Shown in pieces: positions 1-64,000 of a DNA stretch of 64,000 nt. The DNA is from an uncultured beta proteobacterium. GTDB taxonomy: Bacteria > Pseudomonadota > Gammaproteobacteria > Burkholderiales > Burkholderiaceae_C. The stretch lies in NCBI GenBank assembly GCA_903905735.1, contig CAIVHU010000033.1:1-64000 (forward strand). Direction: 5' to 3'. The notes beneath the pieces are model-generated. The model had not been told where the DNA came from. It saw only the letters and a program-made list of their open reading frames with translations, and made no database searches. The translations under genes and the position numbers were made by a program. The first letter of the stretch is position 1. Each line of letters begins with the position of its first letter.

Positions 1-94
1 AAGTTAACGTTGCTTTCTTTGCCAATTGAAACTCCAGATGGATTGGAGTATATATTATAAATGATATTAATGTCGGACATTGATTAATGTGTAT

Positions 95-568
95 TTATTT
101 TACGATTACAAGCTTATCATCAGCGAAATAAATAGCCTTGAAATCCAAAACGTTTAATGCTGGATGTTTCCAATCCTCAACCGTTTGAACTCTCACGCAT
201 GAACTTTTATTGTGATAACGCATAGCGGTCATACTGTTATCCATTGGATATTTTGAAGACCCCCAAAGCTTTGTAAAGTTTTTTCCGGGAATGGCATAAT
301 TATTAAGTTGACGCATGACACTATCGTCTGTTGCGCAGCGAATAATCGTCAGCACGTCTTGAATAACTGGAAGTGCTGATTTAATGGCTACCGATAAAGT
401 CCCACCAGGCGGAATGATGATTTTTATTTCGCTTGCGTTTGGCACCGACTGAACATCGGCTGGCCCCTGAAGCGGTGTAGCCGTAGGTGGCACCTGTGCG
501 CAACCCATCAAACTATAAAAAACAAGTGCAATGGCCGAATAAATTGATTTGAATGGTAGTTTTTTCAC
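95..568 (-). CDS. Hypothetical lipoprotein
   Basis: A 157-residue protein of unknown function. I chose the GTG at 568 because AAGGGG lies 6 bases upstream and because this start gives a clean signal peptide: two lysines, a hydrophobic stretch and a lipobox LMGC with Cys23. An upstream TTG at 604 would add 12 polar residues. The mature part has a Pro-rich stretch and then a small domain with two cysteines, and ends with a beta-rich segment (FKAIYFADDKLVIV). It is probably an outer- or inner-membrane lipoprotein exported by Sec and the Lsp pathway. It lies at the edge of the integrated element, on the same strand as the recombination genes. I recognise no family; conjugative elements often carry such small lipoproteins. 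Confidence 0.6.
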   Translation of the reverse strand: MKKLPFKSIYSAIALVFYSLMGCAQVPPTATPLQGPADVQSVPNASEIKIIIPPGGTLSVAIKSALPVIQDVLTIIRCATDDSVMRQLNNYAIPGKNFTKLWGSSKYPMDNSMTAMRYHNKSSCVRVQTVEDWKHPALNVLDFKAIYFADDKLVIVK

Positions 569-604
569 CCAATCCCCTTGCTTAAGAAAAAGATCCAGCT
601 TCAA

Positions 605-1209
605 TTATAAGAATCATGTGAGGATTTGAAAGAATCAGAAACCTCAATTTTTTGATAAATTTCAAGAGATGTACAACACTACAATCCACAACATTGACAC
701 CTATTGCGTATTCCGGCGATCGTGACCAGTTGCGCAGCGTGCAAGAGTTGCGCTGCGCAAATTGTATTCTGGAGGTTGCGCACTGCGCCAAACGGTACCC
801 AGCGGATGCTCGGATTTGGTTGTTTTGGCGGTTCAAAAGGGAATTCAGGACGTCCGGGGGTGGGGTCACCGGACATTTGAACTTGGCCTTGACAGAAGTC
901 AGCCAAATCATGTCGCCCAACGTCGGCTATCTGGCGGGCATTTCGGCTACCTGGCCGACAGCAGTCAGCCTATTCCTGACCGTCACAGACGACAGTCACT
1001 TGACCTTGGCCCCATCATTTTTGAACAAAAATCATCGCGAGTTACCTACCTCCCAGCGTTAACGGCATCGACCTGGCAGGATTATTTGATCAAAGCCATC
1101 GTCAATGTCTGAGACCGCCACCATGAGCAAGATTTGATTGTTTTCAAGCAAAAAAAAGACTGCCACCCACTGCACCACACCACAGGGGTGCAGTGCTGCA
1201 GTGATGCAA
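605..1209. other. 600-bp gap with inverted repeats, no convincing gene
   Basis: Short frames exist on both strands but none has a ribosome binding site or a credible protein. The visible structure is a perfect 10-bp inverted repeat, TTGCGCAGCG at 730-739 and CGCTGCGCAA at 751-760, followed at 775-793 by a related GC-rich motif (GGTTGCGCACTGCGCC). The rest (about 830-1130) could be decayed mobile-element DNA. I cannot identify a specific insertion sequence. Confidence 0.4.
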
Positions 1210-1749
1210 TCAAACAACTTGGCGCAATTTCATGCGATCCAGCCGATCATCGACACAGTCAGAAATTCTCTTGAGCGCCAGGCCCACCACCTCAAACGTC
1301 TCCGGTTCATTGACGCCGTGATAAACCATGGCCCGTTTGACGCCCAGCGCAGCCACCGCCTTGGTCATTTCATTGTGCACATTGGTGTCACGCGCAAAGT
1401 CACTGAATGGATAGGCGTTGCCTTTGACCAACAACCGCTTCATCACCTTGATGCGCAGTTCGCACTCACGCAAAGTCATTGAACCCGCGTCATGCAGTCG
1501 CAAGTCAATGCTGACCGTACCCTCCACGGTGGCATAAACATACAACCCAATGTCACTCAGTGCACGGCAATCGTCGTTCATGTAACTGTGGCGGTCGCCA
1601 GGCATCACACCCCGAAGTGACACCCAGAATGAGGATGACTGGTGGTCATAACCAGAATAGTCCCGGTCACCCCAATACCCAGGTCCGGTACGGCCTGCCC
1701 AGGTGGGGATGACAATTTCCGTTTTGATGGCTTTGACTGATTTCTTCAT
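1210..1749 (-). CDS. Hypothetical protein of the integrated element
   Basis: A 179-residue protein with no family I recognise. The start at 1749 is preferred because its ATG overlaps the stop of the upstream gene in an ATGA arrangement, which suggests translational coupling; an ATG at 1794 would give 15 more residues and a 49-base overlap. The protein begins with a Lys-rich segment, has a Gly/Tyr-rich stretch (GPGYWGDRDYSGYDHQ) near residues 22-37 and an alpha/beta-looking remainder. There is no signal peptide or membrane segment, so it is probably cytoplasmic. The position downstream of the 147-residue gene and the recombination genes points to an accessory role in the element. Confidence 0.6.
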   Translation of the reverse strand: MKKSVKAIKTEIVIPTWAGRTGPGYWGDRDYSGYDHQSSSFWVSLRGVMPGDRHSYMNDDCRALSDIGLYVYATVEGTVSIDLRLHDAGSMTLRECELRIKVMKRLLVKGNAYPFSDFARDTNVHNEMTKAVAALGVKRAMVYHGVNEPETFEVVGLALKRISDCVDDRLDRMKLRQVV

Positions 1750-2189
1750 ACTCGTGCTGCTCTGTTGAAGTGGGTGGTGGTTACTGTCCGACATGGCGGT
1801 GAAGGTGCCACTTGACTGTCAACACCCTGCGGATAGGTGATGTGCTCAGCCAGTGGCCCAAAGTGACTGGCTGTGCCCAGTTGGTTTAACGCGTAGTAAG
1901 CCGTGACGTAGTCCTTGACGCTCAGTCCGGTGGGCGGGAAGACACGGGGACTCGGGAACAGCCTGACCTTGCGATGTCGCCCGTCGCATTTCAGCGCGTA
2001 TGCCTGCAGGTCCTTGACCCGTTCAGCCAGCAGCGCCTGCGGTGTCAAATGGTGTCTCACCTCCTCCCACGGTAGGCTGGGGTTCTCCTTATAGAGACGG
2101 GCCACGGTAGGTTGCTGGTTGGTCGGTACACGGACCAGGTAACGCAGCCGTCCAATTTTGAGTACCGTGCTTGAATCGTTTTGCGCCAT
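1746..2189 (-). CDS. Hypothetical protein of the integrated element
   Basis: A 147-residue protein of unknown function. The ATG at 2189 has a strong GGAGG about 6 bases upstream. The N-terminal half is compact and slightly basic (LKIGRLRYLVRVPTNQQP); the middle contains many Leu/Ala/Lys residues that could form helices; the last 30 residues are Pro/Thr/Arg-rich and look disordered. No transmembrane segment is seen. It is the first gene after a terminator at 2311-2333 and shares a 4-base overlap with the next gene, so the two probably form one small transcript. It belongs to the accessory content of the element. Confidence 0.6.
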   Translation of the reverse strand: MAQNDSSTVLKIGRLRYLVRVPTNQQPTVARLYKENPSLPWEEVRHHLTPQALLAERVKDLQAYALKCDGRHRKVRLFPSPRVFPPTGLSVKDYVTAYYALNQLGTASHFGPLAEHITYPQGVDSQVAPSPPCRTVTTTHFNRAARV

Positions 2190-2310
2190 GATGTCCTCCA
2201 GATAGGTGAATGAATAGGCCCGGTTTCCAACTTTGTGTACGTGACCGAGGAAACCAGAAAATCGCCACGACCTGCTTGCCAGGCTCAGTGATGCCTTTCA
2301 ACAGCGCACT

Positions 2311-2333
2311 AAAAAGCCCTGACGCGCAGGGCT
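2311..2333 (-). terminator. Intrinsic terminator
   Basis: AGCCCTG at 2315-2321 pairs with CAGGGCT at 2327-2333 around a 5-base loop. On the minus strand the stem is followed by five T residues. It should end transcription of the recombination-gene group read from 5883 downwards. Confidence 0.75.
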
Positions 2334-2359
2334 ATGTGGTGTGAGTTGAAGTGGTGGTG

Positions 2360-2581
2360 TCAGAACCGCCGGAAATCAGCGCGCTCAAAGCGTTGCCGAT
2401 CCCAGCCCAGTTGGCGCATCAGCCGCGCTTTGGCTTGTGTCAGGTCACAGTCAAAGGCAGACCAGGTATCGCTTTCACTGGTATAGCGATACTCCCAGCC
2501 CCCGCTGATGCGCTGGAACAAGATGACATCCCGGCTGTTCCTGCATAGCTGTGGCTGCTGTTGCCGATCAGTGGCTGCCAT
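2360..2581 (-). CDS. Small hypothetical protein
   Basis: A 73-residue protein with no known family. Its ATG at 2581 sits one base after the stop codon of the Gp3-like gene, which suggests it is translated by reinitiation, as no good ribosome binding site is visible. The sequence after a Gln-rich N-terminus (VILFQRISGGWEYRYT) looks like a small beta-plus-helix domain and ends with basic and aromatic residues (FERADFRRF). It lies between the Gp3-like gene and a terminator, so it is the last gene of that group. It is cytoplasmic by absence of any export or membrane signal. It could be an accessory factor for the recombination genes; that is inference from position only. Confidence 0.5.
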   Translation of the reverse strand: MAATDRQQQPQLCRNSRDVILFQRISGGWEYRYTSESDTWSAFDCDLTQAKARLMRQLGWDRQRFERADFRRF

Positions 2582-2582
2582 G

Positions 2583-3623
2583 CTAGGTTGGCAAGGACGA
2601 CTGGGATGGCCGGAGTGGCTGAGAGGAACGCGAATGCTGCCCCACGGCCACTGACCTGTCCATGCCATTCATCAGTGCCACTTTTTTGTTCAGCTTGTCT
2701 GCCAGCCCAAGTTTCAGACCATTGGGTGGCTGACCACTACGCTCAGTGCCAACCCCCTCCTCTGTGCTGCCAGCGCCTGGACTGCCAAACTCATCTGGAT
2801 AGAACTCTTCTACTATCGCCACGCCCTCCTCTTCCGATTCCTCAAAAGCACCGGCAGCAAAACCCTGACGTGCTGCTTCATCCAATGCAGCCTGATCAAA
2901 GCCAGTGTTCTGGCGCAGCTCACGTTCCGCCTTGGCACTGGCCATGGCATCAGCCATCGTCGTACCCTTCCGGGTCGTGAGATCGACGTAGTAAATGGCA
3001 GCTCGATGGGACTTGGTGGTGGACTTGCCACGCAGTCGCAATTCCAGCGGCAAGGTGGACAGCATCCCACCCGAGATCGCATGGAAGTAACGCAGGCGGG
3101 TTGACAGCGTGCGAATCGAATTGAAGCCAGTAGTGCGAAATATGAAAGTACCGATTTCATCGTCAGCCTGAAGTGGGTCCTGGTGCTGATCCACCACCAC
3201 GCGCACATTGAGTCGGCCATAGGGCTTGCAGTAACCGCCTTTGGCCAGTTCACAGGCTTCAGGGGATGGACAAGGCAGGGTTTGCACCCCGGCTGCCAGT
3301 GAGCGTCTGCAGGTCTCACCATTGCCGACACATTGAGGCCGGCCAGTTTGCCGATCGAACATGCTGTAATTTGCACGTAGATTCAAATCCGGATCATCAA
3401 ACAAGAGCCGTATGGGAATATGGCGCAATTTGGCACCAGCCCCTGCCATCTTTCGCAAGGTCTCGTCCAGCGGGTGGTTGACCCAGTTGCCGTCTTTTTG
3501 CACCTGGCTGGTGAGAGTGAATTCGTCGTCCTTCTCAGGCAGCCGTTTGCCTGCTTTTTCGACAATTCTGCCGATAGAAATTCGGCCAATGATGGGGGGC
3601 GTTAGAGCCAGACCTTTGAGCAT
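2583..3623 (-). CDS. Gp3-like (recombination directionality factor-like) protein
   Basis: A 346-residue protein resembling the family often annotated in betaproteobacterial mobile elements as hydrolase or metal-binding protein and related to phage L5 gp3, whose role is to bias integrase towards excision. The start at 3623 has AAGGA 7 bases upstream; a longer reading to 3680 lacks one. A cysteine cluster (Cys98, Cys105, Cys118, Cys124, Cys132) looks like a metal site. The C-terminal third (after about residue 245) is acidic, then Gly/Ser-rich and probably disordered. It follows the YqaJ exonuclease gene on the same strand. Family placement is from recalled sequence character, not a search; an actual excision role is inference. 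Confidence 0.65.
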   Translation of the reverse strand: MLKGLALTPPIIGRISIGRIVEKAGKRLPEKDDEFTLTSQVQKDGNWVNHPLDETLRKMAGAGAKLRHIPIRLLFDDPDLNLRANYSMFDRQTGRPQCVGNGETCRRSLAAGVQTLPCPSPEACELAKGGYCKPYGRLNVRVVVDQHQDPLQADDEIGTFIFRTTGFNSIRTLSTRLRYFHAISGGMLSTLPLELRLRGKSTTKSHRAAIYYVDLTTRKGTTMADAMASAKAERELRQNTGFDQAALDEAARQGFAAGAFEESEEEGVAIVEEFYPDEFGSPGAGSTEEGVGTERSGQPPNGLKLGLADKLNKKVALMNGMDRSVAVGQHSRSSQPLRPSQSSLPT

Positions 3624-3758
3624 GATGGTTCCTTGGGTTGGGATAGAGGACAAAACGTCAACAAGTTCAGTTGACGACACCCACCCCCGTATGCCGCTGG
3701 AGGGTGGGTCAGTGAGTACCCCAGCGGTTGGGGTCGGGGGATAGCCTGGGTGCTGGCT

Positions 3759-4769
3759 TCAGGTGTTGACCAGAAAACGCCGGGAGCCGGGTTTGACCAG
3801 GGCATAACGCTGGGCAAGTTCCGGTTGGTCTTGGAGCAAAGTGGTTGTATCCAGACCGGAACTATCCTTGCTGCGTTTGAAGGTGACCGCACCGGTGTCA
3901 AACACCACCTTGCTGGCCTCCCCCATGCGTTGTTGGATAGTCTGTTTCAGTTGGGCTTCCAGCAGGACATTGGTGGCCAGCACTTCCCGGATCGCCAGCA
4001 GATCAGAAAACACCGCTGACATCTCCAGATCACCAGATAAATCCAGCGTCTGGCCACTGTCTTTGGGGTACAGGCAGCGCAGAGCCACATCGGCTGAATC
4101 CGATCCATCTGCAGGGGGTGCTGTGTCGGTTTCCACGTAGTGCCAGAAATTCCGCTCCAACTCGATCAACTTGGCGATCAGAGCCTCATCACGCTGGATG
4201 CGATGGATCTGGAGATCCTGACCACAGATCAGCACCGCCACATCGGCACAGGGCTTGCCCGTCACGGCCAACTGGTGCATGACCTGTAATTGGATATATT
4301 CCGGCACACCTTCCCGCCACAAAAACGATCCTTGAAATCCGGCTGTCTTGCACTCCAAGATCTGGACATCTGGGGCACCCATGACTTCCCGGTCAATGTT
4401 GGCCAGCATCCAGGCCTCTTTCGGATGTTGAAGCACCGCATTGATACGCCGGACGCGGTGGCCGGTGCGTTTGGTGTAGTGCGCCGCCACAATGTGCTCC
4501 AGCAGCGTGCCCCAGTACGCTGGACTGGTCTCATCATTGGGATCGGTTTTGGGCAGGTTGTCATCCCGGCCGGTCTTGTCCATCCAGAGTTCAAGCTGAC
4601 TTTTGTACGGATTCAAGCCAACGGCTGCCGCTGCATCGGAGCTGCCGATGCCTTGCTTTCTGACAGTGAGCCACTGGTCACGGTCCAGGGTGTTGGTCTT
4701 GACCAGTTTGAGGGCGACTTGTGAACGGGCCGGTTTGTCTGCCCGTGGGGTCTGTAGTGGGTTGGCCAT
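3759..4769 (-). CDS. YqaJ/lambda-type exonuclease
   Basis: A 336-residue nuclease of the YqaJ viral recombinase family. Such enzymes degrade the 5' strand of duplex DNA and feed a single-strand annealing protein in phage and conjugative-element recombination. The RKQGIGSSDAAAAVG block (residues 38-52) is the family hallmark. Likely catalytic residues are Glu91 (WGTLLE), Asp126 (NIDREV), Glu139 and Lys141 (LECKTA); the QLQVMHQLAV helix (160-169) follows as expected. The C-terminal region beyond residue 220 is predicted helical. The ATG at 4769 is preferred to an upstream start at 4784. No Bet/Erf-type annealing protein lies in the window; it may be further left or one of the unknown genes. Confidence 0.9.
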   Translation of the reverse strand: MANPLQTPRADKPARSQVALKLVKTNTLDRDQWLTVRKQGIGSSDAAAAVGLNPYKSQLELWMDKTGRDDNLPKTDPNDETSPAYWGTLLEHIVAAHYTKRTGHRVRRINAVLQHPKEAWMLANIDREVMGAPDVQILECKTAGFQGSFLWREGVPEYIQLQVMHQLAVTGKPCADVAVLICGQDLQIHRIQRDEALIAKLIELERNFWHYVETDTAPPADGSDSADVALRCLYPKDSGQTLDLSGDLEMSAVFSDLLAIREVLATNVLLEAQLKQTIQQRMGEASKVVFDTGAVTFKRSKDSSGLDTTTLLQDQPELAQRYALVKPGSRRFLVNT

Positions 4770-4813
4770 GATGGTTTCTTTCAAGGGTTGATGGCGATGT
4801 CGGATTCACCAAC

Positions 4814-4848
4814 AAAAAACCCCGCTCAATCCGGAGACTGAACGGGGT
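4814..4848 (-). terminator. Intrinsic terminator
   Basis: ACCCCG (4819-4824) pairs with CGGGGT (4843-4848), extended inward by three pairs after one mismatch. The minus strand continues into six T residues. It lies between the DUF932 gene and the exonuclease gene, so it would reduce read-through from the former. Confidence 0.7.
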
Positions 4849-4914
4849 ATGGTGGTGGTGGTTGGCGTTGGAGTGACGTTGCTGTTGTGAACTGGCCGGA
4901 CTATGAGATTCAGG

Positions 4915-5883
4915 TCACGCCACCAGTTGCAGGGCGTGGTCCAGGGCACGCTGTTTCAAGGCAGCACCCTGACCAAACCAGGCAGAGTCAAGACGGTATT
5001 CCTGGCTGCGTGCCCTCTTTTCATGGTCAACAAACTCGGTGACCGCGTTCAAAAGTCCCCACGCGGTACCAGAAGCTGAAGCCATTTCAGAGCCCTTGCC
5101 TTTGCCGTCGTACAAGGCCTGGACAGTCTTCAAAGCACGCTCATTCATCAGTCCCTGTGCTGGATCGACTTGGACGTCGGTGGCACAAATGACCTTCAAA
5201 AAATAATGGAGTGCTTCATGACTTTTGACTTTACGTTCCGACAATGTGCGCATGCGATACAGAAAGCCGTCCCAGCTTGAGACGGCAATGCCCAACTGCT
5301 TTTTGATGGCGTTTGGATCGAATGTTGTGCTGTGTGGCACCTTGATCGCGCTGCTGTTGCCGTTCAAAGCCATGGCCAACGTGTTTTGACATACCACGCG
5401 AACGACCGTCGGTGTGGCGGTCGTGGCAAGCGTACCATCACAACTCGTGGCCAGTAGGGTATAGCCCTTTACCGCATCACTTCCTTTGAGGACGGTTTCT
5501 TTGCCCGTCTTGGCCAAGGCCCAGAAGCGGCGGCCATTGTGTAGACATCCTGCGGTTTCCAACTCAAAGCCAGAGACCTCGACGAGACTGCGAAACCATT
5601 CCAACACTTCGCGCGGCTGAACGATTTTGTAGCGCCCACTGACCACAGAAAGTGGTTCCTTGGTGTCGCTGCGGTAGAGCACTTTCTGGTCCTCGTACGT
5701 CATGATTGAGCCGAGCGTACCGGCTTGCTCGGTCATATAGCGAACTGGTGTCGTTCTGATCTCCCATGCCATGCCAGCTTCTTTTTGCCAGACTTCGATT
5801 GACTGTTTGGCTGGCAATTGATTTCCCAAGTTATGCCAAGGGGCCTGTCCTACGAATGCCATTTTTTGTACTGCGTGTGCCAT
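4915..5883 (-). CDS. DUF932 / phage-plasmid-like protein
   Basis: A 322-residue protein of the DUF932 family (the TIGR03299 phage/plasmid-like group). Its biochemical role is not established; members are common on conjugative elements, plasmids and phages. The N-terminal block (FVGQAPWHNLGNQL, residues 10-23) is characteristic, as is the central segment with VSGRYKIVQPREVLEWF. Length matches the family. The start at 5883 is the only good ATG before the conserved block. It is cytoplasmic, with no membrane segment. The gene is followed by a terminator and then the YqaJ exonuclease gene, an arrangement that I associate with the recombination region of betaproteobacterial integrative elements. 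Confidence 0.85.
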   Translation of the reverse strand: MAHAVQKMAFVGQAPWHNLGNQLPAKQSIEVWQKEAGMAWEIRTTPVRYMTEQAGTLGSIMTYEDQKVLYRSDTKEPLSVVSGRYKIVQPREVLEWFRSLVEVSGFELETAGCLHNGRRFWALAKTGKETVLKGSDAVKGYTLLATSCDGTLATTATPTVVRVVCQNTLAMALNGNSSAIKVPHSTTFDPNAIKKQLGIAVSSWDGFLYRMRTLSERKVKSHEALHYFLKVICATDVQVDPAQGLMNERALKTVQALYDGKGKGSEMASASGTAWGLLNAVTEFVDHEKRARSQEYRLDSAWFGQGAALKQRALDHALQLVA

Positions 5884-6118
5884 GATGATTTCTCTTTCTT
5901 TGGTTGGAGTTGGGTTTGTGAATGGACGTGACCAAGCCGCTAAAGGGTTTCAGCAGTCAAAAGCCAGATACCAAGGGGTTAAGGAAAAACGACGGGAGAG
6001 GTGTCACCCGAGGGTGACCAGGTCATCAGAATCAGCGAAGTGACCTGAGCCTGTGGGAGTGTGAGTCTGATCGTGTCCGGCGATGTCCAAAGACATTAGC
6101 CATCTGTCAACGCTCAGA

Positions 6119-6469
6119 TCACATGCCAGTGGGATACATCGGTTCCGGTTCAGTCGGTTTCTTACTGAAGGTGTAGTGACATGCCAGGCATCGGTAGTTG
6201 TCAAAGACGTTCTGGTCGACGACTTCACCGAGCTTGGCGCCGAGTGCGCCGCCGGTAGCGCCGCCAATCAGGCCACCTATGATGGCGCCTACCGTGGTGC
6301 CGACGGGTCCGACAGCAGTTCCGGTCATCGCACCGATTTCGCCACCACGCAAAACACCGGCAGCCACGCTGGCGGCACCGGCAAGGGTGCCCAGGGTGCT
6401 ACCAGCTTTTTTGCCGTAGTTTCTGGTGTCGATGCGATCCGACTGACATCGAGGGCATTGAAGGGTCAT
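6119..6469 (-). CDS. Zinc-ribbon protein with internal glycine-zipper segment
   Basis: A 116-residue protein that begins with a CPRC pair (Cys5, Cys8) and ends with a CLAC pair (Cys94, Cys97), so the two halves of a likely zinc ribbon flank an 80-residue insert. The insert is Gly/Ala-rich with GxxxG repeats (AIIGGLIGGATGGALGAKLG, residues 62-81) and could insert into or lie on a membrane. ATG at 6469 puts the first Cys pair at the N-terminus. I know of no experimentally characterised protein with this arrangement. Neighbours are small element genes on the same strand. Function unknown. Confidence 0.6.
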   Translation of the reverse strand: MTLQCPRCQSDRIDTRNYGKKAGSTLGTLAGAASVAAGVLRGGEIGAMTGTAVGPVGTTVGAIIGGLIGGATGGALGAKLGEVVDQNVFDNYRCLACHYTFSKKPTEPEPMYPTGM

Positions 6470-6511
6470 GGTGCATGCTCCGATCATGAATATAAGGGTA
6501 CAGGTTCATGG

Positions 6512-6655
6512 TCAGTGCCGGTAAGCCTTGCGCCATTCGCCGCGTTTGAGTGCATGGATGTATTCGACCAGGCCGATGGCGGTGATGGCTGCGGTGATCA
6601 GCACAATGGCAAAGGCGGTGAGGCATTCCATGGGCGAGGTTGGGTTGATGATCAT
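6512..6655 (-). CDS. Small membrane protein
   Basis: A 47-residue protein with one transmembrane segment (about residues 11-31, rich in Ala, Ile and Val) and a short basic tail (KRGEWRKAYRH), so the C-terminus is probably cytoplasmic. The ATG near 6655 has AAGGA about 7 bases upstream. No family is recognised. It lies just upstream of, and on the same strand as, the glycine-zipper zinc-ribbon gene, and the two could be co-transcribed. Small single-span proteins of this kind are frequent on conjugative elements, but no role can be assigned. Confidence 0.5.
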   Translation of the reverse strand: MIINPTSPMECLTAFAIVLITAAITAIGLVEYIHALKRGEWRKAYRH

Positions 6656-7046
6656 GGTGATCCTTTCGAGGGTTGGGGGATTGAGAGATAAGGCCAGTCT
6701 CTCGTCTGGTGGGGGAAAACGAACTGGGATCAAGACGGCAAAAGGTGACTAGACGGCATAACGACCCGCCGCATCGCTGCAGGCGTGGTCGAACCAACGT
6801 CAATCGGTGCCACCAGTGAATAATTTATAGATCAACCGCAATGGTGTGAGAGCGGTGTGATCAGGTTGCGCGACAACCCAGGAGCCTTGATGCCTGGGCA
6901 GTCAAAGCGGCTGATGCATCGACCTTCAGCTTTGACTGAACCGGCCCTTGAAACCAAGCGTTGCCAGTGAACACCTCTGGACATTGACGGTGTCATCTAT
7001 GGCCGGACAGCAAGAACATTGACCTGTCTATTTCTGGAGAATACAA
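6656..7046. other. Divergent intergenic region with two hairpins
   Basis: This 390-bp gap separates minus-strand genes from the plus-strand gene at 7047. It holds CCCAGG (6877-6882) with CCTGGG (6893-6898), directly followed by CAGTCAAAGC (6899-6908) with GCTTTGACTG (6929-6938). The second arm can also pair as an 8-bp plus 5-bp stem with a bulge. No T-run follows, so these are not ordinary terminators. They could be part of a regulatory RNA, a transfer origin or a replication-priming site; nothing decides between these. Confidence 0.45.
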
Positions 7047-7889
7047 ATGCAATCAGCCCGGTGCACCCGAAATGGGTCGGTTTACCACGCGCAACAACTC
7101 ACAGGCCTGCCAAACGACGATCTTTCGCAAAGGCGGCACCATCTGGTCTGCCCCGAGTGCGGTGGACCTGCTTTTTATCGGAAGGAATCGCAAAACGGGC
7201 GGGATGCCTGTTTTGGTGCGCGACCTCATGCCAGTGGCTGCAGTTTGAAGGCGGCACAGGCAACGTTCCAGGCCTCTGGGCAGGCAGATGCCTATGCTGC
7301 GCAGATGGCACGAACTGAACGCATCGTGGTGGATTTTGAGTATGGGGCCCATCCGTCGCAGGATCAGCCAATCACAGCAGGTGGATGGCACAGTCCAAGG
7401 ATCCACAGTGATGTCCTGTCTGGCTCTGGCGCTGGTTCGACCACGGCGACACACGTCAGGTTGCGACCGCTTTTGCGCCTGCTGATGGCACTACCGGCAT
7501 TGAGCAGTTCCGAGCAGTGGGTGGACGTGCCGGACATGGGAACTTTCAAGGTCGCCGATTTCTTTTCCCCGTTCGAACGTCTAGCGGAGCTACCGGGCTG
7601 TCGTTACTTGGGGACGTTCGGGAAAATTCAGTCAGCGTGGCTTGCTCCGCTGGAAGAAGCACTTTGGCTGAACTCAGGCCAACCTGATGATCCGGGCATT
7701 TGTGTACCTCGTCCACTCATCCCCGCGCTGGTTGAGCGGTTTCAGATTGGAGATGCCAGTGACTTGGCTGGTGCGAATGTGTTGGTTTTTGGCATCCTTC
7801 GGACCTCTCAGCATGGCAAGAAATACCTGCTGCTGGATGACTTGAACCACATCACCGTTGTCTTGCCGGACGATCAGCAAGCTTTTTGA
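7047..7889 (+). CDS. Hypothetical protein with N-terminal zinc-binding motif
   Basis: A 280-residue protein of unknown function, the only plus-strand gene in the element. The ATG has GGAG 8 bases upstream (TCTGGAGAATACAA). Residues 35-65 hold CPEC (35-38), Cys55, His61 and Cys65, which look like a zinc finger. The remainder has no recognised domain; the C-terminal part (ANVLVFGILR then KKYLLLDDLNHITVVLP) looks like a small beta sheet, perhaps OB-like. It sits next to the tRNA-Pro end of the element and is read towards the tRNA gene. It could be a nucleic-acid-binding accessory factor; that is inference. Confidence 0.6.
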   Translation: MQSARCTRNGSVYHAQQLTGLPNDDLSQRRHHLVCPECGGPAFYRKESQNGRDACFGARPHASGCSLKAAQATFQASGQADAYAAQMARTERIVVDFEYGAHPSQDQPITAGGWHSPRIHSDVLSGSGAGSTTATHVRLRPLLRLLMALPALSSSEQWVDVPDMGTFKVADFFSPFERLAELPGCRYLGTFGKIQSAWLAPLEEALWLNSGQPDDPGICVPRPLIPALVERFQIGDASDLAGANVLVFGILRTSQHGKKYLLLDDLNHITVVLPDDQQAF

Positions 7890-8106
7890 AGCCTCGGATG
7901 CCATCGGGCGGTCTTGGTAGACAGTCCTCATGGGCGTGATATATGGCCAAAAATTTTTAGAATCGTCTGTTTCGGCATTGCACTTCCAGTTGAGAAACGG
8001 TCAGAAAAAATCATTTCCGGCGAGGTCAATGAGAACTGCGTTGGTGAACAAGGCTACCGAGTTACGGAAAATCCGGACACGCGCCGGACACGGAGTCCAA
8101 TCAAAG

Positions 8107-8141
8107 AAAAAGGACTTAGCCCATTTCTAAGCTAAGTCCTT
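8107..8141 (-). terminator. Intrinsic terminator of tRNA-Pro
   Basis: AAGGACTTAGC (8110-8120) and GCTAAGTCCTT (8131-8141) form a perfect 11-bp stem with a 10-base loop. The minus strand continues with T residues. It starts 9 bases beyond the tRNA 3' end. Confidence 0.85.
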
Positions 8142-8149
8142 GATTTTAT

Positions 8150-8226
8150 TGGTCGGTGTGAAAGGATTCGAACCTTCGACCCCTTGCACCCCATGCAAGT
8201 GCGCTACCAGGCTGCGCCACACACCG
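8150..8226 (-). tRNA. tRNA-Pro(GGG)
   Basis: The minus strand folds as a tRNA of 77 bases including an encoded CCA. The acceptor arms are CGGTGTG (8226-8220) and CACACCG; the anticodon stem is CTTGC/GCAAG with loop ATGGGGT, giving anticodon GGG for proline codons CCC/CCU. The T arm contains GGTTCGAATCC. A consensus -10 box TATAAT lies at 8241-8236, about 9 bases before the 5' end, and an 11-bp terminator follows. tRNA 3' ends are common integration sites; the accessory genes at 1-7889 lie on its 3' side, as expected for an element inserted here. A matching partial tRNA copy at the other end would be outside the window. Confidence 0.95.
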
Positions 8227-8260
8227 AAGCCCGCAATTATAACGGCCGCACAGTCGGATA

Positions 8261-8710
8261 TCAGAAATCTTGTGCCAGAAGCTCGCGAATTTCTCCGAGT
8301 TCACGACGCACGTGCAACCAGGCTGATGGCGAGATGTCGGACTCCGGCGGGAGTGATGAATCGACAAACTCGCCAAACTGTGAACTGCTGACCTCGATCA
8401 CCTCCACACCTTCGAGCAGCACCTCGCCATTGCGAGACTTGTCGCGCTCAAGCTGCAACAACTCCTGCATCTTGTTGCGCGCACCGCTGATGGTGAAGCC
8501 CTGGTCATACAGCAAATCACGGATGCGGCGGATCATCAGCACCTCGTGGTGCTGGTAGTAGCGGCGGTTGCCACGGCGCTTCATCGGGCGCAGCTGCGTG
8601 AATTCCTGCTCCCAATAGCGAAGCACGTGCGGCTTGACGCCACACAAATCGCCGACCTCACCAATGGTGAAGTAGCGCTTGGCGGGAATGGATGGGAGAG
8701 AATTCTCCAT
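8261..8710 (-). CDS. MerR-family transcriptional regulator
   Basis: A 149-residue DNA-binding protein. The MerR-type winged helix spans about residues 11-80 (KRYFTIGEVGDLCGV, then VLRYWEQEF and RRYYQ), followed by a short helix region and an acidic C-terminal tail without cysteines for metal sensing. This class is usually encoded directly after ihfA in Betaproteobacteria, as here, and its ligand and targets are unknown to me. ATG at 8710 is chosen over an upstream TTG at 8719. It is probably part of the pheST-ihfA transcript, being on the same strand with a 94-base gap. Confidence 0.9.
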   Translation of the reverse strand: MENSLPSIPAKRYFTIGEVGDLCGVKPHVLRYWEQEFTQLRPMKRRGNRRYYQHHEVLMIRRIRDLLYDQGFTISGARNKMQELLQLERDKSRNGEVLLEGVEVIEVSSSQFGEFVDSSLPPESDISPSAWLHVRRELGEIRELLAQDF

Positions 8711-8804
8711 TGAAATCAATGAAATAGCAGCAAAAGCTTGCAGGTTACTCTAAGTCAATGGTGCCTGTAAAGAAGGCTGTGTATCAATTTGTGAGACTGT
8801 TGGA

Positions 8805-9146
8805 TCAGGGCACAAAACGGGAGGAGGCAAAACCCTGCTGCTGGATTTGTTCCTTGAGCTTGTGGCTGGCGTGGAAGGTGACCACGCGACGCGCCTCGAT
8901 CGGGATGGCCTCGCCGGTGCGCGGGTTGCGCCCGGGCCGGGGGGCTTTGGTGCGGATCTGGAAGTTGCCAAAGCCGGTGATCTTGACATCGTCACCGTCC
9001 ACCAGGCTTTGCGCCACCAGGTCAAAAAAAGCGTCGATCATGTCCTTGGACTCGCGCTTGTTGAGGCCAATTTGCTCGAACAGCAGCTCCGCCAATTGGG
9101 CTTTGGTCAACGCGGGGGTCTCTAACGATTCAACAATGATGTCCAT
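8805..9146 (-). CDS. ihfA: Integration host factor subunit alpha
   Basis: A 113-residue HU/IHF-fold protein that pairs with IhfB to bind and sharply bend DNA in the nucleoid, assisting transcription, recombination and replication. The family core runs from LTKAQLAELLFEQIGLNKRE to the end; the intercalating beta arm contains RPGRNPRTGEAIPI with the key proline. The N-terminal extension and C-terminal tail (IQQQGFASSRFVP) are slightly longer than in Escherichia coli. Its location directly after pheT is the standard alpha-subunit context, which separates it from ihfB and hupB. Confidence 0.95.
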   Translation of the reverse strand: MDIIVESLETPALTKAQLAELLFEQIGLNKRESKDMIDAFFDLVAQSLVDGDDVKITGFGNFQIRTKAPRPGRNPRTGEAIPIEARRVVTFHASHKLKEQIQQQGFASSRFVP

Positions 9147-9184
9147 GGCGGGGTCTTTTTTGTAAGGGGCTATTTTGCATCCAC

Positions 9185-11617
9185 TCAGGCGCGTTGGCGG
9201 GCACCGATTTTGTCAGCCAGGGTGGCAACCACGGTGGCAACGCTGGCTTCGATCTGGGCTTCGGTCAGCGCGGTATCGTCTTTGGCGTTGAGCGTGAGGC
9301 GCACGGCCATGCTCTTTTCAGCCGTGGGCACGGCACCGGCTACTGTGGCTTTGGGACGGTAGATGTCAAACAACAGAGCATCCTGCAACACGCCGTTCAC
9401 GGGCGCAGACCAGATGGCGGCCATCAGCGCGTCATGCGCGACCCTCTCGCTGACCAGCACGGCAATGTCGCGCTCCACCGCCTGGAACTTGGGCACCAGC
9501 TTGAAGCGCGGTACGTCGCGACGCAACACCGCCGCCAAGTCCACCTCAAACAGGATCGGAGCTTGGTTCAGGTCGTAAGACTGCCGCCATTGGGGGTGCA
9601 ATTCGCCGACAAAACCCATATCGACACCGTCGATGACCACTTTGGCACAGCGCCCAGGATGCATGGCCGGATGCTGGGCAGCGACAAAGACCGGTTGCAT
9701 CGGGGCCAGTAGGGCTTCCAGATCACCTTTGACATCGTAAAAATCGACAGCACGCTCTTTGACACCCCATTCCGGCGCATCACTGGCACCGCTGGCGAGT
9801 CCGGCCAGACGCATGGGCTGGTCAAAGCCTTTGACAGTGGTGTCGGTGCTGGCCACTGAACCGTCGCGCAAAAACACGCGGCCGATCTCGAAGACGCGCA
9901 CCCGGGAGGCCTTGCGGTCCTGATTAAACTTCAAAACTTGTAGCAAGGAGCCCAGAAGGGACGAGCGCATGACGCTCATTTGGCTGGCAATCGGGTTCAA
10001 CAGCCTGATCGGGTTCGGGTTGCCCGCCAGCTCGTGTTCCCAGCGCTCGTCCACAAAACTGAAGTTGATGGTTTCCTGGTAGCCCAGTGCGGCCACGGCG
10101 CGGCGCGCCGCAAATTCACCACGGCGCGCCTCGGGGCGGATTTTGGCGGTGATGGGCGCTTGCGGCGGTGTGGCGGGCAGGTTGTCGTAACCCACCACGC
10201 GCGCCACTTCTTCGATCAGGTCTTCCTCGATCTGGATGTCAAACCGGTAGGACGGCGCGGTAACGGTCAACACGCCCTCTCCCTCCACTACTGGCAACCC
10301 CAGGCCGGTGAGCGCGTTGGCGCACTGAGCCTGCGTGAGCGGCATGCCAAGCACCTTGGTGGCTCGCGCCACGCGCAGGGTCACCACGGCGGGCGCTGGC
10401 ATGGCAACCTTCTGGTCATCCATCGGGCCACACACGGTTTGCGCCGTGCCGCAGATATCAATGATGAGCTGGGTAATGCGCTCGATGTGCTCCACCGTCA
10501 GTTCGGGATCAACCCCGCGCTCGAAGCGGTGCCCCGCATCAGTCGAAAAGTTGAACCGGCGTGAACGCCCGGCAATCGCTTTGGGCCACCAGAAAGCCGC
10601 CTCCAGATAAACGTTTTGCGTGTCGTCTGACACGGCGGTGGCATCACCCCCCATGATGCCGGCCAGCGATTCGACTTGGCTGCTGTCCGCAATCACACCC
10701 ACCTGTCCATCGACCGTGACCGTATTGCCATTGAGCAGTTTGAGTTGTTCACCCGATTTACCCCAGCGCACGTCCAGGCCGCCGTGAATTTTGTCCAGGT
10801 CAAAAATATGTGACGGGCGACCCAACTCAAACATCACATAGTTGGAAATGTCCACCAGCGCCGTCACACTGCGCTGGCCGCAGCGCGCCAGGCGGTCCAC
10901 CATCCAGGCGGGCGTTTTGGCTTGCGGGTTGACACCGCGAATGACCCGGCCCGAAAAACGGCCACACAGGTCCGGCGCGCTGATCTTCACCGGCAAGGTG
11001 TCACTGGCGTTGACTGGGGTGGCGGCAAACACCGGGGATTTCAAAGGCGCACCGGTCAGTGCTGAGAGTTCCCGCGCCACGCCATACACGCTCAAACAAT
11101 GCGCCAAATTGGGTGTGAGCTTCAGGGTGAACAAGGTGTCATCCAGATTCAGATGCTGGCGGATGTCTTGCCCAATGGGCGCCTTTGCCGCCAACTCCAG
11201 CAGGCCGCCATGGTCTTCGGACAATTTCAGCTCGCGCGCCGAGCACAACATGCCAAAACTTTCCACTCCGCGCAACTTGCCCACTTTGATCAGAAACGGC
11301 TTGCCATCCTCGCCCGGTGGCAGTTCGGCACCGACCATCGCACACGGCACCTTGATGCCCAGGCGGGCATTGGGCGCACCACAAACGATGTTGAGCAACT
11401 CAGGTTGGCCCACATCCACCTGGCAAACACGCAAGCGGTCGGCATTGGGGTGCTGGGCAGCAGCCTTGATTTCACCCACCACGATGCCGTGAAACGGTGG
11501 TGCCACAGGTTGGAGTTCTTCCACCTCCAGGCCGGCCATGGTCAGGGCATCTGCGAGTTGGGCAGTGGTCAGAGGCGGGTTGCAGAATTCACGCAACCAG
11601 GATTCAGGGAATTGCAT
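9185..11617 (-). CDS. pheT: Phenylalanyl-tRNA synthetase beta subunit
   Basis: The 810-residue beta chain of the alpha2-beta2 phenylalanyl-tRNA synthetase, which charges tRNA-Phe in the cytoplasm. It shows the N-terminal tRNA-binding (EMAP-like) domain (about 40-150, VGEIKAAAQHPNADRLRVC), the B3/B4 editing domain, the B5 domain around residues 400-475, and the C-terminal ferredoxin-fold anticodon-binding domain (FQAVERDIAVLV onwards). Length is normal for Burkholderiales. It begins 50 bases after pheS and is followed 38 bases later by ihfA, the usual operon order. Confidence 0.97.
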   Translation of the reverse strand: MQFPESWLREFCNPPLTTAQLADALTMAGLEVEELQPVAPPFHGIVVGEIKAAAQHPNADRLRVCQVDVGQPELLNIVCGAPNARLGIKVPCAMVGAELPPGEDGKPFLIKVGKLRGVESFGMLCSARELKLSEDHGGLLELAAKAPIGQDIRQHLNLDDTLFTLKLTPNLAHCLSVYGVARELSALTGAPLKSPVFAATPVNASDTLPVKISAPDLCGRFSGRVIRGVNPQAKTPAWMVDRLARCGQRSVTALVDISNYVMFELGRPSHIFDLDKIHGGLDVRWGKSGEQLKLLNGNTVTVDGQVGVIADSSQVESLAGIMGGDATAVSDDTQNVYLEAAFWWPKAIAGRSRRFNFSTDAGHRFERGVDPELTVEHIERITQLIIDICGTAQTVCGPMDDQKVAMPAPAVVTLRVARATKVLGMPLTQAQCANALTGLGLPVVEGEGVLTVTAPSYRFDIQIEEDLIEEVARVVGYDNLPATPPQAPITAKIRPEARRGEFAARRAVAALGYQETINFSFVDERWEHELAGNPNPIRLLNPIASQMSVMRSSLLGSLLQVLKFNQDRKASRVRVFEIGRVFLRDGSVASTDTTVKGFDQPMRLAGLASGASDAPEWGVKERAVDFYDVKGDLEALLAPMQPVFVAAQHPAMHPGRCAKVVIDGVDMGFVGELHPQWRQSYDLNQAPILFEVDLAAVLRRDVPRFKLVPKFQAVERDIAVLVSERVAHDALMAAIWSAPVNGVLQDALLFDIYRPKATVAGAVPTAEKSMAVRLTLNAKDDTALTEAQIEASVATVVATLADKIGARQRA

Positions 11618-11667
11618 AGTCGTTCAATCGGGTCAGACAACAGAGGCCAGGTTTGGGCGGTCAGGCT

Positions 11668-12744
11668 TTAGCGAAACTGCGACAGAAAACGGATGTCGCC
11701 GTCAAAAAACAGGCGTAAGTCGTTCACGCCATAACGCAGCATGGTCAGCCGGTCCGGCCCCATGCCAAACGCAAAGCCGATGTAATGCTCGGAGTCCAGA
11801 CCCATGTTGCGGATCACATTGGGGTGCACCTGACCGCTACCGGCCACTTCGAGCCAGCGCCCGGCCAGTGGGCCGCTGGGGAACTGGATGTCAATCTCGG
11901 CACTGGGCTCGGTGAACGGGAAAAAGCTCGGGCGAAAGCGCAGCACCAGTTCGCTGTTCTCAAAAAAGGTGCGGCAAAAATCAGTAAAGACATACTTCAA
12001 ATCCTTGAAGCTGATGGCCTCGCCCACCCACAAGCCTTCACACTGGTGAAACATGGGCGAATGCGTGGCATCGCTATCGACGCGGTAGGTACGGCCCGGC
12101 GCGATGACCCGGATTTCAGGCATGGCACCGGAAAACAGGCTGCCGTCTGCGACCCCGCCTTCAATGGCCTGCCGGTGCTTTTTGACATGCTGCACGGCGT
12201 GGCGAATCTGCATCGGGCTGGTATGGGTACGCAGCAAATTCGGGGCAGTTTCCGAGCCGCCTTCGACATAAAAGGTGTCGTGCATGGAGCGTGCGGGGTG
12301 GTCTTCAGGCGTGTTGAGGGCGGTGAAGTTGAACCAGTCGGATTCGATTTCGGGGCCTTGCGCCACTTCAAATCCCATCGAGCCAAAAATGGCTTCGATG
12401 CGCTCCAGCGTGAGCGACACCGGGTGCAAACCACCCTGCCCGCGCTGGCGACCAGGCAAGGTCACGTCCAGCGCCTCGGCCTGCAACTGGGCCTGCAACT
12501 CGGCATCGGCCAAAGCTTGCCTGCGCGCGTTCAGGGCCGCTTCAATGGCTTGCTTGGCCAGGTTGATGGCCGCACCCAATGTCTTCTTTTCATCGACCGA
12601 CAGCGCGGCCATGCCCTTCATCATCTCGGTGATGCGGCCGGACTTGCCCAGATACTGCGCCTTGGTGTTTTCAAGTTCGGCGGGCGTGTGGGCCAGAAGG
12701 AAGGCGGCGCGGGCGCTCTCTACGACGGTAGTCAAGTCATTCAT
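11668..12744 (-). CDS. pheS: Phenylalanyl-tRNA synthetase alpha subunit
   Basis: The 358-residue catalytic alpha chain. It has the N-terminal coiled-coil (about 1-95) and the class II aminoacyl-tRNA synthetase core with motif 2 (FHQCEGLWV) and motif 3 near the C-terminus ([18 protein letters not shown]). It adenylates phenylalanine and transfers it to tRNA-Phe together with PheT. The gap to rplT holds a repeat copy that forms a hairpin with a T-run (12771-12804), so pheST expression may be partly separated from rplT by termination or attenuation. I saw no Phe-rich leader peptide there. Confidence 0.97.
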
Positions 12745-12770
12745 AAGGGATCAAATTCTGTGATCAAGGA

Positions 12771-12804
12771 AAAAGGGCTAGTGCTTTTTCAAGCTCTAGC
12801 CCTT
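12771..12804 (-). terminator. Repeat-derived hairpin between rplT and pheS
   Basis: AAGGGCTAG (12773-12781) pairs with CTAGCCCTT (12796-12804); inside, after one mismatch, GCTT pairs with AAGC around a 4-base loop. The minus strand runs on into TTTTTCC. It has the form of an intrinsic terminator 27 bases before the pheS start and could act as terminator or attenuator. Confidence 0.65.
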
Positions 12805-12838
12805 GTCTCTGTTGCGTAGTCAGCTACTTAAAAAATAG
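12794..12838. repeat. Interspersed repeat, copy A
   Basis: Forward copy: CTCTAGCCCTT, a variable middle, then CAGCTACTTAAAAAATAG. It provides one arm of the hairpin between rplT and pheS. Confidence 0.6.
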
Positions 12839-12852
12839 CGAACTGACGACTC

Positions 12853-13212
12853 TCAAGCTGCCAGCTTGGCCTTGACCTGGGCCACAATACCGGCAAACGC
12901 TGCCATGTCATGCACGGCGATATCGCTCAGCACCTTGCGGTCGATCTCGATAGATGCCTTCTTCAGACCGTTGGCGAACTGGCTGTAAGTCATGCCACAC
13001 TGACGGGCAGCGGCATTGATACGGGCAATCCACAACTGACGGAAGACACGTTTTTTGGTACGACGGTCACGGTAGGCATATTGCCCAGCTTTCATGACCG
13101 CTTCTTTGGCGACCCGGAAAACATTACCACGACGACCGCGGAAGCCTTTTGCAAGGGCCAGAACTTTTTTGTGGCGGGCGTGAGCCGTTACACCACGTTT
13201 GACGCGAGGCAT
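12853..13212 (-). CDS. rplT: 50S ribosomal protein L20
   Basis: The 119-residue L20 protein, which binds 23S rRNA early in assembly of the large subunit. The N-terminus ([20 protein letters not shown]) and the [20 protein letters not shown] segment are typical. In Escherichia coli L20 also represses its own operon by binding the leader upstream of rpmI; whether that holds here is unknown, though the long infC-rpmI spacer would allow it. The gene follows rpmI by 25 bases. Confidence 0.98.
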
Positions 13213-13237
13213 TGAATTACTCCTTGTTCGTCGTTAA

Positions 13238-13441
13238 TCAAAGACCACGGCCGGGCAGCATCTGTGCCATGCGACCCATATCGGTCTCATGAACAGCGGT
13301 TGCACCACGCAGATGGCGTTTATTTTTGGTGGTCTTCTTGGTCAAGATGTGACGTTTGAAGGCTTGACCGCGCTTGACGGTGCCACCTGGACGGACGCGG
13401 AAGCGTTTCTTCGCCGCGCTCTTGGTCTTCATTTTGGGCAT
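13238..13441 (-). CDS. rpmI: 50S ribosomal protein L35
   Basis: The 67-residue L35 protein of the large ribosomal subunit. The start at 13441 gives the canonical [15 protein letters not shown]-terminus and has AAGGAG 9 bases upstream; a longer in-frame reading to 13513 is not conserved. The 219-base spacer between infC and rpmI contains a hairpin (GGCACC at 13635-13640 with GGTGCC at 13647-13652) close to the infC stop, a possible site for L20-dependent translational control by analogy with Escherichia coli. Confidence 0.97.
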
Positions 13442-13660
13442 TTGCATGCTCCTTTTACGTTGTGCTCGTGAGGCGTCTGCACACTCTGTACAGCCTTGTT
13501 GGCCCCGAGCCACTTGGTTCAGCCATCGACTTGCATCGACGACTGTTTTTGGCAGTCAACTTTCGTTCACCACCTTCGAAACACCTTCAAGTGGTCATTG
13601 GTACAACCACCCGAACCTGCTTCAAATTCTGCCTGGCACCCCGCAAGGTGCCAAATTTTC

Positions 13661-14257
13661 TCAGGCTGCTAACGCAGCAATTTCGGCAGCCGCTGGTTTG
13701 GCCACTTGCTGCTTTTTGCGACCCGGCGCGATCATCATGATCATCTGTCGGCCTTCGAGCTTGGGAAACTGCTCTACCAGTATCAAGTCACCCAACTCAT
13801 CGCGAATGCGGTTCAACAACGCCATACCCAAATCCTGGTGGGTGATTTCACGACCCCGAAAACGCAAAGTGATCTTGCACTTGTCGCCTTCAGCCAGGAA
13901 GCGCTTGATATTCCGCATCTTGATGTTGTAGTCACCGTCATCGGTACCGGGGCGGAACTTGATCTCCTTGATGTCGATCACGGTCTGCTTGGCTTTGGCC
14001 TCAGCAGCTTTTTTCTGCTCCTGGTACTTGAACTTGCCGTAATCCATCAGACGGCAAACAGGCGGTGTGGCGGTTGCCGCAATCTCCACCAAATCAACGT
14101 CCAACTCGCCGGCCATGCGCAACGCCTCCATGAGGCTCACGACACCAAGCGGTTCGTTGTCCACACCAGAAAGTCGAACTTCTGGCACCATGATTTCCCG
14201 ATTCAATCGGTGTTTGCGTTCTTCGCGCTGACGGCGATCACGAAATTCGGTAGCGAT
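13661..14257 (-). CDS. infC: Translation initiation factor IF-3, ATC start
   Basis: IF-3 of 198 residues; it binds the 30S subunit, checks the start codon-anticodon pair and prevents premature subunit joining. The two-domain body is complete (N-domain from [14 protein letters not shown], linker rich in Lys/Glu/Ala, C-domain with [14 protein letters not shown]). The first conventional start, a TTG at 14206, would cut the conserved N-terminus. Reading upstream gives [15 protein letters not shown], starting at an ATC codon (14257-14255) with GAAGGA 8 bases before it. IF-3 genes characteristically use such rare AUU/AUC starts to autoregulate through IF-3's own proofreading. Confidence 0.93.
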
Positions 14258-14343
14258 GGCTTAATCCTTCACAATAATTGCTACTAACAACGTAGCGTTA
14301 ACTGCACAATACACGCCGGTTAACTGGCTTTTTGGTCTGCAAC

Positions 14344-16257
14344 TCAAACGTTTGATTTGCGAGCGACGTCGGCTGACAATTTCTGCGAGAAATCTTCCAG
14401 AGACATCACTCCAAGGTCTTGACCACCTCGGGCGCGCACTGCGACAGCGCTTGACGCCATCTCTTTGTCGCCAATAACGACCAGATACGGCACTTTTTGC
14501 ATCGAATGCTCGCGTATTTTATACGTGATTTTCTCGTTGCGCAGGTCTGACTGCACCCTAAACCCTTGATTTTGCAGCGTTTTGACCACGTTTTTGGCGT
14601 AATCGGCCTGTGCATCGGTGATGTTGAGGACCATCACCTGCACCGGTGCCAGCCAGGCGGGCAAGGCCCCGGCGGTTTCTTCAATCATGATGCCGATGAA
14701 GCGCTCCAGACTGCCAACGATGGCGCGGTGCAGCATGACCGGGCGGTGACGGGCACCGTCTTCACCCACAAATTCGGCGTCCAGACGCTCGGTCATGAAG
14801 AAATCGACCTGGATCGTGCCGCACTGCCACTGACGACCAATGGCGTCTTTCAGGGTGTATTCGATCTTGGGGCCGTAGAACGCACCCTCGCCCGGCGAGA
14901 TTTCAAAATCGCAACCGGACCGGCGCAGGCTCTCGATCAACGCGTGTTCGGCCTTGTCCCAGGACTCGTCGGAGCCAATGCGTGCGTCGGGGCGGGTGGC
15001 GACTTTGTAAATGATGTTGTTGAAGCCAAAGTCTTTGTAAACCTTTTGCAGCAGCGTGGTGTAGGCCACGCACTCGTCGAGGATCATGTCTTCGGTGCAG
15101 AAAATGTGGCCGTCGTCCTGCGTGAAGGCACGCACGCGCATGATGCCGTGCAAGCCGCCGGTGTGCTCGTTGCGGTGGCACTGGCCGAATTCGCCGTAAC
15201 GCAGCGGCAGGTCGCGGTAACTCTTGATGCCCTGCTTGAAGATCAGGATGTGGCCCGGGCAGTTCATCGGCTTCAAAGCGTAGTCGCGCTTTTCCGACTC
15301 GGTGGTGAACATGTTGTCGCGGTATTTGTCCCAGTGGCCGGTTTTCTCCCACAAGCCTTTGTCCAGAAGCTGCGGGCCTTTGACCTCTTCGTAACCGTTG
15401 TCACGGTACACCTGGCGCATGTACTGCTCCACCGCCTGCCACACGGCCCAACCCTTAGGATGCCAGAAAACAGTGCCCGGAGAATGCTCATCGATGTGAA
15501 ACAGGTCCAGTTCGCGACCGAGTTTGCGGTGGTCGCGCTTTTCGGCTTCTTCGAGCATCTTCAGGTGCTGCGCTAGGTCTTCCTTGGTGGCCCAGGCGGT
15601 GCCGTAGATGCGCTGCAGCATCTCGTTTTTGTGGTCGCCGCGCCAGTAGGCACCGGCCACTTTCATGAGTTTGAAGTGTTTGAGCTTGCCGGTGCTGGGC
15701 ACGTGCGGGCCACGGCACAGGTCTTCAAAGGCGCCTTCACGGTACAGACTCACGTCTTCGCCCGCCGGAATGCTGGCGATGATTTCGGCCTTGTAGTGCT
15801 CGCCCAGGCCCTTGAAATAGGCCACAGCCTCGTCGCGTGGCAACACGCGGCGGGTTATGGGTTCATCCTTGTTGGCGAGTTCGGTCATGCGCTTTTCGAT
15901 GACGGCCAGATCATCCATGGTGAATGGCCGCTCGAACGCGAAGTCGTAGAAGAAGCCGTTTTCGATCACCGGGCCGATGGTGACCTGCGCTTGCGGGAAC
16001 AGTTCCTTCACCGCGTAAGCCAGCAAGTGGGCGGTGGAGTGGCGAATGACCTCCAACCCCTCGGCATCTTTAGCGGTGATGATGGCGAGCTTGGCATCGG
16101 CGTCGATCACATAGCTGGTGTCCACCGTCTTGCCATTGACCTTACCAGCCAGAGCGGCCTTGGCCAGGCCAGCGCCGATGGAAGCGGCCACGTCGGCCAC
16201 GGTCACGGCAGCGGGGTAGTCACGTTGCGAGCCGTCAGGGAGCGTAATTTGAACCAT
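14344..16257 (-). CDS. thrS: Threonyl-tRNA synthetase
   Basis: The 637-residue class II enzyme that charges tRNA-Thr. Domains in order: TGS (1-62), the second additional/editing domain with [10 protein letters not shown] (about 76-85) and the CRGPHV motif near 183, the catalytic core with the zinc-site MNCPGH segment and motif 2 ([10 protein letters not shown]), motif 3 ([17 protein letters not shown]), and the anticodon-binding domain from about 535. It is the first gene of the thrS-infC-rpmI-rplT-pheST-ihfA operon. The ribosome binding site is weak. A terminator-like hairpin 30 bases upstream and a Thr-rich leader peptide suggest control by transcription attenuation. Confidence 0.97.
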
Positions 16258-16286
16258 GATGATGAAAGAGTGAGGTGGATTGCGTC

Positions 16287-16316
16287 AAAAAAAAAACGCG
16301 GAACTGTCCGCGTTTT
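16287..16316 (-). terminator. Candidate attenuator hairpin before thrS
   Basis: AAAACGCGGA (16293-16302) and TCCGCGTTTT (16307-16316) form a perfect 10-bp stem with a 4-base loop, followed on the minus strand by a run of ten T residues. It ends only 30 bases before the thrS ATG, leaving no room for a promoter in between, so thrS must be transcribed through it. A separate terminator for aceA lies further upstream. Confidence 0.8.
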
Positions 16317-16364
16317 ACTATTTAAAATAGAGCACACTGTGCATAAGGCAAGCGGGCTACGGCC

Positions 16365-16403
16365 TTATTTCTTGTATATTTGCCGTGTCGTTCGCGGTGT
16401 CAT
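16365..16403 (-). CDS. Candidate thrS leader peptide
   Basis: A 12-codon reading frame, MTPRTTRQIYKK, with three threonine codons (ACA, ACG, ACA) among codons 2-6. A purine-rich stretch (GAGAAAGG) lies about 9 bases before its ATG. Its stop is 48 bases before the terminator hairpin ahead of thrS. This is the geometry of amino-acid operon leader peptides: ribosome stalling at Thr codons when charged tRNA-Thr is low would change RNA folding. I did not work out a convincing antiterminator; CCGCG within the leader resembles the right arm of the terminator and could compete for its left arm. Confidence 0.5.
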   Translation of the reverse strand: MTPRTTRQIYKK

Positions 16404-16498
16404 AACCAGCTGCCTTTCTCGCTCTTATCCAAATGATGAAGCGGCAATTTTAGCCGCAGCACCCAACCGGGCCCTTGACCCGCCAAAACAGCCGGGCG

Positions 16499-16536
16499 AA
16501 AAAAAGGCCAGCAACCCTTGCGAGCCGCCAGCCTTT
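16499..16536 (-). terminator. Intrinsic terminator of aceA
   Basis: On the minus strand AAAGGC (16536-16531) pairs with GCCTTT (16508-16503), with weaker inner pairing, and a T-run continues to 16499. It lies 45 bases after the aceA stop, so the thrS promoter is expected between here and the leader peptide at 16403. Confidence 0.65.
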
Positions 16537-16580
16537 GCCCCTCCTCGGGCTCTTCTTGGATGATTCTTGGTGACTTTGGC

Positions 16581-17909
16581 TTAGTGGAACTGTTCTTCTT
16601 CGGTGGAGCCGGTCAGCGCCTTCACGCTGGAAGAACCGCCCTGGATGACCGTGGTCACGTCGTCAAAATAACCGGCACCCACTTCTTGCTGGTGCGACAC
16701 GAAGGTGTAGCCCTTGTCGCGCGCAGCGAATTCCTGCTCCTGGACCATTTCAGTGTAGTGCTTCATGCCTTCGCCACGGGCGTAAGCATGGGCAAACTGG
16801 AAGGTGTTGAACCAGTTGATATGGATACCGGCCAGCGTGATGAACTGGTACTTGTAGCCCAGCGCGGCCAGGTCTTCCTGGAAGGAAGCGATCTGGCTGT
16901 CGTTGAGGTTTTTCTTCCAGTTGAAGGACGGAGAGCAGTTGTAGGACAGCATCTTGCCCGGGCAGGCGGCTTGCACAGCTTGCGCGAATTCGCGGGCAAA
17001 ACCAATGTCGGGCACGCCGGTTTCACACCACACCAGGTCGGCGTAGGGGGCGTAGGCGATACCACGGCTGATGGCTTGTTCCAGACCGTTCTTAACGCGG
17101 TAGAAACCTTCTTGGGTGCGCTCACCGGTCAGGAATGGCTTGTCGTTGGCATCGTAGTCGCTGGTGATCAGGTTGGCGGCTTCGGCGTCGGTGCGCGCCA
17201 GCACGATGGTGGAGACACCCATCACGTCAGCGGCAAAACGGGCGGCGATGAGCTTTTCGCAAGCCTCTTGCGTGGGCACCAGCACCTTGCCACCCATGTG
17301 ACCGCATTTCTTCACGGCAGCCAACTGGTCTTCAAAGTGCACACCAGCCGCGCCGGAGGCGATCATGTTCTTCATCAGCTCAAATGCATTGAGCACACCA
17401 CCGAAACCGGCTTCCGCGTCGGCCACGATGGGCAGAAAGTAGTCGATGAACTCAGGCGTACCTGGCTCGATGCCACGGCCCCACTGGATTTCGTCAGCGC
17501 GCTTGAAGGTGTTGTTGATGCGACGCACCATGGTGGGCACCGAGTCGTAGGCGTACAGCGACTGGTCAGGGTACATGGTTTCCGACGTGTTGCCATCGGC
17601 AGCGACTTGCCAGCCCGAAAGGTACACGGCTTCCAGGCCAGCCTTGGCTTGCTGCATGGCCTGCCCGGCGGTGATGGCACCAAAGGCGTTCACATAACCT
17701 TTTTTGGAGCCGCCGTTGATCTTGGCCCAGAGCTTTTCAGCGCCGTTTTTGGCCAGGGTGTACTCGGGTTGCAGGCTGCCGCGCAGGCGGACCACATCGG
17801 CGGCGCTGTAGCCACGTTTGACACCTTTCCAGCGGGGATTGGTGGCCCAGTCTTTTTCGAGGGCGGCGATTTGCTCTTGGCGGCTCAATGGCGCGGTGGG
17901 TTGGGACAT
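16581..17909 (-). CDS. aceA: Isocitrate lyase
   Basis: The 442-residue enzyme that cleaves isocitrate to glyoxylate and succinate, the first step of the glyoxylate shunt used on acetate, fatty acids and other C2 sources. The catalytic signature KKCGHMGGK lies at residues 200-208 with the active cysteine at 202; the substrate-binding SGWQVAADGN segment (98-107) and NCSPSFNW are also present. Length is normal for the short bacterial form. No malate synthase gene is adjacent. The upstream region carries two TCTTATATAAGA palindromes, likely regulator sites. Confidence 0.97.
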   Translation of the reverse strand: MSQPTAPLSRQEQIAALEKDWATNPRWKGVKRGYSAADVVRLRGSLQPEYTLAKNGAEKLWAKINGGSKKGYVNAFGAITAGQAMQQAKAGLEAVYLSGWQVAADGNTSETMYPDQSLYAYDSVPTMVRRINNTFKRADEIQWGRGIEPGTPEFIDYFLPIVADAEAGFGGVLNAFELMKNMIASGAAGVHFEDQLAAVKKCGHMGGKVLVPTQEACEKLIAARFAADVMGVSTIVLARTDAEAANLITSDYDANDKPFLTGERTQEGFYRVKNGLEQAISRGIAYAPYADLVWCETGVPDIGFAREFAQAVQAACPGKMLSYNCSPSFNWKKNLNDSQIASFQEDLAALGYKYQFITLAGIHINWFNTFQFAHAYARGEGMKHYTEMVQEQEFAARDKGYTFVSHQQEVGAGYFDDVTTVIQGGSSSVKALTGSTEEEQFH

Positions 17910-17985
17910 GAAAACACTCCTGAGTTGGTTGAATCTGGCCCCGGCAAACGACTTGGAATTATGGCCGGGTTGGAGTGAATTCTAA

Positions 17986-18029
17986 GTCTTATATAAGAGT
18001 TAAATTTAATCTTATGTCTTATATAAGAC
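17986..18029. promoter_or_regulatory. Paired palindromic operator upstream of aceA
   Basis: TCTTATATAAGA at 17987-17998 and GTCTTATATAAGAC at 18016-18029 are palindromes whose centres are 30 bp apart, about three helical turns. They lie 80-120 bases before the aceA start in an AT-rich stretch. This is the layout of a dimeric regulator binding twice on one DNA face. The regulator is not identified. Confidence 0.7.
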
Positions 18030-18171
18030 AATTATTTTTACCAATGAAATCATTGACTTATTTTCATATTTCTCGATACGAAACGATATTTTTCGATTCA
18101 AGAAAACATCAAAGCCCTTGACTCAATGAATTTCCCATGATGCGAAATCATGGTTTTCACATCATGAGAAA

Positions 18172-19503
18172 TCAAAACATCTCAGCGTAACGTTGCAACT
18201 CCCAAGCGCTCACGCTCTGGCTGTAGTCTTGCCACTCCTGGTTTTTGAGCGCGACGAACTCCTGGCAAAACGCCTCACCCACGGACTGCGTCAATGCCGT
18301 GTCCTGCGCCAGTGCTTGCAGTGCCGCACCAAGATCAGCGGGCAGGCGACCGGGCATCGGCGCGCCTGAGGCAAAGCGCTCGTACAAATCCTCAACGCAG
18401 GCGGCGGGCGCGGTCATGGCCTGGTCAATGCCATCAAGCCCGGCGGCCAGCGTGGCGGCAATCGCGGCATAAACGTTGCAAGAAGGATCAGACAGGCGCC
18501 ATTCCAACCGGCCAGCGACCGTGCGAATCAGGCAGGTGCGGTTGTTGTCGCCAAAGGCTTTCCAGACTGGCGACCAGGTGGTGCCAGAGGCGCTATGGCT
18601 CAGCGTCAGTCGTTTGTAACTGTTCACGGTGGGCGCGCACAGGGCCGCCAAAGCATCAGCGTGGTGCAACAAGCCCGCCACAAAATGGTAGCCATCGGCG
18701 CTGAGCAGCAGCGGGTCGGTGGTGTCGGTGAAGACGGCGCGGCCATCGGCATCCGTCAAGCTCAGGTGAAAGTGCAGACCGCTGCCCGGCGCACCGGCAA
18801 ACGGCTTGGGCATGCAGCTGAACACGCAGCCATGCTGCTCGGCCACGGCATGCGCGGTCAGCTTGAACAGCATGTAGCGATCTGCCGCGGCTAGCGCGTC
18901 GTCAAATTTGTAGTTGATCTCATACTGGCCACGGGCATCTTCATGGTCGATTTGCTGCAGCTCAAAGCCGAGTTGGGTCAGGGCGACGCGCATGTCGTCC
19001 AGAAAAGCGCGGTTGCGGTGGATGGCTTTCAGGTCGTAGGAAGGTTTGTCCAGACCATCTAGGGCATCGGCGGGCAACCACTGGCCGTCCGCGGTCTTTT
19101 TCAGCAGGAAGAACTCGGGCTCAATGCCGACCCACAGCGTCCAGCCACGCACTTTGAGCCGCTCCAACTGGCGTCTGAGCACCTGGCGTGAGTCAGTGGC
19201 CAAGGGCTCACCGCCAGCATAGCCATCACACACGGCGTGCGCCACACCGGGCATAAACGGCAAATCGCGCAACGTCTCTAGCTGCACCCGCCCGTAATAT
19301 TCGCTGCGCCTACCAAAGCGGCCCAAGCCGGTGCCCCAAATGCTGGGACCTGCAAAGCCCGCGCCGCTCTCAACCCATTCACGCAGGTTTTGAACAGGCA
19401 CCAGCTTGCCTTTGGCCACGCCGTGCAGATCGCAGAACTGGGTCAGGATGGAATGGATGCCGCGCGCCTGCAGGTCTGCGGCAATGGTCTCAAAATTATG
19501 CAT
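18172..19503 (-). CDS. Glutamine synthetase-family ligase (type III-like/GlnT-PuuA group)
   Basis: A 443-residue member of the glutamine synthetase superfamily. It has the N-terminal beta-grasp domain followed by the catalytic domain with GIEPEFFLL (about 125-133), the metal-binding GSGLHFHLSL and the NNRTCLIR arginine segment. The neighbours (aldehyde dehydrogenase, putrescine transporter, second glutamine-synthetase-like gene) suggest it glutamylates an amine, possibly putrescine, rather than assimilating ammonia; that is inference. It differs clearly from the gene at 28551, so the two may act on different amines or steps. The gene follows the aldehyde dehydrogenase gene across a repeat copy that may partly terminate transcription. 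Confidence 0.8.
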   Translation of the reverse strand: MHNFETIAADLQARGIHSILTQFCDLHGVAKGKLVPVQNLREWVESGAGFAGPSIWGTGLGRFGRRSEYYGRVQLETLRDLPFMPGVAHAVCDGYAGGEPLATDSRQVLRRQLERLKVRGWTLWVGIEPEFFLLKKTADGQWLPADALDGLDKPSYDLKAIHRNRAFLDDMRVALTQLGFELQQIDHEDARGQYEINYKFDDALAAADRYMLFKLTAHAVAEQHGCVFSCMPKPFAGAPGSGLHFHLSLTDADGRAVFTDTTDPLLLSADGYHFVAGLLHHADALAALCAPTVNSYKRLTLSHSASGTTWSPVWKAFGDNNRTCLIRTVAGRLEWRLSDPSCNVYAAIAATLAAGLDGIDQAMTAPAACVEDLYERFASGAPMPGRLPADLGAALQALAQDTALTQSVGEAFCQEFVALKNQEWQDYSQSVSAWELQRYAEMF

Positions 19504-19509
19504 GATTTT

Positions 19510-19560
19510 GCCTTCTAGCCCTTATCCATAAAGGGCTAACAGCTACGTTAATCGTAGCTC
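19510..19560. repeat. Interspersed repeat, copy B
   Basis: Forward copy between the aldehyde dehydrogenase and ligase genes. It contains AGCCCTT and AAGGGCT facing each other, so it can form a 7-bp hairpin, then CAGCTAC. Confidence 0.75.
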
Positions 19561-19578
19561 ATTGCGACTGCTGACGGA

Positions 19579-21066
19579 TTACACCGGGCTGTCGATGCGA
19601 ATCCAGGTGGTCTTGGTTTCGGTGTATTTGTCAAACGCGTGCAGCGATTTGTCGCGCCCTACCCCACTTTGCTTGTAGCCGCCAAAAGGCACGGTGATGT
19701 CGTCCTCGTCGTAGGAATTGACGTGCACCGTCCCGGCGCGCAAGGCATGCGCCACGCCATGCGCCTTGTTGATGTCACGCGTCCACACCGCGGCCTGCAG
19801 GCCATAGACGCTGGCGTTGGCCTGGCGCACCACCTCGGCGGCATCGGTGAACGCCATCACCGACAGCACCGGGCCGAAGATCTCTTCACAGCAAATCTTC
19901 ATTTGCGGTTGCACCCCGGCAAAGATCGTGGGTTGTACATAACAACCGCCTGTGTCCGCCATCGCCTGCTCGCCGCCACACAAAAGGCTGGCACCTTCGG
20001 CCTTGCCGCTCTCCACATAGCGCAAGACGTTGTCCATCTGCGTCTTGTCCACAATCGCGCCCATGATCGTGGCCGGGTCCAGCGGGTTGCCAGGCGCGTA
20101 TTTGGGTGCCAAGGCCACGGCTTTTTCCAGAAACTGCTCATGGATGCTGGCCTCGACAAACAGGCGCGAAGGAGCATTGCAACTCTCACCCTGGTTGAAG
20201 AAGATGCTGCCCACCGCTGCTTCCACGGCTTTGTCCAGATCCGGGCAGTCGGCAAACACGATGTTGGGCGACTTGCCACCCAGTTCGGTCCACGCGCGTT
20301 TGAGGTTGCTTTGGCCCGCCATCACATGGATCTGCTTGCCCACGCGGGTCGAACCGGTGAAACCAATGCAATCCACATCCATATGCAGCGCCAAGGGTGA
20401 GCCGGCCTCAGGGCCATAGCCCGGCACCACGTTGAACACGCCTGGCGGAATGCCCGCCTCCAGCGCCAGTTCAGCAAGACGCAGCGCGGTCAAAGGCGAT
20501 TTCTCGCTGGGTTTCAAGACCACCGAGTTGCCTGCAGCGAGTGCCGGAGCGATCTTCCAGGCGGCCATGATCATCGGGTAGTTCCATGGCACGATGACCC
20601 CCACCACACCCATCGGCTCACGCGTAATCAGCGCCAGCGCCGTGCTGGCGGTGGGGGCGATTTCGTCGTAAATCTTGTCCACGGCCTCGCCATACCAGCG
20701 GATGCAGTTAGCCGCGCTATTGACATCGACCGCTCGGGAATACTTGATGGGTTTGCCCATGTCGAGCGTTTCCATCAGCGCCAGCTCTTCGGCATGTGCC
20801 AGCAACTGGTCAGCAAATTTGATCATCACCCGCTTGCGCGCTGCCGGGGCCATGCCGCACCAGCGCTTGTCTTCAAATGCCGCGCGGCCTGATGCCACGG
20901 CAGCATCAATGTCGGCCGCCTGACAGCGCGCGACTTCGGTCAGAACGCGACCGTCAATGGGCGAGATGCAGCTGAATGTTGCGCCGTCTTGAGCGTCGCG
21001 GCGATGACCGTCAATCAATGCACGGCCATCAAACTGCACCTGTGGAGAAATGTTGGGAGTATTCAC
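19579..21066 (-). CDS. Aldehyde dehydrogenase, PuuC-like
   Basis: A 495-residue NAD(P)-dependent aldehyde dehydrogenase. The general base Glu261 (ELGGKSPNIV) and catalytic Cys296 (NQGESC) are in place, with the cofactor-binding WNYPMIMAAWK and GFTGSTRVG segments. In the glutamylated putrescine route the PuuC enzyme oxidises gamma-glutamyl-aminobutyraldehyde to gamma-glutamyl-GABA; related enzymes act on 4-aminobutyraldehyde. The context supports one of these substrates but the sequence alone cannot choose. The gene is separated from the porin gene by a strong terminator, so it probably has its own promoter in the 21067-21190 gap. Confidence 0.88.
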   Translation of the reverse strand: MNTPNISPQVQFDGRALIDGHRRDAQDGATFSCISPIDGRVLTEVARCQAADIDAAVASGRAAFEDKRWCGMAPAARKRVMIKFADQLLAHAEELALMETLDMGKPIKYSRAVDVNSAANCIRWYGEAVDKIYDEIAPTASTALALITREPMGVVGVIVPWNYPMIMAAWKIAPALAAGNSVVLKPSEKSPLTALRLAELALEAGIPPGVFNVVPGYGPEAGSPLALHMDVDCIGFTGSTRVGKQIHVMAGQSNLKRAWTELGGKSPNIVFADCPDLDKAVEAAVGSIFFNQGESCNAPSRLFVEASIHEQFLEKAVALAPKYAPGNPLDPATIMGAIVDKTQMDNVLRYVESGKAEGASLLCGGEQAMADTGGCYVQPTIFAGVQPQMKICCEEIFGPVLSVMAFTDAAEVVRQANASVYGLQAAVWTRDINKAHGVAHALRAGTVHVNSYDEDDITVPFGGYKQSGVGRDKSLHAFDKYTETKTTWIRIDSPV

Positions 21067-21190
21067 TTTGCATCCAATTCAATGTGATTGTTGAGATCGA
21101 CTCGGTTGACCACACCACTTGATAGTCAGCCTGGGCCAAATGGACGTGTCAAGCCACGTCAAAGTGGCTCCAACACCAGGCTCAAAGAAA

Positions 21191-21214
21191 TCGGGGGGCA
21201 TTCCTGCCCCCCGA
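21191..21214 (-). terminator. Intrinsic terminator after the porin gene
   Basis: TCGGGGGGCA (21191-21200) and TGCCCCCCGA (21205-21214) form a perfect 10-bp GC-rich stem with a TTCC loop, followed on the minus strand by TTTCTTT. It ends the transporter-porin transcript. Confidence 0.85.
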
Positions 21215-21234
21215 CGGGTTCAGCGGGTCGCTGA

Positions 21235-22719
21235 TCAGAAGTTCACGATCGCCTGCAGGCCGAAGGTATCGTTGTTGTTACGGTAGGTCTGGTCACCGTA
21301 GTAATAAAACGCCGGTGTGGTGGCGTGGTCATGGCGGTACTCCGCTCGCAAGGCCACGTTGGTGGTCAAGCGGTAAGTGGCAGCAAATGACAGAGAGTAA
21401 CGGTTGGCACCTACGTTTGGATCGTACCCTGGGGCACTAGGATCGCCAGCGCCAAATCCGTTCACAAAATCGCCCACGGCGGCTAACGTTCCAGTACCAG
21501 TGCCATCGTTTGGCCCGTTGCTCGCTAGATTAAACGTACCTCCACCGTTCTTCTGGTTGTTCAGGTAATCAGCCCGAGCAGCCAGAGTCAGCTTCGGTGT
21601 CACACGCTGAGAAGCCAGTGCCGAAACGCCCCACCACTGGGCATCACCTCCATTGAAAGCCGCGTCCGCCTGGCGGCCAATGGTGGCTTGAAGGTTACCG
21701 TTGAAGTTGCCACGAGTGTAATTGCCATCAATCTCAAACTGATCCAGGCGGCTTGCCCCACCCGCTACGGCATTGGTCACGCGACCTTCATAGCCGGTAA
21801 ATTCAAAACCCCAAAATTCGTCTTGAGCGTATGTCAAGTTATAAATCAGGGTTGGGCTTGTGGACGGCCTGGTCGCACACGGCGTCCCAGCCACACAACT
21901 GCTGATATTGACATCATTACGAGCCGAATTGAAGTTGGCCAGGATCAGCTTGGTCTCCCAGGGACCACGCGTTATATCCAAACCAATACCGGTGTACATG
22001 GTAGCGGCCGTGAAGTCAAACAACATATTTTTGGTGATGAAATATTCACCATAGCCAGGATAAAGCAGGTTAGAAGAAAGACTATTGGCTCCGACAAACG
22101 TGTTGAGGTAGGGCTCATAGCCTGACACATCGGGCATTTGCCCAACCATCAACCGTGTCTGCGAATCGGTCAAGGGGATCGAGGCCGATGCTTCGTGCAC
22201 AATGTTGCCCCAGTTGTAACCTGAACCAGCACTCTTACTCGGCGCCAGCGTCAGGCGAAATTTGGTGCCGCCGTCGTCCATCTCTTTTTGTACATCCAAG
22301 TAAGCCAGGCCAAAGTAGGAGTTGTCGTACGAATACGCTTCACCGCTGCCGTTGACATTGCTGAAATTATTCAGGAAGGCAAACGAAGACGTGTCCTTGG
22401 CACGATTGACCATGTAAACCGGGTCAAACCCGCCACTGATGCGTAAACCCTTGAAGCCAGCCACGCTTTGCTGGTCGATCATGCTGTCGACCTTGACTTT
22501 GACTTGATTGAATTCTTCCGGGTCAACCGGCGGCACCTGGTCGCCCTGGGCCACCGGTGCAGCCGCAGGAGCGCTCGCGTTTTGCGTGATCATGGCTTTG
22601 AGCTGAGCCAACTGGGCTTTGAGCTCCTGGATCTGGCTTTGCAGTTCAGCATTGCTCTGGGCGCTGGCCAGCAATGGGAACGCAAGCACCACCGCGAACG
22701 CTACTTGATTGAGTTTCAT
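21235..22719 (-). CDS. Outer-membrane porin-like protein (DUF3138-type)
   Basis: A 494-residue predicted beta-barrel. The start at 22719 is chosen because AAGGAG lies 8 bases before it, whereas the ATG two codons earlier is too close. Signal peptide to about residue 21 (LLASAQS), then a coiled-coil segment (about 23-46, ELQSQIQELKAQLAQLKAMI), as in many Burkholderiales trimeric porins, then alternating aromatic strands ending with a C-terminal Phe (QAIVNF), the barrel-assembly signal. Placed directly after the polyamine ABC transporter genes, it may be the outer-membrane entry route for putrescine or related amines; this is inference. The family assignment is from memory. Confidence 0.8.
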   Translation of the reverse strand: MKLNQVAFAVVLAFPLLASAQSNAELQSQIQELKAQLAQLKAMITQNASAPAAAPVAQGDQVPPVDPEEFNQVKVKVDSMIDQQSVAGFKGLRISGGFDPVYMVNRAKDTSSFAFLNNFSNVNGSGEAYSYDNSYFGLAYLDVQKEMDDGGTKFRLTLAPSKSAGSGYNWGNIVHEASASIPLTDSQTRLMVGQMPDVSGYEPYLNTFVGANSLSSNLLYPGYGEYFITKNMLFDFTAATMYTGIGLDITRGPWETKLILANFNSARNDVNISSCVAGTPCATRPSTSPTLIYNLTYAQDEFWGFEFTGYEGRVTNAVAGGASRLDQFEIDGNYTRGNFNGNLQATIGRQADAAFNGGDAQWWGVSALASQRVTPKLTLAARADYLNNQKNGGGTFNLASNGPNDGTGTGTLAAVGDFVNGFGAGDPSAPGYDPNVGANRYSLSFAATYRLTTNVALRAEYRHDHATTPAFYYYGDQTYRNNNDTFGLQAIVNF

Positions 22720-22746
22720 CTTCATCGCTCCTTTTAAGTTACTCAC

Positions 22747-22763
22747 ATGACAATCGGTGTCAT
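22747..22763. promoter_or_regulatory. Palindrome between potI and porin gene
   Basis: ATGACA and TGTCAT face each other around a 5-base centre (ATGACAATCGGTGTCAT). It lies 28 bases before the porin start codon and could be an operator; no regulator can be named. Confidence 0.35.
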
Positions 22764-22791
22764 CCGACCACCCCATTTACACATCCACAAA

Positions 22792-23640
22792 CTAAGCGGC
22801 AACCGGCTGCACTGTTCCTTCGCGGTAAGCCGCTGCCTGCTCGGCTGCCCGCCGCGTCTCCTGACGCGACAACCACAAACTACCGGCGAACACGCCAATC
22901 GACACCACCACCACGGTGATCGTCGCAATGGCATTCACCGTCGGGTTCAAACCCAGTCTGGCGCGCGACAAAATCACGATCGGCAAGGTGGTGGAACCCG
23001 GGCCCGACAAGAAAGCCGTCGAAACCACATCATCCAGTGACAAAGTGAAGGTCAGCAGCCAGGCAGCCATCAACGACTGCGCAATCATCGGCAGCGTGAC
23101 CAGAAAAAACACCTGGTGCGGGTGGCATCCCAAGTCCATGGCCGCCTCTTCCAGTGACTTGTCCATTTCCAGCAGACGCGACTGGATCACCACGGCGGCA
23201 TACGCCATGCCCACTGAAGTATGACCCGCCCAGATGGTCAAAATGCCACGGTCCGGCCAGCCAAAGACGCGTTCGCACATGACAAAGAACAGCAGCAAGG
23301 ACAAACCGGTGATGACCTCAGGCACCACCAAGGGTGCGTTGATGTGGGCAGAAAACACGGTACGGCCCCAGAATTTTTTGTAGCGCACCATCGCAAAAGC
23401 AGCCAAGGTACCCAGCAGCACCGATGCGGTGGCGCTCATCAACGCGACTTTGAGCGACAACACAAAAGCATCCACCACCTCGGTGTCATGCGCAATCACA
23501 CCGTACCACTTGAAGGTGAAACCGCCCCACAGCGTCACCATCTTCGAGTCGTTGAACGAGAACACGATCAACGTCACGATGGGCAGATACAGAAAAAAGT
23601 AGCCGGCCATCAGCCAGGCTTTTCCAAAACGGCTAGACAT
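22792..23640 (-). CDS. potI: Polyamine ABC transporter permease, PotI-like
   Basis: A 282-residue inner-membrane permease with six predicted transmembrane helices and the MetI-type EAA loop (EEAAMDLGCHPHQVFFLVTLP). With its partner permease it forms the channel of a putrescine/spermidine importer. The C-terminal tail is Arg/Ala-rich. It starts 3 bases after the potH-like gene, so the two are translated together. The naming follows gene order and similarity in kind to PotFGHI; substrate specificity is not proven by sequence. Confidence 0.92.
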   Translation of the reverse strand: MSSRFGKAWLMAGYFFLYLPIVTLIVFSFNDSKMVTLWGGFTFKWYGVIAHDTEVVDAFVLSLKVALMSATASVLLGTLAAFAMVRYKKFWGRTVFSAHINAPLVVPEVITGLSLLLFFVMCERVFGWPDRGILTIWAGHTSVGMAYAAVVIQSRLLEMDKSLEEAAMDLGCHPHQVFFLVTLPMIAQSLMAAWLLTFTLSLDDVVSTAFLSGPGSTTLPIVILSRARLGLNPTVNAIATITVVVVSIGVFAGSLWLSRQETRRAAEQAAAYREGTVQPVAA

Positions 23641-23643
23641 GGC

Positions 23644-24567
23644 TCATATCCCCCGAACGCCGCCGGAGTCGGCCTGGTATTTGTTGAAGATCGCCAAGGG
23701 CACCAGGATCAGTCCCACCATGGTCACCGCGACGGCCGAGGCCATGGCCCAGTCGTTGTTGCTGAAGAACTCGTCCCACAACACGCGCCCGATCATCAGG
23801 GTGCTGGGGCCTCCCAGAAGTTCGGGGATCACATACTCGCCCATGCTAGGAATGAACACCAGCATCGAGCCTGCAATGATGCCGTTCTTGGAGAGCGGCA
23901 CGGTGATCAGCCAGAAGGTCTGCCACGGCGTGGCACCCAGGTCTTTGGCGGCCTCGATCAGTCGCAAGTCCATCTTGACCAGGTTGGCGTACAACGGCAG
24001 GATCATGAACGGCAGGTAGGCATACACCATGCCGATGGTCATGGAAAATCCGGTGTACATCATCTTGATGGGTTGATCAATCAGATGCAGCCAGATCATG
24101 ATGTTGTTGAACACACCGTGGTCATCCAGCAAACCTTTCCAGGCGTACACACGCAGCAGGTAAGACGTCCAGAATGGCAGCGACACCAGCATCAGCAAGG
24201 CCGGGCGCATGTTGGCTGGTGAGCGCGCCATGAAATAGGCAAACGGGTAGCCGATAAAAAGGCAAATGGATGTATTGAGCAACGCAAACTTGACCGATGA
24301 CCAGTAGGTCTCAACGTAAAGCGGATCAGTGCTGAGGAAAATGTAGTTCGACAGCTTGATCTTGAGTTGGACCGCGCCATCAACGTAACTCAGCAAATCC
24401 TGAAACCTGATGCCGTCAGACTCGGACACACTGATCTTGAGGACCACCAGAAATGGGACCGAAAACAGCAGGATCAGGAAAAGGTAAGGGATGCCAATGA
24501 CGGTGCGCCGTCCCCAGCTTTGGCCCAGGCTGTGCGCAGCGCCTTTGAGACTTGTTGCGATGTTCAT
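23644..24567 (-). CDS. potH: Polyamine ABC transporter permease, PotH-like
   Basis: A 307-residue permease with about six transmembrane helices and the EAA loop (EAAKDLGATPWQTFWLITVP). The N-terminus is cytoplasmic and basic, and a sizeable periplasmic loop follows the first helix, as in PotB/PotH. It lies 18 bases after the ATPase gene and 3 before potI. The set encodes a complete importer: binding protein, ATPase and two different permeases. Confidence 0.92.
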   Translation of the reverse strand: MNIATSLKGAAHSLGQSWGRRTVIGIPYLFLILLFSVPFLVVLKISVSESDGIRFQDLLSYVDGAVQLKIKLSNYIFLSTDPLYVETYWSSVKFALLNTSICLFIGYPFAYFMARSPANMRPALLMLVSLPFWTSYLLRVYAWKGLLDDHGVFNNIMIWLHLIDQPIKMMYTGFSMTIGMVYAYLPFMILPLYANLVKMDLRLIEAAKDLGATPWQTFWLITVPLSKNGIIAGSMLVFIPSMGEYVIPELLGGPSTLMIGRVLWDEFFSNNDWAMASAVAVTMVGLILVPLAIFNKYQADSGGVRGI

Positions 24568-24585
24568 TGTGTTCTCGCCCGCGCC

Positions 24586-25734
24586 CTAGCTCGTGAGCAC
24601 GACCACGTCGCTGCCGTCCCACCAGGCGTAAACGCTTTGCCCGCGAACGAGCTGCTTGTCCTCGTGGCGCGCGACGTTTTCACGCGTCGCCTTGATCACC
24701 TTGCCACTCTCAAGCCGCACGTGGAACAGGGTGAACTTGCCAAAATAGGCGATGCCGTCAATCGTGCCACGGGTGCAATTGTGGCCGTGCTCGGCTGCGG
24801 ACTCGCGTTCTTCGAGCGTCGGTTCTGTCTCCTGCAGACTGATCTTTTCCGGGCGCAGCGCGATGCTCACTTCCATCCCCAAGGTGCCGGTGATGCCATG
24901 GCTGACGTAATGCCGACATTCGGGCGAAGCCACCACCACGTGGTCGGGTTGATCTTCTTCGACCGTTCCCTTGAACAGGTTCACGTCGCCAATAAAACCC
25001 GCGACGAAGAGGCAGTTGGGTGTTTCGTAAATTTCGCCCGGTCGCCCCACCTGCAAGAAGCAGCCTTCCTGCATCACGGCGATGCGGTCGGCCATGATCA
25101 TGGCCTCTTCCTGGTCGTGCGTCACCATGACGCAGGTGACGCCGACCTTCTTGATGATGTTGACAAGCTCAAATTGCGTTTGCTCACGCAGTTTGCGGTC
25201 CAGCGCACCGAGTGGCTCATCGAGCAGCAGCAGTTTGGGGCTCTTGGCCAGACAACGCGCCAACGCCACGCGTTGCTGCTGGCCGCCCGAGAGCTGGTGC
25301 GGCTTGCGCTTGGCATAGGGTTTCAACTGGACGATGTTGAGCATGGCTTCGACGCGCTCAGCGATTTTGTCCTTGGGCATCTTGTCGCGCTCAAGCCCGA
25401 AAGCGATGTTCTGATACACCGTGAGGTGAGGAAACAGCGCATACGACTGGAACATCATGTTGATCGGACGCTCGTAAGGCGGCATGGTGGAAATGTCCAC
25501 CCCGTCCAGAAAAACGTTGCCTTGCGAGGGCGTCTCGAAACCGGCGAGCATGCGCAACAGCGTGGACTTGCCGCAACCGGACGATCCGAGCAAGGCGAAG
25601 ATCTCGCCTTTTTCGATGTCAATGGACACGTCGTCCACGGCGGCAACTTCGTCAAAGCGTTTTGTCAAATGGTCGATTCTGACAAACCGCGAATCACTGG
25701 CCTTACCAGCGGCAACCTGCTGTTTTTGCTGCAT
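24586..25734 (-). CDS. potG: Polyamine ABC transporter ATPase, PotG-like
   Basis: A 382-residue ATP-binding subunit. Walker A (GSSGCGKST), Q-loop, signature [12 protein letters not shown], Walker B ([12 protein letters not shown]) and the switch histidine ([10 protein letters not shown]) are intact; a TOBE domain occupies about the last 110 residues. The start at 25734 has AAAGG 6 bases upstream; an earlier start at 25788 would add 18 unconserved residues. It energises import through the PotH/PotI-like permeases. Confidence 0.93.
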
Positions 25735-25812
25735 GCGCAACCTTTTATTGTTTGAAATCCAATTCTGCCCAGCGCTGCCACAGGGCAAGCGCCAGGCAAC
25801 CCGCCGTGCGGT

Positions 25813-26943
25813 TTACAGACCTGTCTTGAAGGTGGTGTACAGGCGGGTCCGCAAACGACGGGTGTCGCTGCTGACGGCTTCTGGGGGCACCATGCGGGCC
25901 AAGTCCTCAGGACTCATGAACACCGTTTTGTTGTCACGCACTTCAGGTTTGATGAACTTCGCCGACGCCGGAATCGGGTTGGCGTACAGCACCTTGTTGA
26001 CGATCTCGGCGTTCACTTCCGGGCGGTAGATGTAGCTGATGAACTTGTAGGCGTTGTCCACGTGCTTGGCATCCACCGGAATCGCCATGGTGTCAAAGAA
26101 CAGCACGGCCCCTGTTTTGGGCAGCAGCACCTTGATATCGTTGCCATTTTTGGCTTCTTTGGCACGGGCTGCGGCAATGCTGATGTCGCCATTCCAGCCC
26201 AGTACCAGGCACAAGGAGCCGCTGGCCAGGTCATTGATGTAGCCAGACGATGAGAAAAGGCTGATGTCGGGTCGGATGGCTGCCAACATCTTGCCAGCGG
26301 CCTGGTAGTCTGCGGGATTCTTGCTATAGGGCGGCTTGCCCAGATAACGCAGCGCGGCAGGGAAAACCTCGTCACCGGAATCGAGCACAGAGATGCCGCA
26401 AGATTTGGCCTTGGCCGCATATTCGGGCTTGAACAACAGGTCCCAGGCGTTATCGGGCATGGGCAGGTTGCCCAGAGCCGCTTTGAGCTTGCCCTCATTG
26501 ATACCGATGGTGGTGATGCCCCACATCCAGGGAACAATGTGCTGATTACCCGGATCCATGGTCGCCAGTTGTTTCATCACAAACGGGTCGAGATTGCCGT
26601 AAGTGGTAATTTTGCTTTTGTCGAGTTTGGTGAAAAGGCCACCGTCGATCTGAATCTTGGCCCAGTTGGAAGACGGCACCACGATGTCATAACCCGTCTT
26701 GCCAGCCACCAGTTTGGCGTGCAGGGTTTCGTTGCTGTCAAAGGTGTCGTAACGCACCTTGATGCCGGTTTCTTTCTCGAAATTGGCGATGGTGTTCTCA
26801 CCGATGTAGTCAGACCAGTTGTAGATATTGAGGACATTTTCATCTTCTGCATGCACGCTGGTGGCCCCCGCTACCAGCAATCCCGCTGTGAGAAGGCTCG
26901 CGGCCAAGCCTGAAACCTTGATTCGCTTGAAGAAATCACGCAT
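25813..26943 (-). CDS. potF: Polyamine-binding periplasmic protein, PotF-like
   Basis: A 376-residue solute-binding protein. The start at 26943 gives a Sec signal peptide (FFKRIKVSGLAASLLTAGL, cleavage near residue 31, SVHAED) and has AGGAG 7 bases upstream. The mature N-terminus (NVLNIYNWSDYIGENTIANF) is the PotD/PotF hallmark, with the Trp and Asp residues that contact polyamines. Two-lobe periplasmic binding fold expected. It follows the aminotransferase gene by 135 bases, in which I see no terminator, so co-transcription is likely. Confidence 0.95.
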   Translation of the reverse strand: MRDFFKRIKVSGLAASLLTAGLLVAGATSVHAEDENVLNIYNWSDYIGENTIANFEKETGIKVRYDTFDSNETLHAKLVAGKTGYDIVVPSSNWAKIQIDGGLFTKLDKSKITTYGNLDPFVMKQLATMDPGNQHIVPWMWGITTIGINEGKLKAALGNLPMPDNAWDLLFKPEYAAKAKSCGISVLDSGDEVFPAALRYLGKPPYSKNPADYQAAGKMLAAIRPDISLFSSSGYINDLASGSLCLVLGWNGDISIAAARAKEAKNGNDIKVLLPKTGAVLFFDTMAIPVDAKHVDNAYKFISYIYRPEVNAEIVNKVLYANPIPASAKFIKPEVRDNKTVFMSPEDLARMVPPEAVSSDTRRLRTRLYTTFKTGL

Positions 26944-27078
26944 ATCGACACTCCTGAAGTCAAAAAAACAAACAAACAAGAAACCGAAAACTGTTCCCCA
27001 AAAGTCGGAAAAATACACCTTGGGGGCTGGGTTGGAATGCTAATCGGAAAATAACCGCCCATTACCTAGAAGCAACCC

Positions 27079-28491
27079 TTATGCCAGCCAGCCATTTTTC
27101 TTGACTTCGGCGTAGGTCAGGTCCAGCGCCTGGCGAATCAAGCCCATCAGCTCGTCAATCTGGGCATGGGTGAGCGTCAGCGGCGGCGCGATGATCATGC
27201 GGTCGCCCACCGCGCGCATGATCAGCCCGTTGCGGAAACAATGGCCGCGGCAAATCATGCCCACGGCATCCTCCGCGCTGAAGCGCTCCTTGGTTTGCTT
27301 GTTTTTGACCAACACCAGGCCAGCCACAAAGCCGCAAGACTCGGTCATCCCCACCAGCGGGTGATCACCCAGCTCGGCGTAACGCCGGGCGAAGTAGTCG
27401 CCAACTTCGCCGCGCACTCGCTGCGGCAGTTGCTCGGCCTCCATGATCTCCAGGTTGGCCAACGCCACGGCGCAGGCCACCGGGTGGCCGCTGTAGGTAT
27501 AGCCGTGGTTGAACTCGCCGCCTTTTTCGATCAGCACCTTGGCCACACGGTCGCCCACCATCACGCCGCCCAGCGGGATATAGCCGCTGGTCACCGCCTT
27601 GGCAAAGGTCACCAGATCGGGCTTGTAGCCAAAGCGCTCGTAGGCAAACCAGTGGCCCAGGCGGCCAAAGGCGCATATCACTTCGTCGCTGATCAGCAGG
27701 ATGCCGTATTTGTCCACGATGCGCTGTATCTCTGGCCAGTACGTTGTGGGCGGAATGATCACGCCGCCTGCACCTTGAATGGGCTCGGCAATGAAGGCTG
27801 CAACTTTTTCTGCACCAATCTGGAGAATTTTTTCTTCCAGCCAGCCTGCAGCGCGCACCCCAAACGCATCTGCCGACTCGCCAGGCAAGCCGTTTTCATA
27901 AAAATACGGCTGCTCGATGTGCGTGATGTTGGGAATGGGCAAATCACCCTGCGCGTGCATGCCACTCATGCCCCCCAGCGAGGCACCGGCCATGGTGCTG
28001 CCGTGGTAGGCGTTTTGGCGGCTGATGATGACCTTGCGCTGCGGCTGGCCGAGCAAGTCCCAATAACGGCGCACCATGCGCACATTCGAGTCATTGCTTT
28101 CCGAGCCACTGCTGGAAAAGAACACATGCTCGAAACTGCGGTCGCCCACATTCGGTGCCAGTTGCGCCAATTTGGTGGCCAGTTTCACGGCGGGCACATT
28201 TGTGGTCTGAAAGAAGCTGTTGTAGAACGGCAGCGTCATCATCTGGTCGTAGGCGGCCTGGGCCAGCGCCTTGCGGCCGTAGCCCACGTTGACGCACCAC
28301 AGGCCACTCATGGCGTCAAACAGTTTTTCGCCCTCTGAATCCCAGACATAAACACCTTCGCTGCGGGTGATGACCCGCGCACCCCGCGTGGCCAGGTCAC
28401 CGTGGTCGGTAAACGGGTGCATGAAGTGAGCGCTATCGAGCGCCTGGATTTCCTTGGTGCCCAGTTCCTCAGGGGTGTTGGCTGCGTTCAT
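27079..28491 (-). CDS. Class III aminotransferase, SpuC-like (putrescine/polyamine)
   Basis: A 470-residue PLP-dependent aminotransferase of class III. The LVTFAKAVTSGYIPLGG segment carries the PLP lysine; ISDEVICAFGRLG is the typical cofactor-aspartate region. Homologues of the SpuC type transfer the amino group of putrescine (or other omega-amines) to pyruvate, giving 4-aminobutyraldehyde. Placement between a glutamine-synthetase-like gene and the PotF-like gene supports a polyamine substrate, but beta-alanine or other omega-amines are possible. It would provide a non-glutamylated putrescine route alongside the PuuA/PuuB-type enzymes encoded nearby. Confidence 0.88.
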   Translation of the reverse strand: MNAANTPEELGTKEIQALDSAHFMHPFTDHGDLATRGARVITRSEGVYVWDSEGEKLFDAMSGLWCVNVGYGRKALAQAAYDQMMTLPFYNSFFQTTNVPAVKLATKLAQLAPNVGDRSFEHVFFSSSGSESNDSNVRMVRRYWDLLGQPQRKVIISRQNAYHGSTMAGASLGGMSGMHAQGDLPIPNITHIEQPYFYENGLPGESADAFGVRAAGWLEEKILQIGAEKVAAFIAEPIQGAGGVIIPPTTYWPEIQRIVDKYGILLISDEVICAFGRLGHWFAYERFGYKPDLVTFAKAVTSGYIPLGGVMVGDRVAKVLIEKGGEFNHGYTYSGHPVACAVALANLEIMEAEQLPQRVRGEVGDYFARRYAELGDHPLVGMTESCGFVAGLVLVKNKQTKERFSAEDAVGMICRGHCFRNGLIMRAVGDRMIIAPPLTLTHAQIDELMGLIRQALDLTYAEVKKNGWLA

Positions 28492-28510
28492 TGGTCATGT
28501 CCTTTATATA

Positions 28511-28567
28511 CAAAATAGGGCTCTAGCCTTTGTTGAATAAGCGCAAGTAGCTATACATGCAATAGCA
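28511..28567. repeat. Interspersed repeat, copy C
   Basis: Forward copy (GGGCTCTAGCCTTTGTTGAA, then AAGCGCAAGTAGCTAT). It overlaps the last codons and the stop of the glutamine-synthetase-like gene at 28551, so that gene's C-terminal residues are repeat-encoded. Confidence 0.8.
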
Positions 28568-29918
28568 AGTGTTCGCGCTCCCAGGGCGAGATCACTTTCA
28601 TGAATTCCTCAAACTCCAGGTCCTTGATCTCGGAATACACGGTGATGAATTCCTTGCCCAGCACGTCGTGCAATTCGGACTCGCGGCGCAACCAGTCCAG
28701 CGCCTCACCCAGGCTGCGCGGCAGCGAATAAGGCGACAGGTAGGCATCGCCGCGCATCTCGGCCTTGGGTTTGATCTTGTTTTTGAGACCCAGATAGCCG
28801 CAGGCCAAGGTCATGGCCAGCGCCACATACGGGTTGGCATCGGCCCCAATCACCCGGTTTTCCACCCGGCGCGCAGCGGGTGACGAGATCGGTGAACGGA
28901 TACCCACCGTGCGGTTGTCATAACCCCATTCGATGTTGATGGGCGCGGCCGTGTTGCGGCTCAGGCGGCGGTAGCTGTTCACATACGGTGCCACCAGCAC
29001 CATCGCCGCCGGAATGTAACGCTGCAAACCGCCGATGTAATGCATGAAGGCCTCGGACGGCGTGCCATCTTCGTTGCTGAAAATGTTTTTGCCGGTGGCC
29101 TTGTTCAAAATGCTCTGGTGCACATGCATGGCGCTGCCGGGCTCACCGGCAATCGGTTTGGCCATAAAGGTCGCGTACATGTCATGGCGCAGCGCCGATT
29201 CGCGCACCGTTCGCTTGAACAGGAACACTTCGTCGGCCAGGCCCATGGGTTCGGCGTGAAAGAAGTTGATCTCCATCTGGCCCGCGCCGATTTCGTGGAT
29301 CAGCGTGTCGACATTGAGCTCCATCTTGTCGGAGTAGTCGTAAATCTCTTCAAACAGCGGGTCAAACTCGTTGACGGCGTCGATGCTGTAGGCCTGGCGC
29401 GAGGTTTCGGCACGACCACTGCGGCCAATTGGCGGCTTGAGCAGGGTGTTGGGGTCGGTATTGCGCGCAGTCAAGTAAAACTCCAGCTCTGGTGCCACGA
29501 TGGGCTGCCAGCCCTCGGCGGCAAAAAGATCGCACACCCGGCGCAGAACGCTGCGTGGCGCAAACGGCACCAGGTTGCCGTGGTGGTCAAAACAGTCGTG
29601 GATCACCTGCGCGGTGGGGTCGGTGGCCCAGGGCACGATCCGCACGGTGGACGGGTCGGGGCGCAATTGCATGTCTTTGTCGGTCGGGTCGATCACGTCG
29701 TAATACGGGCCGCTCTCGGGAAACTCGCCGGTCACGCCCATCGCCACCACCGACTGCGGCAGGCGCATGCCCCGGTCTTCGGTGAACTTGACCCGTGGCA
29801 GGATCTTGCCGCGCGCCACACCGGTCAAGTCGGGCACCAGGCATTCCACCTCGGTGACCCGCCGCTCGTTGAGCCATTGCTCCAAATCGTTGAAATTCAT
29901 TGATTTTTTGTCGTCCAT
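28551..29918 (-). CDS. Glutamine synthetase-family ligase, PuuA-like
   Basis: A 455-residue glutamine-synthetase-superfamily protein with the gamma-glutamylputrescine synthetase look: EWLNERRVTEVE-like N-terminus, VAPELEFYL catalytic strand, GSAMHVHQSI metal-binding segment, and the RNTAAPINIEWGYDNR loop. PuuA joins glutamate to putrescine with ATP hydrolysis. AGGAG lies 6 bases before the ATG at 29918. It is divergent from the MocR-type regulator gene and is the first gene of the aminotransferase-transporter-porin transcript. The last residues (LLLHV) come from the repeat copy C. Confidence 0.87.
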   Translation of the reverse strand: MDDKKSMNFNDLEQWLNERRVTEVECLVPDLTGVARGKILPRVKFTEDRGMRLPQSVVAMGVTGEFPESGPYYDVIDPTDKDMQLRPDPSTVRIVPWATDPTAQVIHDCFDHHGNLVPFAPRSVLRRVCDLFAAEGWQPIVAPELEFYLTARNTDPNTLLKPPIGRSGRAETSRQAYSIDAVNEFDPLFEEIYDYSDKMELNVDTLIHEIGAGQMEINFFHAEPMGLADEVFLFKRTVRESALRHDMYATFMAKPIAGEPGSAMHVHQSILNKATGKNIFSNEDGTPSEAFMHYIGGLQRYIPAAMVLVAPYVNSYRRLSRNTAAPINIEWGYDNRTVGIRSPISSPAARRVENRVIGADANPYVALAMTLACGYLGLKNKIKPKAEMRGDAYLSPYSLPRSLGEALDWLRRESELHDVLGKEFITVYSEIKDLEFEEFMKVISPWEREHLLLHV

Positions 29919-29983
29919 GGGATTCTCCTGAAACAGACTGTGGCCGGTTAGCCGCTGTTTGCTGACACATTGTGCGGGGTGAA

Positions 29984-30037
29984 TTGGCTCAAAATCAGGG
30001 CCATTTGATTTGGATCAAAGGTGCCACTTGTTATATT
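29984..30037 (+). promoter_or_regulatory. Direct repeats and promoter for the MocR-type regulator
   Basis: TTGGCTCAAA (29984-29993) and TTGGATCAAA (30010-30019) are direct repeats 26 bp apart in the divergent gap. The second overlaps a plausible -35 box (TTGGAT), with TATATT 16 bases later at 30032-30037. MocR-family regulators commonly bind direct repeats, so this is a candidate site for autoregulation and control of the catabolic operon. Confidence 0.5.
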
Positions 30038-30089
30038 GACTATGGCCAAGCCCAACCCACTGTAATGCAGTTTCTTGAAACGTCACACC

Positions 30090-31595
30090 ATGCTGTCAGA
30101 ACTTTTGCTCACCGAGATCAGCCGTTTGAACGCCCAGACCCGGTTGCCGCTGCACCGACAGCTGTACGAAGCGCTGCGCCGCGCCATTCTGGACGGCAAG
30201 CTCGGCCCCGATGAACGCCTGCCCTCGAGCCGCGACCTGGTGCAGGACTTGCACATGTCGCGCAACACGGTAGTGGCGGCGCTGAACCAGCTCACCGTCG
30301 AAGGCTACCTGGTCAGCCGCGTGGGCAGCGGCACCTTCGTCAGCACCAAAGTGCCGCTGCGCCCGACGACCCCCGCGCGCAATGCCAGCCAGGCACCGGC
30401 TGAGCGCCTCTCCCGGCGCGGGCAAGACCTGAGCACCCGCTTTTGCGCCAGCGAGCTGGAAATCCAGCCCTTCACACCCGGCATTGCCGACTTCAGCGCG
30501 TTCCCCGTGGCGCTGTGGCAGCGGTTGCAAAACAAACACTGGCGCATGACCTACCCCGAGATGCTGGACTACAGCAGCAGCGGCGGCTACGCTCCGCTGC
30601 GCCGGGCCGTGGCCGACTACCTGCGCGTGTTTCGCAGCGTGCCCCTCGACGTGGAGCAGGTCATCATCACCAGCGGCACGCAGGAATCTCTGGAGCTGTG
30701 CGCGCAACTGCTGGCCGACCACGGTGATACGGTGTGGCTGGAAGACCCGGCCTACTGGGGCGCTGGCAAAGCGTTTTTAGCCACCGGATTGAACCTGCAC
30801 CCGGTGCCGGTGGACGAGCAGGGCATGGTGTCGCCGTCGATGGATGCCAACACCCCGCCCAGACTGATCTACTTGACACCCTCGCACCAGTACCCTACCG
30901 GCGCTGTGATGTCGCTGGCACGCAGGCATCAACTGCTGTCACTGGCCAAACAACACCAGGCCTGGGTGCTTGAAGACGACTACGACAGCGAGTTCCGCTT
31001 CAGCGGGCCGCCGATTTCGTCGCTGGCCGGGCTCGACACCCAGGGCCGAGTGCTGTACCTGGGCTCGTTTTCCAAAGTGTTGTATCCGGGCCTGAAACTG
31101 GGCTACATGGTGGTGCCCAAAGGTCTGGCAGCGGCCTTCAAACGCGCCCATTACGACCTGAACCGCCCCGGGCAGATGCCGGTTCAGGCGGCGCTGGCCG
31201 AGTTCATCGACATGGGTCACTTTGCCGGCGCGCTGCGCAAAGCACGCCAAAGCTACGCCCAACGCCGCCAGAGCCTGCTGACCGCGCTACAGCCCTGCCT
31301 GGGTGCCCATGCCCAGATCACAGGTGCCGAACAGGGCCTGCACCTGTGCCTGCGCTTGCCCGATGCCATCGACGACCGGGCGCTGGCCCAGCAGATTGGC
31401 AAGCACGGTCTGACGGTGCGGCCGCTGTCCGCCTACTGCCTCAAGCGCCAGGACATCAAGGGGCTGGTGATTGGTTACGGCTACGCCCCGCTGGCCGAGA
31501 TCAAGCACTTCGGGCCGGTGCTGGCCAGGCTGCTGAATCAGGCGCTGGCAGCGTTTTGCCACGAAAAGCGCGTCGAACTACTTCCAAATAAATAG
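30090..31595 (+). CDS. MocR/PdxR-family transcriptional regulator
   Basis: A 501-residue fusion of an N-terminal GntR-type winged helix (about 12-78, RDLVQDLHMSRNTVVAALNQ) and a class I aminotransferase-like domain with the PLP-binding lysine in LGSFSKVLYPG. Such regulators sense PLP adducts of amines or amino acids. It is divergent from the polyamine ligase-transporter operon, so it probably controls polyamine catabolism, perhaps replacing PuuR. I chose the ATG at 30090; a TTG at 30075 is also in frame. A repeat copy begins around its stop codon. Confidence 0.92.
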   Translation: MLSELLLTEISRLNAQTRLPLHRQLYEALRRAILDGKLGPDERLPSSRDLVQDLHMSRNTVVAALNQLTVEGYLVSRVGSGTFVSTKVPLRPTTPARNASQAPAERLSRRGQDLSTRFCASELEIQPFTPGIADFSAFPVALWQRLQNKHWRMTYPEMLDYSSSGGYAPLRRAVADYLRVFRSVPLDVEQVIITSGTQESLELCAQLLADHGDTVWLEDPAYWGAGKAFLATGLNLHPVPVDEQGMVSPSMDANTPPRLIYLTPSHQYPTGAVMSLARRHQLLSLAKQHQAWVLEDDYDSEFRFSGPPISSLAGLDTQGRVLYLGSFSKVLYPGLKLGYMVVPKGLAAAFKRAHYDLNRPGQMPVQAALAEFIDMGHFAGALRKARQSYAQRRQSLLTALQPCLGAHAQITGAEQGLHLCLRLPDAIDDRALAQQIGKHGLTVRPLSAYCLKRQDIKGLVIGYGYAPLAEIKHFGPVLARLLNQALAAFCHEKRVELLPNK

Positions 31596-31632
31596 CTGCG
31601 TACGCTTATTTCATATGGGCTAGAGGCCTAAA
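31586..31632. repeat. Interspersed repeat, copy D
   Basis: Reverse copy (AAATAGCTGCGTACGCTTAT, then GGGCTAGAGGCC), overlapping the regulator's stop codon. Confidence 0.85.
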
Positions 31633-31643
31633 AGACTTGTAAC

Positions 31644-32945
31644 TCACAGCGCATCGCGCAGGCGGTGATACAGCGTGCCCAGCACCAGACTGGGCATGCG
31701 CAACAGCGGCCCACCCGGGAAGTTGTGGTGCTGCAGCCTGGCAAACACATCAAAGCGTTCAGCCTGCCCGGCCACGGCCTGCGCCACCAGTTGCCCAGCC
31801 AGACCGGTCAGCGCCACGCCGTGACCGCTGAAGCCTTGCAGGTAATAGATGTTTTGCCCCAGCCGGCCAAAGTCTGGCGCGCGGTTCATGCTGATATCCA
31901 CAAAGCCGCCCCACAAAAATTCCACTGGCACCTGGGCCAGTTGCGGAAACACCTTGGCCAGCCGCTGCGCCATCACGCCACGCAAATTGCCCGGCGTCTG
32001 CGTCGAATAACTGACCCGCCCGCCAAACAGCATGCGGTGGTCGGCACTGAAGCGGAAGTAATCCAGGATGAAATTGTTGTCACACGCTGCGGCGTTGCTC
32101 GGGATGAGTTGCTGGCACAAGGCTGCGTCCAACGGTGCCGTGCCAATGATGTAAGTGCCCACCGGCATGATGCGTGCGCTGATGTCAGGTGCGACTTTGG
32201 GGCCGAATTCCGGCAACGTGTAGTTGCCAGCCAGCACGCAAAACCGCGCCTTGACACTGCCTTGGGCGGTGCTGCCTGTCACGCTGGCACCGCGCTCCAG
32301 CCGGGTCATGGCAGAGCGCTCGAAAATCTTTACCCCCAGCGCCTGCGCCGCGCGGGACAGGCCCAGCACGTATTTGAGCGGATGCAAATGCCCTGAGGTG
32401 GTGTCAAACGCACTGGCGTGATAGAGTGGGCTGCGGATATGCCGCTGCACATCAGCTCCCGTGGCCAGATCGGCCTGGAAGCCGTAATCGCGCGCCAGCG
32501 TGGCCACGTCGTCCTGCAGCGCGCGCGCCTTGCGCGGTGAGTCCGCCACATACAGGTAGCCTTTGACCCAGTCGCAATCGATGTCGAACTCACGGATGCG
32601 CTCATCGATCAGGTCGATGGCCTGCAGCGACATGTCCCAGGCCAGCTTGGCCGTGGCTTTGCCCAACTGCTGCTCAAACGGCTCCTGCCCGCTGGCGTAG
32701 CCCACAATCGCCTGGCCACCGTTGCGCCCAGAAGCGCCGCTGCCCACCCGGTCGGCCTCCAGCACCACCACCGAGTAACCACGTCGCGCCAGCTCAATGG
32801 CTGATGACAAGCCGGCAAACCCCGCGCCCACCACCAGCACGTCGGCGACCAGGGTCTCTTGCAGCGGTGCCAGCGCGTCCGGTCGGGTCACGCTGGCCTC
32901 GTAATAACTGTTGCGGTTGAGTTGGGTGTCAGAGTTGAGCAACAT
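31644..32945 (-). CDS. FAD-dependent amine oxidase, PuuB/OrdL-like
   Basis: A 433-residue DAO-family flavoprotein. The dinucleotide-binding motif VVGAGFAGLSSAIELA lies at about residues 37-52, with a second glycine-rich FAD contact (GFSGHGVALTGLAGQL) near the C-terminus. PuuB-type enzymes oxidise gamma-glutamylputrescine to the aldehyde, releasing ammonia and hydrogen peroxide. The start at 32945 has AAAGGA 6 bases upstream. It follows the ureohydrolase gene closely on the same strand. With the two ligases and the aldehyde dehydrogenase it makes up most of the glutamylated putrescine route; no PuuD hydrolase is in the window. Confidence 0.87.
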   Translation of the reverse strand: MLLNSDTQLNRNSYYEASVTRPDALAPLQETLVADVLVVGAGFAGLSSAIELARRGYSVVVLEADRVGSGASGRNGGQAIVGYASGQEPFEQQLGKATAKLAWDMSLQAIDLIDERIREFDIDCDWVKGYLYVADSPRKARALQDDVATLARDYGFQADLATGADVQRHIRSPLYHASAFDTTSGHLHPLKYVLGLSRAAQALGVKIFERSAMTRLERGASVTGSTAQGSVKARFCVLAGNYTLPEFGPKVAPDISARIMPVGTYIIGTAPLDAALCQQLIPSNAAACDNNFILDYFRFSADHRMLFGGRVSYSTQTPGNLRGVMAQRLAKVFPQLAQVPVEFLWGGFVDISMNRAPDFGRLGQNIYYLQGFSGHGVALTGLAGQLVAQAVAGQAERFDVFARLQHHNFPGGPLLRMPSLVLGTLYHRLRDAL

Positions 32946-32965
32946 GGCAAGTCCTTTCTTTTCTA

Positions 32966-33877
32966 TCATTTGGCTATATGGCCGCACAGGTACGTCCAGA
33001 CGAAACTAGCGGCGGCGTTGCTGGTCAGCTCGGCGTGGTCGTAGGCGGGTGCCACTTCTACGCAGTCCATGCCGATCATGTTTATGTCGGCCAGCTCTTC
33101 AAGCAGCGTCAGGACTTGCGAGCTGGTCAAACCGCCAGGCTCGGGCGTACCGGTGCCCGGGGCAAAGGCGGGGTCGAGGCAGTCGATGTCCAACGTTAGG
33201 TAACACGGCCGGGTGCCGATACGCTCACGAATTTGCGCCACCACCGGGGCCAGCGCCGCGCCGTCGAGCCCACGCAGCGCTCGGGCGGTGAAAATCAACC
33301 CACCCTGGTCCTGCACATACTCGCGCGCGCCCCGCTCGCCACTGGAGCGCAGGCCGATCTGCACCGTGTGCTGCGGGCTCACCAGGCCTTCGGTGATCGC
33401 CTCATAAGTCCAGGTGCCGTGGCCGGATGGTTCGCCAAAGTGGTCGGTCCAGGTGTCGCAATGGGCGTCAAAGTGAATCAGCGCCAGCTCGCCAAACTGC
33501 GCCCTGGCCGCGCGCAACAGCGGCAAGGTGATGGAATGGTCGCCGCCCAGAAACACGCAGTGGTGCCGGGCCATGAAAGCAGCCGCCTGGGTTTGAATCG
33601 CCTCGCGCACCGCTGGCAGCGGCGAGGCATTGGGCAAGCGCATGTCCTGACCATCGCCCAGCACACCCAGCGGGGTAACGTTGAAGTGCGGGTGAATACC
33701 GTCGCACAGCATCAGGCTGGCAGCGCGAATGGCCTGCGGGCCAAAGCGCGCACCGGGCCGGTTGGTCACCGCACCATCAAACGGCACACCCACCACCGCA
33801 TAGGGCTGCTGCGCGAGTTCTGGCGCTGCCAGAAAGCGGTTGCTGTTGCTGGCATACGCAAATTGGCCGACGGACAT
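32966..33877 (-). CDS. Agmatinase-family ureohydrolase
   Basis: A 303-residue manganese ureohydrolase. Metal-ligand motifs GGDHS (111-115), DAHCD (137-141) and TLDIDCLDPAFAPGTGTPE (about 224-242) are complete. Agmatinase splits agmatine into putrescine and urea; guanidinobutyrase and similar enzymes share the fold. The start at 33877 has GGAGGAG 6 bases upstream. The gene ends 20 bases before the PuuB-like gene, so the pair could convert agmatine to putrescine and then oxidise its glutamylated form. Substrate is inferred from neighbours. Confidence 0.85.
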   Translation of the reverse strand: MSVGQFAYASNSNRFLAAPELAQQPYAVVGVPFDGAVTNRPGARFGPQAIRAASLMLCDGIHPHFNVTPLGVLGDGQDMRLPNASPLPAVREAIQTQAAAFMARHHCVFLGGDHSITLPLLRAARAQFGELALIHFDAHCDTWTDHFGEPSGHGTWTYEAITEGLVSPQHTVQIGLRSSGERGAREYVQDQGGLIFTARALRGLDGAALAPVVAQIRERIGTRPCYLTLDIDCLDPAFAPGTGTPEPGGLTSSQVLTLLEELADINMIGMDCVEVAPAYDHAELTSNAAASFVWTYLCGHIAK

Positions 33878-33991
33878 ACCAAGCTCCTCCAAAACAAGCA
33901 CGGATAATCCCGGATGCTGGCTCCGAAGTGTCCTTGTTTTCAGTGCACACGCTGGGGCCAATTCATTCGCCGCACAACAATCCACTATCCG

Positions 33992-34942
33992 ATGCCTTTG
34001 AAATCTGCCGCCCCGCCCCTGTGGCTGGCTTACCTTTTTTTGGCCCTGAGCATGGCACTGGTGGGCAGCTATGTCGCTCTGAGCAAGCCACTGGTGGCGG
34101 CGCTACCGGTGTTTTTGCTGGCCTGGCTGCGCTTTGGCATCGGCGCATTGGCCATGCCGCACTGGCTGATCAAGCCGGCCGATGAACCCCCCATGAGTCG
34201 CAGCACACGTGGTTTGCTTTTTCTGGAGTCGTTTCTGGGCAACTTTCTGTTCACCACCTGCATGCTGTTTGGCGTGAGCAAAACCACAGCCGTGTCGGCC
34301 GGGGTCATCATGGCGGGTATTCCGGCGATGGTGGCGCTGCTGAGCTGGGTGTTCCTGCACGAGCGCATCACCCGCCGGGTGGCGCTGGCGATTGCGCTGG
34401 CGGCGTTGGGCATCGGTTTGTTCTCACTCTCAAAATCAGAGCTACTTGCGCAGCATGGACAAGGGCTACAGGCCGATTTTTCATATAAAACAGCGTGGCT
34501 TGGCAATCTGCTGGTGTTCGGCGCGGTGGTCTGCGAGGCGTCTTACGCGGTGATCGGCAAAAAACTCACCGGCACAGTGTCCCCCAAGCGCATCACCGCG
34601 CTGATCAATCTGTGGGGCTTTGCGCTGATGACCCCACTGGGCGTGGTCGCCGCCTGGTCGTTTGACTTTGCCAGCGTTGCTGGCCCCATGTGGCTGCTGC
34701 TGGTGTTCTACGCGCTGGCGGCCAGCGTCTGGACCGTGTGGCTGTGGATGACCGGGCTGAAAACCGTGCCTGCGGCACAAGCCGGGGTGTTTACCGTGAT
34801 GCTGCCCATCTCTGCGGCTGCCGTCGGGGTGCTGGTGCTCGGCGAAACCTTGAGTGGCCTGCAAGGGCTGGCATTTGCCCTGTGTCTGGCCGGCGTGGTG
34901 CTGGCTACGCTGCCATCGCGCCCGGTCAAAGCACGCGACTGA
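33992..34942 (+). CDS. EamA/DMT-family transporter
   Basis: A 316-residue inner-membrane protein with about ten transmembrane helices in two EamA halves (LWLAYLFLALSMALVGSYVA at the start of the first half). Substrate unknown; members export or import amino acids, sugars or metabolites. The start at 33992 lacks a clear ribosome binding site; an in-frame start at 33914 would add a polar segment and is less likely. A copy of the interspersed repeat (34424-34491) lies in frame inside the gene, coding for about 22 hydrophilic residues (SLSKSELLAQHGQG and following) between the two halves, where an insertion would be tolerated. Confidence 0.85.
   Translation: MPLKSAAPPLWLAYLFLALSMALVGSYVALSKPLVAALPVFLLAWLRFGIGALAMPHWLIKPADEPPMSRSTRGLLFLESFLGNFLFTTCMLFGVSKTTAVSAGVIMAGIPAMVALLSWVFLHERITRRVALAIALAALGIGLFSLSKSELLAQHGQGLQADFSYKTAWLGNLLVFGAVVCEASYAVIGKKLTGTVSPKRITALINLWGFALMTPLGVVAAWSFDFASVAGPMWLLLVFYALAASVWTVWLWMTGLKTVPAAQAGVFTVMLPISAAAVGVLVLGETLSGLQGLAFALCLAGVVLATLPSRPVKARD
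34424..34491. repeat. Interspersed repeat, copy I, inside a reading frame
   Basis: Reverse copy (CTCTCAAAATCAGAGCTACT, then AAGGGCTACAGGCC) with an extra tail CCGATTTTTCATATAAAACA also present in copy J. It is translated as part of the EamA transporter. Confidence 0.8.
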
Positions 34943-34978
34943 CTTGTTCACCCGCCAGGCATCAGGGCTGGATGCCCT

Positions 34979-35500
34979 TCAGGCCAGCGGTGTCGTACTC
35001 ACCACCATGCCGTCTGCATCGGCATACAACCAGTCTCCCGGGCGCACCCAGACACCCTGAATCTGTACGGCCAAATCTTTGAGGCCCTGGTTCTGCTTCT
35101 CGGTGGGCAGCGGCATGGCGGCCAGGGCACGAATGCCCACATCCAGCACAGCCAATTCGGCCACGTCACGCACACAGCCGTCAATCACCACACCCGCCCA
35201 GCCGTTGCGTGCGGCAGCCGCACCCAGGTTGCCACCCAGCAGCGCCCGGCGCAGCGAGCCTGCACCATCGACCACCAGCACCTGGCCCACACGCCCCTGA
35301 GGTGTATCGAGGTTTCCGCAGCTATCCACCGCCGCTTTGACCAGCGAGTTGTCTTCAAAGCATTTGACGGTGACCACCGGCCCGGCAAAGACGCGGCGCG
35401 CGCCAAAGTCCCGAAACACCGGCGGCAACACCCGAAACAACTCGGGTGAGTCATTTTTGTGCGCGTCACACAGATCGCAAGTCGCCAGGAAGTCAGCCAT
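34979..35500 (-). CDS. rraA: RraA-family protein
   Basis: A 173-residue protein of the RraA/aldolase fold. Family motifs: DLCDAHKND near the N-terminus, GGNLGAAAARNGWAGVVIDGC (the GGxxG and RNGW region) and VRDVAEL. In Escherichia coli RraA binds RNase E and inhibits mRNA decay; close relatives are 4-hydroxy-4-methyl-2-oxoglutarate/oxaloacetate aldolases, and sequence alone does not separate these. The ATG at 35500 begins the conserved domain; the much longer in-frame extension to 36010 is antisense to the SWIB gene and is not real. It converges with the EamA transporter gene. Confidence 0.85.
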   Translation of the reverse strand: MADFLATCDLCDAHKNDSPELFRVLPPVFRDFGARRVFAGPVVTVKCFEDNSLVKAAVDSCGNLDTPQGRVGQVLVVDGAGSLRRALLGGNLGAAAARNGWAGVVIDGCVRDVAELAVLDVGIRALAAMPLPTEKQNQGLKDLAVQIQGVWVRPGDWLYADADGMVVSTTPLA

Positions 35501-35742
35501 TTTGATCGCCCCAAAAAGTAAAAAATTGTAGTGACACCCCGCCTGCCATTGGCCACAGAGCGTGGCAACTCGCCTCCGAGAGGTGCTTGTGGGAGACAAG
35601 CCGTCACAAAAAGGGCGGTTACAGGGCGAAATTATCGTTTTTCCCCTTGGAAAAGAGGTTTTTCTCCAGTAGCATCCGCCCACACCAGCAGATGCGCTAC
35701 TTTTCGCTGGTGATTGATCAACTACCAAAAGGACAACACACC

Positions 35743-36279
35743 ATGGCAACTGCAAAACCCGCGCCAGCAAAAAAAGCTGCTCCAGCAACCAAAGCCGCTC
35801 CCAAGAAAGTGGCTGTGAAAAAAGCTGCCGCACCCGCCAAAGCAGCGGCTCCTGCCAAAGCCGCAGCCCCTGCAAAGGCCGTGAAGTCTGCACCTGCCAA
35901 AGCTGCTGCCAAGGCTGCACCGGCCAAAAAAGCTGCTGCCCCCGCCAAGAAAGCCGCCGCCAAAGTTGCAGCACCAGCACCCAAGGCCACTGCCAAGAAA
36001 ACAGCTGCAAAAAAAGCCCCCGCTACCAAGCGTACCGTGAACGCTGCGTTCATGAAGGCCCTGACGCCCAGCACCGCACTGGCTGCCATCGTGGGCGGCA
36101 AGCCATTGCCGCGCACCGAAGTGGTCAAGCAGATGTGGGTTTACATCAAAAAGCACAAACTGCAAGACGCTGTAAACAAACGCATGGTCAACGCCGATGC
36201 CAAGCTCAAGGAAGTGTTTGGCAAAGCCCAGGTCACCATGTTCGAGATGGCCGGCCTGATCGGCAAGCACCTGAAGTAA
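35743..36279 (+). CDS. SWIB/MDM2-domain protein with histone H1-like N-terminus
   Basis: A 178-residue basic protein. Residues 1-96 are almost entirely Ala, Lys and Pro in AAPAKA-like repeats, as in bacterial and eukaryotic H1-type tails, and should bind DNA non-specifically. Residues 98-178 are a SWIB/MDM2 domain (FMKALTPSTALAAIVG, then TEVVKQMWVYIKKHKLQD and FGKAQVTMFEMAGLIGKHL). The start at 35743 has AAAGGA upstream. It is likely a nucleoid-associated protein. SWIB domains are known in eukaryotic chromatin remodelling and in Chlamydia; the bacterial role is poorly understood. The low-complexity DNA repeats could vary in copy number between strains. Confidence 0.9.
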   Translation: MATAKPAPAKKAAPATKAAPKKVAVKKAAAPAKAAAPAKAAAPAKAVKSAPAKAAAKAAPAKKAAAPAKKAAAKVAAPAPKATAKKTAAKKAPATKRTVNAAFMKALTPSTALAAIVGGKPLPRTEVVKQMWVYIKKHKLQDAVNKRMVNADAKLKEVFGKAQVTMFEMAGLIGKHLK

Positions 36280-36306
36280 GCCAGAGCGCTTTTGCCGCGC
36301 GCACTC

Positions 36307-36333
36307 AAAAAGCCGGCGTTCAGTCGGCTTTTT
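36307..36333 (+). terminator. Intrinsic terminator after the SWIB gene
   Basis: AAAAAGCCG (36307-36315) pairs with CGGCTTTTT (36325-36333). It lies 28 bases after the stop codon and separates this gene from the peptide transporter operon. Confidence 0.85.
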
Positions 36334-36377
36334 CTTTGTGGCATCATTCTGTATTAATTAAAAATTAATCGTCGTCG

Positions 36378-37382
36378 ATGCTACGTTTCCTTTTAACCCG
36401 CTTCAGCCTGATCATTCCGACCTTCATCGGCATGACGCTGGTGGCGTTCTTTCTGATCCGGATGGTGCCCGGTGACCCCATTGAGACCCTGGCTGGTGAG
36501 CGTGGCATTGATGCCGCCCGCCACGCCGAGCTGCTTCACACCTACGGGCTTGACCGCCCGGTGATGGTGCAGTACGGCATCTACATCGGCCGTGTGCTGA
36601 AAGGTGATCTGGGTACCTCCATCATCACGCACGCCCCTGTGATGGACGAGTTTTTGTCGCTGTTTCCGGCCACGGTGGAACTGGCTTTGAGCGCCATGCT
36701 GTTCGCGCTGATCATCGGCATCCCGGCGGGCATTCTGGCGGCGGTCAAGCGCAACACGGTTCTGGATCACGGGGTGATGGGGGTGTCGCTCACCGGTTAT
36801 TCGATGCCAATTTTCTGGTGGGGGCTGCTGCTGATCCTGCTGTTCTCGGTGAAACTGGACCTGACGCCGGTGTCCGGGCGCATCTCGGTACAGTATTTCA
36901 TTGAGCCGGTCACCGGCTTTTTGCTGATCGACACCTGGTTGGCCGGCGACAAGGATGCCTTTTGGTCAGCCGTCACCCACCTGATCCTGCCGATGATCGT
37001 GCTCGGTACCAACCCGCTGGCAGTCATTGCGCGCATGACACGCTCGGCGATGCTGGAGGTGCTTGGCGAGGACTACATCCGTACCGCACGCGCCAAGGGC
37101 CTGTCCAACTTCAGGGTGGTCGCCGTGCACGCGTTGCGCAACGCGCTGATTCCGGTGATCACGGTGATTGGCCTGCAGGTGGGCGTGTTGTTCACCGGGG
37201 CCATTCTGACGGAGACCATTTTTTCGTGGCCGGGCGTGGGTAAATGGATGATTGAAGCCATTGGCCGACGTGACTACCCGGTGTTGCAAGGTGGCATGCT
37301 GCTGCTGGGCGGCATGGTCATGATGGTCAACCTGCTGGTGGATGTGACCTACGGCATCATCAACCCGCGTATCCGGCATTGA
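36378..37382 (+). CDS. dppB: Peptide ABC transporter permease, DppB-like
   Basis: A 334-residue inner-membrane permease of the OppB/DppB type with six predicted helices. The N-terminal LTRFSLIIPTFIGMTLVAFF helix is typical, and the EAA-type loop is in YIRTARAKGLSNFRVVAVHA. With DppC it forms the channel for di- or oligopeptides. It is the first of five genes (B, C, D, F, then the binding protein) spaced closely on the plus strand. Substrate class is inferred from family. Confidence 0.93.
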   Translation: MLRFLLTRFSLIIPTFIGMTLVAFFLIRMVPGDPIETLAGERGIDAARHAELLHTYGLDRPVMVQYGIYIGRVLKGDLGTSIITHAPVMDEFLSLFPATVELALSAMLFALIIGIPAGILAAVKRNTVLDHGVMGVSLTGYSMPIFWWGLLLILLFSVKLDLTPVSGRISVQYFIEPVTGFLLIDTWLAGDKDAFWSAVTHLILPMIVLGTNPLAVIARMTRSAMLEVLGEDYIRTARAKGLSNFRVVAVHALRNALIPVITVIGLQVGVLFTGAILTETIFSWPGVGKWMIEAIGRRDYPVLQGGMLLLGGMVMMVNLLVDVTYGIINPRIRH

Positions 37383-37395
37383 GCCCGCACTGACC

Positions 37396-38289
37396 ATGAC
37401 GACATTGACCGAGCCCGCTCTGCACACGCCCCAGCATCCCATTCGGGAATTCTGGGACTATTTTTCAACCAACAAGGGGGCGGTTGCCGGGCTGGCGGTC
37501 GTGATCGGGGTGCTGCTGATGGCCGCCCTGGCACCCTGGATTGCCCCCTACTCACCCGACATCACCGATTCGAGCGTGTTTCTGGTACCACCCGCGTGGC
37601 AGGAAGGCGGCTCGGCGGCGCATCTGCTGGGCACCGATGCGATTGGCCGTGACATCCTGTCACGTCTGATTTTTGGTGCACGCCTGTCGCTGGCGATTGG
37701 CCTGGCGGTGGTGGCGCTGTCGGTCATCATTGGCACCGTGCTGGGCCTGACGGCGGGTTATTTCCGGGGCATTTTCGAGATTGCGGTGATGCGCCTGATG
37801 GACATCATCCTGACCCTGCCCAGCCTGCTGCTGGCGATTGTGATTGTGGCGATTCTGGGCCCCGGCCTGATGAATGCCATGCTGGCCGTGGCCATTGTGG
37901 TGCTGCCGCATTACGTGCGCATCACCCGCGCGGCGGTCATCTCGGAAATGTCACGCGACTACGTGACAGCCGCCCGCATGAACGGTGCGGGCAACCTGCG
38001 GCTGATGTTTTCCGAGGTGCTGCCCAACTGCACCGCGCCACTGATCGTGCAGGCCTCGCTGGGTATTTCCTCGGCGATTCTGGATGCCGCCGCGCTGGGC
38101 TTTCTGGGCCTGGGTGCCCAGCCGCCTTCGCCCGAGTGGGGCACCATGCTGGCCGACGCGCGCGAATTTGTACTGCGCGCCTGGTGGGTAGTGACCTTCC
38201 CGGGCCTGGCGATTTTGATCACGGTGCTGGCTTTTAACCTGCTGGGTGATGGCTTGCGCGACGCGTTTGACCCCAAACTCAAACGCTGA
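37396..38289 (+). CDS. dppC: Peptide ABC transporter permease, DppC-like
   Basis: A 297-residue permease with an N-terminal OppC-type domain and about six helices. The segment [20 protein letters not shown] is the DppC/OppC hallmark and [19 protein letters not shown] is the EAA loop. It begins 13 bases after dppB and ends 13 bases before dppD, so translation is probably coupled across the operon. Confidence 0.94.
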
Positions 38290-38302
38290 AAAGAGTATTT
38301 CG

Positions 38303-39292
38303 ATGGCACTCCTGGAAATTGAGAATCTGTCGGTGCGGTTTCCGTCCAAAACCGCTGTCATGCACGCGGTGGATGGCGTGAGCCTGTCGCTGGAAGCGGG
38401 TGACGTGCTGGGCATTGTGGGCGAATCCGGCTCTGGCAAAAGCGTCACCATGATGGCGCTGATGGGTCTGGTGGCCTATCCTGGCCAGATCACCGCTGAC
38501 CGGCTGGTGTTTGATGGCCACGATCTGCTCAAAATGTCTGACCGCCAGCGCCGCAGTGTGACCGGCAAAGACATGGCGATGATTTTTCAGGACCCCACCA
38601 CCAGCCTGAACCCGTGTTTTACCGTGGGTTTCCAGATGGCCGAGACGCTGAAACTGCACATGGGCATGGACAAGGCGGCAGCGCGCAAACGCTCCATTGA
38701 GCTGCTGGAGCAGGTTGGCATCCCGGCACCCGAGAGCCGCCTGGGCATTTACCCGCACCAGCTCTCAGGTGGCATGAGCCAGCGCGTGATGATCGCCATG
38801 GCGATTGCCTGCAACCCCAAATTGTTGATAGCAGACGAGCCAACCACCGCGCTGGACGTGACCATTCAGGCGCAAATCCTGGACCTGCTGCGCACGCTGC
38901 AGAAAGACCGCAACATGGCGCTGGTGCTGATCACCCACAACATGGGCGTGGTGTCCGAGATGGCGCAGCGCGTAGCGGTGATGTATGCCGGCCAGATCAT
39001 GGAGGAGCGCAGCGCGCAAGACATGTTTGCTGCCCCGCAACACCCGTACACCGATGCGCTGCTGGCTGCCATGCCCGAGCGCAGTGCCGGTGACACGCGC
39101 CTGGCCACCATCCCCGGCATGGTGCCCGGGCTGTTTGACCGGCCCGACGGCTGTCTGTTTGCACCGCGCTGCAGTTATGCCAACCAGCGCTGCCGCGATG
39201 AGCGCCCCAATCTGCGTGACTGGCAAAGCGGCATGGTGCGCTGCCATACACCGCTGGCCACAGCGCCTGCCAGGCAGGAGGTCGCCGCATGA
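38303..39292 (+). CDS. dppD: Peptide ABC transporter ATPase, DppD-like
   Basis: A 329-residue ATPase with Walker A GESGSGKS, signature [16 protein letters not shown], Walker [13 protein letters not shown] and the C-terminal oligopeptide/dipeptide domain whose cysteines (CLFAPRCSY, then CRDERP, and a CH near the end) can bind an iron-sulfur cluster in this family. The ATG at 38303 is chosen, with AAGAG upstream. It overlaps dppF by 4 bases (ATGA). Confidence 0.94.
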
Positions 39293-40323
39293 GCCAAACA
39301 ACTTCCACGTTATCCAGACCCGCAGCGTCCAACGAACCTGTGGTGGTGGCGCGCGACCTGAAGCAGGTTTACAAGATCAGCCACGGCGCGTTTCACGCTG
39401 CCGATCATTTGCAGGCAGTCAGCGGCGTGTCGTTCACCGTGCAGGCGGCCAAAACACTGGCGGTGGTGGGCGAATCCGGCTGCGGCAAATCGACGCTGGC
39501 GCGCATGGTGTCGCTGATCGAAACACCCACCGCCGGGCAGCTCAAGCTGGGTAGCGTCGAGGTCACTACAGCCACCACCCAGCAACGTCACGCCCTGCGG
39601 CGCACCGTGCAACTGGTGTTCCAGAACCCCTACGGCTCGCTGAACCCGCGCAAAAAGATCGGTGCCATCCTCGAAGCGCCGCTGGAGATCAACACCGAAC
39701 TCGATGCCACCCAGCGCGCGGAAGCAGCGCGCGCCATGCTGGCGCTGGTCGGCCTGCGCCCGGAGCATTACGACCGCTACCCGCACATGTTCTCGGGTGG
39801 CCAGCGCCAGCGCATCGCCATTGCGCGGGCACTGATGCTCAAGCCCGCGCTGATCGTGGCCGACGAGCCGGTGTCTGCGCTCGATGTCTCCATTCAGGCG
39901 CAGGTACTCAACCTGCTGGCTGACTTGCAGCGAGAGCTTGGCCTGGCCTATCTGTTCATCTCGCACGATCTGGGTGTGGTGCGGCATATTGCCGACGATC
40001 TGCTGGTGATGTACCTTGGGCACGCGATGGAACAAGGCGACAAAACCACCATCTTTACCCAACCGCTGCACCCCTACACCCAGGCGCTGCTGGCCTCGAC
40101 GCCCGGAATTACCGGGACAGGTGCTGTCAAACAGCGTATCGTGTTGAAAGGCGAGCTGCCTTCCCCTCTGAACCCGCCCAGCGGCTGCGTGTTTTCGACC
40201 CGTTGCCCGCACGTGGTGCAGCAGTGCCAGAAGGAGCGACCCGTTTTACGTGAGCTGGTGGGTAGGCAGGTAGCCTGCCATCTGGCTGAACAATTGTCCC
40301 AACCCGCTGCAGCGCAGCACTAA
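39289..40323 (+). CDS. dppF: Peptide ABC transporter ATPase, DppF-like
   Basis: A 344-residue ATPase, partner of DppD. Walker [10 protein letters not shown], signature [15 protein letters not shown], Walker [14 protein letters not shown]-terminal cysteines ([15 protein letters not shown]) match the oligopeptide-transport domain. It starts within the last codons of dppD and ends 20 bases before the binding-protein gene. The order with the binding protein last differs from the Escherichia coli dppABCDF order. Confidence 0.94.
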
Positions 40324-40342
40324 CCTGTCAGGAGTCCACAAG

Positions 40343-41956
40343 ATGATGATGTCGAAATTTCCGTTAAAACGCACGGCTCTGTGCGTGTTGGCGCTGCCCG
40401 CTTTGTTGGCGTTGTCGCCGGTGTCGGCCAAAACATTGGTGTATTGCTCAGAAGGCAGCCCGGAGAATTTTTCACCCAGCCTCAACACAACAGGCACATC
40501 CTTTGACGCGACAGAACAAATTTACGACAACCTCGTTGGTTTCGAGCATGGGGGCACCAAGGTTGTACCTGGGCTGGCCGAGAGCTGGGACATTTCCAAA
40601 GATGGTCTGACCTACACCTTGCACCTGCGCCACGGTGTGAAATGGCAGTCCAATAAAAACTTCAAGCCATCACGTGATTTCAATGCCGATGACGTGCTGT
40701 TCATGTTTGACCGTCAGTGGGTCGAAAACGACCCGTACTTCAAGGTCACCAGTTCCAACCACTCGTACTTCAACGACATGGGCATGCCCAAGCTGCTCAA
40801 ATCGGTGGACAAGGTCGATGACTACACCGTCAAAATCGTCCTGAATGCGCCAGAAGCGCCGTTCCTGTCGAACCTGGCCATGCAATTTGCTGGCGTTCAG
40901 TCGAAGGAATACGCGATTGCGATGCTCAAGGCCGGTACCCCGGAAAAAATTGACCAGGAACCTGTCGGCACCGGCCCGTTCGAACTGGTGCAGTACCAGA
41001 AGGATGCCATCATCCGCTACAAGGCCAATCCCGATTACTGGGCTGGCAAGGCCAAGATTGACAACCTGATCTTCGCCATCACGCCCGATGCGTCGGTGCG
41101 CTGGGCCAAGCTGCAAAAAGGTGAATGCCAGGTCATGCCCTACCCCAACCCGGCCGATTTGCCGGCCATGCGCAAAGACCCCGATGTCAAAGTGCTGGAG
41201 CAACCCGGCCTGAACATTGGCTACCTGGCCTACAACACCACCAAAAAACCGTTTGACGATGTGCGGGTGCGCAAGGCCATCAACATGGCCATGGACAAAA
41301 AAGCCATTGTGGACGCGGTGTATCTGGGCACGGGTATCCCGGCCATCAATCCGATTCCACCGACCCAATGGTCTTACAACAAGTCCATCAAGGACGATCC
41401 GTTTGATCCGGCAGCCGCCAAGAAGCTGCTCGCGGAGGCGGGCTATCCGAATGGTTTCACCACCGACCTGTGGGCCATGCCCGTGCAGCGGCCCTACAAC
41501 CCCAATGCCAAGCGCATTGCCGAGTTGATGCAGGCTGACCTGGCCAAGGTCGGTGTCAAGGCCGAGATCAAGAGCTTTGAATGGGGCGAGTACCGCAAGC
41601 GCATGCAAAACGGCGAACACCAGATGGGCATGCTCGGCTGGACAGGTGACAACGGCGATCCGGACAACTTCCTGAATACCCTGCTGGGCTGCGCTTCGGC
41701 CAAGTCCAACGGCTCCAATGTGGCCAAGTTCTGCTACAAGCCGTTTGATGACTTGGTGCTGAAAGCCAAGACCGTGACCAATGTAGCCGAGCGCACCAAG
41801 CTCTACGAACAAGCCCAGGTCATCTTCAAGCAACAGGCACCCTGGTTCACCATTGCGCACGCTGTGCAGATTGCGCCCGTGCGCAAGGAAGTCATCGACT
41901 TCAAGCTCAGCCCCTTTGCCCGCCACACGTTCTACGGTGTCGATATGGCCAAGTAA
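40343..41956 (+). CDS. dppA: Peptide-binding periplasmic protein, DppA-like
   Basis: A 537-residue solute-binding protein of family 5. A Sec signal peptide spans the first 29 or so residues (hydrophobic core [16 protein letters not shown]). The mature N-terminus [20 protein letters not shown] and [20 protein letters not shown] are hallmarks of the DppA/OppA group. AGGAG lies 8 bases before the first of three ATG codons. It delivers di- or oligopeptides, possibly also heme precursors as known for DppA, to the DppBCDF-like complex. Confidence 0.93.
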
Positions 41957-41993
41957 GCCGTCTCAGATCTGCACCCGCTTTGGGTGCAACAGC

Positions 41994-42039
41994 AAAAAGC
42001 CAGCTATCAGCCTAGCCGTTCCAATAAGGAGTTGCTAAG
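41994..42039. repeat. Left inverted repeat of the nucleotidyltransferase cassette
   Basis: About 46 bp, beginning AAAAAGCCAGCTATCAGCCT and ending in GGAGTTGCTAAG. Its reverse complement occurs at 43484-43530 with a single block of difference: CTATCAG here reads CTGATAG there, the exact reverse complement of the 7-mer. It starts 37 bases after the dppA stop. Confidence 0.9.
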
Positions 42040-42059
42040 AGTAGCTTGATTTGACTAAG

Positions 42060-42091
42060 ATGGGCTCCAGCCATTGGTTGGAGCCCATTTT
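42060..42091. terminator. Bidirectional-looking intrinsic terminator
   Basis: ATGGGCTCCA (42060-42069) and TGGAGCCCAT (42079-42088) form a perfect 10-bp stem, followed on the plus strand by TTT. It lies between dppA and the convergent nucleotidyltransferase gene, inside the inverted-repeat cassette. Confidence 0.8.
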
Positions 42092-42217
42092 TACTGGAGG
42101 AAAAATCTTCTTCAGAGGGTAAACCTCTGGATTGGCCTTGGCGGGTCCCACCTACGGCAAGGGTGGTTTGTCCCAAAGGCTGAAAGCTCGTTAATGCTCA
42201 GCTGTGCCGCGCTACGA

Positions 42218-43267
42218 TTACGAGTTAGGTGGCTCGTACTCGGCTGCTTGCGCCCAATCGTTAAACAGGTCGCGGAGCTCTTCAGGGAGGTCAAGTACGA
42301 AGTCAATGTCTAGTGGGTACGCATCGGTCAGGAAGTAGCGGCAGGCATCGAGCAGCACTTGGCCCTGCCTGGCGTCTTTCGGCTTCTTTTGAGCATTTCG
42401 TTCAGGCTTTTTGGCCAACCAAAGCTTATGAACGGCCATCCATCGGGGGTCCGGAACATAGAGCGGACAAGCTCTATGTCGCTGGGTTGCAACCACCCCA
42501 AATACTGGTTTTCCGCGCAACAGCCACTCTTGCTCCACCAACGAAACCATCGGCTCGAAGGCCTCATTCTTGGGCAGAGGCGCTCGACTTGGCGCCGCCA
42601 ACAGTTCTACCTCGTAACCTGCGCTGTTAACCGCTTGATAGGGCTTTTTGGGGCTTAAGCGGTATGTGGAGTCAATGGACTGCAGCACCCCCATCAGAGA
42701 CTTGCGGCCTTTGACAGCTGAGTCTGGAACCAACATCGCAAGTGATACGGACGAGCCTCGGCACCAGGCTAAATCAAAGTCTTGGGTAGGCTCATTCCCC
42801 ACTGGAAATTTCACGCCGCAGAGCGTCTCATAGGCTGCAAAAGCATTGGTTCCAACAACAAGAAGGTCGTTCCTCAGCAGCCCCTCAATATCCAACGCGC
42901 GCAGCAGCTCACCCTGCTTGTCCAGCATCACCGGCAATCGAAGAGCTCGATACTGAAGGGCTCGCTGCTCTATGAGGGCATTGGCGTCGGCAGCCCGGTT
43001 TTTGGCCAGCTCCTTTTCAGCGACGAAGGAGTCGTAAAGAGCCTCTGTCTCTGCCGAGCGCACGCCCTTGGTAGTCGCGCTGTCGTAGCCGCCCCTTTTT
43101 ACTGCGAGATACTCAACATCGCCTTTGGGCTGCCAGAACATTGAGGTGGGCAGAGACGCCAACGTTCGTCGTGCCTCATGCCATTGGTCGTAAGCCGCTT
43201 CGAGGTTGGCGATGACTTGACCTGAATCGGGCCGAAAAGGGATAAAATCAGACTTGATGTATGCCAT
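42218..43267 (-). CDS. Nucleotidyltransferase, GSU2403-like family
   Basis: A 349-residue protein resembling the nucleotidyltransferase family named after Geobacter GSU2403. The segment LLVVGTNAFAAYE (about 135-147) followed by TQDFDLAWC (about 160-168) gives the G-S/T-x-A and DxD-type motifs of the polymerase-beta-like fold; the C-terminal half is helical and basic (VHKLWLAKKPERNAQKKPKD). Substrate and biological role are unknown. A TATAAT box (43282-43277) lies only 10 bases before the ATG at 43267 and no ribosome binding site is visible, so the mRNA may be leaderless; a GTG at 43294 is also in frame. The gene lies inside an inverted-repeat pair between otherwise conserved metabolic genes, suggesting acquisition. 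Confidence 0.75.
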   Translation of the reverse strand: MAYIKSDFIPFRPDSGQVIANLEAAYDQWHEARRTLASLPTSMFWQPKGDVEYLAVKRGGYDSATTKGVRSAETEALYDSFVAEKELAKNRAADANALIEQRALQYRALRLPVMLDKQGELLRALDIEGLLRNDLLVVGTNAFAAYETLCGVKFPVGNEPTQDFDLAWCRGSSVSLAMLVPDSAVKGRKSLMGVLQSIDSTYRLSPKKPYQAVNSAGYEVELLAAPSRAPLPKNEAFEPMVSLVEQEWLLRGKPVFGVVATQRHRACPLYVPDPRWMAVHKLWLAKKPERNAQKKPKDARQGQVLLDACRYFLTDAYPLDIDFVLDLPEELRDLFNDWAQAAEYEPPNS

Positions 43268-43276
43268 AAGTAATTG

Positions 43277-43308
43277 ATTATAGGCATATTCCACCGACTA
43301 CGCGCAAA
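43277..43308 (-). promoter_or_regulatory. Candidate promoter of the nucleotidyltransferase gene
   Basis: A perfect TATAAT -10 box occupies 43282-43277, with a weak TTGCGC -35 about 19 bases upstream. Transcription would start close to the ATG at 43267, predicting a leaderless message. Confidence 0.5.
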
Positions 43309-43483
43309 TTTGTCCATAGTCGGTGGAAACCGAATGATTGCAAGCGCGTCCCGCGCCAACGTCACCTAGCTAACGCCCGAAAATACTGCAGTTTTAATGC
43401 TTTTACCCTGAAGCAGATTTTTCCCCAGAAAACGATGCGCGCCAATCAAAGACTGGGGCGCACCCTTGTCGAATTCGGCCACC

Positions 43484-43530
43484 CTTAGCAACTCCTTATT
43501 GGAACGGCTAGGCTATCAGCTGGCTTTTTT
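43484..43530. repeat. Right inverted repeat of the nucleotidyltransferase cassette
   Basis: Begins CTTAGCAACTCCTTATTGGA and ends GCTGGCTTTTTT. It is the reverse complement of 41994-42039 apart from the inverted 7-mer; weaker similarity continues for about 14 bases on the inner side. No target-site duplication is evident at the outer ends. Confidence 0.9.
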
Positions 43531-43560
43531 ATGACGAATCACTGGTTTGACGTTGTTATG

Positions 43561-43615
43561 CAAATCCCTCTCAAGCCCTTATTTATAAAGAGCTTGCAGC
43601 TATGTTTATGAGAGT
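43561..43615. repeat. Interspersed repeat, copy E
   Basis: Forward copy (CTCTCAAGCCCTTATTTATA, then CTTGCAGCTATG and TATGAGAG). It ends 3 bases before the stop codon of the TPP-enzyme gene. Confidence 0.8.
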
Positions 43616-43617
43616 AA

Positions 43618-45381
43618 TCAGCGTCGCTCCAGCGTGCGCACCAGCGCCGCTTCGGTGATGGCGTTCAGACTGCCTCGGGTGGTGATGGCTTGCGGCTCCA
43701 GCATCAGCTCAATCAGCGTCCCCCGTTCTCGGGCCAGCGCAGCCAGCAGTTCGGACTCAAACTGATCGGTGCGCTTGATGCGCACGCCGGCGTAACCGTA
43801 AGCCTGCGCCAAGGCGCAAAAGTTGGGGTTGACCAGCGGCGTGCCGGACACCCGCTGTGGGTAGTCGCGCTCCTGGTGCATGCGGATGGTGCCAAACATG
43901 CCGTTGTTGAGCAGCAGGATGATGGTTTTGGCAGCGTATTGCACGGCCGTGGCCAGTTCCTGCCCGTTCATCAAAAAGTCACCATCGCCGGTGATGGTGA
44001 ACACCGTGCGCTGCGTGGTGATGGCCGCCGAAATACCGGCAGGCACGCCGTAGCCCATGGCCCCATTGGTGGGGGCCAGCTGGGTCTTGAAGCCTTTGGC
44101 CAGTCCGTGGTAGCGGTAAAAGCGGTGCAGCCAGCTGGCAAAGTTGCCCGCGCCGTTGGTCAGCACCGCATCCTGCGGCAAGTGCTGCTGCAGCGTGGCG
44201 ATGATCTGGGGCATATTGACCACACCCTGCTCCGTATCGCCCGGCAAATCTGGCACCAGGCTGGGTTGCAGATTGGTCAGGTAATCCGCATGGCAGGTGG
44301 CTGACCAGCGCGCCCACGGGAACGATGCCGGGGCTGGCAGGTCTTTCAAGGCGGCCGCGGTGGACGGCATGCCGGCCTGGATGGCCAAGTCTGCCTGAAA
44401 CACCCGGTTGAGCTCTTCGGCGCTGGCGTGGACATGCACCAGGGCTTGTTTGGGCCGAGGCGACTCGATCAGTGTGTAGCCGCTGGTGGTGATCTCGCCC
44501 AGACGGGCACCGATGGCCAGGATCAGGTCGCTGTCCCTGATACGCTGGGCCAGTTTGGGGCTGATGCCGATGCCCACGTCCCCCGCATACAAAGGATGGT
44601 GGTTGTCAAAGGTGTCCTGGAACCGGAACGCGTTGCTGATGGGCAGGCACCAGTTCTCCGCGAAACGCTGCAAATCCTGCGCCGCCTGTGGCGACCAGCC
44701 ACTGCCGCCGGCAATGACCATCGGCTGCTTTGCTATCAATAGCATGTCCCGCAATATGGATAGGGGCTTGAGCCCGATTTCACTCTCAACTTCTGTGACA
44801 CGAGGCAAGGCTTGAAGTGGCGCGCTGCCAAACGCGTCAGTCGTGAGGGTCTGCCCCAGCATGTCTTCGGGCAGCACCAGCACCACCGGCCCGGGGCGAC
44901 CCGCCATAGCAGTGGCAAAAGCGCGCGCCACGTATTCAGGGATACGCCGGGCATCGTCAATACGTTCCACCAGTTTGGCCATGCCACGGGTGCTGGGGCC
45001 AAAAAAGCTCAGGAAATTGACCTCCTGGAAGGCCTCGCGGTCACGCGTGTCACTGGCGACATCGCCGACAAACAGCACCATGGGCGTGCTGTCCTGAAAC
45101 GCGGTGTGCACGCCGATGGACGCGTTGGTGGCACCGGGCCCGCGGGTCACAAAGCACACGCCGGGGCGGCGCGTGAGTTTGCCATGGGCCTCAGCCATGA
45201 ACGCCGCGCCGCCTTCCTGGCGGTTGATGACGAACTGGATCTGATCCTGATGCTGGTAAAAGCCGTCCAGCACCGCCAGAAAGCTCTCACCCGGCACGCC
45301 AAAGGCGTGCGTCACGCCTTGTTCGATCAGGCACTGCACCAGCAGGTGGCCCGCCAGTTGGGGGGAAGTCGTTGATTTCAT
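43618..45381 (-). CDS. Thiamine-pyrophosphate enzyme, acetolactate synthase-like
   Basis: A 587-residue protein with the three domains of TPP-dependent decarboxylases/synthases: N-terminal PYR domain (LIEQGVTHAFGVPGESF with the cofactor-activating Glu region), central domain, and C-terminal PP domain with the TPP motif TGDGDFLMNGQELATAV (Gly-Asp-Gly at the start, Asn at the expected end in LLLNNGMFG). Substrate unknown; it is not next to ilvN or ilvC, so a role in branched-chain synthesis is doubtful. Its ATG at 45381 overlaps the MFS stop (ATGA). A repeat copy (44733-44773) is translated within it as part of PLSILRDMLLIAK. Confidence 0.82.
   Translation of the reverse strand: MKSTTSPQLAGHLLVQCLIEQGVTHAFGVPGESFLAVLDGFYQHQDQIQFVINRQEGGAAFMAEAHGKLTRRPGVCFVTRGPGATNASIGVHTAFQDSTPMVLFVGDVASDTRDREAFQEVNFLSFFGPSTRGMAKLVERIDDARRIPEYVARAFATAMAGRPGPVVLVLPEDMLGQTLTTDAFGSAPLQALPRVTEVESEIGLKPLSILRDMLLIAKQPMVIAGGSGWSPQAAQDLQRFAENWCLPISNAFRFQDTFDNHHPLYAGDVGIGISPKLAQRIRDSDLILAIGARLGEITTSGYTLIESPRPKQALVHVHASAEELNRVFQADLAIQAGMPSTAAALKDLPAPASFPWARWSATCHADYLTNLQPSLVPDLPGDTEQGVVNMPQIIATLQQHLPQDAVLTNGAGNFASWLHRFYRYHGLAKGFKTQLAPTNGAMGYGVPAGISAAITTQRTVFTITGDGDFLMNGQELATAVQYAAKTIILLLNNGMFGTIRMHQERDYPQRVSGTPLVNPNFCALAQAYGYAGVRIKRTDQFESELLAALARERGTLIELMLEPQAITTRGSLNAITEAALVRTLERR
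44733..44773. repeat. Interspersed repeat, copy K, inside a reading frame
   Basis: Degenerate reverse copy (GCTATCAATAGCATGTCCCG, then ATATGGATAGGGGCTTGAGCC) within the TPP-enzyme gene, between the PYR and central domains. Confidence 0.55.
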
Positions 45382-46592
45382 CGCGCTATTGTGCGCTGCC
45401 CTACACCCAGCGCTGCCACCACGCTGAGCAGCAGCACAGCGGCAGCACCCATCAGCGTGGGACCGTACCAGCCCCGATCCATGAACGCGCCAAACACCAC
45501 GGGCGAAATGGCAAAGCCGGTATCCAGCCCCGAATACACCAGCCCATAGACCCGCCCGGTCGCCCCTTTGGGCGTGGCTTTCTTGATCATCATGTCGCGC
45601 GACGGCCCGCCAATCCCCACCGCAAACCCGGTGGAGGCCAGCACCACCATGCTCCAGGTTGGGCCAAACAGCCCGGTGCCGCACAGCGCCAGCAGCACCG
45701 CAGCAGCAGACATAGCGATCGCCACCACCCGGTCGCTATGCCGTGAAGTGGCCGCCACAAAACCGCCAACAAACATCCCCAAGGCCCCGCACAGCATGTA
45801 GGCGGTGAGCGTGAGCGTGGCTGTCTCGAAGGCGATGCCGTGCATCGCCTTGAGAATCGACACTGAAAAATTCTGCACCACGGCCAGCGTCATGGTCGAG
45901 AGCAAAAAGAAGCCAAAACACCACCACACCACCGGCAGTTTCATGAAGGCCATGCTGTGTTCGGCAGGTGTATCCGGGTGGTGCACAGCCACCTGCGTGC
46001 TGAGCTTGTCACGGTTGACAAACAACACCGCAATGATGACCAGATACAACACCGCAGCCACCAGATACGCCGTGCGCCAGCTGTACAAGACGCTCAAAGT
46101 CGCAAAAAACACCGGTGCCAACGCCCAGCCCAGATTGCCCGTGAGCCCGTGGGCACTGAAGGCGTGGCCCAGCCGGAGTGTCGACACACGCTGGTTCAAA
46201 ATGGTGAAATCCACCGGGTGAAAGGTGGCATTGGCCAACCCGGCCACCGCAGCCACGCCCATCAAACCGCTGTAGCCGGTGACTTTGGAGGCCAGCAAAC
46301 AGGCCAGCACAAACAGGCCGAGTGCGCCAAACAACATCGGCCGTGCACCGACCCTGTCCACCACAAACCCGGCCGAGGCCTGCCCGATACCCGACACCAC
46401 AAAAAACGTGCTCATCAGCAAGCCCAGCTGTGAGTAGCTCAGCCCGAACTCGGTCATGAACACCGGAAACAGCGGTGGCAGTAGCAAGTGCCCAAAGTGC
46501 GAGGCCGCATGCGCCAGCCCGACCAGGCCGATGATGGCCGCGTCTTGCTGCAAGGGAACGGGAGCGTGAAGGGCGTGCGTGGCAGTGGTCAT
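45378..46592 (-). CDS. MFS transporter
   Basis: A 404-residue major facilitator superfamily protein with about 12 transmembrane helices. The helix 2-3 loop signature-like stretch is in FVVDRVGARPMLFGALGLFV. The start at 46592 follows the best-placed ATG; an upstream in-frame extension to 46730 is not membrane-like. It is translationally coupled to the TPP-dependent enzyme, so it may import that enzyme's substrate or export its product. Substrate unknown. Confidence 0.85.
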   Translation of the reverse strand: MTTATHALHAPVPLQQDAAIIGLVGLAHAASHFGHLLLPPLFPVFMTEFGLSYSQLGLLMSTFFVVSGIGQASAGFVVDRVGARPMLFGALGLFVLACLLASKVTGYSGLMGVAAVAGLANATFHPVDFTILNQRVSTLRLGHAFSAHGLTGNLGWALAPVFFATLSVLYSWRTAYLVAAVLYLVIIAVLFVNRDKLSTQVAVHHPDTPAEHSMAFMKLPVVWWCFGFFLLSTMTLAVVQNFSVSILKAMHGIAFETATLTLTAYMLCGALGMFVGGFVAATSRHSDRVVAIAMSAAAVLLALCGTGLFGPTWSMVVLASTGFAVGIGGPSRDMMIKKATPKGATGRVYGLVYSGLDTGFAISPVVFGAFMDRGWYGPTLMGAAAVLLLSVVAALGVGQRTIAR

Positions 46593-46647
46593 GCAGGGAA
46601 TGTTATCGGCGTGGCCGTTCAGGCGCTGGCCTTGGCCGCCAAGACCC

Positions 46648-48258
46648 TCAGGCCCGCTGCAGCCGCGCCAGCACCAGCAAATAGCTGTAAAACTTTTTGT
46701 TGCCAGGGTTGATCTCATGCACCCGGTCAAGCAGGTCGCGGGCCTCGGCAGCCAGAGCGTCGCTGTAGCCGCCCTTGTTCATCTGGGCGATCAGCAGGCC
46801 ACACAGGTTGACGATCATCACCTCGCTGGTGGGCAGCTTTTTGACCGCCGAGCGCAGCAATGTTGCGCCTTGCTGGAACTGGCCTTGCTTGGCCAGCATC
46901 ACACCCTGGTTGTTGATGTCGATGACCTCCTGGCGTGAGGCCTTGATCAGCGCCTGACCCTCACCAGCGAGGTTTTCACCGGCAAAAATGGCTTCAATGT
47001 CGCTGGACAGCTGGGCGTTTTCATGGTCGTTCTTGATGACTTCGCCGAGCAGTTCACAGGCTTTGTCCTTGTGCCCGAGCTTCAGGTGTGATTTGGCCAG
47101 CTCCACCATCAGCTCCGGGCTGAGCTTGCCGCCCATTTGGGTGGCCAACTGCTCGGCTTGCGCCATGGCAGCTTGCGCTTTATCGGTTTGACCGAGCTTT
47201 AGATAAACCCGGCTCTCGGCAGCGGCAGTTAGCCGCGCCGCCGCCGAGTTGTATCTGAAATCGGTTTTGCTGCGTTTGAGCACATTCAGGGCTTCTTGCG
47301 ATTCGCCTTTGTCGAGCAGCACCTCGGCCAGGCGGGCGTACACCGCCGGGCTTTTGAAGCTGGAAAACTCGCTGATCTTGATGTTTTTCTCAAACGCGGT
47401 TTGGGCCTGGTCCAGATCACCGTTCTTCAGGGCGGTGTCGCCCAGTGTTTTTTGCCGCAGCGGCGAGTTGGGCGACAGCTTGGCGGCGCGCTCAAGCGTT
47501 TGTTGGGCCTGCACCAGATCGCCCATGGCCTCATAGGTTTTGGCCAGCCAGTCAGCGGCTTCGATGTACATCTGGTTTTCCGCCAGCACCTGCTGGAACA
47601 GGGTGACCGCTCCGGCGAGGTCGCCGGTATAAAACAACACCTTGCCCAAACCAGTCTTGGCCCAGGCCACGCTGCGCTGCGCCAGCACGGTCTCATACAC
47701 CGTGCGGGCTGCGTCATAGTCACCCAGTGTGAGCAACAGGTCACTTTTGATGCGCAAGACCTCATGCGGGTTGGCAGACTGCATCCTGATCAGCAGGTCG
47801 CATTGCGCCAGCGCTGCACCAAAGTCCTTGGCGCGGATGGCCGCCTCGACCACGCCCAGCGACTGTTTGCGGGCGATGAGTTTCTCCAGGCGGCTTTGCA
47901 ACAGCACCTGATTGATGGGTTTGAGCAGATAGTCGTCGGGTTTGATCTCGGCCGCACCCATCACCATGTCAGCGGTTTTTTCGGCGGTGACGATGACCCA
48001 GATGGTCGACACCCCAATCAGGTTGCGCGCCCGGGCCTCTTCCAGCACCTGTTGGCCATTGGCACCCGGACCCAGGTTGAAGTCGCAAATGACGATGTCG
48101 TATTTACTCGATGACAAATGGCTGATGGCATCGCGGCCATGGCAGGCCGTGTCCACCCGCGTCATGCCCATGGATTTGACAAACTCGCGCAGCATGGTGC
48201 GCATGCTCTGAAAATCATCAATGATCAGTGTGTTGGCTTGTTGCAGCGTCAAAGTCAT
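46648..48258 (-). CDS. Response regulator with TPR repeats
   Basis: A 536-residue protein: receiver domain (1-125) with Asp14/Asp15 acidic pair, phospho-acceptor Asp59 (IVICDF), Thr in VIVTAEKT and Lys in YLLKPIN; then a long tetratricopeptide region (about 140-536, with helices such as WAKTGLGKVLFYTGDLAGAV). It should relay phosphorylation through protein-protein contacts rather than DNA binding. The second ATG (48258) is better spaced than the first (48264). The neighbouring kinase gene ends 4-10 bases upstream, so the two form a likely two-component pair. The signal and output are unknown. Confidence 0.88.
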   Translation of the reverse strand: MTLTLQQANTLIIDDFQSMRTMLREFVKSMGMTRVDTACHGRDAISHLSSSKYDIVICDFNLGPGANGQQVLEEARARNLIGVSTIWVIVTAEKTADMVMGAAEIKPDDYLLKPINQVLLQSRLEKLIARKQSLGVVEAAIRAKDFGAALAQCDLLIRMQSANPHEVLRIKSDLLLTLGDYDAARTVYETVLAQRSVAWAKTGLGKVLFYTGDLAGAVTLFQQVLAENQMYIEAADWLAKTYEAMGDLVQAQQTLERAAKLSPNSPLRQKTLGDTALKNGDLDQAQTAFEKNIKISEFSSFKSPAVYARLAEVLLDKGESQEALNVLKRSKTDFRYNSAAARLTAAAESRVYLKLGQTDKAQAAMAQAEQLATQMGGKLSPELMVELAKSHLKLGHKDKACELLGEVIKNDHENAQLSSDIEAIFAGENLAGEGQALIKASRQEVIDINNQGVMLAKQGQFQQGATLLRSAVKKLPTSEVMIVNLCGLLIAQMNKGGYSDALAAEARDLLDRVHEINPGNKKFYSYLLVLARLQRA

Positions 48259-48267
48259 CGGCATCTT

Positions 48268-48960
48268 TCAGGGCAAGGCCACCACAAAGCAACCGCCGCC
48301 AAAGGCACCGCCGTTGTCGATGGTGAGCGATCCCCTGCGGCCATTGTTGTGATGCAGATGCGCCACCTGCGCCGAGAAATAAAACCCCAGGCCAGTGCTG
48401 CCGCTGAAAAAATTCACACCCTTGTCTGCCCCCACGCCACCCTGCTCCAGCATGTGCGCCGGGTAGCCGGGGCCGTTGTCCTCCACGCGCAGCACCAGCG
48501 CGCCGTCTTGCAGCTGCGCGGCGATGCGGATTTTGTCTTGGGTGTAGTTACAGGCATTGTTGAGCGCGTTGAGCAGCACGCCGGTCATCAGGTCGTGGTC
48601 AAAATACCAGTCGAAATCATCGGCGCAATCCACCTCGACGCTGATCCCTTTGAAATCCAGCACCGAGCGCTGTTGCGCCACCGCCTCAGCGATCAGCTCG
48701 GCCACCGATTGTTCGCGGATGTCCAGCGGGTAGGTGGATTTGCCAAATTTGTACAGGCTGAGCAACTGGATCAGGTTGGCGTTGACCCGGTGCGCCTGGG
48801 CAATCACCACCACCAGGCTGTCAAAGGCCTCGAGGTCGCCCCGCGCCTTGGCATCATGCGCAATCTGCTCCAGCGCATGCACCTGCACGTTCACCGAGTT
48901 TTTCATGTCATGGATGGACGAGGCCATCAAATCGGTGAAGCTGATTTCATCAAAGCTCAT
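48268..48960 (-). CDS. Sensorless histidine kinase
   Basis: A 230-residue kinase without transmembrane or sensor domain. It begins almost at the phospho-acceptor helix (SSIHDMKNSVNVQVHALEQI, His in position 18 region) and contains the ATPase N box (LNALNNACNYTQDK), G1 (VEDNGPGYP) and G2 (GSTGLGFYFS). The start at 48960 is set at the ATG before the conserved block. It is followed directly by the TPR response regulator gene. With no sensor of its own it may respond to a cytoplasmic partner, or act in a complex with the TPR protein. Confidence 0.88.
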   Translation of the reverse strand: MSFDEISFTDLMASSIHDMKNSVNVQVHALEQIAHDAKARGDLEAFDSLVVVIAQAHRVNANLIQLLSLYKFGKSTYPLDIREQSVAELIAEAVAQQRSVLDFKGISVEVDCADDFDWYFDHDLMTGVLLNALNNACNYTQDKIRIAAQLQDGALVLRVEDNGPGYPAHMLEQGGVGADKGVNFFSGSTGLGFYFSAQVAHLHHNNGRRGSLTIDNGGAFGGGCFVVALP

Positions 48961-49110
48961 GGGTTTCAAACCTGGGTGGCAGGCGACAAGTAAGCAACTC
49001 CTGATTCTAGGGACAAACCCACCAAGCCAACAGGGGCTTGGAACAACAGCACACCACCGATAAACTGCCCGCACGCCACTCCGGCGCAGAGCCTTTTTCC
49101 AGACCGATTC

Positions 49111-49809
49111 ATGCCACTTTCCACCCTCCCCCACACCAGCGACGCGCTGATTGACTACATCCTGAGCGAATTCCATGAGGGCCACCGCCGCGACCTGCCT
49201 GTGCTCATCGCCCTGGCGAAACAACTGACCACCGACACCGCCAAACCGTCATTCGCTGACGAATTGAAGGCACTGATGGTCGATCTGGAAGCGCACATGT
49301 TCAAGGAAGAAATGCGCCTTTTCCCCATGATGGAGCAAGGTGGCAACACCCTGATCACGCTGCTGATCGACGACATGATGCAGGAGCACGCCCGCCACAG
49401 CCTGCACACCCCGCAGATGAGCCAGCGCCTCGCCGCCATACGGGTGCCGCCAGAGCAGCAGGACACGCTGGACCAGTTGACCGCTGGCTGGCAGGTATTT
49501 CTGGCAGAGCTTGCCAAACACGTCCATTCCGAGGACGATATGCTTTTCCCGATGTTTGAGGCACCCGCCCCGGTCGCCTGTCCCGTTGTAGCTCACCCTC
49601 GCCGCAAGGCGCAAAGGAGTTCGCATGGCATTCACTGTCACCGCACAACACCTGGCCACCATCGCCGGGCGCACCACGCCGCTGATGGCCGGACTGGCAG
49701 ACTGGATGAACCAGCTTTGCCCGTAGTACGAGATCGACACGCCGAAGGAGTTTTGCCACTTTCTGGCGCAGGCCTGCCACGAGTCGGACCACTTTGTGAC
49801 GCTGCGTGA
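49111..49809 (+). CDS. Hemerythrin-like HHE-domain protein
   Basis: Residues 1-150 form a hemerythrin-type four-helix domain with histidine/glutamate iron-ligand candidates (FHEGH at 21-25, EAHMFKEE at 60-67, EHARH, and HVHSEDDMLFP), like the C-terminal domain of the RIC/YtfE iron-repair proteins but without their N-terminal cysteine domain. It may bind a di-iron centre and sense oxygen or NO. After about residue 160 (position 49600) the frame runs 185 bases into the next gene in another frame and encodes a His/Arg-rich tail of no evident family, so an indel may have destroyed the original stop. Confidence 0.8.
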   Translation: MPLSTLPHTSDALIDYILSEFHEGHRRDLPVLIALAKQLTTDTAKPSFADELKALMVDLEAHMFKEEMRLFPMMEQGGNTLITLLIDDMMQEHARHSLHTPQMSQRLAAIRVPPEQQDTLDQLTAGWQVFLAELAKHVHSEDDMLFPMFEAPAPVACPVVAHPRRKAQRSSHGIHCHRTTPGHHRRAHHAADGRTGRLDEPALPVVRDRHAEGVLPLSGAGLPRVGPLCDAA

Positions 49810-50434
49810 ATACGCCTCCGGGCGCGCCTACGAGGGCCGGGTCGATCTGGGCAACACCCAGCCGGGTGATGGCGTGCGCTTTCGGGGCCGCGGCATCTTC
49901 CAGACCACCGGGCGTGCCAACTACATGCAATTGGGCATCAAAAAAGGCCGCCGCGACCTGTTCATCAACAACCCAGAATTGCTGGAGCAGCCCGAATACG
50001 CGGTGTGGAGCGCCTGCGAATACTGGAAAACCCGTGGCCTCAACGACATCGCCAACCATGCCGATACCGCCGTGCTGAAGAAGAAATACCGGGGCAATGT
50101 CATCGACGTGTCGCCGGTGGAATACATCAGCATCGCCATCAACGGCGGCTACAACGGCATGGACGAGCACAAGAAGTTTTACGCCAAGGCACAGCAGGTG
50201 CTGGTGGCACCCCGAGCCGCCACCGTACCGCGCGGTCTGCCAGCGGCACCCGCCATTGCCAAAAAACGCGCCAAACCGGCCAGCCGCGTCGCCGCGCCCG
50301 TTTCTGTGGCGGCACCGACACCAGCGCCAGCCAAGGCCAAGCGGCGCATACAAACGACACCCCAAGCGACAACCTCCCCGGCACGCCATTCTGCTGAACC
50401 GAAGCTGGCGACTGCCACCCCGGTGAAGCCATGA
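49625..50434 (+). pseudogene. GH19-type chitinase/endolysin interrupted by an amber codon
   Basis: Reading from the ATG at 49625 gives a 269-residue glycoside hydrolase family 19-like enzyme but codon 34 (49724-49726) is TAG. The conserved block follows it: FLAQACHESDHF with the catalytic Glu, EYASGRAYEGR, then DGVRFRGRGIFQTTGRANY. A restart at GTG 49796 would lose the HES motif. Codons on both sides stay in frame without other damage, so the mutation is recent, suppressed, or a sequencing error. The last 70 residues are Pro/Ala/Lys-rich and disordered. GH19 lysozymes are usual in phages and secretion-linked systems; no phage genes are nearby. It overlaps the hemerythrin frame by 185 bases. 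Confidence 0.75.
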
Positions 50435-50640
50435 CGATCCACAGCAGCACAATCACCGCCATCAACGGTCACCTGCTCACCGTGGTTAACGCCAAAGGCA
50501 AAAAGCAGACGCTGGAAACCAGCTCACTGCGCGGCCTCAAACCCGGTGTGCTAATTGCCATCTGTGAAGAAGATTGCGGCCGTCTGCGCATCGGCGATCG
50601 CTGGACGCGGATCAAAAGCATTGCCCCGGTACGACGCTGA
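50431..50640 (+). CDS. Small hypothetical protein coupled to the GH19 gene
   Basis: A 69-residue protein of unknown family. Its ATG overlaps the GH19 stop (ATGA), implying translational coupling. The sequence alternates short strands and turns (ITAINGHLLTVVNAKGKKQT, then GVLIAICEEDCGRLRIGDRW) and may form a small beta barrel; it holds two close cysteines (CEEDC). No signal peptide is seen. If the GH19 gene is inactive, expression of this gene may be affected too. Role unknown. Confidence 0.6.
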   Translation: MTIHSSTITAINGHLLTVVNAKGKKQTLETSSLRGLKPGVLIAICEEDCGRLRIGDRWTRIKSIAPVRR

Positions 50641-50644
50641 TTCA

Positions 50645-50713
50645 CTCCCAAAAATAGAGCTGTCAGCCCTTAAAAATCAATGGCTGGAAGCCGATTTCTT
50701 ATATAAATCAGCG
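50645..50713. repeat. Interspersed repeat, copy J
   Basis: Reverse copy (CTCCCAAAAATAGAGCTGTC, then GGCTGGAAGCC) with tail CCGATTTCTTATATAAATCA, closely matching the tail of copy I. It fills the gap between the small gene and the end of clpB. Confidence 0.85.
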
Positions 50714-50732
50714 ATGCCTGGGTACGGGCTCT

Positions 50733-53336
50733 TTACGCCGCTGTACCCTTGCTGAAGCTGAATTGCCCCGGCGCCTGAATCGGATCGACACCCACCACGA
50801 TGGTGTCTTTCGGCGCAAACAAACCTTCGAGCAACAGCTTCGACAGCGGGTTCTCGATGCGCTGCTGAATCGCGCGTTTGAGTGGCCGCGCGCCAAAGAT
50901 CGGGTCGAACCCCACTTTGGCCAATTCGGCCACCGCCGCGTCGCTGACCTCCATACCCAGTTCCATGTGCGCCAGACGGGCTTTGAGTACCGCCAACTGG
51001 ATCTTGGCAATGTCGGCAATGTGGCTGGCATCCAGACTGTGAAACACCACGGTTTCATCAATGCGGTTCAAAAACTCGGGGCGGAAGTGGTTCTTCAGCT
51101 CGGCAGTCACCGCGTCCTTCACGTCCTCATAGGGTTCGCCCACCATCGCCTGGATCATCTGTGAGCCGATGTTGCTGGTCATCACGATCACGGTGTTTTT
51201 GAAGTCCACGGTGCGGCCCTGACCATCGGTCAGGCGGCCATCGTCGAGCACCTGCAGCAGCACATTGAATACATCCGGGTGGGCTTTTTCCACCTCGTCG
51301 AGCAGCAGCACGCTGTAGGGTTTGCGGCGCACGGCTTCAGTCAGGTAGCCGCCTTCTTCATACCCTACATAGCCCGGAGGCGCGCCAATCAAGCGTGCCA
51401 CGCTATGCTTTTCCATGAACTCGCTCATATCGACGCGAATCAGGTGGTCTTCAGAATCGAACAAAAAGCCAGCCAGCGCCTTGCACAGTTCGGTCTTGCC
51501 CACACCCGTGGGCCCGAGGAACAGGAACGAGCCCGTCGGCCGGTTCGGGTCAGACAGGCCTGATCGTGACCGGCGAATGGCGTTGGCGACGGCACCGATG
51601 GCTTCGTCCTGCCCCACCACGCGTTGGTGCAGCTTGACCTCCATCTGCAATAACTTGTCACGCTCGCCCTGCATCATCTTGGAGACCGGAATGCCGGTGG
51701 CGCGACTCACCACCTCGGCAATTTCCTCGGCACCAACCTGCGTGCGCAGCAGGCGAGGCGCAGCACCCTCGGTGCGGTTGTTTTCATTGTCCTGGGCTTC
51801 CCTGAGGCGCTTTTCCAAGTCGGGCAGCTTGCCATATTGCAATTCGGCCACCTTGTTGAAGTCGCCCTTGCGGGTGAATTCATCAATCTGGAACTTGAGT
51901 TGGTCAATCTGCTCGCGCAGATCGCCACTACCAAGCGCGCTGGCTTTTTCGGCCTTCCAGATTTCATCGAAATCGGCAATTTCCTTTTCCAGCCGGGTGA
52001 GTTCTTCGTTGATGAGTCCCAAACGCTTCAAGGAGGCGTCGTCCTTTTCTTTTTTGACAGCTTCACGCTCGATCAGCAATTGGATTTTCCGGCGGTCCAG
52101 CTTGTCCATGACTTCGGGCTTGGAGTCCATCTCGATCTTCACCTTGCTGGCGGCTTCGTCGATCAGGTCAATCGCCTTGTCCGGCAGAAAACGGTCGGTG
52201 ATGTAGCGGTTGGACAACTCTGCCGCGGCGACGATGGCCGGGTCGGTGATCTCGACGTTGTGGTGCTTTTCGTAGCGCTCTTTCAGGCCACGCAGAATGG
52301 CAATGGTCGCTTCCACCGTGGGCTCACCGACCAGAATTTTCTGGAAACGGCGCTCCAGCGCGGCGTCCTTTTCGATGTACTTGCGGTATTCGTCGAGCGT
52401 GGTGGCTCCGACGCAATGCAGTTCACCGCGCGCCAGGGCGGGCTTGAGCATGTTGCCCGCGTCCATGGCCCCTTCGGCCTTGCCGGCACCGACCATGGTG
52501 TGCAATTCGTCGATGAACACAATGGTCTGGCCTTCGTCCTTGGCCAAATCCTTGAGCACGTTTTTCAGGCGTTCTTCAAATTCACCCCGGAACTTGGCAC
52601 CGGCCAGCAACGAGGCCATGTCCAAGCTCAGCACGCGCTTGCCTTTGAGGGATTCCGGCACCTCACCAGCCACGATGCGCTGCGCCAGTCCTTCGACGAT
52701 GGCAGTTTTGCCGACACCGGGCTCGCCAATCAGGACAGGGTTGTTTTTGGTACGACGCTGCAGCACCTGGATGGCACGGCGGATTTCATCGTCGCGGCCA
52801 ATCACCGGGTCGAGCTTGCCCAAACGGGCGCGTTCGGTCAGGTCGATGCAATACTTTTTGAGCGACTCGCGCTGGTCTTCGGCGTCAGCGCTGTCCACAT
52901 TCTGGCCGCCGCGCACGGCATCAATGGCGGTTTCCAGACTCTTACGGGTCAGCCCATTGGCGCGCGCCAGATCGCCCAGTGCACCCTTGGCATCGCTCAA
53001 GGCCAGCAAAAACAACTCGCTGGCGACGAACTGGTCATTGCGCTTGATGGCTTCCTTCTCGGTGGCCTGCAAAATCTTGCCCAGCTCCGGCCCGCCCTGC
53101 ACCTGGTCCTGACCGGTGACCTGAGGCAGCCGTTTGACCGCCGCCTCGGCCCCCGACAGCAAGCCCGACACATTCACCCCGGCGCGTTGCAACAGCGCCT
53201 TGGGGCCGTCGGTCTGCTTGATCATTGCCACCAGCAGGTGCGCGGGCTCGATGTAAGCGTGGTCGTTGGCCAGGGCCAGCGACTGCGCGTCGGCCAGGGC
53301 TTCCTGAAATTTGGTGGTGAATTTTTCGATACGCAT
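50733..53336 (-). CDS. clpB: ATP-dependent chaperone ClpB
   Basis: The 867-residue disaggregase that works with DnaK to recover aggregated proteins after heat stress. Domains: N-domain (1-150), first AAA module with Walker A GEPGVGKT (about 203-210), coiled-coil middle domain (about 410-525), second AAA module with GPTGVGKT (about 607-614) and the C-terminal D2-small domain. The middle domain distinguishes it from ClpA/ClpC. AGGAG lies 6 bases before the ATG, and a textbook sigma-32 promoter sits 30-60 bases upstream. Confidence 0.98.
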
Positions 53337-53367
53337 GGCGAACTCCTGAAATTTTGAATTGCTTCAC

Positions 53368-53395
53368 AGATGGGGGCCTTGCTGGGGCTTTCAAG
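53368..53395 (-). promoter_or_regulatory. Sigma-32 (heat-shock) promoter of clpB
   Basis: On the minus strand CTTGAAA (53395-53389) is followed after 13 bases by CCCCATCT (53375-53368), matching the RpoH consensus. The -10 lies 32 bases before the clpB ATG. Confidence 0.85.
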
Positions 53396-53454
53396 CGCAG
53401 AGGCGGCGACGGAAGCATTGATATCCGAGATGGAAGCTCGCCATTCCTCATCAG

Positions 53455-54129
53455 CTAGGGCAGGTGCGCCACAAGATCCCGTGCCGATTCCTGGACAATA
53501 CTTTTCATGGAAACGTATTCCTCGGCCATCGACTCATGCGACACGGTTGACTCCTGAGCGCCTTCCCAGGCCACCGAACCGTCCGTGCAGTCCCAAATTT
53601 GCAGAAACAGCCGAATGGTGCTGGTTTTGGTTTGCAGCACCCGCAGACCCAACATCCCGAACCGGTCTTTGGACTCCTGCCTAAACGCGCCCAATTTGAG
53701 CTGTGCCACGTAACGTGCGTTGGTGACAGCGGCCACTTTCTGGAGGATCTCACGGTCAAAGATGCCCGTCAAACGGTAATCTTCGAACATCTGCCGGTAT
53801 TCGCGCGTGAGCCCCGCACGATTGACCGCGCTCAGTGTTTGCGGCAAGGCCATGACGCTCAAATCCGGACGCATCGCCAAGAGAACTTCGGTAAAGGCGA
53901 GCGCCAGAGCTTGCTTGTCTTCTTCCTGCCCGGTGATGGAAGACGGCGTGATAAAGGCAATTCCTCCCTTTCGAAGGTCCTCAGATTTCAGGTCAATCGT
54001 CAGCACCTGCGTCGTCGGGATGTTTTGCTGGGTCTTTGTCTGAAGCTGCTGATTGGCACACGCACTGAGCAGCAAGGCAAGCCCCATCGCCAACAGGCCC
54101 GCTCTGTAGTCCCGATAACCTGACTTCAT
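53455..54129 (-). CDS. Hypothetical lipoprotein, CsgG/LpoB-like character
   Basis: A 224-residue lipoprotein: N-terminal hydrophobic segment and lipobox LSAC with Cys24. The mature part has an alternating alpha/beta pattern and a C-terminal strand pair (STIRLFLQIWDCTDGSVAWE) of the type seen in CsgG- and LpoB-like envelope proteins; I cannot assign it more precisely. It lies between moaE and clpB on the same strand, but with a 118-base gap containing the clpB heat-shock promoter. Probably anchored in an envelope membrane. Function unknown. Confidence 0.7.
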   Translation of the reverse strand: MKSGYRDYRAGLLAMGLALLLSACANQQLQTKTQQNIPTTQVLTIDLKSEDLRKGGIAFITPSSITGQEEDKQALALAFTEVLLAMRPDLSVMALPQTLSAVNRAGLTREYRQMFEDYRLTGIFDREILQKVAAVTNARYVAQLKLGAFRQESKDRFGMLGLRVLQTKTSTIRLFLQIWDCTDGSVAWEGAQESTVSHESMAEEYVSMKSIVQESARDLVAHLP

Positions 54130-54391
54130 GCCAATCTCCGTTCACCCAGGCATCGAAGCAATCTTCCATAGATAGCTAGCTGGGCAGATGATGGTCGCAT
54201 TCTGGGTGCCATCTGTCTGTGCGGTGACAGACCGATGCGCCCTGGGTCCGTTCCACGCCTAGGTGGCGATCGCGCATGTCAGCGTTGAGGCGCTGAATTC
54301 CTGGATGGGTGATTGCGCTTCGGGTCAAAGAGTCTCTGGCCGGGCGGCCGACCCCAACAGTCAATTCTTGCAGCCAAATTCCGCCGACAGG

Positions 54392-54877
54392 TCAGGCGTT
54401 ACTGGCGGTAATTCCCCACTTGGCCAGCGCCGCGTCGTCGCTGACCCTGGCATCGACCCATTTGGCACCGTCCGGCGTGGCTTCCTTCTTCCAGAATGGG
54501 GCCTGGGTTTTCAGATAGTCCATCAAAAACTCGCAGGCGGCAAAACTCTCACCCCGGTGCGCCGAGGTGACCGCCACCATCACGATCTGGTCCAGCGGCT
54601 GGAGCAGCCCCACGCGGTGGATAACGCGGGCATCGAAGATATCAAAACGCTCAAAAGCAGCGTCGATCATGGCTTCGATGGCCTTTTCGGTCATGCCGGG
54701 GTAATGCTCCAGCTCCATGCTGCTGATCTGGCCGGGCTCGCCTTGGGTTCTGTCACGCACGGTGCCGATAAAACTGCAGACCGCACCGACGCGACCATCC
54801 TGCGCTCGCAGCATGGCAATTTCTGCATTCAGGTCAAAGTCCTGGGTCTGGATGGAAACGCGATGAGTTTTATGCAT
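54392..54877 (-). CDS. moaE: Molybdopterin synthase catalytic subunit
   Basis: A 161-residue MoaE, the large subunit that, with thiocarboxylated MoaD, adds the dithiolene sulfurs to precursor Z (cPMP) in molybdenum cofactor synthesis. Motifs: GAVCSFIGTVRD, the LEHYPGM segment and VAVTSAHRGESFAACEFLMD, with the catalytic lysines near DYLKTQAPFWKKE. The ATG at 54877 is preferred to the preceding TTG. A repeat copy separates it from moaD. Confidence 0.95.
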   Translation of the reverse strand: MHKTHRVSIQTQDFDLNAEIAMLRAQDGRVGAVCSFIGTVRDRTQGEPGQISSMELEHYPGMTEKAIEAMIDAAFERFDIFDARVIHRVGLLQPLDQIVMVAVTSAHRGESFAACEFLMDYLKTQAPFWKKEATPDGAKWVDARVSDDAALAKWGITASNA

Positions 54878-54878
54878 C

Positions 54879-54934
54879 AAATTGCCCTCTAGTCCTTACG
54901 GAATAAGCGCCTGTAGCTACTGAAAATAGAGTGT
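54879..54934. repeat. Interspersed repeat, copy F
   Basis: Forward copy (GCCCTCTAGTCCTTACGGAA, then TAAGCGCCTGTAGCTAC) filling the moaD-moaE gap. Confidence 0.85.
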
Positions 54935-54935
54935 A

Positions 54936-55187
54936 TCAACCGCCAGTGACCGGCGGGAAAAACGCCACTTCAGCGCCTTCACAAAGTGCCGCTGACTCGT
55001 TGACCATCACCTGGTCCAGCGCGAGGCGCACCGCTTTGCCGCGCGCCAGGCTCTCGGCATGGTCGCCACCGAGCGCGATGAGTTCGTCGCGCAAGCCACC
55101 CAAAGTAGTCGCCTGGGTGTCGCGAACTTCCACACCCAGACCAATGGCCTCGCGGATCGAGGCGAAATACTTCACGGTGACTTTCAC
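54936..55187 (-). CDS. moaD: Molybdopterin synthase sulfur-carrier subunit
   Basis: An 83-residue ubiquitin-like protein ending in the diagnostic Gly-Gly (PPVTGG), the site of thiocarboxylate formation by MoeB. It supplies sulfur to MoaE. The ATG at 55187 overlaps the moeA stop by 4 bases. The ending Gly-Gly lies just beside repeat copy F, which begins after the stop codon, so the essential tail is intact. Confidence 0.95.
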   Translation of the reverse strand: MKVTVKYFASIREAIGLGVEVRDTQATTLGGLRDELIALGGDHAESLARGKAVRLALDQVMVNESAALCEGAEVAFFPPVTGG

Positions 55188-56476
55188 GACAACACCTCGG
55201 CAAACGAAATAAACCGCACCACATCGCCGGGCGCAATGGTCTGGCCCGGCGGGTTGTCCACCAAGCCGTCACCCCAAACAGCCGATGTCAACACCCCCGC
55301 GCTCTGGTTGGGGAACCGTTCCAACGCACCGGAGGCGTTGCGGCGCACGCGCAAGAATTCACGGCGTTTATCGGCTCTAGCCCAGGTAAAGTCTGCGGTG
55401 GCAGCTATTGAAAGTGGAGCAACTTTGGACACGCCTTGCAGCCTGAGCAGAAACGGCCGCACCAGCATCAAAAACGTCACGAAGCTCGACACCGGGTTGC
55501 CCGGCAGGCCCATGAAGTGCGCCAGCCTGGCGCTGGGTTCACCGGCCATGACATCACGGCGCACCTGCCCGTAGGCAAACGGTTTGCCCGGCTTGATGGC
55601 GATCTGCCACAAATCGAGTTGGCCCAGCGCCTGCACGGCGGGTTTGATGTGGTCTTCTTCCCCCACCGACACGCCACCGCTGGTCAAGATCAGGTCATGA
55701 TTTTGGGCTGCATCCCCCAAGGCTTGGAGGGTGGCAGCGCGGTTGTCGGGCACGATGCCCATGTCACTCACCTCGCAGCCCAGGCGCTTGAGCAGGGCTT
55801 GCAGGAAGAAGCGGTTGGAGTTGTAGATGGCACCGGGCGGCATGTCCTGCGGCGCCACATCGCCCGGCATCACCAACTCGTCACCGGTGGAAAACAGGGC
55901 CACGCGCGGGCGGCGCGCCACCGTCAGCGTGTTCATGCCAATACTGGCCGCCAGCCCAAGCGCAGCGGGCGTAAGGCGCTCTCCTTTTGAGAGGATCACG
56001 GCACCTTGTATCACGTCTTCACCGCTGCGCCGGATCCACAAGCCGGGCTGCACCGGCCCATGGACCCGCACCGCGCCATCAGGCTGGACGGTGCAGTCTT
56101 CCTGCATGACCACCGCGTCGGCACCCTCGGGCACGGGCGCACCGGTGAAGATGCGCGCCACCGACATCGGTGCCAGCGCGCTGCCACTGCTGCCCGCCGC
56201 AATGCGCTGCGACACCGGCAGCGCCACGCCAGCAGCCAGGTCGGCGCAGCGCACGGCATAACCGTCCATGGCGCTGTTGTCCTGCGGCGGGACTTGCAGC
56301 GCCGAGATGATGTCTTGCGCCAGCACACGGCCATCGGCCTCAAAGGTGGAGACCTGCTCCACGCCCGCCAGCAGGGTGGCGTGGCCCAGCAACTCCGCCA
56401 GCGCGTCGTCGAGCGATTTCATGGGTGCGCGGGGCTGGGCGGGAGAAGCCGGTGTAGCAGGCTGCGTCGCGTTCAT
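55184..56476 (-). CDS. moeA: Molybdopterin molybdenumtransferase
   Basis: A 430-residue MoeA, which inserts molybdate into adenylylated molybdopterin. Hallmarks: DNSAMDGYAVR near residue 66, IFTGAPVPEGADAVVMQED, the MoCF-fold TSGGVSVGEEDHIKPAV and LPGNPVSSFVTF. The repeat copy L (55371-55417) lies in frame between the MoCF domain and the C-terminal domain and encodes SIAATADFTWARA. moeA overlaps mobB and moaD by 4 bases on each side, so the three are translated together. Confidence 0.95.
   Translation of the reverse strand: MNATQPATPASPAQPRAPMKSLDDALAELLGHATLLAGVEQVSTFEADGRVLAQDIISALQVPPQDNSAMDGYAVRCADLAAGVALPVSQRIAAGSSGSALAPMSVARIFTGAPVPEGADAVVMQEDCTVQPDGAVRVHGPVQPGLWIRRSGEDVIQGAVILSKGERLTPAALGLAASIGMNTLTVARRPRVALFSTGDELVMPGDVAPQDMPPGAIYNSNRFFLQALLKRLGCEVSDMGIVPDNRAATLQALGDAAQNHDLILTSGGVSVGEEDHIKPAVQALGQLDLWQIAIKPGKPFAYGQVRRDVMAGEPSARLAHFMGLPGNPVSSFVTFLMLVRPFLLRLQGVSKVAPLSIAATADFTWARADKRREFLRVRRNASGALERFPNQSAGVLTSAVWGDGLVDNPPGQTIAPGDVVRFISFAEVLS
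55371..55417. repeat. Interspersed repeat, copy L, inside moeA
   Basis: Forward copy (GGCTCTAGCCCAGGTAAAGT, then GGTGGCAGCTATTGAAAGTG). It is translated as an inter-domain stretch of MoeA. Confidence 0.6.
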
Positions 56477-57006
56477 GGGTAAAGCTCCGGGTTGTAGGTC
56501 AGGCGCTCGCCTTGTGATAGCAGCCAGTCGTCCACGGCGCTGGGGTTGTTGAGGTCCAGCACCGGCAGGCCGGTGGGCACGGGCAGTTCGGCGGGTGAGT
56601 CGGTGGCGATGGCCACCACAAAATCATCGTTGGGGTAACGGACCGATCGGTCTGTTCGCCCGCGCCAGACCTCGATTTTGAGCAGATCCGCGTCTCGAAA
56701 CCCCTCAACCAGCACCCAATCGACACCGTCGTACAACTCCGCGATGAGCTGGTGCACGGACAGCTCCTGCGCCACCTCGAACTCGCGCATCAGCGCCAGG
56801 CGCTCGTTGGAGGCCACCACAACCTCGAAAGCACCAGCCTCGCGGTGGCGAAACGTGTCCTTGCCTGGCCTGTCCATGTCAAAGCCGTGGCGCGCGTGCT
56901 TGACCACCGACACGCGCAGGCCGCGACCGCGCAACTCGGGAATCAAACGCTCGATCAGCGTCGTTTTACCGGAGCCGGAATAGCCGGCAAAGCCCACCAC
57001 GTTCAT
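56473..57006 (-). CDS. mobB: Molybdopterin-guanine dinucleotide biosynthesis protein B
   Basis: A 177-residue GTP-binding protein with P-loop GYSGSGKTT at 8-16 and the KHARHGFDMDRPGKDT segment. It assists MobA in attaching GMP to molybdenum cofactor for bis-MGD enzymes. mobA is not in the window. The gene begins 61 bases after thrC, with repeat copy G between them, and overlaps moeA by 4 bases. Confidence 0.93.
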   Translation of the reverse strand: MNVVGFAGYSGSGKTTLIERLIPELRGRGLRVSVVKHARHGFDMDRPGKDTFRHREAGAFEVVVASNERLALMREFEVAQELSVHQLIAELYDGVDWVLVEGFRDADLLKIEVWRGRTDRSVRYPNDDFVVAIATDSPAELPVPTGLPVLDLNNPSAVDDWLLSQGERLTYNPELYP

Positions 57007-57018
57007 GGCAAATTGCTG

Positions 57019-57069
57019 TCATTTTGATAGCTATTCGCGCTCATATATAAAGGGCTAGAAGCCATTTTC
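57019..57069. repeat. Interspersed repeat, copy G
   Basis: Reverse copy (TCATTTTGATAGCTATTCGC, then AAAGGGCTAGAAGCC) between thrC and mobB, touching the thrC stop codon. Confidence 0.85.
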
Positions 57070-58495
57070 ATGCCCAATGCTCGGTGATGAAGGTTTTGAT
57101 GGCCTGGGCATCTGCGGCCATGCGGGTCACGCGCTTGGGCAAATCCTCGATGCCCACAAATCGCGGCGGCCGATCCGGCTGCTGACCAGTGGCTTCGACG
57201 ATAGTTTCAGCGAACTTGATTGGCAAGGCGGTTTCCAGCACGATCATCGGCACGCCGGTTTGCACAAACTCGCGCGCAACTTTCACACCGTCAGCGGTAT
57301 GCGTGTCGATCATCATCTCCATGCGCTCGAAGGTGTCCTTGATGGTGGCCAAGCGGTCGCTGTGCGTGCTTTTGCCGCTCTCAAAGCCGTAGCGTCTGTG
57401 ACAGTCGTTGAAGGCCGGGTGCTGACTCAGGTCAAACTGGCCGCTGCGGGCCAGCCCATCACCAAACAGCGCCTTGACGCGCGCGCCGTCGCGGCCCAGC
57501 AGGTCAAAAATGAAGCGCTCGAAGTTTGATGCCTTGGAGATGTCCATCGACGGGCTGGAGGTCTCGTGTGTGTCAGCACTGGCGCGCACGCGGTACACAC
57601 CGGTCTTGAAAAATTCGTCCAACACATCGTTTTCATTGGTGGCGACCACCAGTTTGGCCACTGGCAAGCCCATCATGCGCGCCACATGGCCGGCGCAAAT
57701 GTTGCCAAAATTGCCGCTTGGCACGGTGAAGCTGACCTTTTCGGTATTGGCTTCGGTGGCCTGAAAGTAGCCAGCAAAGTAATAAACGACTTGCGCCAGC
57801 AGTCGCGCCCAGTTGATGGAGTTCACGGTACCGATCTTGTATTTGCGCTTGAAATCCAGGTCGTTGCTGACGGCCTTGACCATGTCCTGGCAGTCGTCAA
57901 ACACGCCATCGACCGCGATGTTGAAGATGTTGTCGTCCATCAGGCTGAACATCTGCGCCTGCTGGAACGGGCTCATGCGGCCATACGGGCTGGTCATGAA
58001 GACGCGCACGCCTTTTTTGCCACGCATGGCGTATTCGGCCGCGCTACCGGTGTCGCCGCTGGTGGCACCCAGGATGTTGAGCTGTTCACCCCGGCGCGCC
58101 AGCTCGTACTCGAACAGGTTGCCCAGCAGCTGCATCGCCATGTCCTTGAACGCCAGCGTCGGGCCGTTGGACAGGGCTTCGAGCCAGATGCCGTTTTCCA
58201 GATGGCGCAGCGGCACGATCTCGCCGGTGCCAAATACCTCGGCGGTGTAGGTCTTGGCGCACAACGCTCTTAAATCCGCAGCAGGAATGTCATCAATGTA
58301 GAGGGACAACACCTCAAAAGCCAGTTCGGCATAACCCTGCTGGTGGTAGACCTCACGCCAACGCGCTAGCGTGGTCGCATCCACCTGCGGGTAAGACTCG
58401 GGCAGGTACAGGCCGCCATCAGGTGCCAGACCTTCGAGCAGGATGTCGCAAAAGTGTTTGGGGCTATGGTCGCCGCGGGTGGAGATGTATTTCAT
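57068..58495 (-). CDS. thrC: Threonine synthase
   Basis: A 475-residue PLP enzyme that converts O-phosphohomoserine to threonine. It is the long form with the N-terminal extension (KYISTRGDHSPKHFCDILLE) and PLP lysine in TLAFKDMAMQ; ILGATSGDTGSAAEYAMRG holds the phosphate-binding loop. hom lies upstream, but a vapBC pair now separates the two. No thrB is present; homoserine kinase must be encoded elsewhere. Confidence 0.96.
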   Translation of the reverse strand: MKYISTRGDHSPKHFCDILLEGLAPDGGLYLPESYPQVDATTLARWREVYHQQGYAELAFEVLSLYIDDIPAADLRALCAKTYTAEVFGTGEIVPLRHLENGIWLEALSNGPTLAFKDMAMQLLGNLFEYELARRGEQLNILGATSGDTGSAAEYAMRGKKGVRVFMTSPYGRMSPFQQAQMFSLMDDNIFNIAVDGVFDDCQDMVKAVSNDLDFKRKYKIGTVNSINWARLLAQVVYYFAGYFQATEANTEKVSFTVPSGNFGNICAGHVARMMGLPVAKLVVATNENDVLDEFFKTGVYRVRASADTHETSSPSMDISKASNFERFIFDLLGRDGARVKALFGDGLARSGQFDLSQHPAFNDCHRRYGFESGKSTHSDRLATIKDTFERMEMMIDTHTADGVKVAREFVQTGVPMIVLETALPIKFAETIVEATGQQPDRPPRFVGIEDLPKRVTRMAADAQAIKTFITEHWA

Positions 58496-58524
58496 AGGAA
58501 AGGATGTAGGCTGGGCACCGGGAC

Positions 58525-58923
58525 TTACGGCGCAATCACTTGAATCTGCGGGAAATAGGTTCGCACTCGCACCGGGTCACGCGTCAGCAGAGGAAGTTGC
58601 TCCACGCTGGCGTGCGCGCCGATGAAAAAGTCAGGCAGGGTAGAACTGCGCGCGCCACCCGCAGCCCGATAGCTGCGATGGGCCTGGGCGGCCAGAAACG
58701 AGGCCGGGTTGGGAATCGGCAGCACGCGGATGCCCGCTTCCTTGAGGAACTGATCCTGCACCTCGGATGATGCAAAGCTGCGGGAAATTTCGGCATACAC
58801 GATGGCGTTGATACACAAAGCGCCGCGTGTGCGGCGCTCTGTGAGCTGCTTGGCGCTCCAGAGCTTCCAGTCTGGTTTGGCTTCGATCACGTCGATCAAC
58901 ACGCTGGAGTCCACGAAAGTCAT
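58525..58923 (-). CDS. vapC: VapC-type PIN-domain toxin
   Basis: A 132-residue PIN-domain ribonuclease. The acidic catalytic set is present: Asp5, Glu45, Asp98 and Asp116. VapC toxins cleave RNA, often tRNA-fMet or rRNA, and are neutralised by VapB. The ATG overlaps the vapB stop by 4 bases, the standard antitoxin-toxin coupling. The pair lies between hom and thrC, in the same direction, so toxin expression could be tied to the threonine operon. Confidence 0.9.
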   Translation of the reverse strand: MTFVDSSVLIDVIEAKPDWKLWSAKQLTERRTRGALCINAIVYAEISRSFASSEVQDQFLKEAGIRVLPIPNPASFLAAQAHRSYRAAGGARSSTLPDFFIGAHASVEQLPLLTRDPVRVRTYFPQIQVIAP

Positions 58924-59165
58924 CGCATCGCGTCCTCACCCCGCGTTTCGCGCAGGATTTCTTCGGTGGTCATGCCGGAAATGCCGGTGCCCATCCACTT
59001 GAGAAACGGGTTTTCCTCAGGCGCCGCCGCTTTGGCCGGAAACATCAGCACCTGGCCGTTGGGCTGGGCCACAAATTCGATTTCCTGGCCCTGCGCCACG
59101 CCCATGTGATCCCGCATGGCTTTGGGGATGGTGACCTGGCCTTTGACTGTCAGTGCGTGCCCCAT
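58920..59165 (-). CDS. vapB: VapB-type antitoxin, AbrB/SpoVT fold
   Basis: An 81-residue antitoxin with an N-terminal swapped-hairpin DNA-binding domain (HALTVKGQVTIPKAMRDHMG, residues 3-22) and a C-terminal toxin-binding tail (FLKWMGTGISGMTTEEILRE). It should bind VapC and repress its own promoter. The 96-base gap upstream to hom contains the motif AAAAAGTATTACCAAAAATT near 59181-59200, AT-rich relative to the surroundings and possibly the promoter. Confidence 0.9.
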   Translation of the reverse strand: MGHALTVKGQVTIPKAMRDHMGVAQGQEIEFVAQPNGQVLMFPAKAAAPEENPFLKWMGTGISGMTTEEILRETRGEDAMR

Positions 59166-59261
59166 GGTGAACCTCCGTCAAAAAGTATTACCAAAAATTG
59201 TAATACGTGCATGGTTAGAGTGCACCGGACCAACGCAGTAGGTGTTGCCAGGCACACACCA

Positions 59262-60623
59262 TCAAGCCAGCTCTTCCTTGCGAATCCGGGTGATCGGCTC
59301 CAGCACGCTGGGCAGCGCTTGCATTAAGGCTATGGCTGTGTTCATGCGCGCTTCCACACAGTCGTGGGTCAGGATGATCACGTCGGTCTGCGGTACCTGA
59401 CCGGTGGTCGCAATGTCTTTCACCACTTCATCAGCCTCGCGCTGCAGCACCGCGTCAATGCTGATACCGGCTTCGGCCAGGATGCCGGTCACTTTGGCGA
59501 GCACACCGGTTTCGTCGGCCACCCGCAGACGCAGGTAATAGCTGGTCACCACCTCACCCATCGGCAGGACCGGCAGGTTGCTCATGGCACTGGGTTGGAA
59601 GGCCAGGTGTGGCACGCGGTGCGCGGCGTCTGCCGTATGCAACCGGGTGATATCGACCAGGTCGGCAATCACCGCGCTGGCGGTCGGCTCAGAACCCGCG
59701 CCCTTGCCGTAATACAACGTGGTGCCCACGGCATCGCCCTGCACCACCACCGCGTTCATGGCACCTTCCACATTGGCAATCAGGCGTTTGGTGGGGATCA
59801 GGCAAGGGTGCACGCGCAGTTCGATGCCGTCGGTTGTGCCTTTGGCAGCGTCGCCCGCGCGGCGCTTGGTGATCCCGAGCAGTTTGATACGGTAGCCGAG
59901 TTGTTCGGCGTATTTGATGTCAGTCGCACCCAGTTTGGTGATGCCTTCGATGTAAGCCTTGTCAAACTGCACCGGCACACCGAACGCAATCGCGCTCATC
60001 AGCGTGGCCTTATGGGCAGCATCCACGCCTTCGATGTCAAAAGTCGGGTCGGCCTCGGCGTAACCCAGACGCTGCGCTTCTTTGAGCACCACACCAAAAT
60101 CCAGGCCCTTGTCGCGCATTTCACTCAGGATGAAGTTGGTGGTGCCGTTGATGATGCCGGCAATCCACTGAATGCGGTTGGCGGTCAGGCCTTCACGCAG
60201 CGCCTTGATGATCGGGATGCCACCGGCCACTGCGGCTTCAAAGGCCACCATCACACCCTTGGCGGAGGCTGCGGCGAAGATCTCGGTGCCGTGCACGGCC
60301 AGCAGCGCCTTGTTGGCGGTGACCACGTGTTTGCCCGCGGCAATGGCTTCCAGCACCAGCGTCTTGGCGATGCCATAGCCGCCGATCAGCTCAATCACGA
60401 TGTCGATGTCCGGGTTGGCGATCACCGCACGGGCGTCGCTGACCACGGTCACACCAGGGCCAACCAGTTCCTGGGCGCGCGCCACGTTCAGATCCGCCAC
60501 CATGGTGATCTCGATGCCGCGACCGGCGCGGCGTTTGATTTCTTCCTGGTTGCGTTTGAGCACATTGAACGTGCCCGAGCCCACCACACCGATACCGAGC
60601 AGGCCAACTTGAATAGGTTTCAT
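59262..60623 (-). CDS. hom: Homoserine dehydrogenase
   Basis: A 453-residue enzyme reducing aspartate semialdehyde to homoserine, the branch point for threonine and methionine. N-terminal Rossmann fold (VGLLGIGVVGSGTF), catalytic domain with the GINGTTNFILSEM-type motif (IINGTTNFILSEM here) and a C-terminal ACT domain (about 370-453) for allosteric control by threonine. The ATG at 60623 is preferred to an upstream start at 60632. It follows alaC across repeat copy H. Confidence 0.96.
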   Translation of the reverse strand: MKPIQVGLLGIGVVGSGTFNVLKRNQEEIKRRAGRGIEITMVADLNVARAQELVGPGVTVVSDARAVIANPDIDIVIELIGGYGIAKTLVLEAIAAGKHVVTANKALLAVHGTEIFAAASAKGVMVAFEAAVAGGIPIIKALREGLTANRIQWIAGIINGTTNFILSEMRDKGLDFGVVLKEAQRLGYAEADPTFDIEGVDAAHKATLMSAIAFGVPVQFDKAYIEGITKLGATDIKYAEQLGYRIKLLGITKRRAGDAAKGTTDGIELRVHPCLIPTKRLIANVEGAMNAVVVQGDAVGTTLYYGKGAGSEPTASAVIADLVDITRLHTADAAHRVPHLAFQPSAMSNLPVLPMGEVVTSYYLRLRVADETGVLAKVTGILAEAGISIDAVLQREADEVVKDIATTGQVPQTDVIILTHDCVEARMNTAIALMQALPSVLEPITRIRKEELA

Positions 60624-60644
60624 AATTTTCAAAATTTACAGGTT

Positions 60645-60698
60645 AAATTGGCCTCTAGCCCTTATGAAATAAGCGCGAGCAGCTCTCAAAATAAGAGT
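60645..60698. repeat. Interspersed repeat, copy H
   Basis: Forward copy, the closest to consensus: CTAGCCCTTATGAAATAAGC, then GAGCAGCTCTCAAAATAAGAG. It lies between alaC and hom. Confidence 0.9.
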
Positions 60699-60701
60699 GA
60701 A

Positions 60702-61928
60702 TCAGTTGCTGTGCCGCTTGCGGTAGCCTTCCAGAAATCGGGCAATGCGGCCAATGGCCTCACGCAAATCGTCTTCATGCGGCAAAAACACAATACGGAA
60801 ATGGTCCGGCAGCTGCCAGTTGAAGCCGGTGCCTTGCACCAGCATCACCCGGGTTTCGCGCAACAGTTCCAGAAAAAACTGGCGGTCGTCGGTGATCGGG
60901 TAGAGCGTCGGATCAAGCCGAGGAAACATGTACAGTGCCGCCTGCGGCTTGACACAAGTCACCCCGGGGATGGCAGTGATCAGCTCATAAGCCAGGTCCC
61001 GCTGGCGGCGCAGGCGACCGCCTTCACACACCAGGTCGTTGATGCTCTGGTAGCCGCCCAGCGCGGTCTGGATTGCCCATTGACCCGGCACGTTGGAGCA
61101 CAGCTTCATGTTCGAGAGCATGGTCAGCCCCTCGATGTAGTCACTCGCGGCCTTTTTGTTGCCCGACACCACCATCCAGCCGGCGCGGTAGCCGCAGGAG
61201 CGGTAGCTTTTGGACAGCGAGTTGAAGGTCAATGTCAGCACGTCGGTGGACAAAGATGCCAGCGCCGTGTGTTTGACACCGTCGTACAGCACCTTGTCAT
61301 AGACCTCGTCGGCCAAGATCACCAAGCCGTTTTCACGCGCGATCGTGATGATGCCCTTGAGCAATTCGTCGCTGTACAACACACCGGTCGGGTTGTTCGG
61401 GTTGATCACCACAATGCCCTTGGTGCGCGGCGTGATCTTGGCGCGGATGTCGGCCAGATCCGGCATCCAGTTGTTGCTCTCGTCGCACAGGTAATGCACC
61501 GGTGTGCCGCCCGACAGGCTGGTTGAAGCCGTCCAAAGCGGGTAATCCGGCATGGGCAGCAGCAGTTCGTCGCCATTGTCCAGCAACGCGTTGGTGGCCA
61601 TGGTGATGAGTTCGCTGGCACCGTTGCCCAGGTAGATATCGTCCAGCGTCACACCCAGAATACCCTGGCGCTGGGTTTCATGCATGACCGCCTTGCGCGC
61701 CGCAAAAATGCCTTTGCTGTCCGAATATCCCGCCGAGTTGGGCAGGTTGCGGATCATGTCCTGCTGAATCTCTTCGGGTGCGTCGAAACCAAACACTGCC
61801 AGGTTGCCCAGGTTGAGCTTGATGATTTTCTGGCCTTCGTCCTCCATCTGGCGCGCCGCGTCCATGATCGGGCCGCGAATGTCGTAGAGCACGTTGGCCA
61901 GTTTGGCTGATTTGCGTATGGTTTTCAA
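60702..61928 (-). CDS. alaC: Alanine/pyruvate aminotransferase, AlaC-like
   Basis: A 408-residue class I aminotransferase. PLP lysine lies in FNSLSKSYRSCGYRAGWM; the NPNNPTGVLY motif and YSDSKGIFAARKAV are typical of AlaA/AlaC enzymes that make alanine from pyruvate and glutamate. I chose a TTG start at 61928, with GGAGG 5 bases upstream, because it gives the usual MKTIRKSAKLANVLYDIRGP N-terminus; the next in-frame ATG upstream (61979) adds a Cys-rich unconserved stretch. The conserved neighbour order with hom and thrC is usual in related bacteria. Confidence 0.92.
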   Translation of the reverse strand: MKTIRKSAKLANVLYDIRGPIMDAARQMEDEGQKIIKLNLGNLAVFGFDAPEEIQQDMIRNLPNSAGYSDSKGIFAARKAVMHETQRQGILGVTLDDIYLGNGASELITMATNALLDNGDELLLPMPDYPLWTASTSLSGGTPVHYLCDESNNWMPDLADIRAKITPRTKGIVVINPNNPTGVLYSDELLKGIITIARENGLVILADEVYDKVLYDGVKHTALASLSTDVLTLTFNSLSKSYRSCGYRAGWMVVSGNKKAASDYIEGLTMLSNMKLCSNVPGQWAIQTALGGYQSINDLVCEGGRLRRQRDLAYELITAIPGVTCVKPQAALYMFPRLDPTLYPITDDRQFFLELLRETRVMLVQGTGFNWQLPDHFRIVFLPHEDDLREAIGRIARFLEGYRKRHSN

Positions 61929-62058
61929 AATCCCTCCGGGAGTGGCCGCGCACGGGCGAAACCTATAATTTGACCACAAGTTTTTGCACCTTTAACTCTT
62001 GGGCGGCAGCCCCCAGGCACCAGGGCCTTGCAGCCCATGCCGACCCCACACCGACACC

Positions 62059-62427
62059 ATGAAATTTCACCCCGACAAGATCAGCGCGCCCTCGGTTCAG
62101 GGCTACGGCCCGGGCTGGATTCAGGTGGCTGGCGAAAAGATCACCCACAGTATTGTCATCAGCTCGCGCGGGGAGCGTCTGGACTGGCATGACACCCATT
62201 TTGAAGCCCTGACCGCAGGCCATTTTGAGCAACTGGCGCGAATGCAGACCGAACTGGTGATTTTTGGCAGCGGCCCGCGCCTGCGCTTTGTGTCACCGGC
62301 ACTCACCCAGGCGTTGATGATCCAGCGTATCGGTCTGGAAACCATGGACACCCAGGCGGCCTGCCGCACCTACAACATCCTGGCTGCAGAGGGCCGACAT
62401 GTAGCCGTCGCGCTGCTTATGCGTTAA
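62059..62427 (+). CDS. Mth938-like domain protein (DUF498)
   Basis: A 122-residue protein of the Mth938/DUF498 fold (PSVQGYGPGWIQVAG, then LVIFGSGPRLRFVSP). The human relative NDUFAF3 assists complex I assembly; the bacterial role is not settled. Cytoplasmic. The start at 62059 is chosen from the conserved KFHPDKI beginning. It is divergent from alaC and on the same strand as the Bcp gene 101 bases later. Confidence 0.9.
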   Translation: MKFHPDKISAPSVQGYGPGWIQVAGEKITHSIVISSRGERLDWHDTHFEALTAGHFEQLARMQTELVIFGSGPRLRFVSPALTQALMIQRIGLETMDTQAACRTYNILAAEGRHVAVALLMR

Positions 62428-62528
62428 AATCCGGCGTTGGTAGTCGAGGGCGCAGTAGCGCTACAAAAAAAGGATAGTGTCCACGACTTGAGAGACCGAC
62501 GCATCCTGTCACACGAGACCGAAGCACC

Positions 62529-63014
62529 ATGGCGATTGTTGTCAATAAACCCATCCCCGAATTCGAATCCACTGCCACTGGTGGTATCCGGGTCACCAAC
62601 ACCTCCCACCTCGGCCACATTGTTGTCCTGTATTTTTACCCCAAAGACAACACACCGGGCTGCACCACCGAAGCCATGCAGTTCCGTGACCGGTACAAGG
62701 ATTTTGTCAAAGCCGGCGCCACCGTGTTTGGCGTGTCGCGTGACAACATGAAGTCGCATGACGACTTCAAGCAAAAGCTCGAATTGCCTTTCGAGCTGAT
62801 CGCTGACACTGAAGAAAAAATGTGCCACATGTTTGGCGTGGTCAAGAACAAGATCATGTACGGCAAGAAGGTCAAGGGCATCGAGCGCAGTACCTTCCTG
62901 ATCGGCACCGATGGCTGCCTCAAGGAGGAATGGCGTGGCCTCAAGGTGCCCGGCCATGTGGACGAAGTGCTGGAAGCCGTCAAGGCACTCAAAAAGACGC
63001 CCGTGGCGGCCTGA
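62529..63014 (+). CDS. bcp: Bcp/PrxQ-type peroxiredoxin
   Basis: A 161-residue thiol peroxidase that reduces hydrogen peroxide and organic hydroperoxides. The peroxidatic Cys45 is in FYPKDNTPGCTTEAMQFRD; many PrxQ proteins have a second cysteine five residues later, but here that position is methionine. Cys99 (EKMCHMFG) or Cys137 (DGCLKEE) could act as resolving residue, or the enzyme may be of the 1-Cys type. It is cytoplasmic and followed by a strong terminator. Likely induced by oxidative stress; no OxyR site was looked for in detail. Confidence 0.94.
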   Translation: MAIVVNKPIPEFESTATGGIRVTNTSHLGHIVVLYFYPKDNTPGCTTEAMQFRDRYKDFVKAGATVFGVSRDNMKSHDDFKQKLELPFELIADTEEKMCHMFGVVKNKIMYGKKVKGIERSTFLIGTDGCLKEEWRGLKVPGHVDEVLEAVKALKKTPVAA

Positions 63015-63131
63015 CCAACAAGACCAATTGGCCCTGAAATTCCCGCACACCCCAAAAGACATCCAGCATCATCGTCAAGCGGCTCGTGCATAATCATTTG
63101 CATGTTGTTGACCGTTCCGACCGACTCTATT

Positions 63132-63169
63132 GAAACAGCCGCCCTGGTGACATGGCGGCTGTTTCGCTT
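63132..63169 (+). terminator. Intrinsic terminator after bcp
   Basis: GAAACAGCCGCC (63132-63143) and GGCGGCTGTTTC (63154-63165) form a perfect 12-bp stem with a 10-base loop, followed by GCTTTT. It separates bcp from the PhoH-family gene. Confidence 0.88.
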
Positions 63170-63205
63170 TTAAAGCCAGCCCATCACCTCACTTTGAGAG
63201 TTTTC

Positions 63206-64000
63206 ATGCCCTTGCCTTCTGCTCCCAACAAACGCGCCGCTTTGCTAGCCCTTCAAGAGTATGAAACTCCTGCCAAATCGCGCCCCAGAGCCAAATCCCC
63301 CGATGCCGCGCCGACACCAGTCCCAGTCGCCGTGACCATGAGTGCCCCTGCTGTCGTTGCTGAAAATCAAGGCACACCGGCACCGGTCAGTCGCACGCCA
63401 GCCAGCAAGCTGCCTCGCCCAACTATGGCCGATGCATCTGCTGCTGCACCCGAAACTGCCCGCCCGGCCAATCCTGCCCGGGCACCCGAACGCACCCGAG
63501 CCCGGGCCAAGCGGAATGAAGGCCCCACGCGCTTGTTTGTGCTTGACACCAATGTCCTGCTGCACGACCCCACCTGCCTGTTCCGCTTTGAAGAACATGA
63601 CATTTTCCTGCCGATGATCGTGCTCGAAGAGCTGGATGCTCACAAAAAAGGTATGACCGAAGTCGCCCGCAACGGTCGCCAGACCAGCCGTTCGCTGGAC
63701 GCGCTGGCCGAGCATCAGGGTGCGGACATCACCAAGGGTCTGCCTTTGGACTCCACGGGGCATCCCGAGGCGCGTGGCCGCCTGTTCTTCCAAACCCAGT
63801 TGCTGCACTACGACCTGCCCTTGAGCCTGCCCCAGGGCAAGGCCGACAACCAGATTCTGGGTGTGGTCGAAGCCTTGCGCCAGCAATACGCGCCACGTGA
63901 AGTGGTCTTGGTGTCCAAGGACATCAACATGCGCGTCAAGGCCCGCGCCTTGGGGCTATCCACCGATGACTACCAGAATGACAAGACGCTGGAAGACGGT
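63206..64000 (+). CDS. PIN-PhoH family protein, 3' end outside the window
   Basis: The first 265 residues of a PhoH-family protein. A 110-residue Ala/Pro/Arg-rich low-complexity N-terminus precedes a PIN domain (RLFVLDTNVLLHDP at about 110-123, then EELDAHKKG and VSKDINMRVKARALG). The PhoH ATPase domain expected next lies beyond 64000. PIN-PhoH proteins couple RNA binding/cleavage with helicase activity in members studied. The long disordered N-terminus is unusual compared with short members. The ATG at 63206 is the first in frame after the terminator. Confidence 0.88.
   Translation, partial: MPLPSAPNKRAALLALQEYETPAKSRPRAKSPDAAPTPVPVAVTMSAPAVVAENQGTPAPVSRTPASKLPRPTMADASAAAPETARPANPARAPERTRARAKRNEGPTRLFVLDTNVLLHDPTCLFRFEEHDIFLPMIVLEELDAHKKGMTEVARNGRQTSRSLDALAEHQGADITKGLPLDSTGHPEARGRLFFQTQLLHYDLPLSLPQGKADNQILGVVEALRQQYAPREVVLVSKDINMRVKARALGLSTDDYQNDKTLEDG

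Follow-up and report, generated by a model that had tools for sequence, protein, structure and literature searches.

A conserved threonine-rich leader before thrS in Burkholderiales as a candidate transcription attenuator

Known leaders of synthetase genes and the thrS locus

The genes of aminoacyl-tRNA synthetases are controlled by several kinds of leader. In Firmicutes, thrS is under T-box control, which shares its target and its signal (the charging of tRNA-Thr) with the mechanism proposed here and differs from it by direct binding of the tRNA. In E. coli, the pheST leader peptide (pheM) mediates transcription attenuation of an aminoacyl-tRNA synthetase gene. Like the leader described below, it combines a peptide rich in the cognate residue with a terminator before a synthetase gene, but amino acid (Phe), gene (pheST) and organism (E. 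coli) differ, and the likeness is one of architecture, with no sequence relation expected. The enterobacterial leader thrL (Thr_leader in Rfam), which contains Ile and Thr codons, likewise pairs a Thr-rich peptide with a terminator and differs in its target, thrABC. The gene of interest here is itself controlled in E. coli by a system of another type: the excerpts of PMC3858243 describe hairpins of the thrS mRNA that are recognized by threonyl-tRNA synthetase (ThrRS), leading to repression of translation with no leader peptide. Finally, the main text of a survey of premature terminators uses hisS as an example of changes of sensing system for a single gene, and predicts attenuation by His leader peptides for Bacillus hisS* and hisZ (PMC2965389). 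These cases resemble ours in that leader-peptide attenuation acts on a gene of the synthetase family and in that sensing switches between lineages, and they are unlike it in amino acid (His) and in phylum (Firmicutes). Within that main text, the word "thrS" is absent and "threonyl" occurs once, for E. coli, and the mentions of thrS in the excerpts of a paper on leader-peptide annotation concern sequence correction (PMC2330054). Among the papers listed by our literature search, none concerned a thrS leader peptide in the order Burkholderiales. Leader-peptide attenuation is a known kind of regulation, of which thrS of this order, read as proposed here, is a new case.

The locus that we analyzed lies in a stretch of 64,000 nucleotides from an uncultured beta proteobacterium (contig CAIVHU010000033.1), hereafter the window. 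Its features are collected in Table 1, where the name thrS is the one that we presume from general knowledge of the family. An earlier note had described a 12-codon frame with three Thr codons in codons 2-6, followed after 48 bases by a perfect terminator with ten T residues. Direct reading bears out both statements: Thr occupies codons 2, 5 and 6, 48 nt separate the leader stop from the stem, and the hairpin (16316-16293) is a perfect 10-bp stem with a 4-nt loop. The distance of 30 bases given there between T run and thrS is correct to within a base (29 nt). The leader lies between thrS and the upstream gene aceA (16581-17909, minus strand), for which the same note had claimed a separate terminator. 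This claim stood in part: the terminator scan reports none, and by eye an imperfect hairpin with a T run can be recognized. The corresponding hairpin and T run at the end of aceA look better in congeners, for example in L014 (by eye). The leader presents several of the elements of a leader-peptide attenuator, namely a short and presumably translated ORF behind a Shine-Dalgarno-like sequence, a cluster of Thr codons and an intrinsic terminator.

Table 1. Features of the thrS leader and of the presumed regulated gene in the window
Feature	Coordinates	Strand	Basis and remarks
Leader ORF MTPRTTRQIYKK followed by stop	16365..16403	-	Sequence; ATG 16403-16401, 12 sense codons, TAA 16367-16365
Shine-Dalgarno-like GAGAAAGG of leader ORF	16413..16420	-	Sequence; 9 nt 5' of ATG
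-10-like TAAAAT, presumed thrS leader promoter	16447..16452	-	Sequence; absent from promoter-scan output
Region 1, CCGCGAAC within leader codons 3-5, able to pair with region 2	16390..16397	-	
Region 2, candidate antiterminator strand, CCGCTT in the window	16350..16355	-	
Region 3, terminator 5' arm	16307..16316	-	
Region 4, terminator 3' arm	16293..16302	-	
U tract, ten T, four of them inside the stem	16287..16296	-	
thrS, threonyl-tRNA synthetase, presumed regulated gene	14344..16257	-	ORF; ATG at 16257, 29 nt past T run

Taken alone, the hairpin is unremarkable: three terminator-like sites were found in 14800-18800 and 4.8 in shuffled sequences. Because shuffling does not lower the number of such sites, conservation had to decide. 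The promoter scan found no site before the leader, and its sole site (16288-16259) lies downstream and does not exceed chance (1 found, 1.3 expected). By eye, TAAAAT or close variants recur approximately 40-50 nt 5' of the leader start in relatives. Rfam scans of the window and ten relatives returned no Thr_leader, no T-box and no family for the element (Thr_leader is absent from the nine matches obtained at E up to 10 in window positions 16240-16520).

Two observations concern the neighborhood of thrS. The start codon of infC (window 14257, minus strand) is most likely an ATC located behind AAGGATT and not the TTG of the ORF list; E. coli infC uses an AUU start. In addition, a tRNA-Val(GAC) gene is located just 5' of thrS at many loci of the other families of the order and at some loci of other orders. 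ARAGORN confirms this gene at each of the 15 loci examined, all chosen for a visible tRNA (L242, L246-L248, L253, L255, L257, L335, L338, L342, L344; L265, L266, L268, L270).

Conservation in the genus, family and order

Using the thrS ORF as query, matches were obtained in 60/60 related genomes, and the 30 best thrS loci from these 60 genomes, window included, form the same-genus set. In 12 of the 30 loci, the core GGTTATGACACCGCGAAC has its ATG, the frame ends in a stop and a CGCGG/CCGCG terminator precedes thrS; in one of these 12 (L023), the frame extends to 23 codons, past the usual place of the stop. The SD-like part AGAAAGGC is identical in 12/12 sequences of the same-genus alignment A1. 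An intact leader is missing in the remaining 18/30. By eye, the ORF is lost in L006, degenerate with a changed ATG in L027, and not recognizable in L012, L029 and L030; the hairpin behind the promoter is all that remains in eleven loci (L005, L007, L016, L017, L019-L022, L024-L026), and neither leader nor hairpin is present in L011 and L015. The leader element is often lost in the window's genus.

The hairpin kept by leaderless loci is G+C-rich by eye, both in these eleven loci and in L364, L366, L367, L369, L374 and L382. It mostly precedes T residues and lies at most some 40 nt from the -10-like box, and this near-start hairpin of leaderless thrS promoters may act as a 5' stabilizing hairpin. 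That many relatives retain a hairpin behind a -10-like box without a leader ORF would fit a structure that senses nothing, being a mere insulator terminator against read-through from aceA or a 5' hairpin, and the imperfect aceA-end hairpin of the window, unreported by the scan, points the same way. We consider this explanation very improbable, however: wherever the leader is present, it conserves the ORF, its stop and the joint change of region 2 with region 3.

We built a covariance model (R1) from the 12 same-genus leaders. Among 299 genomes of the family, R1 finds a single match in each of 223, which represent 111 of 141 genera (window and three congeners included). thrS is directly downstream in all 90 loci read from R1 matches (L032-L121, which contain the window's own locus and two congeners again). 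The core with ATG is present with at most one substitution in 88 of these 90 loci; the start codon is lost in L044, and L051 carries two substitutions. We examined 20 of the 76 R1-negative family genomes and found thrS in 18. Two of these genomes keep the exact core ATGACACCGCGAAC (L368, L377) and two others a diverged leader by eye (L372, L378), the rest presenting a hairpin without a leader or neither of them. The misses of R1 are not all losses. A single in-frame stop codon interrupts the thrS match of L365, and another that of L372.

Searching named genomes for exact copies of the 18-nt core yielded at least 119 stretches, of which 80 are among the matches listed. In 78 of the 80 listed loci, tblastn placed thrS downstream, 127-310 nt from the core; in L187 it was found by reading frame, for a total of 79/80, and the sequence of L189 breaks off 47 nt after the start of the match. 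The listed carriers include Rhodoferax, Variovorax, Acidovorax and Polaromonas, then Massilia, Janthinobacterium and Undibacterium, and finally Cupriavidus, Paraburkholderia and Burkholderia, three groups that we take to represent Comamonadaceae, Oxalobacteraceae and Burkholderiaceae, respectively. Among the matches listed, the closest named thrS comes from Rhodoferax antarcticus (L130), with 94% identity. A model that covers the 5' part of the leader and uses sequence only matched 30/300 genomes of the order, presumably the betaproteobacteria of older taxonomy, and these belong to eight families. All 14 fetched matches of this model, weak ones included, precede thrS. Of 229 genomes sampled from the class, it matched three, all from the window's own family (the window being one of them). 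In one genus of the order, two genomes (G437 and G481) each possess two near full-length thrS-like genes, with identities to the query of 67% and 58%, and of 69% and 56%, respectively.

thrS was located in 199 loci, 179 of which present the core with at most one substitution, corresponding to 170 distinct leaders. The way in which these loci were chosen largely fixes codons 2-5, and the invariance of the leader is partly a selection effect. Frame 0 closes within 66 nt in 165/170 distinct leaders, compared to 36 and 44 for the other two frames, which were scored from just past the core. The peptide is 10-17 residues long in 153/170, and a terminator-like hairpin is located 3' of the leader in 169/170. 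Past codon 6, Thr is the commonest residue (219/1367 over the 170 leaders); codon 6, which is free of the core, encodes Thr in 144/170.

A second test was anchored on thrS, with loci fetched by the thrS protein, and searched for a frame with Arg(CGA)-Thr and a further Thr within four codons. Such a frame was found in 12/30 same-genus loci (0.5 expected from shuffles; window included), in 11/63 distinct loci of other families of the order (0.2 expected) and in 0/29 loci of other orders (0.1 expected); the pattern was devised after reading these loci, and the counts describe these loci against a chance level but do not amount to a blind test. Among the 52/63 other-family loci that fail the pattern, a few, such as L348, have a Thr-rich leader that it misses. 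Divergent leaders of other families include MQLNRTTTTS (L258), MFKRTTTTRISR (L352), MLKTDTTTLMISG (L348) and one with RTPTRTTTW (L318). We also tried a less specific scan, for ORFs rich in any one residue and followed by a terminator, in loci from other families of the order (14 of which were fetched by motif). It was set aside as a weak control in favor of the thrS-anchored test, with Thr-rich ORFs in 20/58 loci that have a terminator versus 19 for Arg-rich ORFs; one of its Thr matches (L338) overlaps a tRNA gene by sequence.

The reading proposed earlier depended on conservation of the frame and of its Thr codons, and both proved conserved: relatives from the same genus, from the rest of the family and from further families retain MTPRT(T), a stop in frame and the terminator, although 18/30 same-genus loci have no intact leader. 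The ORF, its Thr codons, its stop, the terminator and the position before thrS are conserved, and regions 2 and 3 change together across lineages.

We searched regions upstream of thrS for an operator of the E. coli type. Using a loose pattern with at most five substitutions, we found it in 18/29 loci of other orders of the class, which we take to be gammaproteobacteria; these are the best-scoring of 74 such genomes searched, and the pattern was written after reading them, which makes this count not independent. The same operator, an anticodon-arm-like hairpin immediately before the thrS start, was found in 0/121, 0/20 and 0/67 loci of the order (these sets repeat some genomes, and the sets of 20 and 67 amount to 76 distinct upstream regions, two of which are from the window's family). 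These counts argue against binding of the leader RNA by ThrRS, an E. coli-type autoregulation in which the short ORF would be incidental. E. coli thrS is controlled in this way according to the excerpts of PMC3858243, and the near invariance of the core in nucleotides, due in part to the selection of loci, is what RNA recognition could produce. Yet the frame-0 stop and the enrichment in Thr require translation as their explanation, and we regard binding by ThrRS as very improbable too. Also very improbable is that the nascent MTPRT peptide arrests the ribosome on another signal (drug or metabolite) than tRNA charging. MTPRT and its codons are almost constant in the leaders read, partly by motif selection, which would fit such an arrest, but the divergent leaders (MQLNRTTTTS, MFKRTTTTRISR, MLKTDTTTLMISG) retain Thr clusters without MTPRT and the enriched residue matches the regulated gene.

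Pairing and folding of the leader RNA

Attenuation would require an alternative partner for the terminator, and the strand directly 3' of the stop codon complements the terminator 5' arm. By eye, the letters of region 2 differ among lineages (CCGCGT, CCGCGC, GTTCGCG, GCCGCG, CTAGTCG, TCGAGG) and the partner arm or loop varies along with them. The congeners that share the terminator arm of the window read CCGCGT, relative to which CCGCTT in the window represents a G to T mismatch.

Across 169 leaders, the duplex of regions 2 and 3 has a mean energy of -14.65 kcal/mol with its own partner versus -11.92 for strand shuffles; it beats the mean of its own shuffles in 147/169 leaders and all 20 shuffles in 42. 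When partners were permuted among leaders, the mean was -13.40, and 0/5000 permutations were as low as the real value (phylogeny uncorrected). Permutations within the family gave 5/5000, and those of named genomes 0/5000. The own partner is better than the mean of swapped partners in only 112/169 leaders, and the permutation test gave no signal over the 12 same-genus leaders (1790/5000). In the same-genus alignment (12 sequences), the 2:3 helix pairs in 94.4% of cells versus 21-49% when slid. One of its pairs changes from U-A to C-G on both sides in three sequences; this double-sided change is shared with a pair of the terminator and may represent one event. The evidence for the antiterminator is mixed for the window's own genus. 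The duplex of regions 1 and 2 has a mean of -12.0 kcal/mol versus -9.9 for shuffles and is better than the mean of its own shuffles in 126/169 leaders; a ribosome that stalls at codons 5-6 would cover region 1.

We then folded the leaders with the ribosome footprint removed, assuming that it extends 12 nt past the A-site codon. Before the 3' arm exists, the share of the ensemble in which the 5' arm pairs with upstream sequence is 0.69 when the ribosome stalls at codon 6, 0.52 when it has reached the stop and 0.40 when no ribosome is present. In 110/169 loci, this share is higher under the stall than at the stop by over 0.1; in 11, it is lower by the same margin. When the sequence between codon 11 and the terminator is shuffled, the difference between stall and stop drops from 0.18 to 0.05 and that between stall and no ribosome from 0.29 to 0.05. 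In the window, whose region 2 reads CCGCTT, the states are alike (0.45 stalled, 0.46 at the stop, 0.40 without ribosome), and this copy of the attenuator may be weaker or drifting. Once complete, the terminator has a median probability of 1.00 in every state (means of 0.93 stalled, 0.99 at the stop and 0.98 without ribosome). Because the complete terminator dominates every state, switching must be kinetic.

We also considered two further structures and set them aside. The local fold at the leader stop, examined as a possible pause hairpin, does not surpass its dinucleotide shuffles (median z of 0.07), with 21/169 leaders below the 10th percentile of their own shuffles. A stem between the start region and the sequence past the stop is partly conserved, with mismatches at its center in several congeners, and it served as a scaffold for R1 only.

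Proposed mechanism and significance

Based on the conserved anatomy, the in-frame enrichment in Thr, the fixed place before thrS and the co-changing strands, the best reading of the element is attenuation. We propose that thrS is probably controlled by trp-type, ribosome-mediated transcription attenuation in response to charged tRNA-Thr, with a probability of roughly 0.8 judged from sequence and modeling. The threonine attenuator suggested by the earlier note is supported, the stalling mechanism being deduced from anatomy, co-change and folding. Translation of the leader, stalling, the switch and its signal are the parts of this mechanism that we infer.

The attenuator would tune thrS, and perhaps infC-rpmI-rplT-pheS as well if these genes are cotranscribed, to the supply of charged tRNA-Thr. 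When Thr-tRNA is ample, the ribosome would reach the leader stop and cover region 2, the terminator of regions 3 and 4 would form and transcription would end before thrS. When Thr-tRNA is scarce, the ribosome would stall at Thr codons 5-7 and cover region 1, leaving region 2 free. Region 2 could then pair with region 3, which would hold off the terminator and let RNA polymerase proceed into thrS. If the leader is not translated, region 1 would be expected to hold region 2 and the terminator to form.

A broader scenario is possible, and we offer it as a tentative and rather doubtful one. The order may have swapped the autoregulation of thrS by ThrRS on its mRNA for peptide-dependent attenuation. 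In this scenario, ACA CCG CGA ACT would serve both as the readout of charged tRNA-Thr and as an RNA strand constrained by pairing, and a separate second job of the hairpin at the 5' end of the thrS mRNA would be the reason why lineages that lose the peptide keep the hairpin.

The element adds a cis-regulatory RNA family that is not in Rfam 15, and the leader could report on inhibitors of threonyl-tRNA synthetase. thrS is the textbook case of a synthetase that represses the translation of its own mRNA, and many lineages of this order appear to use codon-dependent stalling instead. The E. coli-type sensor and the stalling sensor on the same gene offer a clear comparison for studying why lineages exchange one regulatory sensor for another.
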